This document shows, piece after piece, positions 1-64,000 of a stretch of DNA of 64,000 bases. Positions within the stretch are counted from its first letter, which is position 1. Each line of letters starts with the position of its first letter. Below the pieces are notes generated by a model that saw nothing but the letters and a program-made list of their open reading frames with translations, was not told where the DNA came from and did no database searches. Origin of the DNA: Piscicola geometra (lineage: Eukaryota > Annelida > Clitellata > Hirudinida > Piscicolidae); contig OX030968.1 in assembly GCA_943735955.1 (NCBI GenBank), forward strand, positions 6,960,662 through 7,024,661. The letters run 5' to 3'. The translations under genes were made by a program, and so were the position numbers.

Positions 1-845
1 TCAACAGAAATTTTAAACCATTTTATTTTTTTAAATTCTAACAAATATTTTACCAAATAAAAAGATCTTTTATGCATTTAAAACAATAAGAAAAGTAATA
101 TATTTGAGGTTGTTTGAATATAATTTAAACGTTTAAAATAGATTTATTAAAAGTGAAATATGAATAATTTTGAAATTAATTCTAATTTGAACTTACATTT
201 AGTATATTCAACATTTTTTAATTTTGAAATATGACATTTTATCGATTTTAGCATAGGCCTCCAATGGTAGGAATAACGTATAAAAAACTTTAGCTTGCGC
301 TTCCCGGTTACTACATTCCCTACCTTTGACCCACCACAGCATCATCATTCCTGCTACAGAATTATTTAAAATCAATTAGTGAATTGTTATAGTTAGTTAG
401 TGGTTGTGATTTTTGAATAAAAGTAGTTTGGCTGGTGTGTTAGTGAAGTGATCTTAAAATTGTGAGTTTTTGTTAAATTTAAAACTTAAATATTCAAATA
501 CAGTAAAAATCACAAATCGACTTTAATTTGTTTTCTTAAATGTGGTTATTCAAATTAATAAAATCATCATTTTTTGTGGAACTCATGACTTTTACGGTTG
601 CAGAGATACCGTATCTTGATCAGCAGCACTTAGTCTTTTAAAATTGTTTATTGCATTTTTTACTTCACGCTAAGGAATGAAAATGCCTATCAATAAAAAC
701 GTTTTTTTTTGAAAAAATTTTACGTTAACATTTTCACAAAAAAAACGCATTAATAACACCAAAGTAAAAGAGAAATACATTTGTTAAAATAATTTTCACA
801 AATAAATAAATTTTTGGGATTATTTAAACATAAATAGAAGTCATA
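1..845. other. AT-rich DNA without recognisable features
   Basis: Very AT-rich sequence with homopolymer A and T runs and no long open frame. A slightly GC-richer patch at about 245-360 may be old repeat debris, but I see no motif that assigns it. Confidence 0.5.
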
Positions 846-849
846 TTTG

Positions 850-1020
850 ATTTGGTGGGTTGTCCAAAATTGTCGGGTGGGTTGTCTGAACAGTTGGGTT
901 GGTTATCCAAAATTATCAGGTGAGTTGACCAATTTTTCAAGTGGGTTGTTTAAAGGTTTCGGGTGGATTGACCAAATTTTTCGGATGGTTGGTAGTTGGG
1001 TGGGTTGTCTGGTTACCGAT
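850..1020. repeat. Degenerate GGGTTG-type minisatellite
   Basis: About eight diverged tandem units of roughly 20-22 bp, each built around a GGGTTG core followed by a CCAAAATTGTC-like stretch. Units differ by many substitutions, so the array is old. The 87-codon frame that crosses it is a by-product of the repeat and carries no domain. Confidence 0.6.
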
Positions 1021-1149
1021 TGCGCCCACTCTTCGTTGCCAGTTTTGTTAGTTTCATTGAACCAACCTTCTTATTATCCATTTAGCACTTTTTTTCTATC
1101 TTTTGACTAACTCATTATATATATATATATGTTTTTTGCCTATTTATAA

Positions 1150-1288
1150 TGTGCCAAGTCACCACTTGCTCAAATGACGTCGTGAAAACCAAATCATACA
1201 AATTAGGTATATGGTAGCTCATCAGGGGTTTGAACCAAGGAGCATCGGGTTGCAGATCCAAAAACTTACCATCTATGCTTATTGGTCC
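1150..1288 (-). mobile_element. SINE-2 copy a (tRNA-derived SINE)
   Basis: Read on the minus strand this begins with a tRNA-like head. A degenerate A box lies around the AGATGG motif and a good B box reads GGTTCAAACCC. The anticodon position reads TGC. The body that follows (CTACCATATACCTA and onward to a GTGACTTGGC-like stretch) aligns with the second copy at 62260-62472. Pol III transcription from A and B boxes is known for such SINEs; membership is inferred from head and body similarity. Confidence 0.6.
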
Positions 1289-1315
1289 TTTTAAATCAGA
1301 AAAATCATAATTCAT

Positions 1316-1390
1316 AAGTGGTCTCGAGGCTCTTTGGGATTAACGCCACGTTAGTGTGATTCGTCGTTGTATTGTAATGTTTTCCCAAAC
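1316..1390 (+). mobile_element. LINE-C 3'-end fragment
   Basis: The stretch contains AAGTGGTCTCGAGGC, then ACGCCACGTTA, then TCGTCGTTGTATTGTA. This is the diverged 3' terminus of the CR1-like LINE-C seen on the minus strand at 7462, 41030 and 54685. Only about 75 bp of the tail is present, consistent with a severely 5'-truncated insertion or a SINE using the same tail. Confidence 0.55.
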
Positions 1391-1558
1391 CAACCATTTC
1401 TCGAGCCATCAAACCCAACCATCCTTTTCATTCTATGCTCACTTTTTATCAGAGAAGATCCAAGCCTTATTATCCACTCCTCCCAGGTAGACCACGTTGT
1501 CAGGAGAAAGGTTCAAAAAGCTTGAGTGTGTTTCTGCCTCTGGCTGCCTGTCACCCTG

Positions 1559-1715
<157 letters not shown>

Positions 1716-1779
1716 GAGCAAATTATTTTCTATTTGACGATGATCGAATTGGCTTGCCATTGTTACGTTAATTAAAACG

Positions 1780-2990
1780 TTTCAGTTTGAATAATTCTCG
1801 TTGGCCTTCTTATTTTGCTTTCATCACTCTCACCCATGACTCATCTCATTAACCACAACTGCAACTACCACCATAACTATCACGCCAATCACAACCAACT
1901 ACCATAAAAACAATTAAAATCGTCACTTCTAACACAAATTCGACCACCACAACAACTACCCCCACACGAACCACCAGTACCACAAGCACTAATCTCACCC
2001 ACCACCACCACCACCGATATCACAAATTTCACTAAGAACTTCGTCGCAACTACTAACCATGTAAACTTCTTGGCCATTCTTCCAAAGAAAGCTCTTTTCT
2101 ACTGAATCCACTTTCAAACTTACCAAACTCAATTGTTGTCTTCTCACTTCTATGTGGTGCCATTGTCCGTCTGATAGTGAAGTCGTTCTAGAAAGGGGGT
2201 GGTTTAGAGAAGAGGATGGAGAATGGGGGATGAAAAAAAGAAGATCAAAAGAATTGTGAAAAAGAATCTAGATAGGGTAACAAGTTTATTTAAAATTAGA
2301 GAATCTAAAACAGTTTATTGAATGAAATTTAACATCCTCGTTTTTCAATGTTTAAAACTCTAAACGTTTGACTTGATGTCTCATCATGAATTTAGCCAAA
2401 TCAGGTTCTGAAAAAACTTGCTAATAGTAGCATATGAGCAAGTACAGCCTTGTAGTGGCTGGCGTCTAGAGTGGCTACCCCACCTTAATGTTAAACACGC
2501 TTTGGCGTGAAGGGTTACTGGGTTGCCCAGCAATATTGTCATTAGAGTGTCAACAGCCATCCAAAGAGCACTGGGCTGAGTTTCAAATTGTACGAAAATG
2601 TAACTTCTACTCCTGGTCTAAGGAAACAAGTTCTATTACCACTTCAGTCTCCAAGCCATAGTTACGGCTAAAGACTATACATTTATGAAACATCAAGTTA
2701 ACAGATAATTAAATAAACAGTGAATCCTTCTTTGAAAGTTGTTTAAAATTGAATTAACTACAAAATAATGTTCGTTATTTGTTCATTATTTTTAAATCAT
2801 ATTTTTTTCGATTTTTTTGATAATTAGTAAAACAAATAGTTTGATAACATGTCTAAAGGAAAATGTGTACTAAAATATTCGAACTTTCGTAACCGGGGTT
2901 TTCGCTTATTCTCCATAACTTATTATTCTTTTATATATGATTAGATTTTTTCTTCACTTTCTTATTTACTCATCTTTATTTAACTCTTAA
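1780..2990. other. Unassigned intergenic DNA
   Basis: No coding or mobile element is recognised. A pyrimidine-rich CCA/ACC stretch occupies about 1840-2060. A GC-richer block at about 2430-2690 looks like debris of an unidentified repeat. The rest is AT-rich. Confidence 0.4.
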
Positions 2991-2994
2991 ATGC

Positions 2995-3226
2995 ATTTTT
3001 TCTCTTTCGTTTTTTGACAGTAAATTAAGAGTGTTTGTGTTCACTTGCTGAAAATGTAACCATCACAGCTAAACCGTTTTATTTTAATAAATTCAAATGC
3101 ATTAAAATTTTTAAATGCGTGTGCTTAATTAAAACTCGTTAAAATATTTAACGGCGTTTAAATTTTTGAGAGGCGTTAATTAATTAACGCGGTAATCGAA
3201 AGTTAACATAGATTAAAGCACTACTC
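2995..3226 (-). mobile_element. hAT-F terminal fragment
   Basis: On the minus strand from 3226 the sequence starts AGTGCTTTAATCT, then carries GCGTTAATTAATTAACGC and further TTAACG motifs, and later GCAAGTGAACACAAACACT. The same order occurs at the left ends of the copies at 4407 and 44617. This is one end of a hAT element related to ZBED-type transposases. The transposase part is absent here. Confidence 0.65.
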
Positions 3227-3261
3227 TTTTGAAAAAGTTTAAAGCATGTTTGATCATCATC

Positions 3262-3965
3262 TTCATCAAGCGGGCGTAGATAAGGAGCCAGGAGACCTCT
3301 TTTTCCGCGGCACGACAAAATGACTCCAAAAATTTTTGTTCACAGCCCACGATTTAAGCTGGATGGCTTCAATAGTTGGCTGCTCTGGGTCGATGTATGC
3401 CGAGATTTGTTGTCTGTATGACATTCTTGGTCTTCCAGGACGCTTTCGTTCTTTCATCTAGGACTCGTAGAACAAATAGCGGTGCACAGGCTCATACACG
3501 GGCATGCGAAGACAACGACCAGTAAATGCAAGTTGTCGTTTTCTGATCATTTCGCAGATGCACTCCTGTCCGACTCTTGCGTAGAGAGACTCGTTTGTGA
3601 TGTGGTCACTAGACTATGGAATTCCAAGCATCGTCCGATAACAAGTCCTTGCGAAGACGTCAAGTTTCTTCGATAGTGAGTCTCCATGATTCGCAACCGT
3701 AGAACAAAATTGAGATGCAAGCGGCTTGAAAGATGCGAATCTTGAGATATGTATTCAGCTTGGGTGAGCGAAGAAACTTTTGTAGCTTCGTTAAGGCTGC
3801 CCATGCAAGGCCGATTCCGATTCTAACATCGTGTTCTGTAGACCAACATACGACCCAAGGTAATTGAAGTCTTTCATGATTGCGATGTCCTGATCATCGA
3901 TGAAGAGCTTTACAGCCGGTGGCGAGACAGAAGAATTTGGTTGGTTAAGCCACATCTGTTGGGTC
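3262..3965 (-). pseudogene. LINE-R-like retrotransposon, C-terminal region (decayed)
   Basis: The minus strand encodes, across several frames, FIDDQDIA and NYLGSYVG (end of the RT thumb region), then the family hallmark ISILFYGCESWRLT. Near the end follows ERKRPGRPRMSYRQQ. In EEP/RT non-LTR elements of the RTE and craniofacial-2-like type, a YGCE(S/T)W motif lies downstream of the RT domain and an RGRPR motif follows about 100 residues later, as here. Stops and frame changes lie between the parts, so it is dead. The piece is 5'-truncated at about 3965 and lies between two hAT-F copies. Confidence 0.7.
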
Positions 3966-3992
3966 ATTTCCTTTAATTAATGTATGCTTTAC

Positions 3993-4271
3993 TTAATATA
4001 AACAATGCAAGGTGGAACTCTTAAGCAATATATGCTCTTTGTACCTTTCTGCTATTTCCGGATCGACGAGAACTGCTTGTTGAAAGTTGTAGTGATTTGT
4101 ATAGCTTGGTTTGATGTGTGGCTCAGTGACAATTTTTATTTTAAAAAATAATTGTAAAAAATTGGATAATGATTCAAAAAAACACATCAAATTTTTGTAA
4201 AACAGTGGAATGAAGAAAGAACAGCAATCCAAACACAAAGAAGTGCAGAAAAAGCGGATAAAATCGTACAA
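3993..4271 (-). other. Unrecognised 92-codon open frame
   Basis: A minus-strand frame whose N-terminal half is Phe/Cys-rich low-complexity sequence. The C-terminal half (PSYTNHYNFQQAVLVDPEIA, then ERYKEH) looks like ordinary protein. A GTACAAAG donor-like site follows AGAAAG inside it. No family is recognised. It sits between the LINE-R-like fragment and hAT-F copy 2, so it could be remnant transposon sequence, an isolated exon or chance. Confidence 0.2.
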
Positions 4272-4699
4272 GGAATAAAGTGTAAAAGTGCTGAAAAAAC
4301 AAATTATAAATGTATTATATCAAACAAATGATTATACTGTATTATATTATTCAATTACTATTTTTGAATTGTATTAAAAATATTAAAGTCATCAATTAAA
4401 ATTACAGCTGTGCTTTAATCTACTTTAAATTTCTAAAAACGCGTTAACCAATTAACGATCTTAAAATTTTTAACGCCGTTAAATATTTCACGCATTTTAA
4501 AAAAAATTAACGAGATTAACATTTGTAATGCTTTTAAACTTATCCAAATTAAACTCTTGTTTGCTGTTTTGGTTACATTGTCAGCAAGTGAACACAAACA
4601 CTACTAATTCACAGTCAACAAACGAATGGGAAAAAAAAAATTTCATAAAATTTTTTTTTTTTTTTGAAGACTTGCCACAAAACTTCTAAAGGGTGAAAA

Positions 4700-5292
4700 A
4701 TTCTTGCAAATTTCAATAGTGTTACTTGCTTATGTCATTCGTTTTAAACACAACATTTTTTCCAAATTAGAGCAGAGAATGAATAATCAGAATATCCAAT
4801 GGTCAACAATTGCCACATCATTAGACTCCCGATTCAACTTTTTTTTTACATTTCAAAAAATAAAAGAGTTAAAAGAGAAAAAGAAATCTCAAAAACTATA
4901 CGTTCTTCACCAAAAAAAGACTACGAAAATATGTAACTTCAGATTCTGAAGATGAAAATACTTCAATGATAATTAAGTCAATCATTAAACGGTATAGGAA
5001 AGTATCTGAAGTAGGCTTTGAGAGTTATCCTCTTGTTTGGTGGCAACAACATGAAGGGATATATCCGACTCTTGCAAAACTGGCAAGAAAGTACTTGTCA
5101 TCTCCTGCAAGTACAATTTCATGTGAACGTATATTCAATTTGTCAGGACACATAGTTAGCAAGAAAAGAATCTCTTTAGATCCAACTAATGTTGAGAAAC
5201 TTGTTTTTTCTAGTAACTGGCTCAAAAGGATGTGTGACAAATGCATTTTTATCCTTTGTTTTTATTCTTTCATATGTGGATTACTTTTTTGA
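4700..5292 (+). pseudogene. hAT-F transposase fragment with hAT dimerisation domain
   Basis: Two frames carry the relic. The first (4704-4949) has the SLDSRF motif, equivalent to LDPRFK upstream of the dimerisation domain in ZBED4/Ac-type transposases. The second (4966-5292) reads YPLVWWQQHEGIYPTLAKLA, then SSPASTISCERIFNLSG, then KKRISLDPTNVEKL, which is the classical hAT C-terminal dimerisation domain. A stop and frame change separate them. The N-terminal BED finger and most of the catalytic domain are missing, so the product cannot act alone. Similar fragments recur at 26800-27130 and 43880-44100. Confidence 0.85.
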
Positions 5293-5675
5293 TTGAGTAA
5301 CTGGCTTTAAAATGATATATGAAAATTTCATTTTTCATCATTTATGGAATTTTTTCTTCTACGAAATATAGATCACTATTTTTAAAAATTTCAGATAAAA
5401 TTGTTATTACACTTGTATGAATACAATTTTCAATACAATTTTATACTAATGTCAAAAAATCTAAAAACATTGCGTTAAAATACGATTAGCGCAGGAATAA
5501 ATTTTTTAATGGAACAGTTCTAATTAAAAAATATCTGACTTTTTTTATGTCAATATATTTCCAAACAGTATTTTGACTTTGGGCGTGTAGTTTTTTAATA
5601 AAATCTTAAATGACGATTTGTTCTAGTTTTTTACATTTATTTGTTATTATTATTAAATTGACAATAACCGAATGG

Positions 5676-5800
5676 CTTAGAAGCTCGTCCGGGTTTATGC
5701 TACCCTAACAATATTGGTATTTGTGTATTTTTGTATTTTTTGTAACATGGCTTGTATCTGTCAAGCCGTGAAGAATAAAAATAATTTCAAAGAAAACTTT
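5676..5800 (+). mobile_element. SINE-2-like relic inside hAT-F
   Basis: The piece starts with ATGGCTTAGA, matching the A box of SINE-2 copy b. It continues with AAGCTCGTCCGGGTTTATGC and ends with TGTAACATGGCTTGTATCTG before an A-rich AATAAAAATAA tail. The B box is missing. The TGTAACATGGC motif recurs at 48147 and, diverged, in SINE-2 copy b. Confidence 0.4.
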
Positions 5801-6059
5801 GTAAATTTAGTTAACTACCTTAAAATTAAAATTAAATTAACTGCGTTACAATTTGAATAACTACGTTACAATTTGAATAACTGCGTTCAAATTTGATTAA
5901 CTGCGTTAATCTATTAACGCGATGTTTGAAAGTTAACTAAGTTGAAATCAAAACTCTATTTTAATTTTTTTACAAAATAAATTGAATGAAAGTAAGACGT
6001 TGCATCACTGAGAAATCATATTACTAATAATGAAGAATACCGAAATTTAATGGTTCAGA

Positions 6060-6810
6060 AGTGAAATTATTATTATTATTTCAATTCTGAAGCATTAAAA
6101 TTATAATTAGTTTTAACTAGTTGGAATAAAATTACATTTTAAAATGAACTCGGTTGAAATGGAAATTAAAAAAGTCTGCATATTAATATAATGAATTTAT
6201 GGAGATTAAAATTATTATTTAGAATTTTACTGACCCCTTGTGTTCGATCACTACTCCTCCCCCTCCCGCATTGAATGCACACCTGGAGAAGAATTCACTC
6301 AAATGAAAATATATTAAGGATAATAATAAAGATAATAATAATAAAAATAAATAATAACAATAATAATAATATGAATAAAAACACTAATGAGTATGAGAAA
6401 CTTATCAAGTTTAAAATTCTCTTATAACTTATAAAAATGAGAATAATAAAAAAAAATAAAATAAAGATGACAATAATAATAATAAAAATAGGGATAATAA
6501 TAATAATAATAATCAGGATGATGATGATGATATGAATAATAATAATAATAATAATAAAGTAATAATAAAAACTAATAATAATCATAATTATTAATAATAT
6601 TAGTAATTATAATCATAATTATTAATAATATTAGTAATTATAATCATAATTATTAATAATATTAGTAATTATAATCATAATAATCATAATTATCAATATT
6701 ATTAGTAATTATAATCATAATAATCATAATTATTAATAATATTAGTAATTATAATCATAATAATCATAATTATTATCAATAAATAATAATAATCATAATT
6801 TTTATTATTA
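6060..6810. repeat. AAT/TTA-rich microsatellite and minisatellite tract
   Basis: Imperfect (AAT)n to about 6580, then at least four tandem copies of a roughly 33-45 bp unit containing ATTATTAATAATATTAG and TAATTATAATCATAA, then (AAT)n again. Ile-rich frames here are repeat translations. Confidence 0.8.
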
Positions 6811-6867
6811 TTATACATTTTTGAATGCAACATTTTTTGTTGCTCAATATATAGCGTCAATAATCAA

Positions 6868-6975
6868 CACTTGTCAGACGACCCATCAAGTCAAAAACCA
6901 GGAGTTCATAGATCGACTGGGGGAGCCGCAGAGCTGCGACCAAGAGCCTAATGCGGAAGTCAGATGGAACTCGCT
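6868..6975 (+). mobile_element. LINE-R fragment (end of endonuclease / linker)
   Basis: Encodes HQVKNQEFIDRLGEP and DQEPNAEVRWN, nearly identical to the minus-strand LINE-R segment at 38390-38490. Only about 110 bp survive, set in AAT-rich DNA. Confidence 0.65.
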
Positions 6976-7305
6976 TCATTTTACTAAACTATTTATCAGT
7001 TCTTTTTATACAAAAATTAGTTTACACAGATTTGCATTCATATGCCCTCGTCCCAATAAAATAGGGAACATCCTTTCAATAGTGTCAAATGTAATAATAA
7101 ATGAATAAAAATTAAATGTCCGGACAATCTGGTTTTTTACAATAATCATATTATAGAACTACTAAAAATTAGAATATCAATATAACATAAATATATAGCA
7201 TAACTAACTAGGTAGACCACGAATAAATCTGTTTTTATTCTGTTAATAGAACTCTAACGATAAATAAACCATTTATTTGGTTAGCCAATCCAACATACAG
7301 ATAAA

Positions 7306-7452
7306 TATACACTCTGGGTCAAAAAAAACATGCCACTATATATTTGTATATAACTTTGGCAAATGTAAAGCGATTTTTGCTTTTTTTCAATATATGACTC
7401 ATAAATTAATAAAGAACAAGATTTAAGAAACATTTGTTTTGACCCTTTCAAT
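7306..7452. mobile_element. MITE-H copy (short inverted-repeat element)
   Basis: About 147 bp. The left end reads TATACACTCTGGGTCAAAA; the right end, reverse-complemented, reads GTATATTGAAAGGGTCAAAA. The interior motif ATAACTTTGGCAAATG recurs beside both hAT-A copies (10435-10555 and 19417-19560). There is no coding capacity. The terminal sequence suggests a Tc1/mariner-type non-autonomous element, but that is inference. Confidence 0.5.
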
Positions 7453-7649
7453 ATACAATACAATACAATACAACGACGAGTATTATTAACGTGGCGTAAA
7501 CGCGGACGGGCTTCAAGACCACTCGGTTATAAAAAATTTGATAATAATATTAATAATGATAGATGAATAAATGGAAAGTATAAGAAAAGTAAATTATTGA
7601 AATTTAACAAGATAATCATTTCTGTATATATAGACATATATATACATAC

Positions 7650-8918
7650 CAGTGTTGTTTCAGTTAACTGTAACTTTAACTGAAATGGTAATTAACTGAA
7701 AAATATGATTCAGTTAACTGTAACTTTAACTGTAACTGTAATTCAATGCATAACTGTAACAGAAATAGAAAGTGAGAAACAAGAATACTAACTGAATAGT
7801 AACTAAAAAATATCTACTTAAAAAATGGGAAGCGCTACAAGATAAAAAATTGGTGGATGCACGTTATTGAGCAATAATATGATTCATTTATTATATTTCT
7901 CGAGTCCAATTATATTAATTTAGTGTTTTGCATAGTTACTTTTTTTTTGACCAGTTGAATTAATCAAATTTTTATGAAATGTTTAAGGTTAATACCGGCA
8001 GAAAACAAGAAAATGCCGTATGGGCCTATTTTATTCACGAAGCTTCATGCGACAAAAGTGAATGTCAGGTTTCAGAAGAGGATGATAATGATAAGAAGAA
8101 AGTTACCCAGCAACACACTGTAGTTGATAATTACTTACGTATTTACATTTTAAAATTTTATTTCCCAAGTTATGAGCATAATTTATAAGCCATTTAAATA
8201 ATTTCAATTAAACAGTCGTATATACATTCAATTTCTATCATTTTGGTTCAGAGAGATTTCTTTAATAAAAAGAATATAAGAACAATGTAGAAGATCGAAT
8301 TCGTAAAGATGTTTAAACTGGACAACGCGTTGTCATTAGCATGAATTGCTGGACTAAGAAGGGTCTTACACTTTCATGTCTCGGGATCTCAGCATCCTTT
8401 TATAATCCATCAATGCGTCGTGCAATTCAGGTCCTGCTAAATGTTCATTCTGTGTCTCACCCCCATACAAGAGGAATGTTAGCACTTAAATTATTGAGTA
8501 CCCTAGATTATTAGCTTCTTTTGCGCAAGACATTGTTTCAGCTCCCGCTTCACAAGCGTATGTGGAAAGGGTGTTTTAAGTGTGCGGAGACCTAATTGCA
8601 GGGGAAAAAATCGCCTCTGCAAAAATCTGGAATTGAAGACATTTGTGAAAATGAACAGCGTATATTATGAATAATATATTTATATATCTTTTAAATAATT
8701 TGACTTTTAAACATTAATTTGGGCTGTATTATAAATAAAAATTTATTTTTTCTTCATTTTGATTAACTGTAACTGTAACTAACAAAAATAGCTGAAACTG
8801 AAATAGTAACTGAAAAATTAAAATTTGCATAACTGTAACTTGAATAGTAACTGAAAATTAAATTTTTCATAACTGTAACTTGAACTTGAACTGAAAAATC
8901 CGAACTGGAAAATCCCTG
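7650..8918 (+). mobile_element. hAT-B element with 8-bp TSD
   Basis: The left terminus CAGTGTTGTTTCAGTTAACT and the inverted right terminus CAGGGATTTTCCAGTT are imperfect terminal inverted repeats. The flanking 8 bp are identical (ATACATAC at 7642-7649 and 8919-8926). Subterminal DNA on both sides repeats AACTGTAACT-type motifs, which probably bind transposase. The element has landed in the 3' UTR of LINE-C copy 1, so it is younger than that copy. A related motif cluster occurs at 59175-59260. Confidence 0.93.
7960..8680 (+). pseudogene. hAT-B transposase relic (BED finger and dimerisation domain)
   Basis: Near 7979-8070 the frame reads ENAVWAYF followed by CDKSECQV, the layout of a BED zinc finger. 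Near 8490-8660 another frame reads VSAPASQAYVERVF then VCGDL, the start of the hAT dimerisation domain. In-frame stops follow VF and occur further on, and the RNase H-like core between the two is largely missing. This is a dead transposase inside a non-autonomous element. Confidence 0.8.
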
Positions 8919-9189
8919 ATACATACATATTCATATATATACACACATATATATACATATACATATATATATATTCTTCTTTTTTTTAATAAACAAAATA
9001 ATTTTTTATTTATTTTTATTTTTTAAAGATTGAAACTGAAATGATAATAACACTACATTCAAGAAAAAAAGTAAATATCTATATTATATTATTATTATTT
9101 TTATTTATTATTATTATTTATTTTACAATTATTATTGACCATTAGTATAAATATAAAAAAAGAATGAAATTGGGAAGCAAGAAATTGAT

Positions 9190-10128
9190 TAATGAAAAAT
9201 GAACAGTATATTTGTAAGTTATTTTGATCGGTCGAACAAGTACGTTTTCAGGGAACGGCTGAATGTCGCGGTCGAGCTCGGAGATTTGAGTCTATTGGGA
9301 AGACTATTCCAAAGAGTCGGCGCTGCAACAAAAAAAGCTTCTTGCACCTGCATACTTGAGTTTGTAGCTCTGTGGAACTACATCTCTTGACCTAGCAGAC
9401 CTGAGTCTTTCCCTCTGGGGAAGACTTGCTCTCATGACATTACTACTCGACAAATAATCTGGGCACTCATTAGACAGACACTTGTGCATTAACAAGATGT
9501 TTTTGTATTCAATTCTGTTTTCAACACCAAGCCAGTGAAGCTCCTTGAGAACAGGGCTGATGTGATCATACTTTCTAGCACCTGTTATGAGCCTAGCTGT
9601 GGTGTTGATTATAGACTGAATTTTCTGCAGCTGCTTCATTGGCAACCCAGTAAGAATGATATTGCCATAGTCAATTCGACTGAGAACCAAAGCAGAAGCT
9701 AATGTTCTCAGTGAGTCCTTGGTCAATAACCATCTTATGGATCGTATTTGGCGTAAAGAAGCAAAGCAGGTTTGAGTCATCTTGTTGATGTGTGTCGTCA
9801 TGGTGAGGTCTTTGTCGAAATAGACTCCTAGGTTTCTGACACTTTCGGAAGGAATTATCTCGTTCTGACAAATGCGAACTGGATCTTTGGGAGTGTGAAC
9901 AGAGTTTTGACGGGATGAGAGCCAGATAACTTCAGTTTTGCTGGAGTTAAGTTTCAGTTGATTGGCACTCATCCAAGCAGCAATTTCATCAATGCATGAT
10001 GATACCCTTTCTTGCAGGTCAGCCTGATGATCTTTAATGCAATGACCGTAAATCTGGGTGTCATCAGCATACTGATGAAAGGCGAGCTCATGTCTAGCTG
10101 CTATTCTTTCCAAATCTCCAGTGTACAA
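9190..10128 (-). pseudogene. LINE-C copy 1 ORF2 fragment (RT C-terminal part)
   Basis: The longest frame (274 codons, 10128 to 9304) contains the RT catalytic motif QYADDTQIY about 20 residues in. It continues through NQLKLNSSKTEVIWLSS and RNLGVYFDKDLTM, then LVLSRIDYGN and the thumb/connection region to VVPQSYKLKY. The family normally ends in a LWNSLP...LKTYLF motif. Here a change in the A-run around 9330 shifts the frame just before it (ARSFFCCSADSLE instead of ARRFFVVAPTLWNSLP). There is no endonuclease because of 5' truncation. Confidence 0.88.
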
Positions 10129-10134
10129 AGAGAA

Positions 10135-10434
10135 CAGTATTCATTTATCTTGTGAAACTGAAACAAAGATTAAAATATCGAAAAACGTCAAACATTTATG
10201 TCATACAATGTATACATTTATCTTGTGAAACTGAAACGAAGATAAAAATATCGAAAAATGTCATGTAAAAAACATGGAAAAAAAGTAATAACAAATGTCA
10301 CAAAAATGTTAAAGAAATTGAAACTTTAAAAAAAAAATGTCTAACATTTTTATGTGTTTTACATTACAGTTTTCGCTATTTTCCCACTTTTTGTACTCTC
10401 AGTAGGTGAAGATAATGCATATTAAAGGAATCTA
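10135..10434. other. AT-rich spacer with a direct duplication
   Basis: A segment starting CATTTATCTTGTGAAACTG occurs at about 10138 and again at about 10208, with one or two differences. The rest is AT-rich and unassigned. Confidence 0.55.
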
Positions 10435-11681
10435 AAGAAATTTTATAACATATTGTTTTCGATTCATTTCTGAGTCAAATAGTATAAAAATTTACAATTT
10501 GGTTAAAATTTGCCAAAGTTATAAACAAATATTCAATGGAACATTTTTTGGGCCCACAGTCTACCCTCTCCCCACAGCTCGCTAACTAGTTTTCAAAAAG
10601 ACCCCTTTGAATGTCTGACTGCGGGCAAATTCTTCTTCTAGTCTTTTAAAATCTAGACTGTCAAGTATATCCTGATGTGCATGAAAAACAGCCAGTGAAT
10701 TCAAGTGAGGCTGTGTCATAGTTGCACGCAATCAAGTTTTATGACGCGCAAATAAATAAATGACCTCTCTTAAGGAAACAAATGTCTGACTTCGGAATCA
10801 TGGCTTGCATTATTTTTGGCGCTTGTGCTTAAGTTCTGTATTTATTCTGGTCTTTAAACATAGCTAACTGTGAACAAAGACTAGTTGCATTTAACTCACG
10901 ATACTGCTTGTAAATATCATGGTTCACTTCACCAGTTAGCAACATTGTCTCTAGCTGCAAGTATGAACGCAAACCAGAAGAATCTCCATTGAACCTTTCT
11001 GTGAGTTGCATGATTGCAATGTCTATGACAGCCTAATATGCAGCTCGATAATGTTCCTCTGGTGTTGTTGCTATATAAGCTGGGCCCAGCCGACAATACT
11101 TTTGTGGCGGCTTTCGCACCCGAAGTACAGCAATCGGCTCGAGATCAAATGCCAAAGCCATACTGTTGACATCTTTGAAAATGGCGTTAAACTGTTCATA
11201 TGATCGTAGGCGACGCAATTTTTTTTTGACTGCAACGACTTTTTTAACTGTTCACAAAAGTTGAAGCACCAAAACAAATACTTTGAGGGCTAGTGCAGTA
11301 GTGCCCTGTTAAAAAAAAAGCCTCGAGTCTTTACAGCTGTTTCATCAGCAGTACCAATGGAAGCGAATGATTCCAAGCTTACAAGTACCACTTCAAAATG
11401 TTCAAGACACTGCAGATACTCTGATCAGTCATCTTGTAGGACAAAGAAGTTTTATACTATACTTTTCATTCAGTGGCTCATGAGGCAAATTATAAGAGAC
11501 ACTAAAGCATCACTAAACTGCTTCTTGAACTTCCTTGAACGATTGTACAAGGCACCCAACTCTTGGACAAACTGAAGTGAGTTGCTCACAAAGGGATTTG
11601 CGGCAGCTGTGTGCTGGGCAACAAGATTTGCACAGTGTGCAGAAAAGTGAAAAAAACAACGCAAGTGGCTGCTGACTGCTG

Positions 11682-12014
11682 ATAATAATAATAATGACGA
11701 GCATTATTATAGTGGCGTATAACCCGAACCAAAATAATATTAACATGTCACACATTCTGAGAAGAAATAGTGCACCACTAGACCTTAACTACACTCTTAA
11801 ATCTTTAAACTTTTCACATGTAAATTTTTCCAGCCATGACAAGTATATAAAAAATAACGCAGATAGACAAAATAACTCTCGAGCATTTAGGCCACTAAGG
11901 CTGCATATTTTCATTTTCGCCTTTGGGTTACTAGGGCATTGGTTGCACTTGAACTTAGGACCTTTTATTATTGGTCAAGCCGAGAGTCGTTGTGGACTCA
12001 GCTACCCGTTCAGC
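11682..12014 (-). mobile_element. SINE-1 copy inside hAT-A, carrying hAT-C filler
   Basis: Minus strand. A tRNA-like head at 12014-11890 has A box TAGCTGAGTC and B box AAGTTCAAGTGC. The LINE-C-like tail at 11727-11682 reads CGGGTTATACGCCACTATA and ends in (ATT)n. Head and middle match the copy at 26048-26205. Between them, at 11727-11889, lies about 163 bp that is not SINE but an inverted piece of hAT-C (compare 13785-13935). Confidence 0.75.
11727..11889 (+). repeat. hAT-C-derived filler segment
   Basis: Contains ACATGTCACACATTCTGAGA and TTTCCAGCCATGACA, the reverse complement of hAT-C1 13785-13935. No hAT termini and no target duplication flank it. It replaces roughly 10 bp of SINE-1 (the GGAAGCCCGTT part). 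Confidence 0.75.
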
Positions 12015-12128
12015 CTGACAACCGTTATATCGGTCGCTCATTTTAGCAGCGTCATCATTAGTCTGAGCTCTAAGGTTTTCTGGTGGGCTGAATAAACCAA
12101 TAAACATTTAAAGCTTCATCAACAGAAC

Positions 12129-14082
12129 CAGGGGCGCAACCAGCCAAAAATGCTTGGGGGGGGCTCAATTTAGTATAAAAAAACTATTTTTTACTGCAAC
12201 TGTTGCGTTTGGCAACATCAATTTTAATATTTTCTTGTTGTTTTATTACCGAGTTTTTTTCAAAAAATTTGTACAAAAACTTTTAAATTTTAATTTCTTA
12301 AATTAAATTAAAATTTTTTTCATTCTATTATTTATAATCTCTTATTTCATGTTCACATTTAAAATTTCTCAAAACAATCTTTCCTCGCTTAGATAATTTT
12401 TCAATTTTTTCGTTCAATTTTAGTATTTTTATACAAATTTAGTTTTTATTTCAGGGTGAAAAAATAGTTATTACTTGAATTACTTTTTTTATATTCATAA
12501 CTTGTAAAACGTTTTCAATGCTTTTAAAAATCAATGGTGCGTTTTCGCAACTTTGACGTAATATGATTTCATATGATTTTTAATAAGCCTAGTCATTCAT
12601 TACAATAGTTATTATAAAAATAATAAAATTAATATTTCAATGTTAATATATTATGAAGTTTGTGAAATTATAATTATAAGTTTAATTTTGTAGATGAATG
12701 TTGATTATTAAATTTCAAAAAAAATTCCAAATACAAATGCTTCACACTTGAAGCTTTTTTATCCTTTCATAGGTTGATTATAAAATTAAAATAAAGATAA
12801 CATTCGTCGTCAATGTCGTCTTTGAAACAGCACGACAGTTTATGAGTGCTGTTGTAAATAATTTTCTTTGTTGTAATTAAAATAATAATAATTATTATTA
12901 TAACTAATAAAATAATTATAAGTCATAATTTTATCGAACTATTTGCAATTAAAATTTATTTCTGTTTTAATAAAGGTGGTTTGAATCTATTTATTTATGA
13001 ATTCTTACTGCACATAATTATGTCACACTTCCCGCTCACGTTGCGTTTTTGCAGCATTTTGCCCCATTAAAACTTATGAAATAATTGATTTCAATTTTGC
13101 TTGAGTTGTTATTATAACCATATTATAACAAGTCTAGATGTAAAATTCATGTTAACTTTTTTTTCGGGTAGCAGCGGTAAATAGGCTAAATAAAAACTAC
13201 CAATTATAATTGATAATGAATTTAGATAGTTTATTAATGATACAAAAAAACAAAAACTAACTTGCATAGTATTTTTAGAGTTGCGTAATCATTTTTTAAA
13301 CTAAGGTAAAAAGTAAAAAAATAAGTTTGATAATTAAGTCTATAATTTTTGTTAAAATATTTAGTTTCAACTAAATTTTGATGTGTTCTCAGATACAAAA
13401 TAATTTTTCGATCAGTTTGTGAAACTCTTTTCACCCTTTCATTTACTGGAAGAAGTGCAGTAGCAGTTTTGGTAGCAGATATTCTCAAACAAGCTTGGCA
13501 AACGACGAGCAGATACAGTCGTCCTAAAATGAATTTTAATAAGGCGAAGTTTAAAAAATGCTCTTTCTGCATCTTATGAAGGAACTGGCAGAGTCATAGC
13601 AACATCGAGCATATAGTGCAACTTGGGCTGAAGGCTTGTGGCTCAAAAGAGTTCTTGTAGTTTCGATGCATGAAATTAGATCAGACTGATCCGCACGTAA
13701 ACTTGATGTGTTGATGTGATTTTGAGCTGCCTTTGCACAGTTTCAGCATCCTTTCCATGAAGGTTGGATAATTCTAAATGCTCGAGAGTTATTTTATCTA
13801 TCTGCGTTATTATATATATACTGTGTCATGGCTGGAAAAATTTACATATGAAAAGTGTAAAGATTTAGGAGTGTAGTTAAGGTCTAGTGGTGCACTATTT
13901 CTTCTCAGAATGTGTGACATGTTAGTATTATTTTGGTGGGAGCTCTATGTTCTGTGTTGATATATAAAGTTTTTTGTGAGATAAAGACTCGATGGCCATC
14001 CAGAGAAAGTATCATTGTCCTATGGCATATTGAAAAATTCATTACCCCCCCCCCCCAGCCCCCTCCTCTGGTTGCGCCACTG
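12129..14082 (-). mobile_element. hAT-C1 element, complete with TIRs and 8-bp TSD
   Basis: The left end CAGGGGCGCAACCAG and inverted right end CAGTGGCGCAACCAG differ at one position of 15. The flanking 8 bp are identical: AACAGAAC at 12121-12128 and 14083-14090. Joining the flanks restores the hAT-A reading GCTTCATCAACA...CGAATGCAT seen in copy 2. The transposase relic lies on the minus strand. A C run of 12 at 14045-14056 lies near the right end. Further pieces of the family are hAT-C2, hAT-C3 (42113-42528) and the filler at 11727-11889. Confidence 0.95.
13390..13640 (-). pseudogene. hAT-C1 transposase C-terminal relic
   Basis: On the minus strand the sequence reads AMTLPVPS, then after a stop DAERAFFKLRLIK and RTTVSARRLPSL. 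This matches the usual hAT dimerisation pattern (LPV..ASAERSFSKLKLIK..LRS.M...RL..L). The two parts are separated by a stop and a frame change, so the gene is dead. The same region occurs in hAT-C2 at about 16300-16500. Confidence 0.7.
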
Positions 14083-14299
14083 AACAGAACGAATGCATTT
14101 CGATTTCTGCTCTAACCCATTGCAGTCTTGGGTGCTGTCAACCACAACACCAAACTGGCATAAATCGGATAAACAGTGCCCACTATGTTTTTAACGATAG
14201 AATCAACTGAAAGCATCAGCATTTCATTTTGTCAGTTTGATTTAACCACAACTTTAGTTAATGTTTGAAGCCTTTTGAACTTCAATAACTTTAGTTCAT

Positions 14300-15003
14300 C
14301 TCATAAATTCAAAGGGTCGATATTAAGGTGGACCTCAGAACCCCCATATAAACATGCCCATGCAAAATAAGTAACACAGAACGAATGATTCTTTTACACA
14401 AATGTAAATCTATCTGTTTGCAAAAAATGAACCGATATTTTCTGAAAAGCATTCTGAATGTCTGCTTGCAAAAATTAAAAATGCAGAAATTTATTTTTTT
14501 AAAAATATAATTCATTAATTTAAATCCATAAATATAAAAAGAAGAGTAGGTGGAGAAGTATTTGAGTATGCAAAGAATAGCTTTGCCTCAGATAGCTATC
14601 ACTATGATTACGCCTACCCAAAGTATATTACTGAACAAAAATTATGTTTCATGCTATGGTTGACAATTATGTTTGTATTAAAATGAGAGTTGAGAAATTA
14701 TTGTATTTGTAAAACTGAGAGTGGTCCATGTTAAGATGGACCCCAAGAACCCCCTAGCATCGCTGCCCATACATACTCACAATGTATTCCTGTATTAGCA
14801 TTTTTATGCTATAGTTGACAATTAGGCTCGTATCAAAATGAGAGTTGAGAAATGTTTATTTTTAAAAGAGTGAGGGGGTCCTTATAAAAGTGGACCCCAG
14901 GACCCCCTTCAGGATTCTCGTCTTCGCCATAGAGATAAAAAGAAAAGTAGGTGAAGGAGTATTTTATTAAACAAAGAAATTTTTAGACAGCTATCACTAT
15001 AAC
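14300..15003 (-). repeat. hAT-A copy 1 5' region with GGGGTCC repeats
   Basis: Non-coding DNA upstream of the hAT-A transposase. It contains repeated modules with GGACCCC-type tracts and a TTGACAAT...GAGAGTTGAGAAAT motif, inverted relative to 17540-18430. Confidence 0.7.
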
Positions 15004-17003
15004 CATGTAATATGATTTCATATGATTTTCAATAAGCCTAATCATTCATTACAATAGTTATTATAAAAATAATAAATTATTATTTTAATTTTAATGTATT
15101 ATGAAATTTATAAAATTCAAATTAAAAGTTGAATTTTGTAAATGAATGTTGATCTTTATATATCGAAAAAAATTCCAAACGGCAAATGCTTCACATTTGA
15201 AGCTTTTATTGAAGAGAATATAATTTTTTACCTTCTCATAGATTGATTATAAAATTAAAATAAAGATAACATTCGTCGTCAGTGTCGTCTCTGCAACAGC
15301 ACAACAATTTCGCATTCCCTTCAAAATTGGCACCATCACTTTTAAAACACTTACAACATCTCAGCCTTCTTATCTCAGAAACCTACTCACTATCAAAAAC
15401 AGCAATAAACATCTTCGTTCATCATCCACTACGACATTACTTAAAGCTCCTGTAAGAACCAACATAGCCAACCATGCATTCCGCCACTCATCACCATCAA
15501 TCTGGAACAGCCTACCACCACACATTAGAAACAGCACAACCCTATCAATATTCAAAAAAAATTAAAAACTCATTACTTTCTACTAGCATTTAATTAATCA
15601 TCTTTTCTCTTATTTTCTTTTATTTCATTGAATTATTCACTTAGTCATTCATTTGTAGTCATTTACTCAGTCATTTATTTCATGATTTTTTTATTCTATT
15701 TATTTATTTTTTATCTATTATTATTCCACTAAGTACCTGATAAAGAACGCTTCTGTTGCGTGCCTTAGCGCTATATAAATGAATTTTATTATTATTTAGT
15801 ATTATTATGATTGCTGTTGTAATTCACGTTAAATAATTTATTTTGTTGTAATTAAAATAATAATTATTATTATTATAACTAAGCAAATAATTATAAGTTA
15901 TAATTTTATCGAACTATTTGCAAATGAAATTTATTTCTATTTTAATAAATTTTTTTACCACATTTTGCCCCATTAAAACTTATGAAATAATTGTTTCAAT
16001 TTTGCCCGAGTTATTATAACCATATAATGGAAGTCTAAATATAAAATTCATGTTAACTTTTTTTTCGGGTAGCGGCGGTAAATGGGCTAAAAAAAACTAC
16101 CAATTATAATTGATAAATAATTTAGATAGTTTAGTATGATACAAAAGAAAGACTACAAAATAAGTTGCATAGTATTCATAGAGTTACGTCATCATTTTTT
16201 AAACTAAAGTAAAAAATAAAAAAATAAGTTTGATATGAGATTCTAAACAGTCTATAATTTTTGTTCAAATACTTAGTTTCAACTAACTTTTGATGTGTTC
16301 TCAGTTACAAAATAATTTTTCGATCAGTTTGTAAAAATCTTTAACTGGAGGAAGTGCAGTAGCGGTTTTGATAGCAGATATTCTCAAAAAAGCTTTGCAA
16401 ACGACGAGCAGAAACAGTCGTCCTAAAACGACTTTTAATAAACCGAAGCTCTTTCTGCATTTTATAAAGTAACTGCCAGAGTCAGAGCAACATCGAGCAT
16501 ATAGTGCAACTCGGGCTGAAAGCTTGTGGCTCAAAAGAATTCTTGCAGTTCGATACATGCAAAGAGATCAGATTGATCCGCACGTAAACTTGATGTGTTG
16601 ATGTGATTTGAGCTGTCTTTGCACAGTTTCAGCATCCTTTCCATGAAGGTTGAATAATTCTGAAAGCTCAAGAGTTATTTAGTCTATCTGCGTTGTTCTT
16701 TATATACTTTGTCATGGCTGGAAAAATCTACAGTAGTTAAAGTCTAGTGGTGCTCTATTTCTTCTCAGAATTTGTGAAATGTTAGTGTTATTTTGGTGGG
16801 ATCTCTATGTTCTGTCTTGATTTATGAAATGTTTTGTGAGATAAAGACCCGATGACCATCCAGAGAAAATATCATTGTCCTATGGCATATTGAAAAATTC
16901 ATTACCCCCCCCCCCCCCCCAAAAAAATCATCGATTTTCGAAAAATTGCGAATAGGTCTAGGGGGGTTGGAGCCCTCTCCAGCCCCCCCTGGTTGCGCCA
17001 ATG
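15004..17003 (-). mobile_element. hAT-C2 element: right TIR and TSD, left TIR missing
   Basis: From GTAATATGATTTCATATG at about 15008 onward this follows hAT-C1 from 12551 to its right end. It finishes in CTGGTTGCGCCAATG at 17003 after a C run of about 17 (16904-16920). The flanks are identical 8-mers ACTATAAC (14996-15003 and 17004-17011). The first about 420 bp of hAT-C1, including its left terminus, are absent, yet the duplication is intact. A LINE-L fragment is inserted at about 15306-15806. Confidence 0.88.
15306..15806 (+). mobile_element. LINE-L fragment (L2/CR1-like 3' end)
   Basis: The plus strand encodes QPSYLRNLLTIKN, then PVRTNIANHAFRHSSPSIWN followed by SLPPHIRNSTTLSIF. The SIWNSLPPHIR motif is the usual C-terminal block of CR1/L2-type ORF2 proteins. 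It ends with AGCGCTATATAAATG and an (ATT)-rich tail, the classical L2-like 3' end. It interrupts hAT-C2 relative to hAT-C1. Confidence 0.82.
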
Positions 17004-17156
17004 ACTATAACTACACATACTCAAAATGTATTACTGTATAAACATTCATCTTTGTGCCATGGTTGACGATTATTTTCATATCAAAATAAAAAAATTAGAT
17101 AAAAAGATTGAAAAAAAGTGGTGAGATCCACATTAAGGTAGACCCCCCTAAGATCG

Positions 17157-17450
17157 CAGCCCATGGCTCTCAGCACCCTGTTGTATGGCAGCGAAACCTG
17201 GACCACCTTTGCCAGACAAGAAGATCTCCTCGAAAGCTTTCACCTTCGCTGTCTCCGATGCATCTTTGCAAGACAAACTCACCAACGATGCCCTACTCAA
17301 TCAAGCCAACTCACTGAACATGCACCTCATTCGATGCTAAAGACGTCTACACTTGTTGGGTCACGTGCATCGAATGTAAAAATATCATTGACATCCTATA
17401 TGGCGAGCTGGCTTCAGGACACCGTCCAGTTGGTCACCCGCAACTTTGCT
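17157..17450 (+). pseudogene. LINE-R C-terminal fragment
   Basis: Encodes ALSTLLYGSETWTTFARQED, then SFHLRCLRCI. After frame changes come RLHLLGHVHRM and IIDILYGELASGHRPVGHPQ. The order YGSETW, LGHVHRM, ILYGELA...PQL matches the region just upstream of RPQLRFKDVCKRDLK in the LINE-R copy at 37153-37455. It is cut at the 3' side by an (AAT)n tail at about 17452-17480. It separates the two hAT-A copies. Confidence 0.78.
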
Positions 17451-18429
17451 TCAATAATATTAATAATAATAATAATAACAATTTTTGGAATGTTTCGTTT
17501 TTTCCGGCTAATGTAAAGTGTCTCATATGAGCGGCGATCCTGGGGGGATCCTGGGGTCAGGACCCCCCCCACTTTTTTTAGGGGGGGGGGTCCACCTTAA
17601 TAGGGACTCCCCTACTTTTTCTATTTTTGTATTCAAAAATTTCTATTTGGATATAAGCATAATCGTCAACCATGGGATAAAAAATGCTAATACAGTAATA
17701 CATTGTGAGTATGTATGGGCAGCGATGCTAGGGGGGTCCTGGGGTCCATCTTAATATGGATCTCCCTCAGTTTTACAAATACAATAACTTCTCAACTCTC
17801 ATCTTAATACAAGCATAATCGTCAACCAAAGCATGAAACATAATTTTTATTCAGTATGTGTAGTTATAGTGATAGCTGTCTAAAACAAAAATATTCTTTT
17901 CTTACTAAAGTACGCCTTCACCTAGTTTTTTTAATCATTGTGGCGTAGGCGGGAATTCTTAGGGGGTCTGGGGTCCACCTCTACAAGAACCCCCTCACTC
18001 TTTTAAAAATACACATTTCTCAACTCTAATTTTAATACGAGCCTAATCGTCAACCATGGGATAAAAAAATGCTAATACAGTAATACATTGTGAGTATGTA
18101 TGGGCAGCGATGCTAGGGGGGTCCTGGGGTCTATCTTAATATGGACCTCCCTCAGTTTTACAAATACAATAATTTCTCAACTCTCATCTTAATACAAGCA
18201 TAATCGTCAACCAAAGCATGAAACATAATTTTTATTCAGTAATATATTTTTCCAATTTTTGCGAGCAAACATTCAGAACGTTTTTCAGAAAATATCGGTT
18301 CACTTTTTGCAAGCAGACAGATTTATAAAAAAATCATTCTAATTGTGCAACTTATTTTGCATGGGCGATATTCATAGGGGATTCTGAGGTCCACTTCAAT
18401 ATCGACCCTTTCTATTTTTTAGATGAACC

Positions 18430-19414
18430 AAGGTTAATGAATTTCAACTAAAGTTGATGTTAAATCAAACTACAAGTTTCATATCGCATAACTGCCAAAA
18501 AGAAATGCTGAGGCTTTTAGTTCATTCTATCGTTAGAAACGCAGTGTGCACTGTTAAGGCCGAATCAAGCCAGTTTGGTGTTGTGGTTGACGGCACACAA
18601 GACTGCAATGGCTTAGAGCAGGAATCGACATGCATTCGTTTTGTTGATGAAGCTCTGAATGTCAATGAACAGCTGTGCAAGAACTGCATCACCTACGATC
18701 AGATGAACAGTTTAACTCCATTTTCAAGGATGTCAACAGTATGGTTTTGGCATATGATCTCGAGCCGATTGCTGTACCTCGGGTGCGAAAACCGCCACAA
18801 AAGTATTGTGGGCTGGGCCCAGCTTATGTAGAACAACAACAGAGGAACATTATCGAGCAGCCTATTACGCTGTCATAGACATTGCAATCATGCAACTCAC
18901 AGAAAGGTTCAATCGAGATTCTCCTGGTTTGCGTTCATACTTGCAGCTGGAGACTATGTTGCTAACTGGTTAAGTGAACCATGATATTTGCAAGCAGTAT
19001 CGTGAGTTAAATGAAACTGGTGTTTGTTCACAGTTTGCTATGTTTAAAGACCAGAATGAATACAGAAATGTAGCACAAAAGCAAAAAAGAATGCAAGCTA
19101 TGATCACGGAAGCCAGACTTCTGTTTCCTTTGGTTGAAATATTGGTCAGATCTTTTAGTGCTTTGCGGCGTCTTAAGACTTGGTTGCGTGCACCTATGAC
19201 ACAGCCTCGCTTGAATTCACTGGCCGTTTGTCATGCACATCAGGATATACTTGACAGTCTGGATTTGAAAAGGCTAGCAGAAGAATTTGCTAGTCGGTCA
19301 GACATTCGATGGGGTCTTTTTGAAAATTGGAGTGAACGAGCTGTGGAGAGAGGGCAGGAGGACAGACAAAGAGGGTATTTTATGTTATCTAAATGGCCCA
19401 CAGTGTATATTTAG
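18430..19414 (+). pseudogene. hAT-A copy 2 transposase relic
   Basis: The first frame (18454-18700) has FGVVVDGTQDCNGLEQESTC then IRFVDEALNVNE, which fits the DUF4371 pattern of ZMYM1-type hAT proteins (DET-like motif, then KEQLS.C.RYVD). A deletion relative to copy 1 removes the HCxAH segment. A second frame carries FKDVNSMVLAYDLEPIAVPR and KPPQKYCGLGPAY. A third (18974-19414) ends with VRSFSALRRLKTWLRAPMTQ, LNSLAVCHAHQDI and EEFASRSD, the dimerisation domain. Three frames and a missing core make it a pseudogene. Confidence 0.85.
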
Positions 19415-19437
19415 ATTCTAAATATACACCGTGGGCC
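19395..19437. repeat. 43-bp near-perfect palindrome
   Basis: Two 21-nt arms around a single T, starting GGCCCAC and ending GTGGGCC, with one mismatch (20 of 21 paired). The right arm is the terminus of the MITE-H-like segment. hAT-A copy 1 has only the single GTGGGCC motif at the equivalent place. Confidence 0.85.
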
Positions 19438-19859
19438 AAAAAAATCTCCCAATGTATATTTGTTTATAACTTTGGCAAATTTAAATCTATTTTTAATTTT
19501 TTTAAACTATTGTACTCAGAAATGAATTGAAAACAAGAGGTTATAAAATTTATTTGATGGGTTGATGGCTAGTTGTAATTGAATTTATATAGATGACAAA
19601 TAATAAAAGGCACTAAAATCGCTATTGTTTTTCTTCAAATCGCTCATAGTGGCAATAGAAAAGTGGTTTTATTGAGTATCAAACTTTTTTTAATGTTTGT
19701 TGATACAAATATTAATAGTTTATGCAAAAGTAATTTGCACTACAGTAAACAATACTAAATAGTATTGCTTTTACTGTATTGGTCGATACCGGTTCTTTGA
19801 TTCCAACCCTGGGGAGGACCCCCCAAGATTTTCCGCAGATCGCCGCCCCTGATATTAAC

Positions 19860-20895
19860 TGATATGTTATCTAAACAAACAAATCTTTCAAACTAGCTGA
19901 AATAAAAATTAACAAAAATATCAAAAATGGAAACTCTTTTACTGTGCGTTATGAATACACATATTTTTTGATACATCTGATAGCATTTAGTTTAAAACTT
20001 GGGAAAATATGTTTTTCTAGCTTATCATTCATAATAATAAATCCATGCTACTCCTATTTTAATTTTTCTTTGCATTACGACGTAGTAAGAGCGAATCAGT
20101 TGCGTGTCCGGGCTCGATACAAAAACGAAAATTATTATTTTTATTATTAATAATAATGGTTCACCTCTACCATTATAAAATCCTAGTAAGATAGTGACAT
20201 CTGTTCAAAATGTAAGTAAATCTTGAAAAAATGCTCGTTAAAATATATGAAAATGGAAAAATGAATCACTATAACTCTAAAAAATGATTTTTTATGAAAA
20301 TAATTTTTGAATAATGCGATGTTTTCATTCCACGCATGCAGACGCCAAGTCTGATAAATTTTATCTTTTTGGTATCACAAATTTTTTTAAAATAAAAAAA
20401 CCGAAATAGTAACTAGGCCACAAGTGGTCGGTCAGAAAATCTCGTGATAAGAATTAAATATTCAAGAAATAAGCTTGTAACAGGACAATAAAGAAGCAAT
20501 AGACATACATATTGAACATATTTATTACTTTCTGGGGGGCATTAGGAGCTTTGGAAAAATGATTTCCAATGAAATCTGCTTCTTCAATGCTACATTCCAT
20601 ACAAAATGTCCGTAATTCATATTAAAATTTTAATATCAAAGGTTTGAATATCTTTTCAAATTTATGCAAGTTTTTAGCTTATGTGTTTGAAATGAATTGT
20701 TGAATATAAGATTTTATGAATAAATTTAACTATTGGCAATAATTTGTCTCATATGAGCTTAGTAATTCTAAGAGAGTGAAAAATTACTACTGGAAATGTC
20801 TAGGATGTTTAAATCACGACCAGGTTTCAACTTTATAACAAAGCCAAAAGTTAATTATCATACAATTCAATTTTTAGAAAAAATCATGGTGACTA
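19860..20895. other. AT-rich unassigned DNA
   Basis: No transposon motif is recognised. At about 20085-20160 a CCGGGCTCGATAC stretch (B-box-like) is followed by AAAATTATTATT, perhaps a decayed SINE 3' part, but no A box is visible. Confidence 0.4.
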
Positions 20896-20899
20896 ATTC

Positions 20900-21265
20900 A
20901 TTCTCTATCAGTTCAATCATCCAATCATCTTTTTTACACTAACTAATTTATCATTCACTCAACCACTTACGCAGTTATTAAATTTTTTCCTTTTTTTCAT
21001 TCTGTTATCCCATTTATTCACTCAATTATTTTTACCATTAAATAAATCCGATATCATATTCATTCATTCAGTCATTTTTCTATTAATTTATTCTGTTATT
21101 CTTTTTATTAATTCATTAATTGATCAATTCTTTCCTTTATCCATCAATTCATTCATTCATCCCTCAATTCATCCATCCACAAATTCATTCATCCATAATT
21201 TCATTCATCCATCTATCAATTCATTCATCCATCAATTGATACATCCATCAATTCATTCATCCAAC
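20900..21265. repeat. Degenerate ATTC/ATCC-rich tract
   Basis: Imperfect CATTCATCCATCAATT-type tetranucleotide repeats, best at 21130-21265, related in composition to the satellites near 25 and 50 kb. Confidence 0.6.
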
Positions 21266-21267
21266 AC

Positions 21268-21720
21268 TTCAGCATTGGCATGAATAAAGTTCTGTGATTG
21301 GTTAAAACGGATATAAGGATATATCAGGTTTTACAAAATTTGATGGTAGAAATAAACGTTTATAAAAAAATTCTAGTGTTGTTGGACATGCATTTGACAT
21401 TTGTCTTTAGCTGGTGGCTCTCGAGCTCAGCCAAACCCTGGAACTGATTCAATGAGTTTCTTCTATACCTTGAACAAAGAATGGTATCTAGCGGGCTGTA
21501 TTTTATACAAAGATAACAAGTTTGGGTTTTTTGTAAAGCAACAACAGTTCCTATTGACCACTTCAGTAATCTCACACCAGAACCCATAGATAAATAATCG
21601 CTTAGCCTGTCTAGTCAGAGAAGTTATGGAACCTCTGTTGGTTTTTTCCTGGTTGAATGTACATTGGATGTCAGAAGCAACAGTTGATTATTTGGAGAAA
21701 ATTTATAAGTTAATTTCTCT
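21268..21720 (+). repeat. Dispersed repeat R-A, copy 1
   Basis: Starts GGCATGAATAAAGTTCTG, followed by GGATATATCAGG, TTGGACATGC, GCTGGTGGCTCT and CTGTCTAGTCAGAGA. The same order of blocks is found in R-A copies 2 and 3. Frames are not conserved between copies, so it looks non-coding. Class is unknown. Confidence 0.75.
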
Positions 21721-22019
21721 TATGTAGCCCCAACTCATTTGTGTATATTAATTGGTACCCTCGAAACAGCTTTGATTCAACACACTATAAAAATTCAAAA
21801 AAGGCTGTCTGAATTAAAAACAACAGGGGCCTTATTCACAAAGCGTCATTAAGACCTAACAGACCATTTAAATTAACAGCGTTGTTAGTAAGTGGGTGTT
21901 TGAATAAACCGGGACTCAAAAAGCTCCGTTAGCGTAACAGACTTTTGAACGCAGCCTTTAAACCTATAATTTTTCAACAGTGCCTAGTACCACCGTTAAG
22001 CAATATTATGAATACTAAA

Positions 22020-22535
22020 TAAAAGTATTAAAAAAATATATTATAATATTTAATAAAATAAATACAATTAAATAAAAATTTTAAAATTGATGAAAAAATA
22101 AATAAATCAAATCAAATATATAAAAAAATCAAATAAAATGAATAAATAAAATGAATAAAATAAAACTAATGAAATAAAATGAATAATTAAAATGAATAAA
22201 ATAAAACTAATGAAATAAAATAAATAAAATAAAATTAATAAAATAAAATTAATAAAATAAAATTATTAAATTAAAATTAAATAAATAAAATTAATAAAAT
22301 AAAATTAATAAAATAAAATTAATAAAATAAAATTAATAAAATAAAATTAATAAAATAAAATTAATAAAACAAAATTAATAAAATAAAATTAATAAAATAA
22401 AATTAATAAAATAAAATTAATAAAATAAAATTAATAAAATAAAATTAATAAAATAAAATTAATAAAATAAAATAAATAAAATTAAATAAATAAAATTAAA
22501 AAAATAAAATTAATAAAATAAAATAAATAAAATGT
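22020..22535. repeat. AAAATTAATAAAAT minisatellite
   Basis: A 14-bp unit, many nearly identical copies at about 22230-22470, flanked by diverged ATAAAATGAATAA-type repeats. Confidence 0.9.
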
Positions 22536-23058
22536 GGCGACCGGTTTCGGCTGATGCCTTTCTCAAGCCTAAGAAGTGTAAGAACGAGCGAAAAAATACT
22601 TCTCATGGGTCTTGAGTGGTTTTTAAAGATTTTTTCGTATGGAATACTCGGGATTGGATATCTTATATGTCTATATTGATAATGTATGTATATATCTGTG
22701 TGGTGATTAGTGAAAGTTTATCTTGTGTCTTTATCAGTGGATGCCCGTTATACTAATGTACGATTTCATTGTGTGGGTTGTTTGTGTGTTTCTATATACG
22801 TGTCATCTTGAGTTTATCTAGTGTCAAACATTTTTTCAAAATGTTTATTTAAAGTATATCTTTGTATTTCGTCAATTGGTGGGGTTTTATTATATGTAGG
22901 ATGTATCTCTTATTTGTTTCTCAATGTATGTGTTTTTGTGTGTGTATAGTTTCTATCGTGTGGGGTGTGAGTTTCTGAAAGTATCTTTCTCGGTTATCCT
23001 TGTAATGATAATTTCTTTTTATCAACGTGCATGTTTGTATAAATATGTGTGTTTGTAT
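22536..23058. other. GT-skewed unassigned block
   Basis: The block opens with GCGACCGGTTTCGGCTGATG and is rich in G and T on the plus strand. The skew continues after hAT-D1 (24608-24900), so the two parts were one unit before that insertion. No coding is seen. Confidence 0.4.
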
Positions 23059-24599
23059 TAGAGGTTGGACCGGGTACCCGATCTGACCGGGTACCCGCGG
23101 GACTCCCGCGGGAACGGGAATGAAAATTAATTTCGGGACGGGAAAAGTCGGGAACCGGGAATAAGTTTTCAGAACGGGAATCAACTTTCAAATCGGGAAT
23201 GGGAATCAACTTTTAAATCGGGAACGGGGAAAACGGGAATAACAGTTATTGGGGTTGGATTTTTTAACATTGATTTTTCAGCAAACTTCTAAGTATGGAA
23301 ATCTTTATTTCATCGATACTCCGTACTTAAAATAAGTATTAAATGCAATAGAAATGTGTAACGAAGCCACCATTGCCAATGTTGAAATCTCCAACACTAC
23401 ATTTGAAGTTGTTATGGTGAGTCCAAAGATTAGGGAGATTAGAACAAATGGGTGATGATGAAAACTTATCAGATGAAATCGAAATGGTCAGGTATATTAT
23501 TTTAATTTTATAAATTAATACTTTGAATTTGAATGATTAATTTCCAAATGATTGCTCAGTTGATCATTTCGACAAAAGAAAAGATGCCATTGATCTCATT
23601 CATATGACAGCATGTCTGTTGCACCCACAGTATGAAAGAATAAAAGGAAAAAAGTTTGGGATAGAAAAGAAATAAATACCAAGACTTTCATTTGAGAAAA
23701 TTTATTTCTATTTTGTACAGCCAGACCAAGCTGCAGTGCCGTTGAAAAAAAACAAATGATGCTTATTTAGACCTATTATGTTTGTTTTTATAACGTAAAA
23801 ATTATAATAAAATTATTATACTAACAAATTATACGAATGATTTTATATTTGCAGTTGTGGAGACTAAGAATGTTGTCAAAAAACATATTTCTAACATTAT
23901 TGAAGAATTAATAATATTGAACGAAGAAAAAAATTCAGAAGAGGATGAATTGTACAAATATTAACAATTACGTCCCAAAAAAATGGAAGATTATAAAGAT
24001 GTTTTATTTTATTGGAGTAAAATGAGCAATTATAAAATACAACAAGAAGTAGCCAAAATTTTGTTTAGTATATCGACAAGTTATATTCCCTGTGAACGGA
24101 ATTGTCGTTTAAATCATCTCATTTGAAAGCTGAAACTCTTAAAGGTTTAACCCGTGTGAAAAGCAATAAAGACTTGCTTGAATTACTCATAAACAATGAA
24201 TAACTTCAATACTTTCATTTCAATAAATATTTGAAATTTAAATCAAGTTTTTTTCTTTTATTAAAAGAAATAGTCTCTGACTTTCAAATAATAACTTTGA
24301 AAAAATGTTAGAACTAGCAAGTTTGGGACCAGTGAAAACAGCAGCGAAAATGAATAAAAAAACAAAAAAGTTTCGGGAACGGGTCGGGACCGTGAATCGA
24401 GTTGCTGGAACGGGACGGACGGGAGTCAAAATTCTGATGTCCCATCGGGAACGGGACGGGACAGGAAAACAAATTTCAGGAACGGGACGGGACAGGAATC
24501 AAAATTCTGATACCCCATCGGGAATGGGACAGAACGGGAAAACAAATTTCGAGAACGGGACGGGACCAGGAATGAAAAATCGTTCATGTCCGACCTCTA
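23059..24599 (+). mobile_element. hAT-D1 element with TIRs, G-rich subterminal iterons and 8-bp TSD
   Basis: The left end TAGAGGTTGGACCGGG and inverted right end TAGAGGTCGGACATG form the termini. Target duplication GTTTGTAT is at 23051-23058 and 24600-24607. Both ends carry iterated CGGGAACGGGA-type motifs. The left end also contains CCGGGTACCCG and CCCGCGGG palindromes. It contains a decayed transposase. The second copy is hAT-D2. Confidence 0.93.
23850..24204 (+). pseudogene. hAT-D1 transposase C-terminal relic
   Basis: Encodes KKHISNIIEELIILNEEKNS. After stops it reads QEVAKILFSISTSYIPCERN, and in another frame LKGLTRVKSNKDLLELLINN before a stop. The better preserved hAT-D2 sequence shows that these are the dimerisation domain (PASSIPCER core). 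A deletion removes the STCGR...NPRSTNLKA part present in hAT-D2. Confidence 0.75.
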
Positions 24600-24607
24600 G
24601 TTTGTAT

Positions 24608-25040
24608 CGATAGTTCGGGTATGAGTTTCTTGCTGCATCTCTAGCGTATGATATTTCATCTTCTTAGTCTTTAGTCGCATCAATTCGAGTTGACTATTAG
24701 TTTTTACGTGGTGTTGGGTTGGTTTTAATAGTAGTCTAGTTGTTTTGATTGTAAGTCGTCATATCGATGTGGTGTGGTTGTTAATATTGTATTTGGATAT
24801 CTTTTCTTTGATGGTGAGTTATAGATGGGTGAGTTGATCTTTGAGTTAGTTTTGTATGTATGTCATCGTGTGTATATTTTTCTTGTAGGTTGTGACTGTA
24901 TTGAACTCTATCAGCCATTTGCCTTGAACATCCCATCCAACATTTTTCACTTCTTTTGAAATAGTCACTCCACCAGAGGTATAAAAAAAATAATGCACGA
25001 CTTATGCAAAAACTCTTCTTCTATAGATCTTTATCCAAAC
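24608..25040. other. GT-rich unassigned DNA flanking hAT-D1
   Basis: Continuation of the GT-skewed block at 22536-23058. No element termini or coding motifs are seen. Confidence 0.4.
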
Positions 25041-25042
25041 AA

Positions 25043-26047
25043 AATTCATGTATTTATTCATTCATGAATTTATTCATTCATGAATTTATTCATTCATGAA
25101 TTTATTCATTCATGAATTTATTCATTCATGAATTTATTCATTCATGAATTTATTCATTCATGAATTTATTCATTCATGAATTTATTCATTCATGAATTTA
25201 TTCATTCATGAATTTATTCATTCATGAATTTATTCATTCATGAATTTATTCATTCATGAATTTATTCATTCATGAATTTATTCATTCATGAATTTATTCA
25301 TTCATGAATTTATTCATTCATGAATTTATTCATTCATGAATTTATTCATTCATGAATTTATTCATTCATGAATTTATTCATTCATGAATTTATTAATTCA
25401 TGAATTTATTCATTCATGAATTTATTCATTCATGAATTTATTCATTCATGAATTTATTCATTCATGAATTTATTCATTTATGAATTTATTCATTCATGAA
25501 TTTATTCATTCATGAATTTATTCATTCATGAATTTATTCATTCATGAATTTATTCATTCATGAATTTATTCATTCATGAATTTATTCATTCATGAATTTA
25601 TTCATTCATGAATTTATTCATTCATGAATTTATTCATTCATGAATTTATTCATTCATGAATTTATTCATTCATGAATTTATTCATTCATGAATTTATTCA
25701 TTCATGAATTTATTCATTCATGAATTTATTCATTCATGAATTTATTCATTCATGAATTTATTCATTCATGAATTTATTCATTCATGAATTTATTCATTCA
25801 TGAATTTATTCATTCATGAATTTATTCATTCATGAATTTATTCATTCATGAATTTATTCATTCATGAATTTATTCATTCATGAATTTATTCATTCATGAA
25901 TTTATTCATTCATGAATTTATTCATTCATGAATTTATTCATTCATGAATTTATTCATTCATGAATTTATTCATTCATGAATTTATTCATTCATGAATTTA
26001 TTCATTCATGAATTTATTCATTCATGAATTTATTCATTCATGAATTT
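25043..26047. repeat. 16-bp satellite (ATTCATTCATGAATTT)n, highly homogeneous
   Basis: About 63 tandem copies of a 16-bp unit. Reading through I find only two variant units after the first: AATTC for CATTC near 25394, and TTTATG for TTCATG near 25468. The unit contains the palindrome ATTCATGAAT, so either strand could form periodic hairpins. The array ends exactly at the SINE-1 insertion. Confidence 0.97.
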
Positions 26048-26205
26048 AGGAACGGTTAGCTGAGTCGGCAATGTAAGGTCCTAGGTTCAAGGGCAACCAA
26101 TGCCCTAGTTACCCATAGGCACAAATGAAAATATGCAACCTAAGTGCCTGGAAGCCCGTTCGGGTTATACGCCACTATAATAAAGTTCGTCATTATTATT
26201 ATTAT
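26048..26205 (+). mobile_element. SINE-1 copy in the satellite
   Basis: A tRNA-derived head with perfect A box TAGCTGAGTCGG and B box GGTTCAAGGGC, only about 16 nt apart. The other copy has about 38 nt, so part of the tRNA-like region is deleted. A body with ATGCCCTAGTTACCCATAGG follows. The 3' end GGAAGCCCGTTCGGGTTATA, then CGCCACTATAATAA and (ATT)n, resembles the LINE-C 3' end. It sits between two blocks of 16-bp satellite. Confidence 0.85.
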
Positions 26206-26500
26206 TATTATTAATTTATTTATTCACTCATGAATATATTTATTTTTTCATGAATTTATTTATTCATTCATGAACATAATGAATCATTCACGAACATATT
26301 TATTCATTCATGAACATATTCATTCATTCATGAACATATTCATTCATTCATGAACATATTCATTCATTCAAGAACATATTCATTCATTCATGAACATATT
26401 CATTCATTCATGAACATATTTATTCATTCATGAACATATTCATTCATTCATGAACAAATTCATACATTCATCCAATTCGTTCATGCATTCAAAATTAATT
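26206..26500. repeat. Diverged 16-bp satellite (ATTCATTCATGAACAT)n
   Basis: About 14 units, mostly with GAACAT in place of GAATTT and several further substitutions. Same phase and length as the array before SINE-1. Confidence 0.88.
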
Positions 26501-26624
26501 CACGCACCATCAATTCGTTAACCCACCTCAAATGCCCCTGGTAGAGCTCCAATATAAAATAATCTCCTCTACCTGTTGTGTTGTTATGTATTTTTGTGTG
26601 TTTTTGGGTTTTTGTATCATAATT

Positions 26625-27260
26625 AGAGCTGGGCTTTAATCTAAGTTATTTTTCAATTAACGCTTTAATAGAATAACACTGTTAAAAATTTTTTAACGCA
26701 GTTTACTAAATTTATCGGAATTAAACTTTTTTTAATTATTTTTTGTTTGCCCTTCAGAACATAGTTTAATTTTGTTGATAACGTATCTTTCTTTCTCAAA
26801 GTTGAATTTCATCGAGAATTTATTTCTTGTTGGTTTGCAACATAACTTCTGGGTGGCATAAAATATATAGCATGCTTAACATTTTCATCGCAATTTTTCA
26901 TTTCACACAAAAATTATGAAGTTCAGAAGATGATCCAGCTTATGTATAGGTTTCTAAGATGAAATTATTTCTCAAGAAAAAGATGGATCTGAATATCCCA
27001 TGGTTAATAATATCCATACCATGAGACCGCCAATTCAAAAATATTGAAATAGAATTAACATGGAAAACGAATGTGAACATTCAAATTCTGAAGACGAAGA
27101 CACATCAATGATTACTAAGTAAGGGCATAAAAAGGCAATAAATCGAAAAAGTGGAAATTCGTTACTTTTATTTGAAATATGGTTCACTAGGTTATTTCAT
27201 GAATATTTAATAATTGAAGTTGGTACTTTTGATGAAAATAACCCCCCTTCCCCCACACAC
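26625..27260 (+). mobile_element. hAT-F copy 3 relic
   Basis: Left-end-like GCTGGGCTTTAATCTAAG at about 26628 is followed by TTAACG-type motifs. Internal sequence (AGTTCAGAAGATGATCCAG, then ATATCCCATGGT) matches hAT-F copy 2 and the fragment at 43880. The part equivalent to the dimerisation domain is mostly lost (GAAGACGAAGACACATCAAT remains). Confidence 0.6.
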
Positions 27261-27274
27261 ACTCAAAAAACTGA

Positions 27275-27408
27275 ATCAAGTAGAAAGAAATCATTATAAA
27301 ATTTAATTTATTCAAATTTTACGATAATAAGATTATTTAATATAATACGTAACATAATATAATATTATAAATATTTCTAAAAAATTATTTGTGACACCCA
27401 CACTACAC
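27275..27408 (+). repeat. R-A copy 2, left part
   Basis: AAGAAATCATTA, ACGATAATAA and ATTATTTGTGACACCCACAC match R-A copy 3 at 47280-47375. The repeat is broken by FB1 and resumes at 33370. Confidence 0.8.
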
Positions 27409-27620
27409 GGGATGCAGTCGATTCACCCCATAACCGATTCACCCCATAACCGATTCACCCCATAACCGATTCACCCCATAACCGATTCACCCCATAACCG
27501 ATTCACTCCATAACCGATTCACCCCATAACCGATTCACCCCTTAACCGATTCACCCCATAACCGATTCACCCCTCAACCGATTCACTCCTTAAAATAATT
27601 AAAAACGGACTTTATTTTTT
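27409..27620 (+). repeat. FB1 left inverted repeat (16-bp iterons)
   Basis: About 11 units of GATTCACCCCATAACC with sporadic variants (CACTCC, CCCCTT, CCCCTC), followed by the AAAAACGGACTTTATTTTTT module. Confidence 0.95.
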
Positions 27621-27889
27621 ATAGGTATTTTGTTAAAATAAAATAATACATTATTATTTTTTAAATAATAAAAATAAAAAACTATAATTTGTTCGAATAA
27701 ATAAAAAACTATGAAAAAATTATAAAACGAATAAATACATTTATTTAAAAAGATAAAATAAATGGCAAATTATTTTTTAAAATTATAAAATACATCTAAA
27801 AAATATATATAAAAACTATAAGAAAGTAACAAAATTATGAAATATTAAAAAGTTATAAAATATTAAAAATTATAAATATTAAAAATTAT

Positions 27890-29835
27890 AAAATATTTTT
27901 AAAATGATAAAATATTTTAAAAATTATAAAATAAATAGATAATTATAAAATAAATAGATAATTATAAAAATAAATAGATAATCATAAAATAAATAGATAA
28001 GTTAAAAAAGATAATTATAAAAATAAATAGATAATTATAAAATAAATAGATAAATTAAAATAAATAATTATAAAAATAAATAGATAATTATAAAATAAAT
28101 AGATAAGTTAAAAAAGATAATTATAAAAATAAATAGATAATTATAAAATAAATAGATAAATTAAAATAGATAATTATAAAAATAAATAGATAATTATAAA
28201 ACAAATAGATAATTATAAAATAAATAGATAATTATAAAAATAAATAGATAATTATAAAATAAATAGATAAATTAAAATAGATAATTATAAAAATAAATAG
28301 ATAATTATAAAATACATAGATAAATTAAAATAGATAATTATAAAAATAAATAGATAATTATAAAATAAATAGATAATTATAAAATAAATAGATAATTATA
28401 AAATAAATAGATAATTATAAAATAAATAGATAATTATAAAATAAATAGATAATTATAAAATAAATAGATCATTATAAAATAAATAGATAATTATAAAATA
28501 AATAGATCATTATAAAATAAATAGATAATTATAAAATAAATAGATAAATATAAAATAAATAGATAAATATAAAATAAATAGATAATTATAAAATAAATAG
28601 ATAATTATAAAATAAATACATAATTATAAAATAAATAGATAATTATAAAATAAATAGATAATTATAAAATAAATAGATAAATATAAAATAAATAGATTAT
28701 TCTGAAAGAAATAGATAATTATAAAATAAATAGATAATTATAAAATAAATAGATAATTATAAAATAAATAGATAATTATAAAATAAATAGATAATTATAA
28801 AATAAATAGATAAATATAAAATAAATAGATAATTATAAAATAAATAGATAATTATAAAATAAATAGATAATTATAAAATAAATAGATAATTATAAAATAA
28901 ATAGATAATTATAAAATAAATAGATATTGATAAAATAAATAGATAATGATAAAATAAATAGATAATTATAAAATAAATAAATAATTATAAAATAAATAGA
29001 TAATTATAAAATAAATAGATAGTTATAAAATAAATAGATAATTATGAAATAAATGTATAATTTCAAAATAAATAGATAATTATAAAAGAAATAGATAATT
29101 ATAAAATAAATAGATAAATATAAAATAAATAGATAATTATAAAATAAAGAGATAATTATAGAATAAACAGATAATGATAAAATAAATAGATAATTATAAA
29201 ATAAATAGATAATTATAAAATAAATAGATAATTATAAAATAAATAGATAATTATAAAATAAATAGATATTGATAAAATAAATAGATAATGATAAAATAAA
29301 TAAATAATTATAAAATAAATAGATAATTATAAAATAAATAGATAATTATAAAATAAATAGATAGTTATAAAATAAATAGATAATTATGAAATAAATGGAT
29401 AATTTAAAAATGAATAGATAATTATAAAAGAAATAGATAATTATAAAATAAATAGATAATCATAAAATAAATAGATAATTATAAAATAAATAGATAATTA
29501 TAGAATAAACAGATAATTATAAAATAAATAGATAATTATAAAAGAAATAGATATTTATGAAATAAATAGATAATTATAAAATAAATAGATTATTATAAAA
29601 AAAATAGATAATTATAAAATAAATAGATAATTATAAAATAAATAGATTATTATAAAAAAAATAGATAATTATAAAATAAATAGATAATTTTAAAATAAAT
29701 AGATAATTTTAAAATAAATAGAAAATTATAAAATAAATAGAGAATTATAAAAGAAATAGAGAATTATAAAATAAATAGAGAATTATAAAATAAATATGGA
29801 ATTATAAAATAAATAGATAATTATAAAATAAATAG
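27890..29835. repeat. 19-bp satellite (ATAGATAATTATAAAATAA)n
   Basis: About 100 copies of a 19-bp unit with moderate divergence and some duplicated multi-unit blocks (for example the ATTGATAAAATAAATAGA-containing block near 28925 recurs near 29270). It lies entirely within FB1. Confidence 0.95.
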
Positions 29836-29985
29836 CTTTGATTGGCCATCACGGAAATCAACGGTTTGTTTGTACTCGCATTGTAAAAAGATCCAAAACT
29901 TGTTATTTCTGAAAAAGTGCAGTTATAATTATGGAGTTGCAGTCGATTCATCCCTTGACCGATCCACCCCTCAATAGTATATTTT
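29836..29985 (+). repeat. Unique segment with an orphan FB1-type end
   Basis: About 100 bp of non-repetitive DNA (TTTGATTGGCCATCACGG...) is followed at 29938 by TTGCAGTCGATTCATCCC, then GACCGATCCACCCCTC, a decayed FB1 terminus in the left-end orientation. Confidence 0.7.
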
Positions 29986-30074
29986 TAATAATTCTAGTAA
30001 TAGTATATTTTATTTTATATAAAATATATATATTATTAATAGTATATTTATTTTTTATATAGCATATTTATATT

Positions 30075-30355
30075 TTTTATAGTATGTTTATATTTATACC
30101 AGTATATTTATATTTATACCAGTATATTTATATTTCTACCAGTATATTTATATTTATACCAGTATATTTATATTTATACCTGTATATTTATATTTATACC
30201 AGTATATTTATATTTATACATGTATATTTATATTTATACCAGTATATTTATATTTATACCAGTATATTTATATTTATACCAGTATATTTATATTTATACC
30301 AGTATATTTATATTTATACCAGTATATTTATATTCATACCAGTATATTTATATTT
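30075..30355. repeat. 20-bp tandem repeat (ATTTATACCAGTATATTTAT)n
   Basis: About 13 units. The 92-codon Tyr/Ile-rich frame across it is a translation of the repeat, not a gene. Confidence 0.93.
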
Positions 30356-30544
30356 TATATAGTATATTTTATATTGAATAACTGGTTATTGAATAATGAC
30401 AATTTAGTATCATTAATTGGTTTTTAAGAGAAAAAATGTTTGTGTGTTTTTTGTCAATAAAATCATTATTTTGGAGTTATTTTCAATTTATGCTTCAGGG
30501 TAAGAATAGAAGCCAGGTTAACCTATTAACGAAATCTCCATTAA

Positions 30545-32104
30545 GAATGTAGGATAAAAAGCCTCTCGGAGAAAAAGCCTTCGGATAAAATACCTTCTAC
30601 AAAAAGCCTCCCGGAAAAAAAACCTCTTGGAGAAAAAGACTCTCAGAGAAAATGTCTCCTTGTTAATATTTTAGTATAAATAAAACGGACTTTTTATATA
30701 AAAAACGGATTTTTTTATAAATTCGTGTCACAATTTTAAATAAATAAAGCAAACTATATTTTTTTAAAATTACATAATTAAAACGAACTATAATTATAAC
30801 TATAACGGACTTTATTTTTTTAATAGATTCGTTTCACAATTTTAAATAAATAAAACACTATATTTTTTTAAAATACATAATTAAAACGAACTTTAATTTA
30901 TCAAATACAATAAAAATCATTGGTAAACGGATAAAAAGTCTTTAGAATAAAAATTCTTCAGGATAAAAAGTCTTCAAAAGAAAAAGTCTTCAGGATAAAA
31001 AGTCTTCATGATAAAAAGTCTTCAAGATAAAAATTCTTCAATTATAAAGTCTTCAAGATTAAAAGTCTTTGGGATAAAAAGTCTTTAGAATAAAAAGTCT
31101 TCAGGATAAAAAGTCTTTAGGATAAAAAGTTTTCAGAAAAAAAAATTTCAAAAAATTAAATTTTAAAGAAAAATACGTGATTAATTCGTGGTCCTTAAAA
31201 CATAAAGAATAAAATGTGATACTTTTATCTAATTTTTGCTATATTTTTTTCGTTCAATCTCGAAATAGCATTTGAATAAATTTGACTTGGTTGTTGTTGT
31301 TTCGTCACTTTAACCATAAGCAAATAATGTTTAAGGAAGAATACGTGATCCTAAAAACTAAAAGATTGAAATTTCATACTTTTATCTGATGTTTGCTCAA
31401 TTTTTTTTAAAATCTGGAAATAGCTTTCGAATAAATTTTACTTGGTTGTTGTTGATTCCTCACTTTACTCATTAGGTTTTTTGCTGGTTTTCGATCGTGA
31501 TTATTTTTTCTCAAAAATTAATTTTTGAAGATTTTTTTTGAAGATTTTTCATCCTGAAGACTTTTTGTTTTGAATACTTTTTGTCCTGAAGACTTTTTAT
31601 CCTGAAGACATTTTATTCTGAAGGCTTTTTATCCTGAAGACTTTTTATCCTGAAGACTTTTTATCTTGAAGACTTTTTATCCTGAAGACTTTTTATCCTG
31701 AAGACTTTTCATCCTGAAGACTTTTTATCCGTTTACCAATAATTTGTATTGTATTTGATAAATCGTTTTAGTTTTTTTTATATAAATATAGTCCGTTTTA
31801 TTTATTTAAAATTGTAAAACGAATCTATAAAAAAATAAAGGCCGTTATAATTATAATTATAGTTTGTTTTAATTATGTAACTTTTTTAAAATTAGTCCGT
31901 TTTATTTATTTACAAATTGTGAAACGAATCTATAAAAAATCCGTTTTTTATATAAAAAGTCCGTTTTATTTATACTAAAATATTAACAAAGAGACATTTT
32001 CTCCGAGAGGCTTTTTCTCCAAGAGGTTTTTTTTCCGGGAGGCTTTTTGTAGAAGGTATTTTATCCGAAGGCTTTTTCTCCGAGAGGCTTTTTGTCCGTT
32101 CCCC
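30545..32104. mobile_element. FB2: nested fold-back element with 9-bp TSD
   Basis: Long inverted arms (30545-31150 and 31500-32104) surround a spacer of about 350 bp. Outer ends share AAAAAGCCTCTCGGAGAAAA, then TTCGGATAAAATACCTTCTA. Inner parts of both arms hold ACGGACTTTTTATATAAAA and arrays of the 16-bp motif GTCTTCAGGATAAAAA. The target duplication CTCCATTAA (9 bp) is at 30536-30544 and 32105-32113. No coding sequence. A 9-bp duplication is characteristic of MULE and classical fold-back elements. Confidence 0.9.
31150..31495 (+). repeat. FB2 central direct duplication
   Basis: Two diverged copies of about 165 bp (about 31165-31320 and 31340-31490) share ACTTTTATCT, GAAATAGC, TTTGAATAAATTT-like and ACTTGGTTGTTGTTG blocks. 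Confidence 0.75.
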
Positions 32105-32689
32105 CTCCATTAATGGCAGATGTATATATTCGTTGTTTACTTTCAGTATGCTAGTGTACTTTTAACCGAAATTTTATTTTTTCGACAAAATAAACAAGGT
32201 TTTCGACAAGGTTGGAACCAAACTAATACATAGTTCTTTCACAATTATCATGAGATGTGAGATACGGGTAAGAATTGCCTAAAAACTGGGAAATGTGCAA
32301 AAATGTATAAATTCAGTAGAAGGGAGATATGTGCAGGATGGACGATTCAAGTCAACTAATTGCAAAGAAAATAGATAGGAAAGAGAAAAAAGCACCGTTT
32401 TTATATGTCCTTTAAAAATTGTATGTTTTTTCCTCACTTCCTAATCAATTCCTAATCAACTGCATGATCGGCCCCATGTTAAAAATTACCAATGTATGCG
32501 TCGCTTTTACTTACTGAAAAAGTTCAATTAACTCTAAAAAGAATCATTCCTTAAGGTTCATTTTGTCCAAAGGCTGTCATAAAATACAACACTAAAATGA
32601 CTTGGTTGAAAAAAGTGCCTTGTATTTAGTAATTTATTTTGTCTTGAATAATTTATTTTTTATTCAATATTTTGTTTTGATAAAGTATT

Positions 32690-33220
32690 TTGAATTTTAT
32701 AAATTATTTTATATTTAAAATTTTATTTTATATTTGCAATTTTATTTTATATTTAAAATTTTATTTTATATTTAAAATTTTATTTTATATTTAAAATTTT
32801 ATTTTATATTTAAAATTTTATTTTATATTTAAAATTTTATTTTATATTTAAAATTTTATTTTATATTTGAAATTTTATTTTATATTTACAATTTTATTTT
32901 ATATTAAAATTTTATTTTATATTAAAATTTTATTTTATATTAAAATTTTATTTTATATTAAAATTTTATTTTATATTAAAATTTTATTTTATATTAAAAT
33001 TTTATTTTATTTTAAAATTTTATTTTATATTAAAATTTTATTTTATATTAAAATTTTATTTTATATTAAAATTTTATTTTATATTAAAATTTTATTTTAT
33101 ATTAAAATTTTATTTTATATTAAAATTTTATTTTATATTAAAATTTTATTTTATATTAAAATTTTATTTTATATTAAAATTTTATTTTATATTAAAATTT
33201 TATTTTATCTTAAAATTTTT
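32690..33220. repeat. 18-19 bp tandem repeat (TTTTATATTAAAATTTTA)n
   Basis: The first units are 19 bp (with ATTTAAAA), the later ones 18 bp and almost identical. Because 18 is divisible by three, the later block is open in one frame (FYIKIL repeats); this is not a gene. Confidence 0.93.
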
Positions 33221-33224
33221 ATTT

Positions 33225-33369
33225 TAAAAAAGTCCGTTTTTAACTATTTTAAGGGGTGAATCGGTTGAGGGGTGAATCGGTTATGGGGTGAATCGGTTAT
33301 GGAGTGAATCGGTTAAAGGGTGAATCGGTTATGGGGTGAATCGGTTATGGGGTGAATCGACTGCAATTC
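33225..33369 (-). repeat. FB1 right inverted repeat
   Basis: The reverse complement of the left repeat: AAAGTCCGTTTTTAACTA, then about seven GGTGAATCGGTTATGG units, ending CGACTGCAATTC. Confidence 0.95.
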
Positions 33370-33740
33370 CACTACACTGGGCTTCAGCAGTAGCATGAAT
33401 AAAGTTCTGCAATTGGTTGAAACGGATATGAAAAATATATCAGGTTTTTAAAAGTTTTATGGTAGAAATAAACGTTTATTTAAAAAAAATCTAGTGTAGC
33501 TGGACATACAAAGACAAGTTCGAGGTTCCCAATCAGTGAACAGGTTTTTGAGATCGAATGCACTCTTGTTCACAAGCTTGGAACAGTTTGGTAAAGAAAG
33601 CCATAAACTGAATTGATTGCAGATAAAAGAGTCAGCAGCCTAGAGACGGACAGATCTCGTCTTTTGGAGGTTTTGGAACTCACATCTTTAATTTCTAATC
33701 GTGGAACAGCTCTAGTTTTTAAAATATGTCATTGTGTGTT
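33370..33740 (+). repeat. R-A copy 2, right part
   Basis: Begins CACTACACTGGGCTTCAGCA and continues GGCATGAATAAAG-like, AACGGATATG, TTCCCAATCAGTGAACAGG and AGCAGCCTAGAGACGGACAG, matching R-A copy 3 at 47390-47990. It has an internal deletion after about 33505. Confidence 0.8.
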
Positions 33741-34471
33741 GATATGTGATTTTGCGTTTGATTGTGTTGTTGTAGATTAGTTTATAATATTTTTTGTGTG
33801 TGCAGATGTGTAGTGTGTGGTTTAAAAAAAAAATCTTTTACTAAAAAACACACACACTAACACACTATCTTCCTCATCTCCACACAAGTAACCTGTTACT
33901 ACCATAACTAGTACCCTGATATTGTCCCCCACCACTAATACTACCACATTCCTCGCCACCATTACCTACCCACGTCAACCTTCACTAATAACTCCAGTAA
34001 TAAAACTGTCAAACCACTTTAGTTTTGAAAAAGTCACTCTCTCGAGACTGTTTGACAACAGCAAAGAATAATCAGAAAAAAACCTCAAGAGTGGAGAAGG
34101 CAAATGGATTGGAGAATGCAGAATCTTTGGCAGCAGCTATTTGAAACAAAAAAGAAATTCATTCTGGAAAGGTTCCACGGCGTTGAGAATTATTGTAGAC
34201 CTTCGAGATTCGTATTTCAATTTATCTTAAATGCAATCCTTTTTAAAGAAACTTTTACAACATAAATTAACTTTTTATACAACCAGAACCATAATTACAA
34301 TATTTCACAGCAACAGTTACTACAGAAACATCGAATACTGAAACATACTGAAAACAGCAACCCTTAAAAAAAATTTTACACTCGTTACTCTCTTCCTGCA
34401 ACTCCATAAAAACCACTATGAAACCACTTAGATAAACACCACTAACCCACTTAGATTACAACCTCCTACTA
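33741..34471. other. Unassigned AT/CA-rich DNA
   Basis: GT-rich then CA-rich low-complexity stretches. No element termini or coding motifs are recognised before the hAT-E boundary at 34472. Confidence 0.4.
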
Positions 34472-34558
34472 CGGCGGTTCCCAACGTTTTTAGCAACATG
34501 AATTTCATTTTCAGCAAAAAATAATTCTCAATCTATTCTTAATTTGAAAGTTTAATTG

Positions 34559-34780
34559 TCAAACTGTTCGTGAGAAAGCTGTGCTTGCTTTATTTCCACC
34601 AGATTGGAAATTCTGGAGTAGTTTTGCAAGTGAAACACGTAAATAATTTTCAGCATCAAGTATATTATTGAACTCAGACTTGATTACTAATAAATTTGAA
34701 AAACCTGTTTCATAAAGGTATGTTGTGGTAAAAGGAATGAAGAGAAGCAAAAACTTGATCCAGAATTGTGTGAGCGTCAT
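34559..34780 (-). pseudogene. hAT-E transposase C-terminal fragment (ZBED5-like)
   Basis: A frame of 73 codons reads TQFWIKFLLLFIPFTTTYLY, then ETGFSNLLVIKSEFNNILDA and YLRVSLAKLLQNF. This matches the end of ZBED5/FAM200-type transposases, where PF.TTYLCE.GFSAL...K...R is the dimerisation-domain core. The Cys before Glu is Thr-shifted or lost and everything N-terminal is absent, so only the C-terminal about 70 residues survive. The stop lies about 90 bp from the element terminus, as expected. Confidence 0.82.
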
Positions 34781-35416
34781 TGGTGATAAATAATCACTGA
34801 AATGAGCTCAATAAATTCATTGTGCATTTTTTTACAAATATTTAATCATTGTTGCAAATGGTGTAAATTTGGGAAATACATAAGATCTTCTTGAAGATTT
34901 TTCAATTGTGATTTTGACAGCAATTATTGTGCTATATTTTGCTAATTGTTAAATTTCAATTTCTCAAATACAAAAAGATTTATTTGGAAGCGTTTAAGTT
35001 TTAAGTTAATTTTTGGCCCAAGTATCAGTTTTAATTAAAATGATTGATTTTATTCTGAAGATATGTTGCATTTGCCTTGAAGAGATAGATTTAATTCATA
35101 TTGAAAAGATGTCAACTAAGTAAGCTATTTATATATATTTGTTTTTTAAGATAAAAAGTTTCAAACTGTAATTTACTTTTTAATTAAAACCGTTTTCAAT
35201 TGATCACGAAGATCATGAACACGTTTTAAAACTGAGGAGCCATCTCACTTCAGTATGAAATAACAAAACATTTTTTGATGCAATCAAGTCTGAACATAGT
35301 TATTTGGAAAAAAAACAATTAAATTAAAATAATATAATTTTATTAAAAACAATTAAATTGTTGAAATTCTTGGCGACCTTTCTAGAATCGTCAGTTGACA
35401 CCGTTTGGGTCGCAAC

Positions 35417-36856
35417 TAGAGATCGGACCGGGTACCCGCGGGTAGCTGCGGGACTCCCGCGGGAACGGGAATGAAAATTAATTTCGGGACGAGAAAAGTC
35501 TGGAACCGGGAATAGGTTTTCGGGACAGGAACGGGAACGGGAATCAACATTCAAATCGGAAACGGGAATCGACTTTTAAATCGGAACGGGAAAAACGGGA
35601 ATACAAATTATTGGGAGTGGATTTTTTAACAATTATACAAGTATGGGAATCTCTATTTCATCGAGACTCCGTATTTCAAATAAGTATTAAATGCAATGGA
35701 AATGTATAACGAAGCCACCATTGTGTTGTCAAAATCTCCAACACTACATTTGAAGTTGTTATGGCAAGTCCAAACATTAGGGAGATTAGAACAAATGGGT
35801 GATGATGAAAACTTGTCAAACTGGTCAGTTATATTATTTTTATTTTATAAATTCATACTTTGAATTTGAATTATTAATTTCCATTTTAATGCTCAGTTGA
35901 TGATTTTGACAAAAAAAGATGCCCCAGTATAAAAAAATAATATTTGAAAAGTTTTGGATAGAAAAAAAATAAATACAAATACTTTCATTAGAGAAAATTT
36001 AATTCCATTTTGTACAGCCAGACCAAGCCCCAGTGACGTTGAGGAAATGATTGTTATTTAGACCCTATATGTTAGTTTTTATAACGTAAAAATGATAATA
36101 AAATTTTTTTACTATCAAATTATACGAATGATTTTATTTAGGCAGTTGTGGAGAATAAGAATGTTGTCAAAAAACATATTTATAACATTATTGAGGAAGT
36201 AATAATAATGAACGAGAAAAAAAATTCAGAAGAGGATGAATTGTACAAATATTCACAATTACGTCTCGCCAAAATCGAAGATTATAAAGATGTTAAATCT
36301 ATTGCAGTAAAAAAATTCCAATACTACAAGAAGTAGCCAAAATTTTGTTTAGTACACCTGCAAGTTCAATTCCCTGTGAACGGACTTTGTCAACATGTGG
36401 TCGTTCAACTTCAAACCCAAGATCAACTAATTTGAAAGCTAAAACTTTTGACGGTTTAACCCGTGTTAAAAGCAATAAAGACTTTATTGAATTACTCAAA
36501 AACAATGACTAACTTCAATACTTTCATTTCAATAAATATTTTAAATTTAAATCGTGTTTTTTTATTTTGTTGAAAGAAATATTTTCTGATTTTCAAATAA
36601 TGAATTCTAATTGTTAGGACTAGCAAGTTTGGGACCGGTGAAAACAGCAGCAAAAATAAATAAATAAACAAAATTTTTGTTGTCGAAATGGGTCGAGACC
36701 GGGTCAAAAAGTTTCGGGAACGGGTCGGGACCGGGAATCGAGTTGCGGGAACAGGACGGGACGGAAATCAAAATTCTGATAGCCCATCGGGAACAAGACG
36801 GCCTGGGAAAACAAAATTCGGGAACGGGACGAGACAGGGAATGAAAAATCGTCCAT
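35417..36856 (+). mobile_element. hAT-D2 element, right terminus deleted
   Basis: The left end TAGAGATCGGACCGGG is intact. The 8-mer GTCGCAAC occurs at 35409-35416 and 36857-36864. The right end stops at ...CGTCCAT without the expected GTCCGACCTCTA. Deletion between two GTC triplets would remove exactly these 12 bp. Subterminal CGGGAACGGGA iterons are present on both sides. Confidence 0.9.
36148..36512 (+). pseudogene. hAT-D2 transposase C-terminal relic
   Basis: A first frame reads VVKKHIYNIIEEVI and SEEDELYKYSQLRLAKIEDY. A one-frame change then leads to VAKILFSTPASSIPCERTL, STCGRSTSNPRSTNLKAKT and LTRVKSNKDFIELLKNND before the stop. PASSIPCERTLSTCGR is the conserved start of the hAT dimerisation domain. 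The N-terminal two thirds are missing. This copy is better preserved than the hAT-D1 relic. Confidence 0.85.
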
Positions 36857-37004
36857 GTCGCAACGCACAGTTTGGGAACAGCTGTCCTATTACAACCTCG
36901 AAAACATTTGAAATGCAATCCCGTACATTGCCCCATCTGAATCTTTTCAACCCACTACTTCCAGTCATAGCACTATAAACAATGAATCATGCTTGCACGC
37001 GCAT

Positions 37005-37080
37005 GCAACATTCAATAATAACACGCATATACACATACACACACATACACACACACACACCTATATATATATATATATAG
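37005..37080. repeat. (CA)n/(TA)n microsatellite
   Basis: Imperfect CA then TA dinucleotides, directly abutting the LINE-R 3' end. Confidence 0.9.
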
Positions 37081-37152
37081 TTAGCATTCATCCATCTCGT
37101 GAGATGATGATAGCGCTTTGGTATGTTCTTTGGAAGCAGCTTCTGGAGTGGC

Positions 37153-38406
37153 TCAGTAGACCAATCCTGATTGACAGTCTCTGCTGCAGCGGCTGCAGGT
37201 GAAGTCGGATGGAGGATCGAGAGCCTGATTCTGCTGCTTCATTTTTCTTCTTTGCCTTCGGGATTCCAGATGTTGCCTGCGTTCTTCCTCACCTTTCTTG
37301 ATGCTTTTGTGGACAGTCAGGCGCCAGCCACTTTGGTCATCAGCTAGCTTTTCCCATCTGCCAGGGTCGATACCCGTAAGTTTGAGGTCACGTTTGCAGA
37401 CGTCTTTGAAGCGAAGTTGCGGGCGACAAACTAAACGATGTTTTATAGCCAGCACGCCATAGAGGAAGATAGCGTGTTTTCGTCATGAGAAGTTTTAATG
37501 TTGAGCAGCCGATGTGGACAGCCAATCTTCTTGAGTAGCCGAAAGAGGCCGCTCCTGCTTACAAAGTTGAGTGCCTTGGATAGGTCGCTAAAGGCGATAT
37601 AAAACGGCATCTGTTGCCTTCTGCACTTTTCTTGGAGCTGACGTGCGGAGAAGATCATGTCGACTGTGAATCTTCCTGATCTGAAGCCGCATTGCGATTC
37701 AGGATACCCGCAACTTGCGAGGACTTGGAGACGTTTCAGGACACGCGGGCGAAGACTAGTCACAACGCTAAGCAATGAGATGCCTCTATACTTGTTGCAG
37801 TCACTGCGGTCACCCTTATTCTTATACAGGGTGACAATTTTGGCATTGCGCATTTCCTGTGGAACTCTACCAACATAGGCAGAGGAGCTTGTGATGTGGC
37901 TCTAGTAAAGACGGTTTACCGCATTTAAGATAGCTTTGCTGAGTTTTTCCATGATTGGCTCGACATCCAGCTCCTCCAAGACTAGCAAGTTTTCAATAGA
38001 GTTTTTTCGGGAATAAATTGCTTGTCTTTGTCTGTGATGGTCTCTCTGATTTGGACTTTAAGGTTGCAGTCTTCTTTGCTAACTTGCCTGTTGCTTTTTT
38101 TATGTCTTCATTCATGCTCCTTACGTTGCCAGCGTCTGACGCTTGTTGAATGCTATTCGCCATTTGAAGCCAATAGTCATTTGCGCAGCGTCGAGCCGTC
38201 TGCTGGGCTTTTCTTCGGGCAGCTTTCAACTCTTCAAAGGTGGACTGACTCGGGTTGCGACATGCCTCTCTCTTGGCTTCAATGATAGGCTTAAGATCTT
38301 CCGCATTCGCTTCGAACCAATCGGTGTTCTTGTGTTTTTTTACCATACGTGAGTAAAGCAGTTTTGAAGATGGTATAACGGAGCGAGTTCTATCTAACTT
38401 CCGCAT
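37153..38406 (-). pseudogene. LINE-R linker, reverse transcriptase and C-terminal finger
   Basis: A linker frame (38406-37993) with ARRKAQQTARRCANDYWLQM precedes RT motifs in 37853-37443: ITLYKNKGD-like start, KYRGISLLSVV, QCGFRSGRFTVDMIF and FSDLSKALNF, where the catalytic Asp of motif A is present. The YxDD box and thumb are missing. After a jump the C-terminus (37455-37153) reads RPQLRFKDVCKRDLKLTGID, then FTCSRCSRDCQSG, the CxxCxRxC part of the terminal zinc finger. Cannot be functional. Confidence 0.85.
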
Positions 38407-39245
38407 TAGGCTTTTGGTCGCAGTGTTGCAGCTCCCCCAGACGATCTATGAACTTCTGGTTCTTGACTTGATGGATGGCGTGATAGGTGTTGATTTTTGG
38501 CTGGTTTTTTTTCTTGGAGAGATGGAGCCTTTTAAGGCGCAACATTATCTTTGACGTGATCAGAAAGTGGTCTGTATCGCAATCGGTGCTATGGTAAACT
38601 CTGGTGCTGCGGACATTGTTCAAAGAGTTGTGCCTAGTGATAATCAAGTCCAGTAAATGCCAGTAATTTGATTTTAGATGTCTCCAGGACACCTTGAGAC
38701 ATGTTTTGTTTTAGAAGTACGTGTTTGTCACGCATAGGTTATGGTAGCATAAGAATTCGAGTAGTTTCTGGCCGTTTTCGTTTATTTTCCCGATGCCATG
38801 GTGACCCAGCACATCTGGCCATGAGTCGTGGTCAGAATCAACTCGGGCGTTAAAATCTCCTAGAGGGTAGAAGTGTTTGGAAGCAGGAACTATGGCAAAA
38901 CGCTGCTTAGTTGCTCGTAGACTTGAGGCGTAGAGTGAAGATTCTTTCTGGATGAGGTTCGGATAGGCCAAGCAGGGTGTTCTTGAAGGCGAAGCCAACT
39001 CCGTGTTCCCTGGTCTCCTCTTTTCCTTTCCCCTGCCAAAAGAACGTGTTGTGTTTCTCCCTCAAAGATCCAAACTCTGGAAGACACGTTTCCTGTAGGG
39101 CTGCAGCGTCGACGTTTATTATGTGCAACTCATGATCAATGACTGCAGCTTTGCGAAAGTCTTCAATCTCACGAAGGTCATCACTCAGTCCAGTGCGCAT
39201 AGTACGTACGTTCCAGCTTACAACACGAAGAGCTGGAATCTCCAT
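38390..39245 (-). pseudogene. LINE-R EEP endonuclease region
   Basis: Three frames together give an exonuclease-endonuclease-phosphatase domain of the craniofacial-development-protein-2-like type: VVSWNVRTMRTGL (Asn motif), VDAAALQETCLPE (Glu motif), HGVGFAFKNTLLG, PLGDFNARVDSDHDSW (Asp/Asn motif), HGIGKINENGQKLLEFLCYH, NLCVTNTYF, HLLDLIITRHNSL, and DCDTDHFLI (terminal Asp-His motif). In living relatives this domain nicks target DNA for target-primed reverse transcription. Frameshifts near 38998 and 38700 break it. Confidence 0.85.
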
Positions 39246-39950
39246 CTTTTTTTATTTGTATTTGTTTGGTGCGTGAAGATAACGGCCTGCTTGTTGAGCT
39301 GTGCTCTAAGCTCCAGGCACCCACTGAAGCAGGCAGGCCGTGACGGGTAACACCTTATTGCCCGGCTTAGGACAGGCGGTAGTTACCAGTGGGACTGCGA
39401 GGGTCTCTCCCACCATAAAAGACAACCCATGCGTCCAGCTCTACGCCAATTGAGCAGGGACTTATAACCCGTAAACTGCTGTCTTCTTGTTTGTGATTTC
39501 GCCGTAATGCGTGGCTGGAATGACATATTCAGGGCGCTAGCCTGTGCAAAATGTGTGGAGGCCCTGTGCTGTTTAAACAACAGGACCGCTCTCTCTGCTT
39601 TGTCGACTAGACCCAAGGGGGTGCAAGCACCACGCTTAAAGCCGACTTGGCTGCAAAAATTTCCGGAAAAACATTATAGATGACTCTGACTTCAGATTTA
39701 TCTTCGGGGTTGACTCCCGTAGCCTATGAATGGGTAGCATGCAAGGCAGCAGCGGTTGGTAGTCAGTCTGCCTTCTCCTAGATGGGTTGCCTTCAAGGGC
39801 TGACGAGCCCCATCTGCCCGAAGCGACTGACTTTAAAGCGCCCGTGATCCACTTTCGCCCCTTCTCCTGTCAGTAAAAGCAGTTCCGCCACGAACAGACC
39901 AGGAGTTGGACTTAGTTGTCAAAGGCGGTACAGAAACGCACGCCCTGAAT

Positions 39951-40340
39951 GATTATTTTATAAGCAGTGAGAGCTTATCTCAACTACCACCTATGACAAC
40001 AGTTTATATATTTAAACTTGCATAAACACTATAAGTTTGTGTGTATAAAGTGTAATATCTCCCACTATTTTTCCATTAACTCAATTCTTGCACGGTGTTT
40101 GCCTTTAATTTCTGCCCCACCGCACTTCTCTGGATGACCCCTAAATCATTTCAACCAGCCAACAACCAGAACCATTCTTTTCACACTCTGCACGTGGCTA
40201 TTCATTTCCAATAATAAAAAAAATTTCTCTTTACCTACTTTTCTCCACCCCCTACTCTACTTCACCACACACCCTATTCTCTAACCTTTCTCCACAATCA
40301 ACTCTACTCCACCACCCACCCTTACTCCACACAGTCTATT
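39951..40340. other. Unassigned DNA
   Basis: AT-rich, then pyrimidine/CA-rich sequence (CTCCACC, TACTCCACC) grading into the minisatellite. No coding motif. Confidence 0.4.
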
Positions 40341-40344
40341 CCAC

Positions 40345-40800
40345 AACTCAATCAATTCCAACCCCCATCTACTCCAACATCCATCTACTCCAACACCCAT
40401 CTACTCCAACACCCATCTACTCCAACACCCATCTACTCCAAGAGCCATCTACTCCAACACCCATCTACTCCAACACCCATCTACTCCAAGAGCCATCTAC
40501 TCCAAGAGCCATCTACTCCAACACCCATCTACTCCAACACCCATCTAATATAACACCCAATCTTCTTTAACACCCAATCTTCTTTAACACCCAATCTTCT
40601 TTAACACCCAATCTTCTTTAACACCCAATCTTCTTTAACACCCAATCTTCTTTAACACCCAATCTTCTTTAACACCCAATCTTCTTTAACACCCAATCTT
40701 CTTTAACACCCAATCTTCTTTAACACCCAATCTTCTTTAACACCCAATCTTCTTTAACACCCAATCTTCTTTAACACCCAATCTACACCAACACCCAATC
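40345..40800. repeat. Two adjacent minisatellites (16 bp and 17 bp)
   Basis: First about 11 copies of CTACTCCAACACCCAT (16 bp, with AAGAGCC variants), then about 14 nearly perfect copies of AATCTTCTTTAACACCC (17 bp). The shared AACACCC suggests that the second unit arose from the first. Confidence 0.95.
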
Positions 40801-41032
40801 TGCCCCACCACCTACCCTTATCAGCTTTTGCAAACAGCAATAAGCATGTCTGTTCAAACGTTCTTATCTGCGTGAAAAGTTGAAAAATGATTTTTAAATG
40901 ATGGACAAATCGCAACTCAAATCTTTATATAAAAATTTTGAATTATCTCAAATAATTCATTGAACAATTATTTTTAAATACAGTCAGTAATATTTACTTT
41001 TTCGGTGAAATGTGTGTAAAAAAAGTAAAAAA

Positions 41033-42112
41033 ATACAATACAATAAACGACGAGTGTTATTAACGTGGCGTAAACCCGGTTGTGCTTCAAGACCACTTGG
41101 TAATGAAAAATTTGAAATAAATATTAATAATGATAGGTGAATAAATGGAAAGTATAGGTAAAGTAAACTATAAATTTAACAATCATTTCTAATAGACAAA
41201 ATAATTATTTTTTTAAAAGATTGAAACTGAAATAATAATAACAATATATTTTTGACAAATGTAAATATCTATATTATATTATTATAATGAATTATTTTAC
41301 AATTATTATTGACCATAAGTATAAATATAAAAAAGGATAAAATTGGGAAGCAAGAAACTGAGCAATAAATTTGTAAGTTATTGTGATCCAAAGAGTCGGC
41401 GCTGCAACAAAAAATGCTTTTTGCACCTGCATACTTGAATTCGCAGCTCTGTGGAACTACATCTCTTGACCTGGAAGATTCGAATCTTTCCCTCTGGGGA
41501 AGACTTGCCCTCATGACAATATTACTCGACAAATAATCTGGGCACTCATTAGACAGACACTTGTGCATTAACAAGATGTTTTTGTATTCAATTCTGTTTT
41601 CAACACGAAGCCAGTGAAGCTCCTTGTGAACATATGTGATCATACTTTCTAGCACCTGTTATGAGCCTAGCTGTGGTGTTGATTATAGACTGAATTTTCT
41701 GTAGCTGCGTCATTGGCAACCCAGAAAGAATGATATTGCCATAGTCAATTCGACTGAGAACCAAAGCAGAAGGCAATGTTCTCAGTGAGTTCTTGGTCAA
41801 TAACCATCTTATGGATCGTATTTGGCGTATAGAAGTCGGTTAAACTCTTAGGTTTCTGACACTTTTAGAAGGAAATATATCGTTCTGACAAATGTCAACT
41901 GGATCTTTGGGAGTGTGAGCAGAGTTTCGACGGGATAACTTCAGTTTTGCTGGAGTTAAGTTTCAGTTGATTGGCACCCATCCAAGCAGCAATTTCATCA
42001 ATGCATGATGACACCTTTTCTTGCAGGTCAGCCTGATGACCGTAAATCATCATACTGATTAAAAGCGAGCTGATGTCTTGCTGCTAAAGGACCAAGGACT
42101 GAACCTTGGGGG
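41033..42112 (-). mobile_element. LINE-C copy 3 (5'-truncated)
   Basis: The 3' end at about 41033 has AATACAATACAATAAACGACG and the diagnostic ACGTGGCGTAAACCCGG tail. The coding region extends to about 42112, where GGACCAAGGACTGAACCTTG is the last LINE-C sequence before hAT-C3. It carries many small deletions. Confidence 0.85.
41269..42112 (-). pseudogene. LINE-C copy 3 ORF2 relic
   Basis: Recognisable pieces are LVLSRIDYGNIILSGLPMTQ and NTTARLITGARKYDH (41800-41600), then KELHWLRVENRIEYKNILLM and HKCLSNECPDYLSS (41655 onward), with a frameshift between them. That frameshift is the same small deletion seen in LINE-C copy 2. The catalytic YADD region (about 42040-42070) is corrupted. Confidence 0.82.
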
Positions 42113-42528
42113 ACTGGCAGTTCGATACATGCAATGAGATCAGACTGATCCGCACGTAAACTTGATGTGTTGATGTGATTTTGTGTCTTTACACAGTTTC
42201 TGCATTCTTTCCATAAAGGTTGGATAATTCTGAAAGCTCGAGAGTTAATTTGTCTATCTGCGTTGTATTATTTATACTGAAAATTTTACATACGAAAAGT
42301 GTAGATTTAAGAGTGTAGTTGAGGTCTATTTCTTCTCAGAATTGGTGACATGTTAGTGTTATTTTGGTGGAATCTCTATGTTCTGTGTTGATATATGAAA
42401 TGTTTTGTGAGATTAAGACCATCCAGAGAAAATATCATTGTCCAAAAAATATCATTACCAAAAAAAACTCATCGATTTTTGAAAAATTGCGAAGCCCTCC
42501 TTAACCCCCCTTCCTTGTTGCACTACTG
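42113..42528 (-). mobile_element. hAT-C3 remnant (right end only)
   Basis: From TTCGATACATGCAA to the right terminus CTTGTTGCACTACTG at 42528 this follows hAT-C2 16545-17003 with small deletions. The left part of the element is absent; LINE-C copy 3 abuts directly. Confidence 0.75.
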
Positions 42529-42751
42529 CATAAGAAATCAATAATTCTAATTTGAACATAAAAATTAAAATACTCTACTATAATCAATTAATCATATATA
42601 ATTATTCTTTTGTGTCTGCTAAGTATTGAAGATGCCTTTTTTTGCTACACTTTAGAATAATATTCATTTAAATTGCTGCTATAGTTTATATACAGCAAAT
42701 TTTTGAAATCATACTAAATAAACATTTATTGTTTCACTTGTTTGACCCAAT

Positions 42752-43175
42752 AGGAAATAATACGACGCAAGATGCTTTTATTTTTTTGAAAGTAAATGTA
42801 AACAACACAATAGAAAAGTTACTTGCTTATAATTTACCCAGAATAGCTACAAATAGTATGTCCGAATTCAGATTATTGGGCTCTTACTCATTTGCCTATA
42901 GTTTCATACAGAGCGCAATAAGAATTGCAAGCATATATCGTTTCCAATTGGCGGATTCTGAGTATAAATTATTGATCAATAATTTTGTAAAAAGTGAGTC
43001 TGCATACTACTATGTTGGTGAAGTAGATTTTTTAATGGACTGCGGACTTGTAGGACTTGCTTTGAAACTTTGTTACTGTGACACTTTTTTTAACTGTAAA
43101 CCAGGTAAAAACCAAAAAAATCTTATAATCAGCGATAACAAGTTTATGGACGTTATTTACTTGTTAAAAAAGTGA
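42752..43175 (+). CDS. Possible terminal coding exon of an unrecognised gene
   Basis: An open stretch of about 140 codons of ordinary, non-repetitive protein composition. It is preceded by a plausible 3' splice site (pyrimidine-rich GTTTCACTTGTTTGACC then AATAG at 42751) and has no ATG at its start. It ends in TGA at 43173-43175, followed by an AATAAA signal at 43190. Motifs such as RLLGSYSFAYSFIQSAIRIA and VDFLMDCGLVGLALKLCYC show alternating hydrophobic helices; LLKK is the last residue group. I recognise no family. The exon start is inferred from the AG site. Alternatives are a chance frame or a piece of an unknown transposon. No upstream exon is identifiable. Confidence 0.35.
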
Positions 43176-43196
43176 TTTGGTTTCTATAGAATAAAG

Positions 43197-43640
43197 CTTT
43201 ATTCACAAAACGGTAAAGGTGACCAGTAACTAATTTACTAAGTTTTTTTTGCGTAAATGCATGGAGGATTGGCCTCACATCTCATGATCAACAACTTTCA
43301 GATTTTCCTTAGCTAAATTTTTCAAAAAAGTCAGTTAGGTTCTAGTGTTTTCAACAAATGTTTAGGACATTTTTAAGACTATTTTTTACCTATTATGTGT
43401 ATATAATTAATATGAACACATTGACATTTAGACAATAAAAACAAATTCTTCATAATTTTAATTTATTAATTACTTATGTATGGTAATTATCAAAAATATT
43501 TGTTCACATTTAATCGAACCATGTTAGGAATATTTTTTTAGACAAAAAAGTAAGTCAAGAGCCTAAAATCTATATTTTGGACACATCCCAAAAGCCTCAA
43601 AATAATTGACTTTTTTTTCGATAATAAGGTCCCTAACTAA
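43197..43640. other. AT-rich DNA, possibly a MITE
   Basis: It begins with CTTTATTCACAAAACGG and ends with GATAATAAGGTCCCT; the inverted right end (AGGGACCTTATTATC) resembles the left. A GGGGCCTTATTCACAAAGCG sequence also starts a block at 21828. The evidence for a shared family is weak. Confidence 0.25.
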
Positions 43641-43879
43641 ACTGGAAATATGAATTACATTTTTTTATATAGTATAGATCTCTGATGACGGGCTCTGATG
43701 GATTAACAATTTATGTAGAATTGTTATTATGATTTTAAAGATACAATTTGTTTTACATAAATTATTATTTTTTTTAAATATATCAACAATTAGTTGTATT
43801 AAGAAACTAACTAAGAAATAAATTCAGTTTTCCATAACAGTACCAAATTTTCGGTTAACCAATTTAATCGATCGAATTA

Positions 43880-44100
43880 AATAAGGGGTGGAAAAATACT
43901 TGAATTTTTCAATAGTTTTACTTGCAGTTTGTCACTTTACACTAAAAATATGCACTTCAGAAGATGATCCAGGTTATGTCATTTGTTTCACACACTAAAT
44001 ATTTCCCAAATTAGAGCAGAGAATAATCAGAATATCCAATGGTCAAGAAATGCCAAATCATCAAACCCCCGATTTAAAATGGTTAAAAATTAGAAAAATG
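43880..44100 (+). mobile_element. hAT-F internal fragment
   Basis: GGGTGGAAAAATACTTG, then CAGAAGATGATCCAGG, then AGAGCAGAGAATAATCAGAA and TATCCAATGGTCAA match hAT-F copy 2 at 4690-4810. No termini. Confidence 0.7.
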
Positions 44101-44240
44101 TTCTCAAATCTTGAAAATATAAAATTAAAATAAATAAATTGTTAAATCATGAAAATATAAAATTAAAATAAATAAATTGTTAAATCATGAAAATATAAAA
44201 TTAAAATAAATAAATTGTTAAATCATGAAAATATAAAAAA
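44096..44240. repeat. 38-bp tandem repeat, about 3.5 copies
   Basis: A unit beginning AATCATGAAAATATAAAATT and ending AATAAATTGTTA, almost identical between copies. Confidence 0.9.
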
Positions 44241-44616
44241 ATCTTGACATTCGTAATAATTATAATCCATAATTTACCGCATCAATTCTTTGCGGTCGTT
44301 TCTCAATTTATAAGAAGTAGCTAATAATTGAAGTAGCACAATCATAATCATATTTGTTTTCAATTTTTGTTGGAAAAACAAGTTAAAATAACGAGCTCGT
44401 CTTCTTGCCCTCACCATCTCGAATAATTTTTTCACAAAATGTATCAAAATATCTGCTAGTCATTATGCAGCCTAGCAAAGAAATGATATTTTTTGAGTCT
44501 ACCAAAGCTGCTTACCAAAAACAAGGACACTATACAAATAAACAACATAACTGAGGTTTTGGCTAACTTAGAAAGGATTTATTGGTTGGTAACAAGTAAC
44601 AATGAAGTAACTAGAA

Positions 44617-44845
44617 TAGAACTGTGCTTTAATCTGCGTTAATAAATTAACGACCATTAAAATTTTTCACCCCGTTAAATGTTTTAACGCCTTTTTAAAT
44701 AAATTAACGCGTTTAACACTTTTAATCCATTTAAGCTCATTCAAATTAAACTCTTATTTGCTGTTTTGGTTACATTTTCAGCAATGTGAACAAACAAACT
44801 AGTTTACTGCCAACAAAAGAATGGGAAAATTGCATTTTCTCAAAA
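44617..44845 (+). mobile_element. hAT-F left-end fragment
   Basis: GTGCTTTAATCTGCGTTAAT, TTAACGACCATTAAAA, TTTGCTGTTTTGGTTACATT and CAGCAATGTGAACAAAC follow the left end of hAT-F copy 2. Confidence 0.7.
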
Positions 44846-45180
44846 AACTTTCCATTTTTTGAAGAAAATGCTCGACATTTGCGCCAGTTTTCAATAGCAT
44901 CGTCTTGACGCTTTCTTCAATTCGTTTCAGACAATAATCAGTCGCGTCTTTAGTTCAGTTGTGACTTTGGTTTGGTAAATCCGTTGCTGCATTTTTCCCT
45001 AAATTTTGAAGTCAACGGGTTCAAGATCTGCATGAACGGAGGTTTCTTGCTTTAACAAGCTAACTGTATAACGCAGCTGTCGCTGAAAGAAGAAGTTACC
45101 TAAAATGTCCTTCATCACAGGCAGTTGTTCTTTTCTCAATAGAAAATCTCTGTAATATTCCCCATTGATTTTAAGTAGAA
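44846..45180 (-). pseudogene. Mariner-like transposase relic
   Basis: The minus strand encodes INGEYYRDFLLRKEQLPVMK, then VSLLKQETSVHADLEPVDFK, then GKMQQRIYQTKV and ELKTRLIIV. This is the order of a mariner transposase C-terminal half: (V/I)N.EYY..FL at its start, the DLNPVDYKIWG block with the third catalytic Asp, and the MQ.RVYQTK block. The region with the second catalytic Asp (FQQD.A..H) is deleted, and stops occur after VDFKI. Inactive. Confidence 0.8.
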
Positions 45181-45480
45181 ACCATCACACCATTTCCACC
45201 CCTACATCATCATCACATCGTTTTCACAGCTACCACTCCACCATTACTCTCAATATCACTGTATCATTACCATCGTCACTATCACACCATTACCCTCACC
45301 CCCAGTATAACATCAACACCACCACTTCAACATCAATTTCATCAACACCACCACTTCTACATCAATTTCATCAACACAACCACACCGTACCAGCACATCG
45401 TTACGCCATTACTACCACAAAACCAATACAGGTCTAATTCACGACTATCAATCCACCTCTCAATCAACTGCACAGCAAAA
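45181..45480. other. CA/TC-rich low-complexity DNA
   Basis: Imperfect CACCAT/CATCAT/ACCAC repeats. The Thr/Ser/His-rich frame here is low-complexity translation and I do not call it a gene. Confidence 0.6.
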
Positions 45481-45489
45481 ACCACCATG

Positions 45490-46168
45490 GAAAAAATGTT
45501 TTTTAATGGATAAAAAATTAAATAATCACTTGCTTAATCTGCTTCAAACTGGCTCTCATCATATTTAGAAAATAGACTTTATCAAGTTAGACTAGGAACA
45601 CACATCTCATCCTCAACCTCTGTTCTTGGACCGCTTCTTTTCACCACATACATCTCACCTATCTCAAATATAGTCAACCAATTCAATATAACCTACCTAA
45701 ATATGCTGATGATATACAACTTCTTCAAATCATCACACCTAATATTCCAACCAAGCTACTAATAACCTCACATCTTGCATACAAACCATGGAAACTTGGT
45801 TCCTCAATAACACCACTAGTTCAGAAATAATAAAACTAGGCACCCTTTTTCAACTAAATAGTTTAAATACCATATCATCTGTCGACATAAATTCAAAAAA
45901 CATCCCCGTCAATAACACTCTTGATAGCAAACTCACTTTCAAAAACCCCATCACATCTATCATCATATCATCTCAAAGCAATCAAACACATACGCCCATT
46001 CATTACTACTGATCTCTCCGCCTCACTTTTCCGATGTCTAATACTAAGTAGACTTGACTACTGTAACTCGCTATTATATAATATCACCAATAAAAAAAAA
46101 ATCGTCTACAATCAGTTTCAAACAAGGATGCTAGAATCACACTCAATTGTGACTACCCAGGCCATCAC
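45490..46168 (+). pseudogene. LINE-L reverse-transcriptase fragment (plus strand)
   Basis: Pieces in several frames: SSTSVLGPLLFTTYISPIS then YADDIQLLQI (RT motifs B' and C with the catalytic Asp pair), then SKTPSHLSSYHLKAIKHIRP and LFRCLILSRLDYCNSLLYNI. This order is that of CR1/L2-type ORF2. Numerous stops. Confidence 0.78.
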
Positions 46169-46174
46169 CTTGTT

Positions 46175-46740
46175 CAGTCATCAATCAATCATATCAATTT
46201 CTATAGCGCTCTTTCCTCAAATTCAAGTGCGCTCGTAAATGAATTTGTTAAACAGATATGTCTTCAGATCCCTACGAAAAAGTAAATATTGATTTAGTAG
46301 TAGTTAAATAAGGAGGTAATGAGTTCCAAATATATGGACCTGAATAATATGATGATAAATAGGAGTACGGCTAACGATTCTAGCTGCATAAATAAAATAG
46401 TTTTAAAGTACTTTCAAGTAAATAATAATAGAGTGAATTACAACAGTCAATTCGCGATAGAGAAAGTGCAGAAACTAACATCTTCAAAGAAGGGTCATCT
46501 AAGTTAGGTAATAATTGTCTAATACGTCTGAGATGAAAATAGCAAGATTTAGTAACAAATAAAATTTGGTTTGATGAGGTTAGTTTTGAGTCAGTAATAA
46601 ATCCTAAGTTACGACTATGATTAGATGGAACAATAGTATGAGAGGAAAAATGGCATGGATAATTAATTAGTTTACCATTTTTATCAAAAAATATTAGTGG
46701 ATTCAATTTTAAAGACATTGAGCTAGACAAGTTTTCAATA
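46175..46740 (-). pseudogene. LINE-L fragment (minus strand)
   Basis: A frame from 46730 reads SSSMSLKLNPLIFFDKNGK, NLGFITDSKLTSSNQI, FHLRRIRQLLPNLDDPSLKM and SALSLSRIDCCNSLYYY. It continues in another frame to FRRDLKTYLLNKF near 46250. The 3' end carries AGCGCTATAGAAATTG and a (TTGA)-rich tail at about 46180-46215. It faces the plus-strand LINE-L fragment tail to tail. Confidence 0.8.
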
Positions 46741-46979
46741 GATAATAGACATAAACACAGTCATGTGTTGAAGATTCGTTCTGACAGTCTTTTCTTCATC
46801 TGCAGAGCTCATCTGTCTTGGGAAGTAGATAGCCAGTAGGTGCTTGCAAGCTGTGCACTGGTGCTCAATTTGAGGCCTTGGCACTTCTTCCTTTTAAAAT
46901 AAGTTTTTATTGTAGTCCGTTAGACAGTAATTGGTTGAAGATTTTAAGTTTACTTTAGTTAAGGGAGTTAAAACCACGC

Positions 46980-47115
46980 AGATCTTTTAAACTCTATAAT
47001 GGTTATAAAAAAAATAAATAATAAACATTTATATAAAAAAACATTAAAAAAACAAAAAAAACAAAACAAAAAAACACAAAAAAACAAGCAAACAAACAAA
47101 ACAAAACAAAACATA
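46980..47115. repeat. A-rich (AAAC)n-type tract
   Basis: Imperfect AAAACAAAAC and AAACAAAC repeats. Confidence 0.85.
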
Positions 47116-47269
47116 TATATCTAATACCACTTATTATATAAAAAATATATATATTTATGTTTATGTATATAAATTATTTTGAACTATTATGTCATAGTCG
47201 CACTTATAGTTCTAATTGGAAGCTGGTACACCCAAAATAACAAAATCGAATATTTAAGCTTAAGTCTCA

Positions 47270-47995
47270 GCGTTTTCAAGTAAAAGAAATCATTAGATAG
47301 CTTAATTTACTTATATTTTACGATAATAATATAATATTATAAATATAATAAAAATATTATTTGTGCCACCCACAAAACCCTGGGCTGGAGCAGTGGCATG
47401 AATAAAGTTCTGCAATTGGTTGAAACGGATATAAGGATATATCAGGTTTTACAAAGTTTTATGGTGGAAAGAAACTTTTATAGAAAATATAAAAGTGTAG
47501 TTGGACATGCACTCGACATGTGTCTTCAGCTGGTGGCTTCTGAGCTCAGCCATACTCTTAAACCGATTCAATGAGTCTTTTCAATGAGTAAACAAAAACA
47601 ACAAATTCGGGTTTTTCCGAAGCAACAACAAATCTTATTCACCTATAATGATCTCACTGAGTTCTCAAGCCAGTACCCACAGATTAACCTGTCTAGTCAG
47701 AGATGCTGTGAAACCTCAAGTTGTTCTGGTGGTGTTTTTCGGCTTGGATGTGTAGTAAAGTTAAGTTAATTTTCATCTCTTCTCAAGACGGTTTAGATAG
47801 GCAAAAGAGAAACTAGGACATTTATATAGAAGCCTTACCTATGAAGTACCCAATCAGTGAGCAGGCTTCTGAAATCGATAATGTTCTTGTTCACAACTTA
47901 AGAAACTTGAATGCAGTCAGTAGATTTATCATCCTATAAAAGATCCAGCAGCCTAGAGATGGACAGATCCCGTCTTTTGAAGGCTTCAAAGCAAC
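47270..47995 (+). repeat. Dispersed repeat R-A, copy 3 (uninterrupted)
   Basis: The longest copy. AAGAAATCATTAGATAG, ATTATTTGTGCCACCCACA, CCCTGGGCTGGAGCAGTGG, CATGAATAAAGTTCTGCAAT, GCTGGTGGCTTCTGAGCTC, CTGTCTAGTCAGAGATG, CAATCAGTGAGCAGGCTTC and AGCCTAGAGATGGACAGATC occur in order. It provides the empty site for FB1. Frames differ from copy 1, so there is no sign of a conserved protein. Confidence 0.8.
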
Positions 47996-47999
47996 GGGT

Positions 48000-49165
48000 C
48001 AAACAAAAAAACAGTTGTAACTAAACTAGAGTAAAGAAAAAGAAACTAAGTTTTTTTAAAGTAAAAAATACTGGTTTATAGAAAGCAGCGAAAAATATTT
48101 AAACTTTTATGAACCAGAGTACATTTGTACACTTTGGAACATCTGTAACATGGCATTGCGTCTGTCAGGATGTGAGTAATATAGAATAAAAGATATAAAA
48201 AATTAAAAAAACATCTCTCATTTTGTGTGTTTTTTTTCAATTGCGGGTGGGGGAGGGGTTATTTTTGACACAAAAAATTAATTTTCGTGTCAAACTTCTC
48301 GTATTGTTAGTTTTAATAATTTTGTGGTCTTTTGAAATTTTGAAATCAATGATTGTGCCCTACTTAGAGTTTGAAATGAAGTTTTTTATTTTTATAAATC
48401 TAACAAATTTGTCGTTCATTTTATGTCTCCAACTGAATTCGCAGTCACAAAATACTCGAGCTGGACATAAAGGTTGATGAAGAGACGGATGTTTGAGAAA
48501 GGAATATTTTAGAAGGTTTACAATCAGAGAAAGGTATAGGAGAAAAGAAGAAAAATGGGTTTGATATTGTGTCGTAGTACAGTCCTCTTTTGAACTACTT
48601 CAACTTGGCACTTCAATTTCGATTTCATAATGACGCTGGCAGGGGTCAAAAGTGGAAGCTTCGTGAAATTGCATTCTAACTTTGATTGTAAATAGCTTGT
48701 GGTAAAATATTTAGTGGAAACTAGTTGAATGGAAAAAGGAGAAAAAATTAAAAATAAGTAAGCATCCAATGTGGTCTTGAAAGGCAGTCGCGAAAATATC
48801 TAAAAATTGAATTTTTAAACACTATAAAAAAAATATATATATAAATATATAATTTTGTTAAGCAGATGAAATATAAAATCGAAAAGAATAAGAGACATGA
48901 ATTGGGGAAGCCTTTTGATTTTGGAGAAGATATAAATAAAAGCTCCAATAAATTTCGAATCATTAAGAAATGTTAACTGCAACAAATTCAGTAGCAGCAT
49001 CACAAAAGCAACAACAGTGTAAAAAAAATTTAGAAAAAAGCTTTTTGAAAAATAAAAACAATGTGAAAAACGACACAGAAAAACAAAGAAGAACCTGGAA
49101 GTTAATCTTGAATGAAGAATAAATTCTCCACTTCACCAATGCGTACTTTCGGGAAGACTGGAATG
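48000..49165. other. AT-rich unassigned DNA
   Basis: A SINE-2-like tail motif (TGTAACATGGCATTGCGTCT followed by GTCAGGA and an A-rich end) lies at about 48140-48210. Otherwise no features. Short Phe/Leu-rich frames are not supported as genes. Confidence 0.45.
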
Positions 49166-49167
49166 TA

Positions 49168-49214
49168 ACTGATGATGAAGATGATGATGATGCTGCTGCT
49201 GCTGCTGCTGATGA

Positions 49215-49246
<32 letters not shown>

Positions 49247-49450
49247 TTGCTGCTGATGATAATGATGATGAAGATGATGATGATGATAATGATAATGATG
49301 ATAAAGATGATGATGATGATAATGATGATGATGATAATGATGATGATGATAATGATGATGATGATAATGATGACGATGATAATGATGATGATGATAATGA
49401 TGATAATGATGATGATGATAATGATGATGATGATGGCAATGAATGTGATG
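49168..49450. repeat. (GAT)n/(GCT)n trinucleotide tract
   Basis: Mixed GATGAT, GCTGCTGCT and GATAAT trinucleotides, with more GATGAT near 49660-49740. All six frames stay fairly open because of this, giving a 261-codon Ser-rich minus-strand frame (49748-48963) and a Met-rich plus-strand frame. Neither has a domain. Confidence 0.9.
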
Positions 49451-49924
49451 AGAGTAGCAGTGGTTGTGCCGACGATGAAATGATTAGTACGACTGAAATG
49501 ATGATGGTTGTGATGAGTTTGTTGGGAGGATGAGGAAGAAACATCAGTAGTGCTGATGCTAATGTCTGGAAGGTTGCTGATGATGAGGATGCTTGCAGCA
49601 AAATCAGCAAAGAGGGAAAATTTGAAGAAAGTGTCACGACCAATTTCCTAAAAGCTGAAAACGATGATGTTGACGATGGTGAGGATGATGAAGATGATGA
49701 TGATGAAGAAGAAGATGGTGATAATGATGATGATGATGACAGCTTCATGTCTCTCTCAATAGTGAGCTTGGAGCTAAGACTTCCTAGCGTTCTTGTTTAG
49801 TTTCTTCAACTATGCTTTTCAGTGATAAACCTTTGGAGTTTTTTTTCATGATCGATTTATTGTTCAATATTTCAATTGTGAAATAGATTTATTAAATTCT
49901 ATTTTGTATCTCAAGAGCTTTATA

Positions 49925-52475
49925 GAATGGATGGATGTATGGATAAAAATTGAATGGATAGATGGGTGAATGAATGGGTGGATGAATGGATGGATGAATT
50001 AATGAATGGTGAATGGATGGATGAATGGATGGATGAATTAATGAATGGATGAATGGATGAATGAATGGATGGATGAATGAATATATGAATGGATATAAAA
50101 TTGAATGGATGGATGGGTGGATAAATGGATGAATGAATGGATGAATTGATGGATGGATAAATGGATGGATGAATGGATGGATGAATGAATGGATGAATGG
50201 ATGGATGAATGGATGGATGAATGGATGGATGAATGGATGGATGAATGGATGGATGAATGGATGGATGGATGAATGGATGGATGAATGGATGGATGAATGG
50301 ATGGATGAATGGATGGATGAATGGATGGATGAATGAATGGATGAATGGATGGATGAATGGATGGATGAATGGATGGATGGATGAATGGATAGATGAATGG
50401 ATGGATGAATGAAAGAATGAATAAATGGATGAATGAATAAATGGGTGAATGAATGAAAAGAGGAAAAAATATATGAATGAAAAGATGGATGAATAGATGG
50501 ATGAATAGTTAATTAAATGAATGGATTAATGAATGACTGAATGAATGAATAACTGAATGAATGATTGAATCAATGACTGAATGAATGATTGAATGAATGA
50601 ATGGATGGATGAATGGATGGATGAATGGATGGATGAATAAATGGATGAATGGATGGATGAATGAATGGATGAATGGATGGATGAATGGATGGATGAATGG
50701 ATGGATGAATGGATGGATGAATGGATGGATGAATGGATGGATGAATGGATGGATGGATGAATGGATGGATGAAGGGATAAATTGATAATTATATGAATGG
50801 ATGAATAAATAAATGAATGAAAGAATGAATGGATGGTTGAATAGATGGATGAATAGATGGATGGATGAATGGATAATTTAGTGAATGGATGAATGAATGA
50901 ATGGATGAATGGATAATTAAATGAATGGATGAATGAATAAATGGATGAATGAATAAATGGATGAATGAATCAATGTAGAAATTTATGAATGGATAGATGA
51001 ATGGGTAGATGGATGAATTGATGGAGGAATGAATCAATGTAGAGATTTATGAATGGATAGATGAATGGATAGATGGATGAATTGATGGATGAATGGGTGG
51101 ACGAATAGATGGATGAATGGATGGATGAATGGATGGATGAATGGATGGATGAATGGATGGATGAATGGATGGATGAATGGATGGATGAATGGATGGATGA
51201 ATGGATGGATGAATGGATGGATGAATGGATGGATGAATGGATGGATGAATACATGGATGAATGGATGGATGAATGGATGGATGAATAGATGGATGAATGG
51301 ATGGATGAATGGATGGATGAATGGATGGATGGATGAATGGTTGGATGAATGGATGGATGAATGGATGGATGAATGGATAATTAAATGAATGGATGAATGA
51401 ATACATGGATGAATGAATGGATGAATGGATGGATAAATGGATGGATGAATGAATGGATGAATGGATGGATGAATGGATGGATGAATGGATGGATGAATGG
51501 ATGGATGAATGGATGGATGAATAGATGGATGAATGGATGGATGAATGGATGGATGAATGGATGGATGAATGGATGGATGAATACATGGATGAATGGATGG
51601 ATGAATGGATGAATGAATGGATGGATGAATGGATGGATGAATGGATGGATGAATGGATGGATGAATGGATGGATGAATGGATAGATGGATGAATGGTTAG
51701 ATGAATGGATGGATGAATGGATGGATGAATGGATGGATGAATGGATGGATGAATGGATGGATGAATGGATGGATGAATGGATGGATGAATGGATGGATGA
51801 ATGGATGGATGAATGAATGGATGAATGGATGGATGAATGGATGGATGAATGGATGGATGAATGGATGGATGAATGGATAATTAAATGAATGGATGAATGA
51901 ATACATGGATGAATGAATGGATGAATGGATGGATGAATGGATGGATGAATGGATGGATGAATGGATGGATGAATGGATGGATGAATGGATGGATGAATGG
52001 ATGGATGAATGGATGGATGAATGGATGGATGAATGGATGGATGAATGGATGGATGAATGGATGGATGAATGGATGGATGAATGAATGGATGAATGAATGG
52101 ATGAATGGATGGATGAATGGATGGATGAATGGATGGATGAATGGATGGATGAATGGATGGATGAATGGATGGATGAATGGATGGATGAATGGATGGATGA
52201 ATGGATGGATGAATGGATAATTAAATGAATGGATGAATGAATACATGGATGAATGGATGGATGAATGGATGGATAAATGGATGGATGAATAGATGGGTGA
52301 ATGGATGGATGGATGAATTGATGGATGAATGGATGGATGAATGGATGGATGAATTGATGGAAGAAAGGATGGATGAATAGATGGATGAATGGATGAATGA
52401 ATGGGTGAATGAATGAATGGATAGATGATTGGATGGATGAATGGATGGATAGATGATTGGATGGATGAAAGGATG
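49925..52475. repeat. 2.5-kb 12-bp satellite (GGATGGATGAAT)n with higher-order structure
   Basis: About 200 units of GGATGGATGAAT with GAATGAAT and GGATAATTAA variants. Neither strand contains stop codons in several frames for long stretches, producing MNGW-type and SIHP-type frames up to 266 codons. A diagnostic block with GGATAATTAAATGAATGGAT and GAATACATGGATGAATG recurs at about 51371, 51871 and 52212 (less exactly at about 50900), showing higher-order repeats of about 500 and 340 bp. Confidence 0.97.
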
Positions 52476-52499
52476 CATAATTCAATTTGAAAAACACCT

Positions 52500-53175
52500 A
52501 TTATTGAAAAAAAAAGTTTTTTTATACACAAAATTAATTACATTTTTTACATTTAACATTTAATTTTTATGAAGTTGCAAAAACAATTTTAGCATTGAAA
52601 ATTCAATATCGTTTGTTAAAGATATTTCCGATGTGTATGTGTATCATAGTTTGAGATGTTAGTATATTAATTTTTTAGTTTTAATGAAGAATACTCATAA
52701 AGTTCCAAAATTCTTTTACTTAAATTTGTATGACAATGCGTATGAGCAGGTTGTTGAAATATCATAAAATCGAAAAATATTTAGACACAACTGTACGAAA
52801 AAATTTACTTTTTTGCTTAAATAGACTTTTCAAGATATGTTCTTATAAAATTTCAAATGAGAAACAAAAATATATTTTAAAATAAATAAATTTCTTAATC
52901 TCACCAGTAAGGCAGGAAACAAACGAAAACTTGAAGCTATAAATTTTCATAATTTGTTTTGCAAACCAAGTGTCTCATAATTGTGGCAACTACCATTTTT
53001 AACAGCGTGTAATAACGAATTACTGCTGGGAAGAGGAGGTGATGCTTTCATTTATGCGTCGACTCAAAGTGTTTTTCTTATGTGTGGGTAGTTAAATCCT
53101 TTGGAGGCGTGCAGCGAACCTTTTTTCAGCCCGACTACTACACTCCCCCTCCCCCCCCCCCCCCCCGCAGTACGC
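52500..53175. other. Unassigned AT-rich DNA with a poly-C run
   Basis: No coding or repeat motif until a run of about 13 C at 53154-53166. Confidence 0.45.
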
Positions 53176-54206
53176 TCAAAACAGATATTTTTATTTCGGC
53201 TGAAACCGAAATTAGGCCAAAATTAAAAACCCATTTTCGGCCGAAACCGAAATTAGGCCGAAATTAAAATCACATTTTCGGCCGAAACCGAAGCCGAAAC
53301 CGAAAAATTTTCCAACTTTTATTAAAATTGAAAAAATAGTATTTAACGATGACAATGCCAGTTTAATAAGTAAATCCAAACAAGCGTATATTTTAAGCCA
53401 AAAAATAAAATTTGTTGTTGTTGACAGGCTTTGCTTTGGTCAGACTGACATTTTGTAAAAAACTTTCAAATAGGATTCAACGACATTCTCACAATTTATT
53501 TTTGATTTAATTAATCGAAGCCAAATCTTTTCGTTTTTTCGACTTATATATAGTGTTTTTCAAAGAATGGATATCTAGAATTCCACATGCTTGTATATGT
53601 TATTCGAACAATCAGTCTTATGTCACCAATAAATCAATTAACCACCATATCTCAAAGATATCTAATAGAGATGAGAATCGAACCCAAACTTAATAATTCG
53701 AGTTCGATTGAAGATATAAAAATACTTACTTTTGACAATAACATTTTTGTAAAAAAATGTTTCAAGAAATAGAATTTTCCATAAAAAAGTTTTGTTAAAT
53801 ATCATCATTGAATGTATGCCAAATTACTTAAATTTCAAATACATGATTGTTGTTCCAGATGCTTGTATATGTTATTCGAATAATTAGTTTGATGACACCT
53901 ATAAATCAATCAACCACGATAACTAATAGATATCTAACAGAGAATCGAACTTAATAGTTCGATTGAAGATGAGATAAACTGCATAAATAAATAAATAAAA
54001 ATTTCGGTTTTTCGGTAAATATGAGATCCATTTCGGCCGAAACCGAAATTGAGCCAAAATTACAAAATTATTTTCGGTCGAAAACGAAAAATTGCCGAAA
54101 TTGTAAAATTAGATTCGGCCAAAACCGAAAAATTGCCGAAACTAAGAAAATTGACAATTTCGGCGCCGAAACCGTAACCGAACCGAATTTCTGTCGGTCT
54201 CTACAT
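53176..54206. mobile_element. hAT-G relic with CGGCCGAAACCG iterons
   Basis: Both sides carry multiple TTTCGGCCGAAACCGAAATT-type units (left 53195-53310, right 54002-54190). The right end reads CCGAATTTCTGTCGGTCTC and is followed by TACATA; inverted, TAGAGACCGACAGAAATTCG is a hAT-type terminus similar to TAGAGGTCGGAC of hAT-D. The corresponding left terminus is not found, so the left end is probably truncated. No transposase is seen. The interior contains a direct duplication (53587-53725 and 53859-53975). Confidence 0.65.
53587..53975 (+). repeat. Direct duplication inside hAT-G
   Basis: TGCTTGTATATGTTATTCGA, AAATCAAT(T/C)AACCAC, GATATCTAA and TTCGATTGAAGAT occur in the same order in two copies about 270 bp apart. 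Confidence 0.8.
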
Positions 54207-54307
54207 ATTATTAAAATAGTTTTTTTATTATTTAATTTATATAATTTATTTTCTTATTATTATTGCTGTTATTATTATAATTTTGTTTTTTCTTATTATT
54301 ATTTTGT

Positions 54308-54568
<261 letters not shown>

Positions 54569-54684
54569 CCAGTCTCTCCTACTGTGACTGTTGCCCTGGT
54601 CTCCCTTACTGTAACTGTTGCCCCAGTAGATAATAAATGCAAAACACAAAATGAGTTATGAGTTCTCATGGTCGTGATCAAGTT

Positions 54685-57600
54685 GATACAATACAATACA
54701 ATACAATGACGAGTATTATTAACGTGGCGTAAACCCGGACGGGCTTCGAGACCACTTGGTTATGGAAAATTTGATAATAATATTAATGATAGATGAATAA
54801 ATGGAAAGTATAGGAAAAGTAAGTTATTGAAATTTAACAATAAAATCATATATATATATATATACATACATATGCACATATATAAACACATATATATACA
54901 TATTTTTACTTTTTTTTTAAATAGACAAAATAATTTTTTTTTTTAAAGATTGAAAGTGAAATGATAACAATAAATTTAAGAAAATTTAAGAAAATATTTT
55001 ACAATTATTATTGACCATTAGTATAAATATAAAAAAGAATGAAATTAGGAAGCAAGAAATTGATTGATGAAAAATGAGCAGTAAATTTGTAAGTTATTGT
55101 TATCGGTCGAACAAGTACGTTTTCAGGGAACGGCTGAATGTCGCGGTCGAGCTCGGGGATTTGAGTCTATTGGGAAGACTATTCCAAAGAGTCGGCGCCA
55201 CAACAAAAAAGCGTCTTGCACCTGCATACTTGAGTTTGTAGCTCTGTGGAACTACATCTCTTGACCTAGCAGACCTGAGTCTTTCTCTCTGGGGAAGACT
55301 TGCTCTCATGACAATGCTACTCGACAAATAATCTGGGCACTCATTAGACAGACACTTGTGCATTAACAAGATGTTTTTGTACTCAATTCTATTTTCAACA
55401 CGAAGCCAGTGAAGCTCCTTGAGAACATATGTGATCATACTTTCTAGCACCTGTTATGAGCCTAGCTGTGGTGTTGATTCTAGACTGAATTTTCTGCAGC
55501 TGCGTCATTGGCAACCCAGTAAGAATGATATTGCCATAGTCAATTCGACAGAGAACCAAAGCAGAAGCCAATGTTCTCAGTAAGTCCTTGGTCAATAACT
55601 ATCTTATGGATCGTATTTGGCGTAAAGAAGCAAAGCAGATTTGAGTCATCTTGTTGATGTGTGTCGTCATGGTGAGGTCTTGGTCGAGATAAACTCCTAG
55701 GTTTCTGACACTTTCAGAAGGAATTATCTCGTTCTAACAAATGCGAACTGGATCTTTGGGAGTGTGAGTAGAGTTTCGACGGGATGAGAGCCAGATAACT
55801 TCAGTTTTGCTGGAGTTAAGTTTCAGTTGATTGGCACCCATCTAAGCAGCAATTTCATCAATGCATGATGACACCCTTTCTTGCAGGTCAACCTGATGAT
55901 TTTTAATGCAATGACCGTAAATCTGGGTGTCATCAGCGTACTGATGAAAAGCGAGCTCATGTCTAGCTGCTATTCTTTCCAAATCTCCAGTGTACAAAAA
56001 GAACAGTAAAGGACCAAGGACTGAACCTTGGGGGACTCCTACAGCGGAAACCGACATTGTCGATTTTGTCCCACTACAGCGGATGTCAAAACATCTGTCA
56101 TTTAAGTAGTCCCTAAACCATTCTAACGCAGAGTCAGAGAAACCATAGGAGATGTGCAGTCTTCGGAGCAGTGTAGCATGATCTACCAGATCGAAAGCTG
56201 CTGATAGATCTAGCAACACTAACAATGTAAGCTTACCGTCATCTGCTGCCCTAACGATGTCTGAAAAGACTTTGGTTATGGCAGTTTCTGTCGAATGATG
56301 ACGACGGTAGGCTGACTGCAAGGGAGGCAAAAGATAAAATTCTGCGAGGTAGTTGACTACTCTGTGGAGAACTAATCTTTCCATGAGTTTGGACAACACC
56401 CTCAAGTTTGAAATAGGCCTGTACGACGAAGTTTCAGTGAGTTTAAGACTTGGCTTCTTGAGCAGTGGCGTGATGTAGGCCGACTTGAAGGACTTCGGAA
56501 CCCTGCCTGCCGAAAAAAACCTGTTGAATAAGCTCACTAAAAAAGGAGCAATTATTCCAGATATCTCCTTCAACAGCCATGTAGGAACCGGGTCATTCGA
56601 GCACTGCTTATTCGGAAGCCCTTGAATAGCCCTAACTACTTCTTCTTCGTCGACTATGCTGAACCTATTCAAACTGAGCCCGTGCTCGCAGAATGAAAAT
56701 GTTGGGTCATCTTGGGCATTGATTGACCTTCTCGCCGACGCAACTTTCTCTGTGAGGTGTGCGTGATAGTCATCAGCACTGATGCCTGAGACTGACGACG
56801 TCTTACTTCTGCCCGCGATGCTATTGATGAGTTTCCAGGTGTCAGCTGGCTTCCCTTTGGACTGAGATAGCTTCAAGTTCCAGAACTGCTCTCGCTTGCG
56901 TCTGCACAGACTCTTGTAAACTTTCAACTGCTTGACCCAGGCAGTACGTGCTTGCTCATTTTTTGACTTACTGTAGCTTCTCTCGAGACTTCTCTTAAGG
57001 CGTTTAGAGGCACGACACTCATGGTCAAACCAAGGGTCCGAAGGCCTCTGGTGCATTCTAACAGTATTAAGAGGAATCAACTTATCGAGAATGCTAGTCA
57101 AAGTGGAGCTGTAGAGGTCAGCAGCTGAATCTACATCAAGGTCAGTGCTAGACGAGAGTGGAGACAGTCGAACCTGTTGAGCAAACTCTGTTCTATCCAA
57201 GAGTTTCCAGCGTCTACTAGAATTTTTTTTGTACACAGAAGAAGGTTTGGCCAGTTGACACTTCCAGACCAACAGTTTGTGGTCAGAGAAGCCTACCTCA
57301 ATGCAGTCTACATCAAGACTCTTTCTCGAGGCAACAACATCAAGCCACCCTCCCTGACTATGGGTTGGTTGGTTGACTGATGACTGGAAACCATGAGAGC
57401 TCAGGATATTCTGAAACGTCTGAGTATCATTATCACTTGGATTTTCAAGGTGGAAGTTGAAATCTCCCAGGATTAATACTTCTTCACTGTATGTGGCCAA
57501 GGTGCTCATGATTTCATTGAAATCCTTGAAGAACACGCTAGAAGCATAACCTGTTCGATAAACAACCAAACCAATGACCGCCCTTGAACCAGAAGTGATT

Positions 57601-58110
57601 CTGACACAAAGATGCTCAAAAGTTGAGGACTGAACTTCTGTGTCCAATGGTGCAACCTGGAATCCAGAGTTAGCCACGACTGCAATTCCCCCGTGGTTTG
57701 TATGCAGCGTGTTTACTGTATTGGAGAGTCTAGGCCTTGATCTTTCGACCACTACCAAGCTCTCCTGCCGCAGTCGGCTGATACAGACTGACTCAGGATC
57801 ATGCCAAGTTTCAACCAGAAACAGTCCGTCTATCTTGTACTCTTTCATGGTCTCCAGAACGTCATCCACCTTATTGTGGAAAGACCAAGTGTTGAGTAGG
57901 CCCAGCACGACTGAAGGCCCACTCTTCTGAAATTTGTGCCGATCAACTTTCTCATGGACAACTGGCTCATGGCTTCTAAGAGCGTGCCGGCTTTGGCGTT
58001 CCTTTACAAGTTTTCCGCCTTGTCTGCCACGATAATGCCAATGCTGGCGGTGCCTTGCCAATCCTAGTCTGTTGATGGTCGCTCTAGCCTCTGCACTAAG
58101 CTCCCCATTA
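54685..58110 (-). mobile_element. LINE-C copy 2, nearly full-length CR1-like element
   Basis: The 3' end is at about 54685 with CAATACAATACAATACAATG, then the ACGTGGCGTAAACCCGGACG tail. A 3' UTR with TA-rich repeats runs to about 55095, and ORF2 runs from there to about 58110. The upstream boundary lies in (ATT)/(AAT)-rich DNA at 58105-58190. It is the reference for LINE-C in this window; copies 1 and 3 are shorter. Confidence 0.88.
55100..55841 (-). pseudogene. LINE-C ORF2 C-terminal part after the nonsense codon
   Basis: The frame continues after the stop as NQLKLNSSKTEVIWLSS and NLGVYLDQDLTM. It later reads ALVLCRIDYGNIILTGLPMT and RINTTARLITGARKYDHI, where a small net deletion shifts it. 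The final frame (55450-55100) reads KELHWLRVENRIEYKNIL, VVPQSYKLKYAGARRFFV, APTLWNSLPNRLKSP and RSLKTYLFDR, the normal end of the protein. At least two further stops are visible in the part between. With the nonsense codon this makes copy 2 inactive. Confidence 0.88.
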
Positions 58111-58169
58111 TTGTTATTATTAAATTGTAAAAAAAATTCTTTTAAATAAATTTGCATAGGATAGAACAA
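55842..58169 (-). pseudogene. LINE-C ORF2: EEP endonuclease and reverse transcriptase, 775-codon open frame
   Basis: One continuous frame. Element coding probably starts near GELSAEARATI, so the first about 20 residues (Asn run) are flank. The region after it, with HYRGRQGGKL, is typical for CR1-like ORF2. Endonuclease motifs: LLNTWSFHNK (about residue 90), LFLVETW (about 117), LILGDFNFHLE (about 232) and FSDHKLLVW (about 293). RT motifs: SNDPVPTWLLKE, SYRPISNLRVLSKLMERL, QSAYRRHHSTETAI, LLDLSAAFDLVDH (about 652), GVPQGSVLGPLLF (about 711) and YADDTQIY (about 744). All catalytic residues are present. The frame ends at CIDEIAA by a TGG-to-TAG change where copy 1 continues AAWMSANQLKLN. Acts in target-primed reverse transcription. 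Confidence 0.92.
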
Positions 58170-59852
58170 TAATAATAATAATAATAATATAGTTTAGAGA
58201 CTAAAAAGATCAGTGTTATGTTAGGACATTTGTTAGAAAAATTAATATAATGAGAAAAACCAAAAGTTATAATTAAATAGGTTTTAATCAACTCACCGGT
58301 CTTTGATTGACACAATATATGGTTAAATTTAATCAATTTAACTTACCGGCAGGTTGATAACAAACAACTATTTATATATGAAAACTCGTAAACACAAAAT
58401 TTACCTAAATATGAATAGAAATAATTAATCTAAACTAATTTAAATAAAATATTATCTTAAAAATATATTATTTACGAATAAAATGGTATAAAACTTGTCG
58501 AATTTAAAAGGCAGCCGTATTGGCGCCTAACTAAGTTGATAATGAGAGTGACGGGGTTGTCGGAATAGTAAGTAATAGACAGGCCTGTTTGAGTGGTTGT
58601 GAAAAAGTGAGTTTTTGTGTGAGTGGAAAAAGTTGAAAAGGTTTCCTAAAACATAAAAAATCATGAAAATTTTAAAGCAGAAGTTAAAGAATATGAAAGA
58701 CAAATAAAACCACAAGAGCAACAACAAAACCATCAAAAAACAAAAATTGTAAAAATAAAAACCGCAAAATCAGCGTTCATATCAACAACATCAACTTCAA
58801 AATCAACAATAAAAACATAAGCAGCAACATCGCAAAGAACAACATTGAAAACAAAAGCATTAACATCAACAACAAGATAAAAAACTAAAGCAGTGTATGG
58901 ACGATCTTGTCATGTTGAAACACGTCAAAAGAGATAAAAACATGATCTTTATTCTTGTGCTGCAAGGAGATTTTTCTTGTGTGTGTGTGCGTGTGTAAGT
59001 GTGTGTTTTAAACCTTAGAAAGTTTTCCAATAACTGAACAATTTTTATTGAATTGAGAAGTTCTTACTGTGGTAAGAAAGCTACACATAATTCAACACAT
59101 ACAGCTACACCTATAACTACACATACCACTAAACATACAACTAAACATACAACAACAAATACAATCACGAATACAAGGTTGGTTCAATTAACTGTAACTT
59201 TAACGGAAATTGGTCAAGTAACTGGAAAAACGATTTCAGTTAACTACTAACTGAAACTCTTACTGTGTTAGAGACTGACCAAAATTCAGTTCCATTTCAT
59301 CACTGAAATTTAAATTTGTTCTATTTTCACTAAGCAGTTTTTATTTTAATTGCAAATTACTTTTGATTCGAGTGTTTTTTATCGTTGAATGTATACGCAT
59401 TTCTTAGCTTTTTCATTTATAAATTAAAAATCACGCCAAAAGTTTTACAATTTGTTACAATCTCATTTAAAAAAACAAAACTTTTAATTCAAAGAATCAA
59501 CAATTATTTGGGCACAGATTACAACTTTTAAACAAATAAATTAATTTGTGTATTTTATTATAAAATTAAAAATACATTTTTAGAACTGAAATACACTACG
59601 CCAGAACGCAAAATAAAAGGGCATTCGGCGAAGAGTGTTTGATCTAAATAAAGAAGGTTTATTTCAAAAAGATTTATTAAAAATGTTAAAATTGCAAAGT
59701 ATACTGTAAATGCAATAAACATTGAAAATATATAGGGAAGAAGAAAAAATGAAGGAGACAACATTTGAGTGCTGAAATGTGAAGTCCAATTTCAACACAA
59801 GTTACTCGGCTGAAACTTTAAAGTTTTGTTTAAACCTGTCTATATGTACTTT
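58111..59852. other. Unassigned AT-rich DNA
   Basis: Short (AAT)n at 58167-58188, CAA/ATC-rich low complexity at 58740-58890, a GT-rich patch near 58980. At 59175-59260, TTAACTGTAACTTTAACGG and CAGTTAAC motifs resemble hAT-B subterminal repeats, perhaps a solo end. No gene is supported. Confidence 0.45.
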
Positions 59853-60240
59853 GATGTACTTTTTCACCAATTAATTTTAAGTTTTCCCCTCCACTGGCTG
59901 CCATACACCCCCACACCATATCATTTCCGCCACGATGTTTTACAGTTGCTTTCCAATTTTTTATTTCCCACTTCTCTAGACTAGAACTCCAATCAAGTCA
60001 AAAAGATTCAATTTACTCTTATCCAACCATATAACCTGCTTTTCGAAACACATAAAACTTTTCAACGTATCTAACGATTTGAATGAATGTTTTCTTCTGT
60101 GCTATTCCGCTGTGAATATTTCTTTGATGAAGGCGATTTCTAACAGCTTTTAAATTCTCGGAATGGTATCGTGACATCATTTTTAATCTTTCTATTCTGT
60201 CTCACCAACTTCACGATGTACTGATCCTCCCTCCATGTTA
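59853..60240 (-). pseudogene. Tc1-like transposase relic
   Basis: Minus-strand pieces in order: NRLHQRNIHSGIAQKKTFI (linker), RKAGYMVG, a decayed W.D.SK.NLF region, then WKATVKHRGGNDMVWGCMAA followed by SGGEN. In Tc1-type transposases the segment VKHGGGSVMVWGCMAASG lies between the first and second catalytic Asp; here it is clear but surrounded by stops and frame changes. No terminal repeats are recognised. Confidence 0.78.
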
Positions 60241-60779
60241 TCTTTCTTTTTTTCTTTTACCTTTCATATTTTCAATCAACCAATGATTTTTTTTTCATGT
60301 TTAATGCATTTGCTAAATTCAACTTTTTCGCAATAAACCTTAGTGAAAAACTCTTTGCCGAATATTATTTAAATGCTTTTTTATTTTACGTTCTGCATGG
60401 CATTTTTCTGGTCTACAAATTTATTTATTTATTTTGAACATAAATTTATTTATTTATTTTAAACATTAATTAATTAATTTGATAAACATTATTACAATTT
60501 TAAAAACTCCGAATAATCTTACAATGCTAGGTTGTAATCTGTGTCCAAACAATTTAGTACTTTTCAATTAAAAGTGTTGTTTTTAAAATAAAATTTTAAA
60601 ATTAAAATGAAGCGGAATTTAGATGTGATTTATAAAGAATAAATATAACTTTATAATTTTAATGATCAAAAACACTCGATTTATAAGTAATTTGCAGTTA
60701 TTGGAACAACACTGATAAGCACCAAACACTCTAAAAGTAGAAGTTACTATTATCGGAACGTTTTTGAAGAAAAATGTCT

Positions 60780-60860
60780 GAGTCAATCAATCAATCAATC
60801 AAATAGATTTCTATAGCGCTCTTTCTTCAAATTCAAGAGAACATGAAAATACTTTTGTGA
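60780..60860 (-). mobile_element. LINE-L 3'-tail fragment
   Basis: Inverted, it reads TTGAATTTGAAGAAAGAGCG, then CTATAGAAATCTA, then (TTGA)n of about five units. The same tail closes the minus-strand LINE-L piece at 46175-46215. Confidence 0.7.
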
Positions 60861-62255
60861 GCTGAAAGAAATTTAAAATTATTAGATGGACAAGAAGGGA
60901 GAAAAAGTAAAAATTAAAGTTAGTAAAAACTAGTTTTTAAATTTTCAAACCAGTTCTTTAATACTAAATGATTTGAAACAACAAAATGAGGTTTTGGCGA
61001 AAGAGGAAGGTCACAGAGTAAATGGGAGAGGGGATGTGGAGAGATAAAAAAAGGTGTATGGAAGACTGGAAGTTTTGAAAATTTTTAAGACGTTAAATGA
61101 ACATCAAAAATTAAAGAAAAAATTGGAAAAACAGATTTTTTAAAAATATTTAAAATAATAATTTAATTAAAGACTCTAAAAGTTTTTGTTAAATAAAGTT
61201 TTTTCAAAACTTTGAAGCTACTTTTATTTTAAACTCTTAATCGTGTAAATCAAAATATTTGAAACTCTGCTATGAGGTTTAAAGATTTAAATAAGAATTA
61301 GACTGTATTGCCTTTAACGCATGTTCTCACAGAATATTTTCCAAAAGGCGAGAAGGTAATGAAAAATAATTAACAAAAATATTTTTTGTTGTGGAAAAAT
61401 TTTTGTTCATAAACATAAACATCTTCATTGAAAGATTCATAAACTTACAATATCTTCAAATATATTCTTTCTTACAACCCTATTCCATTACTTCACCCAT
61501 TCGGCCATCCATCTTTTCACTTATTCTTTCATACACTCATCCATCTATTCACCCATTCACTCATTTATCGATGAACTTATTCTCACTACCCAGCAACCAC
61601 ACCTATAACGTTCCAAATTGGTTTAAAGTTTTCTTTATGGACGCAAAACTTTTTAAATCTTTTTAAATCTCTTTTTATCTAGTTTTTTTTCTTTTACATT
61701 TCGAGTTTTTCCTCTCAAAACTTTTCACTCTCACTCGACTCTTTCAAAACACATGTAAACTTTTCAAAAAGTTTTTCCAACTATTAATAAAATTTCAACA
61801 ATAAGAGTTCTCAAATAAGGAAGAGATTTTTGCTTTTTCGTTTTTTTATATTTCACTTTTTAAACTTTTTCCAACTAAGCCATTCATCGTCATCAACTGA
61901 ATGCATTTTCGTTATGTATAAGGCCTTGAAATTGCATTCACCTTCAGTTTTAATTTGCACCGATGCATTGAAAGTCCTACTTCATCCATTATTCAGCCCA
62001 TGTAACTGTCGTTAGCACATGCAAATAAAACAAAAAACAGCAAAATATACCAAATAATTACACTAAACTAAAAAAAAGCACAACATATAAATATGAAAAC
62101 TAGTTTTTATCACAAAAATTCTTCAACAAAAGCATTTATTTTTCTGTATGAAGTTAAATTCTCTCGAATTTAAACGACAGTGTGAACGTTTTCTTGATCT
62201 ACCACTCTTTATGAAACAGGAAATATTAATCATCAAAAAAACCACACAAAAAAAC
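60861..62255. other. AT-rich unassigned DNA
   Basis: No mobile-element termini or supported coding. CATTCATCC-like low complexity occurs at 61480-61570. Confidence 0.45.
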
Positions 62256-62259
62256 AACA

Positions 62260-62472
62260 GTCTATACTGACAGATGCAGGCCAGGTTACAATGGTTCTGA
62301 GAACCGTGGTTCTTATGCGCCACACAACGTACACATCTCTCAATGCATACGTCGCAAACACCGCATCATATACACTAGGTATATGATAGTTCACGGTTGA
62401 TTGTCAAAGATTGAACTTGCGACCTTTAAGTTGCAAGTCTAACGTCTACCATCTAAGCCATCCCCGCTCCCC
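62260..62472 (-). mobile_element. SINE-2 copy b (tRNA-derived SINE)
   Basis: Minus strand: A box TGGCTTAGATGG (full consensus match), anticodon position TGC in GACTTGCAACTT, B box AAGTTCAATC (one or two changes), then CTATCATATACCTAGTGTAT and GTGTGGCGCATAAGAACC. The tail has TGTAACCTGGCCTGCATCTG. Body matches copy a. Confidence 0.75.
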
Positions 62473-62845
62473 ATAGTTTGATCAGTTCTATATCCTTACC
62501 TAACAAGTCGATGGAGAATTGGACTCTTCAGTCATTATAGACATTATTGATTCTTTAAAATGATTGAACTTGAATTTATTAAAAAATTTTAAATGTTTTA
62601 AAAACTCATTTCAGTTTGAAATTAGAATTTCAAATAGTTTGATAATAAAAGAAAAAAATCTGAAATAATATTACTGGTCGACAAAATTTTTTAAATCTTA
62701 TATCAAATATTATGTTATAAAGGTTTTCTGAAAATAAAATTAGAAATACTCCATGACGTTACGTTTTTAAGATATTTCAGTTTAAATTTATGTCTGGATC
62801 ACGATGTTTATCCTATGTTATTTGATCAGAAGTAATAAAATGGTT
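62473..62845. other. AT-rich unassigned DNA
   Basis: No features seen between SINE-2 copy b and the LINE-R-like fragment. Confidence 0.5.
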
Positions 62846-62849
62846 GAGT

Positions 62850-63120
62850 AATTCTATCAGCTTCTGTGTCACTGGTGCTCAGTTTCCTACTTTATGGATG
62901 CGAGCCCTGGACGCTCAACGCGGAAACAGAACGCAAGATACAAGTCTTTGAACTCAAATGTTTCCGTAAATTCCACGGCATCTCTTACTTAAGAGCACAG
63001 AACCAACAATTAGGTCCATCAGATTACAACAGCACTGGTTGGACAACAAGAACCTCTTTTCCGAGGAGCTGGGTGAGGTCTACCTGCTGCAACGGCAGAA
63101 ACCATTCGTGTTAATTGAAC
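62850..63120 (+). pseudogene. LINE-R-like C-terminal fragment
   Basis: The frame reads SLVLSFLLYGCEPWTLNAET, RKIQVFELKCFRKFHGISY, then HQITTALVGQQEPLF in another frame. This is the post-RT block of RTE/craniofacial-2-like LINEs (LYGCETWTL....R.I..FE.KC.RR.LGISY). The GHV and RGRPR motifs that should follow are missing. The tail is AT-rich. Different from the LINE-R copy at 37 kb, so a second family or subfamily. Confidence 0.8.
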
Positions 63121-63700
63121 GGCCACGCCTTGAATTAATTAATATATTTTTTATTATTCCACCAATATGTTTTTACATAAGATGTTGAAGCTCTTTATGT
63201 TGTATTCACTTTTTACTAAATGATTTTAAAATACATTTTTTATTTTATTTTATTTTATTACCAATCATTAAGATATTTTTGTGCCGTTTCAAACGTTTTT
63301 TCGCTTTTTTTTATTATTATAAAGTATATATAAAAATAAAATTTTGAAGAAATAAATTAAGTTCAAATTTTTAAAAAACGCAATTAATAGTGATAATAAT
63401 AATGATAATTATAAACATTAAAAAGAAAGTGAAAACTAGAAAAAGTATCAATAAACATCAATAACATGTATGATGGAAATAAATAACTAACAAAAACAGC
63501 TAATAGAATATGTAGATTATCGCATCATGGTTTTGAGGGTTATGTACATTTAAGACTAGTTGAATTTATCGTTGGTGTGTATTTTCCTATTTGGTTCATT
63601 ATGAAATTCAAGAATAATTTAATAGAAGGACCTAGACATGTACTTTATCAGCTGAAGCAGCTACATTACCAGTCAAAAAACATTATTAATTAAGTCATTC
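63121..63700. other. AT-rich unassigned DNA
   Basis: TTTTA and AAT-rich low complexity; nothing supportable. Confidence 0.5.
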
Positions 63701-64000
63701 CAATTGTTAGAAGGTCTTCTTGGTACGCCTAGTCAGAGACAATTCGTCAATAGATGCTTCGGAGGCCTACCATAAGGGTGCCTAGTCTAAAAAGAAAGAG
63801 GAGGAAGTAGAAGCATATATGGAAAACCCGGGAAGTGATCTGGAGACATGGCAAGAGGTTTCACTGTACGGGGAAGTTTCTCACACCATGGGAGAGAAAA
63901 CACTTGAGCCTCCATGCCAAATGTGCCAGCATCGACTTGCGTGTGCAACGTCCAAATGCCGCTGTTGTTTACTGCAGCAATGCCTTGCAGCTCAACCCAC
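63701..64000. other. GC-richer block at the window edge, unassigned
   Basis: About 300 bp with markedly higher GC, containing GGTACGCCTAGTCAGAGACA and GGGAAGTTTCTCACACCATG. Neither strand has an uninterrupted frame or a known motif. It runs off the window. It could be the 5' part of a LINE-R-like element or part of a gene. Confidence 0.4.

Follow-up and report, generated by a model that had tools for sequence, protein, structure and literature searches.

The element FB1 in the genome of Piscicola geometra is, as judged from its own sequence and that of its relatives, a deleted member of a foldback family of the Mutator superfamily. The full reading, in which FB1 is a non-autonomous foldback DNA transposon of the Mutator superfamily, probably of Phantom type, that moves by the mechanism proposed below, has a probability of about 0.9. 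FB1 lies in a window of 64,000 nucleotides (the whole stretch of DNA analysed), where its ends and insertion site comprise the following features (strand given where one applies):

27401-27408: left copy of the target-site duplication CACTACAC, identical to 33370-33377
27409-33369: whole FB1 element, coordinates exact to the base
27409-27419, plus strand: left terminus, GGGA-type, GGGATGCAGTC; 142 genome matches to GGGATGCAGTCGATTCACCCC at no more than one mismatch
27420-27595, plus strand: left array of eleven 16-bp iterons, consensus GATTCACCCCATAACC
27605-27613, plus strand: ACGGACTTT module inward of the left array, at the same position in many copies
33229-33237, minus strand: ACGGACTTT module inward of the right array
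33247-33358, minus strand: right array of seven inverted iterons
33359-33369, minus strand: right terminus, GAAT-type, GAATTGCAGTC read inward; 114 genome matches to GAATTGCAGTCGATTCACCCC at no more than one mismatch
33370-33377: right copy of the target-site duplication CACTACAC, 8/8 match

The outermost bases of the two ends differ (GGGA on the left; GAAT, read inward, on the right), and both ends carry inverted short tandem repeats whose number varies by end and by copy, an architecture of the foldback type. In all, 562 iteron units were counted; over the initial 400 bases of the 46 copies, adjacent GATTCAC motifs form 197 pairs, of which 183 are spaced by 16. Left arrays have 1-14 iterons and right arrays 1-16, the two ends being equal at 4 of 46 loci. 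In the left array of FB1, as in most arrays, the two innermost iterons end in TCAACC and TTAAAA. The notion that left and right arrays are kept alike within one copy is unsupported (similarity 0.904 within copies, 0.906 between them). The ACGGACTTT module matches the window six times, where 0.40 matches are expected and none of 100 shuffles gave more than two; besides the two in FB1, three lie inside a nested element, FB2, and one at 36380, which was rejected as linked to FB1 and sits in unrelated sequence without iterons.

The sequence-only reading of this DNA had placed the FB1 boundaries exactly as found here and had described the inverted 16-bp arrays of about 11 and 7 units and the module shared by both ends; the repeated flanks that it described are the CACTACAC copies, alike at 8 of 8 positions. 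Its proposal that removing the element restores a host repeat is borne out. When the flanks are joined with a single CACTACAC, the alignment continues across the junction into the uninterrupted copy of the host repeat near 47326-47511, with 159/188 positions identical and two gaps, both away from the junction; the 8-bp target itself has diverged in that copy. On this comparison, the insertion of FB1 duplicated 8 bp of a dispersed host repeat.

Searching the 171-Mb genome with the 17-bp FB1 end gives 194 exact matches. At no more than one mismatch there are 142 GGGA-type and 114 GAAT-type ends genome-wide, against no matches to the reversed-pattern controls, so FB1 is not a chance arrangement; on these counts the family has over a hundred copies. 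It is conceivable that the arrays are ordinary satellites inverted by recombination, flanked by 8 bp that are alike by chance, as the arms are satellite-rich and array numbers vary. However, the two termini are distinct and fixed, 35 proper end pairs occur among 100 x 100 listed ends (100 of 131 and 100 of 105) where 0.15 would be expected by chance under even base use, and 30 of the 46 loci fetched are flanked by exact 8-bp duplications, as are 4 of 2070 controls with mispaired ends. The family copies and the mispaired controls refute the satellite reading, which retains a vanishingly small probability.

The 46 loci are the window and L013-L057, excluding L001-L008, which have single ends, and L060, which is half a copy. 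At loci with several ends, the count used whichever pair gave the best duplication, which biases it toward matches, and the set includes duplicates of single insertions (L027/L028, L031/L032 and L034/L035). The match is below 7/8 at 11 of 46 loci, among them L041, a 9-bp case, and L029, which matches once shifted by one. Duplications of 9 bp flank the C13 and C1:15994414 copies; 9 bp as the rule was rejected, the adjoining base being C in 4/30 on one side and G in 7/30 on the other. Three copies fetched in halves and counted separately (C2:10700874, C5 and C9) all have 8/8 duplications. Nine further long pairs, checked by short flanks, match at 8/8 in five cases, four of which are one duplicated C14 insertion; the remainder are C13 with 9 bp, two members of an exchanged C2 pair, and C2:9666014, without a match because another FB1 end adjoins its right end. 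The sequence-only reading had called for a genome search with the FB1 end and for a duplication length from aligned copies: the former finds the same pair of ends on many copies whose insertion sites are unrelated, and the latter gives 8 bp (30/46 loci), within the 8-11 bp range of MULEs.

The interior of the window copy contains the following:

27922-29835: 19-bp satellite AATTATAAAATAAATAGAT of the left arm, about 102 copies
29905-29977, plus strand: relic of about the last 73 bases of a transposase gene, to the stop codon, aligning to the gene end in L058
29938-29976, plus strand: terminus-like internal TGCAGTCG with two degenerate iterons
30041-30375, plus strand: 20-bp satellite AGTATATTTATATTTATACC of the shared interior, with repeated matches to the same stretch in other copies
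30536-30544: left copy of the FB2 9-bp duplication CTCCATTAA
30545-32104, plus strand: FB2, a nested foldback element of 1560 bp with ends GAATGTAGGATAAAAAGCC and (inward) GGGGAACGGACAAAAAGCC
32105-32113: right copy of the FB2 duplication CTCCATTAA
32704-33226: 18-bp satellite TTATTTTATATTAAAATT of the right arm

Other copies have A/T-rich arms similar to those of FB1. Two parts of the interior, 29836-30535 (some of it the 20-bp satellite) and 32114 to about 32700, together about 1.3 kb, consist of family DNA common to other copies and include the transposase gene end, contrary to the earlier description of only satellites and another element; in the C14 copy L061 the stretch matching 29938-29976 encodes the transposase C-terminus. 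Aligned with its relatives, the window copy has no transposase gene save its end and is interrupted by FB2, which 24 of 52 loci searched lack, running across the site. The FB2 arms are 86.8% complementary over 613 bp. No transposase was found for FB2: none of its listed end pairs, paired by eye, encloses a listed transposase match.

The longer transposase-bearing copy that the earlier reading sought is present in the same genome. Long copies of 10.8-14.3 kb on five contigs carry a predicted transposase gene with a MULE domain (PF10551, 1.2e-12, 48.6 bits against a cut-off of 27.6 in a Pfam scan), its splice sites picked by eye. Two long copies contain a block of N. The D-D-E residues D181, D248 and E366 are invariant in 12 aligned proteins, an alignment that took in 11 of 72 matches. 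A FLYWCH finger falls below threshold (22.4 bits against the Pfam cut-off of 23.6) and has Asp in place of its last His; at E<=0.1 the scan also gives a weak ZSWIM RNaseH-like match (0.067). One exon has 151 matching places at E<=1e-3, about 20 loci (counted from the list) being at least 85% identical, and identical exons occur on C2, C5 and C17 within copies that run from end to end and are flanked by 8/8 duplications. The C2:10700874 copy has inverted arms of 1295 bp that are 82.9% identical, long TIRs of a kind frequent, though not universal, in the Mutator superfamily.

Could FB1 be moved by a transposase of another class, such as the P-type of Galileo, with the MULE gene a mere passenger? 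Foldback ends have arisen in several superfamilies, according to the part of the Tm1 account that deals with them (PMC3169594). However, eight long copies (C2:10700874, C5, C9, C17 and four on C14) have the MULE exon pointing the same way at a distance of 2.2-2.5 kb from the GGGA end, and duplications of 8 to 9 bp suit MULEs, for which 8-11 bp is given (PMC6446971). The P-type was rejected, since the Pfam scan at E<=0.1 finds MULE and no THAP domain in the transposase, and the passenger reading as a whole is highly improbable.

Under the preferred Mutator-type reading, the transposase from the long copies would bind the 16-bp iterons, each end offering it several sites, would pair the ends and cut at GGGA and GAAT, and the cut ends would be joined across an 8-bp stagger. 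The iterons are candidate binding sites; the Galileo THAP domain, as discussed in PMC3688188, offers a precedent in which repeated units at an end provide more than one site. Array length varies between ends and copies while the outermost and two innermost units mostly keep their types, a pattern that would follow if middle iterons come and go through unequal exchange or slippage.

Alternatively, the family may be dead, with every remaining transposase inactive and the FB1 copies relics. Of four copies whose exon was read, three (C2, C5 and C9) have Asn in place of the first catalytic Asp, which C14 keeps; exon four of the C2 copy contains a stop, the first exon of the C5 copy is broken, and in the shared interior other copies differ from the window copy by about 2-16%. 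Against this, one C14 copy is open in all five exons with D-D-E over the fetched part (the start of the first exon lies beyond it), the long exon is free of stops in three of the C14 copies, of which there are four, and the closest copy is 98.3% identical to the window copy over 520 bases. The Asn for Asp, the stop and break, and the sub-threshold FLYWCH finger without its last His leave present-day activity uncertain, and extinction stands a little short of even odds.

New here are interiors in both orientations relative to the fixed GGGA and GAAT ends, exchanged duplications of two inverted FB1 copies (about 12 kb each) 38.7 kb apart on C2, and a 35-kb pair of FB1 copies on C4 that has a duplication TTACTTTC of its own and resembles a composite jump. 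Recombination of the long inverted arms is probable, both within a copy and from one copy to another. The C2 exchange either reflects an inversion made by the transposon, of which exchanged duplications are the known sign, or arose when the assembly flipped the segment. Segments between long inverted repeats are classically prone to being assembled backwards, and placement of the 38.7-kb segment in the wrong direction is nearly a toss-up. The same mark is genuine at the breakpoints of Drosophila Galileo inversions, as reported in PMC2775673; the present data offer no counter-evidence to an assembly error. That FB1 drives chromosome rearrangement is tentatively put forward, the odds being somewhat against it: its long iterated arms would lead it to recombine with inverted copies, as in the C2 inversion, ends from two adjacent copies could serve as a pair, as in the composite move of 35 kb on C4, and interiors would flip, both forms having transposed.

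No named family matching FB1 was found in the literature, mostly open-access, and the letters of the iteron gave two matches in papers, both irrelevant. Drosophila FB/NOF elements resemble FB1 in their foldback arms of short tandem repeats; they have a MULE-related NOF gene and are known for rearrangements. The nearest described match in plan is Tm1 of root-knot nematodes, a Mutator/Foldback element (Gross and Williamson, 2011; PMC3169594). In that description Tm1, like the FB1 family, has short unequal outermost motifs followed by a variable number of short tandem repeats, unequal between ends, mostly non-autonomous copies, and a MULE transposase, with duplications of 8-10 bp; its transposase has a FLYWCH finger that lacks the last His, as does the sub-threshold finger of the FB1 family. 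Its repeats are most often 14 bp, and the M. incognita consensus CGATTCAGTATCGC shares CGATTCA with FB1 CGATTCACCCCATAAC. FB1 differs in its units of 16 bp, in duplications that are usually 8 bp where those of Tm1 are usually 9 bp, in A/T satellite arms of kilobase length and in copies reaching 14 kb; by eye, its termini and unit length differ from the consensuses given there for the Tm1 end motifs (A1/A2, GGA and the 14-bp motif C). Nor is the transposase close to that of Tm1: a FLYWCH-MULE protein of Meloidogyne hapla shares just 25% identity with that of the FB1 family and, unlike it, retains the last His of the finger. The Phantom clade (group 20), as characterized in PMC6446971, shares with FB1 an animal host, a MULE domain and the duplication length (8-10 bp), with FLYWCH in some members; its TIRs are 18-613 bp or none, whereas FB1-family arms reach about 1.3 kb (82.9% identical). 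Galileo, a foldback-like element of the P superfamily in Drosophila, has similarly long, internally repeated ends but, by the accounts in PMC2775673 and PMC3688188, a P-type transposase with THAP and 7-bp duplications, where the FB1 family has MULE.

The earlier proposal of a fold-back-like, non-autonomous element moved in trans is therefore supported by the copies, the 8-bp duplications and the transposase-bearing long copies. Its remark that the end sequence was not recognisable from any named family needs qualifying: FB1 does differ from Tm1, but the transposase assigns it to Mutator and the architecture is Tm1-like. Set apart from Tm1 by the published consensuses, the FB1 family appears to be new within the known Mutator-type foldback elements. 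In the literature found, animal elements of Mutator type seldom combine a transposase with iterated ends of the foldback kind. With over 100 copies, transposase-bearing members and distinguishable ends, the family is suited to testing iterons as transposase-binding sites, and to the study of array growth, inversion frequency and the carriage of host DNA.

FB1 is a foldback DNA transposon, and the limits first proposed for it from sequence alone (27409 to 33369) match the window sequence exactly. The 16-bp repeat next to its ends, the iteron, is present in 11 units on the left and seven on the right, and a second foldback element, FB2, is nested inside.

From 27409: FB1 left end, GGGATGCAGTC
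27605 and 33229: ACGGACTTT module, inward of the FB1 arrays, then A/T satellites farther in
30545-32104: FB2, a 1560-bp foldback element whose 16-bp units differ in sequence from those of FB1
To 33369: FB1 right end, GAATTGCAGTC read inward

Both ends are directly flanked on the outside by CACTACAC. With FB1 removed, the joined flanks align across the junction with the host-repeat copy near 47.3 kb (159/188 identical). About 1.4 kb to the left lies a near-perfect 16-bp satellite (25044-26048; 62.8 copies, 99% matches), with the FB1 iteron period and a different unit.

The genome searched (171 Mb, 66 contigs, containing the window) holds 194 exact matches to the 17-bp FB1 end TGCAGTCGATTCACCCC; the reversed control gives 0. 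With the outermost four bases included and at most one mismatch, there are 142 GGGA-type (left) and 114 GAAT-type (right, read inward) ends. The 8-bp flanks are identical at 30 of the 46 loci having one end of each type (window counted) and agree at 7/8 positions in five more, against 4/2070 for mispaired flanks, four being the number of cross-pairs from two insertions duplicated with their surroundings. Three further copies, read in halves, all have an 8/8 duplication, as do five of nine more long pairs compared over short flanks, four of these being one duplicated insertion. Copy counts and matching duplications, set against the controls, therefore make the ends a true, polar pair. The sequence-only reading would have failed if the ends had no other copies or were separate satellites without target-site duplications; the genome instead holds many paired copies with duplications. 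These are mostly 8 bp long, and 9 bp in two copies (CCATACCAT on contig C13; GGATAAATC at C1:15994414). At about 4.3-5.3 Mb, C14 carries repeated segments, with four long FB1 copies sharing the duplication TTTGACAG and many sister MULE matches, and looks like a segmental duplication cluster.

Across 562 units, the iteron carries at least 1.75 bits at positions 1-10, 13 and 14 and is looser at 11, 12, 15 and 16; arrays range from 1 to 14 units at left ends and from 1 to 16 at right ends. Where an array has at least three units, tallied from the five commonest types listed per place, the outermost iteron is TTAACC in 55/80, the next-to-innermost TCAACC in 58/79 and the innermost TTAAAA in 64/76, while middle iterons are of mixed types; both outermost iterons of the window copy are ATAACC. 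From this pattern we infer that units are gained and lost inside arrays whose borders stay fixed. The THAP domain of Galileo, a foldback-like element of Drosophila, binds repeated sites within its long ends (excerpts of PMC3688188), an analogy that makes the iterons likely sites for the transposase.

Longer copies with a transposase, which the earlier reading advised looking for, do exist. Exons of a Mutator-superfamily (MULE) transposase lie within 10.8-14.3 kb copies on C2, C5, C9, C14 and C17; none of the listed genome matches of the transposase exon falls in the 13.2-kb C13 pair. One exon has 151 genome matches at E<=1e-3, with about 20 loci at least 85% identical (counted by hand from the list); many of the rest, at roughly 30-55% identity, represent sister families. 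For one C14 copy, joining five exons at GT-AG gives a single frame (boundaries by eye; first-exon start outside the piece fetched). The predicted protein matches PF10551 at 1.2e-12, with FLYWCH sub-threshold, and its D181, D248 and E366 are invariant in an alignment with 11 relatives (two bivalves, a shrimp, a coral, two nematodes and five others). Asn replaces D181 in the copies on C2, C5 and C9; in addition, exon four of the C2 copy holds a stop, and exon one is broken in the C5 copy. The part read of the C14 copy is free of all three defects. Its last codons extend across TGCAGTCG and two degenerate iterons, which makes part of an end-like sequence the transposase C-terminus; the frame ends 46 codons sooner in C2, C5 and C9 (196 vs 242). 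A reverse-transcriptase-like frame, recognised by eye, adjoins the transposase of the C2:10700874 copy (4293-5420 of the fetched piece, L058).

FB1 works in the manner of other foldback DNA transposons. Its domain and its duplications make it a member of the Mutator superfamily, with the long copies as its probable transposase source, which extends the original transposon claim. The domain order of the transposase fits the Phantom clade (PMC6446971, in part), where FB1 would be placed. In plan FB1 is close to Tm1, a Mutator/Foldback family of root-knot nematodes: in the excerpts of PMC3169594, Tm1 also has unequal end motifs, tandem units headed CGATTCA and a finger without the last His. By sequence FB1 is not Tm1. 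The common CGATTCA may be chance (odds of a few per cent, estimated by hand). The kind is already known; the literature searched did not turn up this family.

The window copy itself is a deleted relative. Its 29905-29977 is the final stretch of the transposase gene, and most of 29905-30544 and 32105-33226 matches what follows that gene, on its 3' side, in the C2 copy. FB2 is flanked by its own 9-bp duplication, CTCCATTAA, and its insertion site is uninterrupted at 24 of the 52 loci searched. Its ends have 196 and 188 genome matches at up to two mismatches (reversed controls, 2 and 0). FB2 may be a distant relative of FB1, because unequal termini and ACGGACTTT are common to both; no transposase partner was found among the FB2 end pairs and transposase matches listed. 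Elsewhere the window carries a 12-bp satellite (49925-52475, about 210 copies), a non-LTR retrotransposon frame with endonuclease and reverse transcriptase domains (55842-58193, minus strand; RVT_1 5.6e-25) and, at 36340-36440, a stretch resembling the C-terminal portion of hAT transposases.

How do these elements rearrange in orientation and REARRANGEMENT? With the GGGA and GAAT ends as reference, the shared interior lies one way at 28/46 loci and the reverse way at 3/46 (15 not scored). The C2:11839227 and C2:11890150 copies have the first orientation; the C2:10700874, C5 and C9 copies have the second, as do those on C14 and C17, from the transposase strand. Duplications of 8/8 occur at 19/28 and 3/3 loci, respectively, so both forms have transposed; the right-arm type differs between the groups, and one simple flip therefore cannot account for everything. 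Among 100 x 100 ends listed, flanks match in 35 proper pairs and 21 others (chance expectation 0.15, assuming even base use), 18 of the 21 coming from duplicated C10, C11 and C14 segments. Two of the remaining three belong to inverted copies 38.7 kb apart (C2:11839227-11851441 and C2:11890150-11902907), whose duplications are reciprocally swapped.

C2:11839227 and C2:11890150: exchanged duplications, GCCAGGGT/ACCCTGGC and TTCAAGAG/CTCTTGAA

A Galileo inversion was recognised by opposite orientation, exchanged duplications and chimeric copies, and the C2 pair has the first two of these three marks (PMC2775673, in part). The exchange would reflect an inversion or an assembly flip, either giving an identical picture. 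The last match joins a GAAT end (C4:9329104) and a GGGA end (C4:9364188), 35 kb apart and oriented as one element. They are the outer ends of a pair of like-oriented copies and are both flanked by TTACTTTC, with unrelated flanks at the inner ends. A composite jump via the outer ends of two neighbours would explain this candidate, a single case read at its ends only. It is these rearrangement signatures of FB1 that are worth following.
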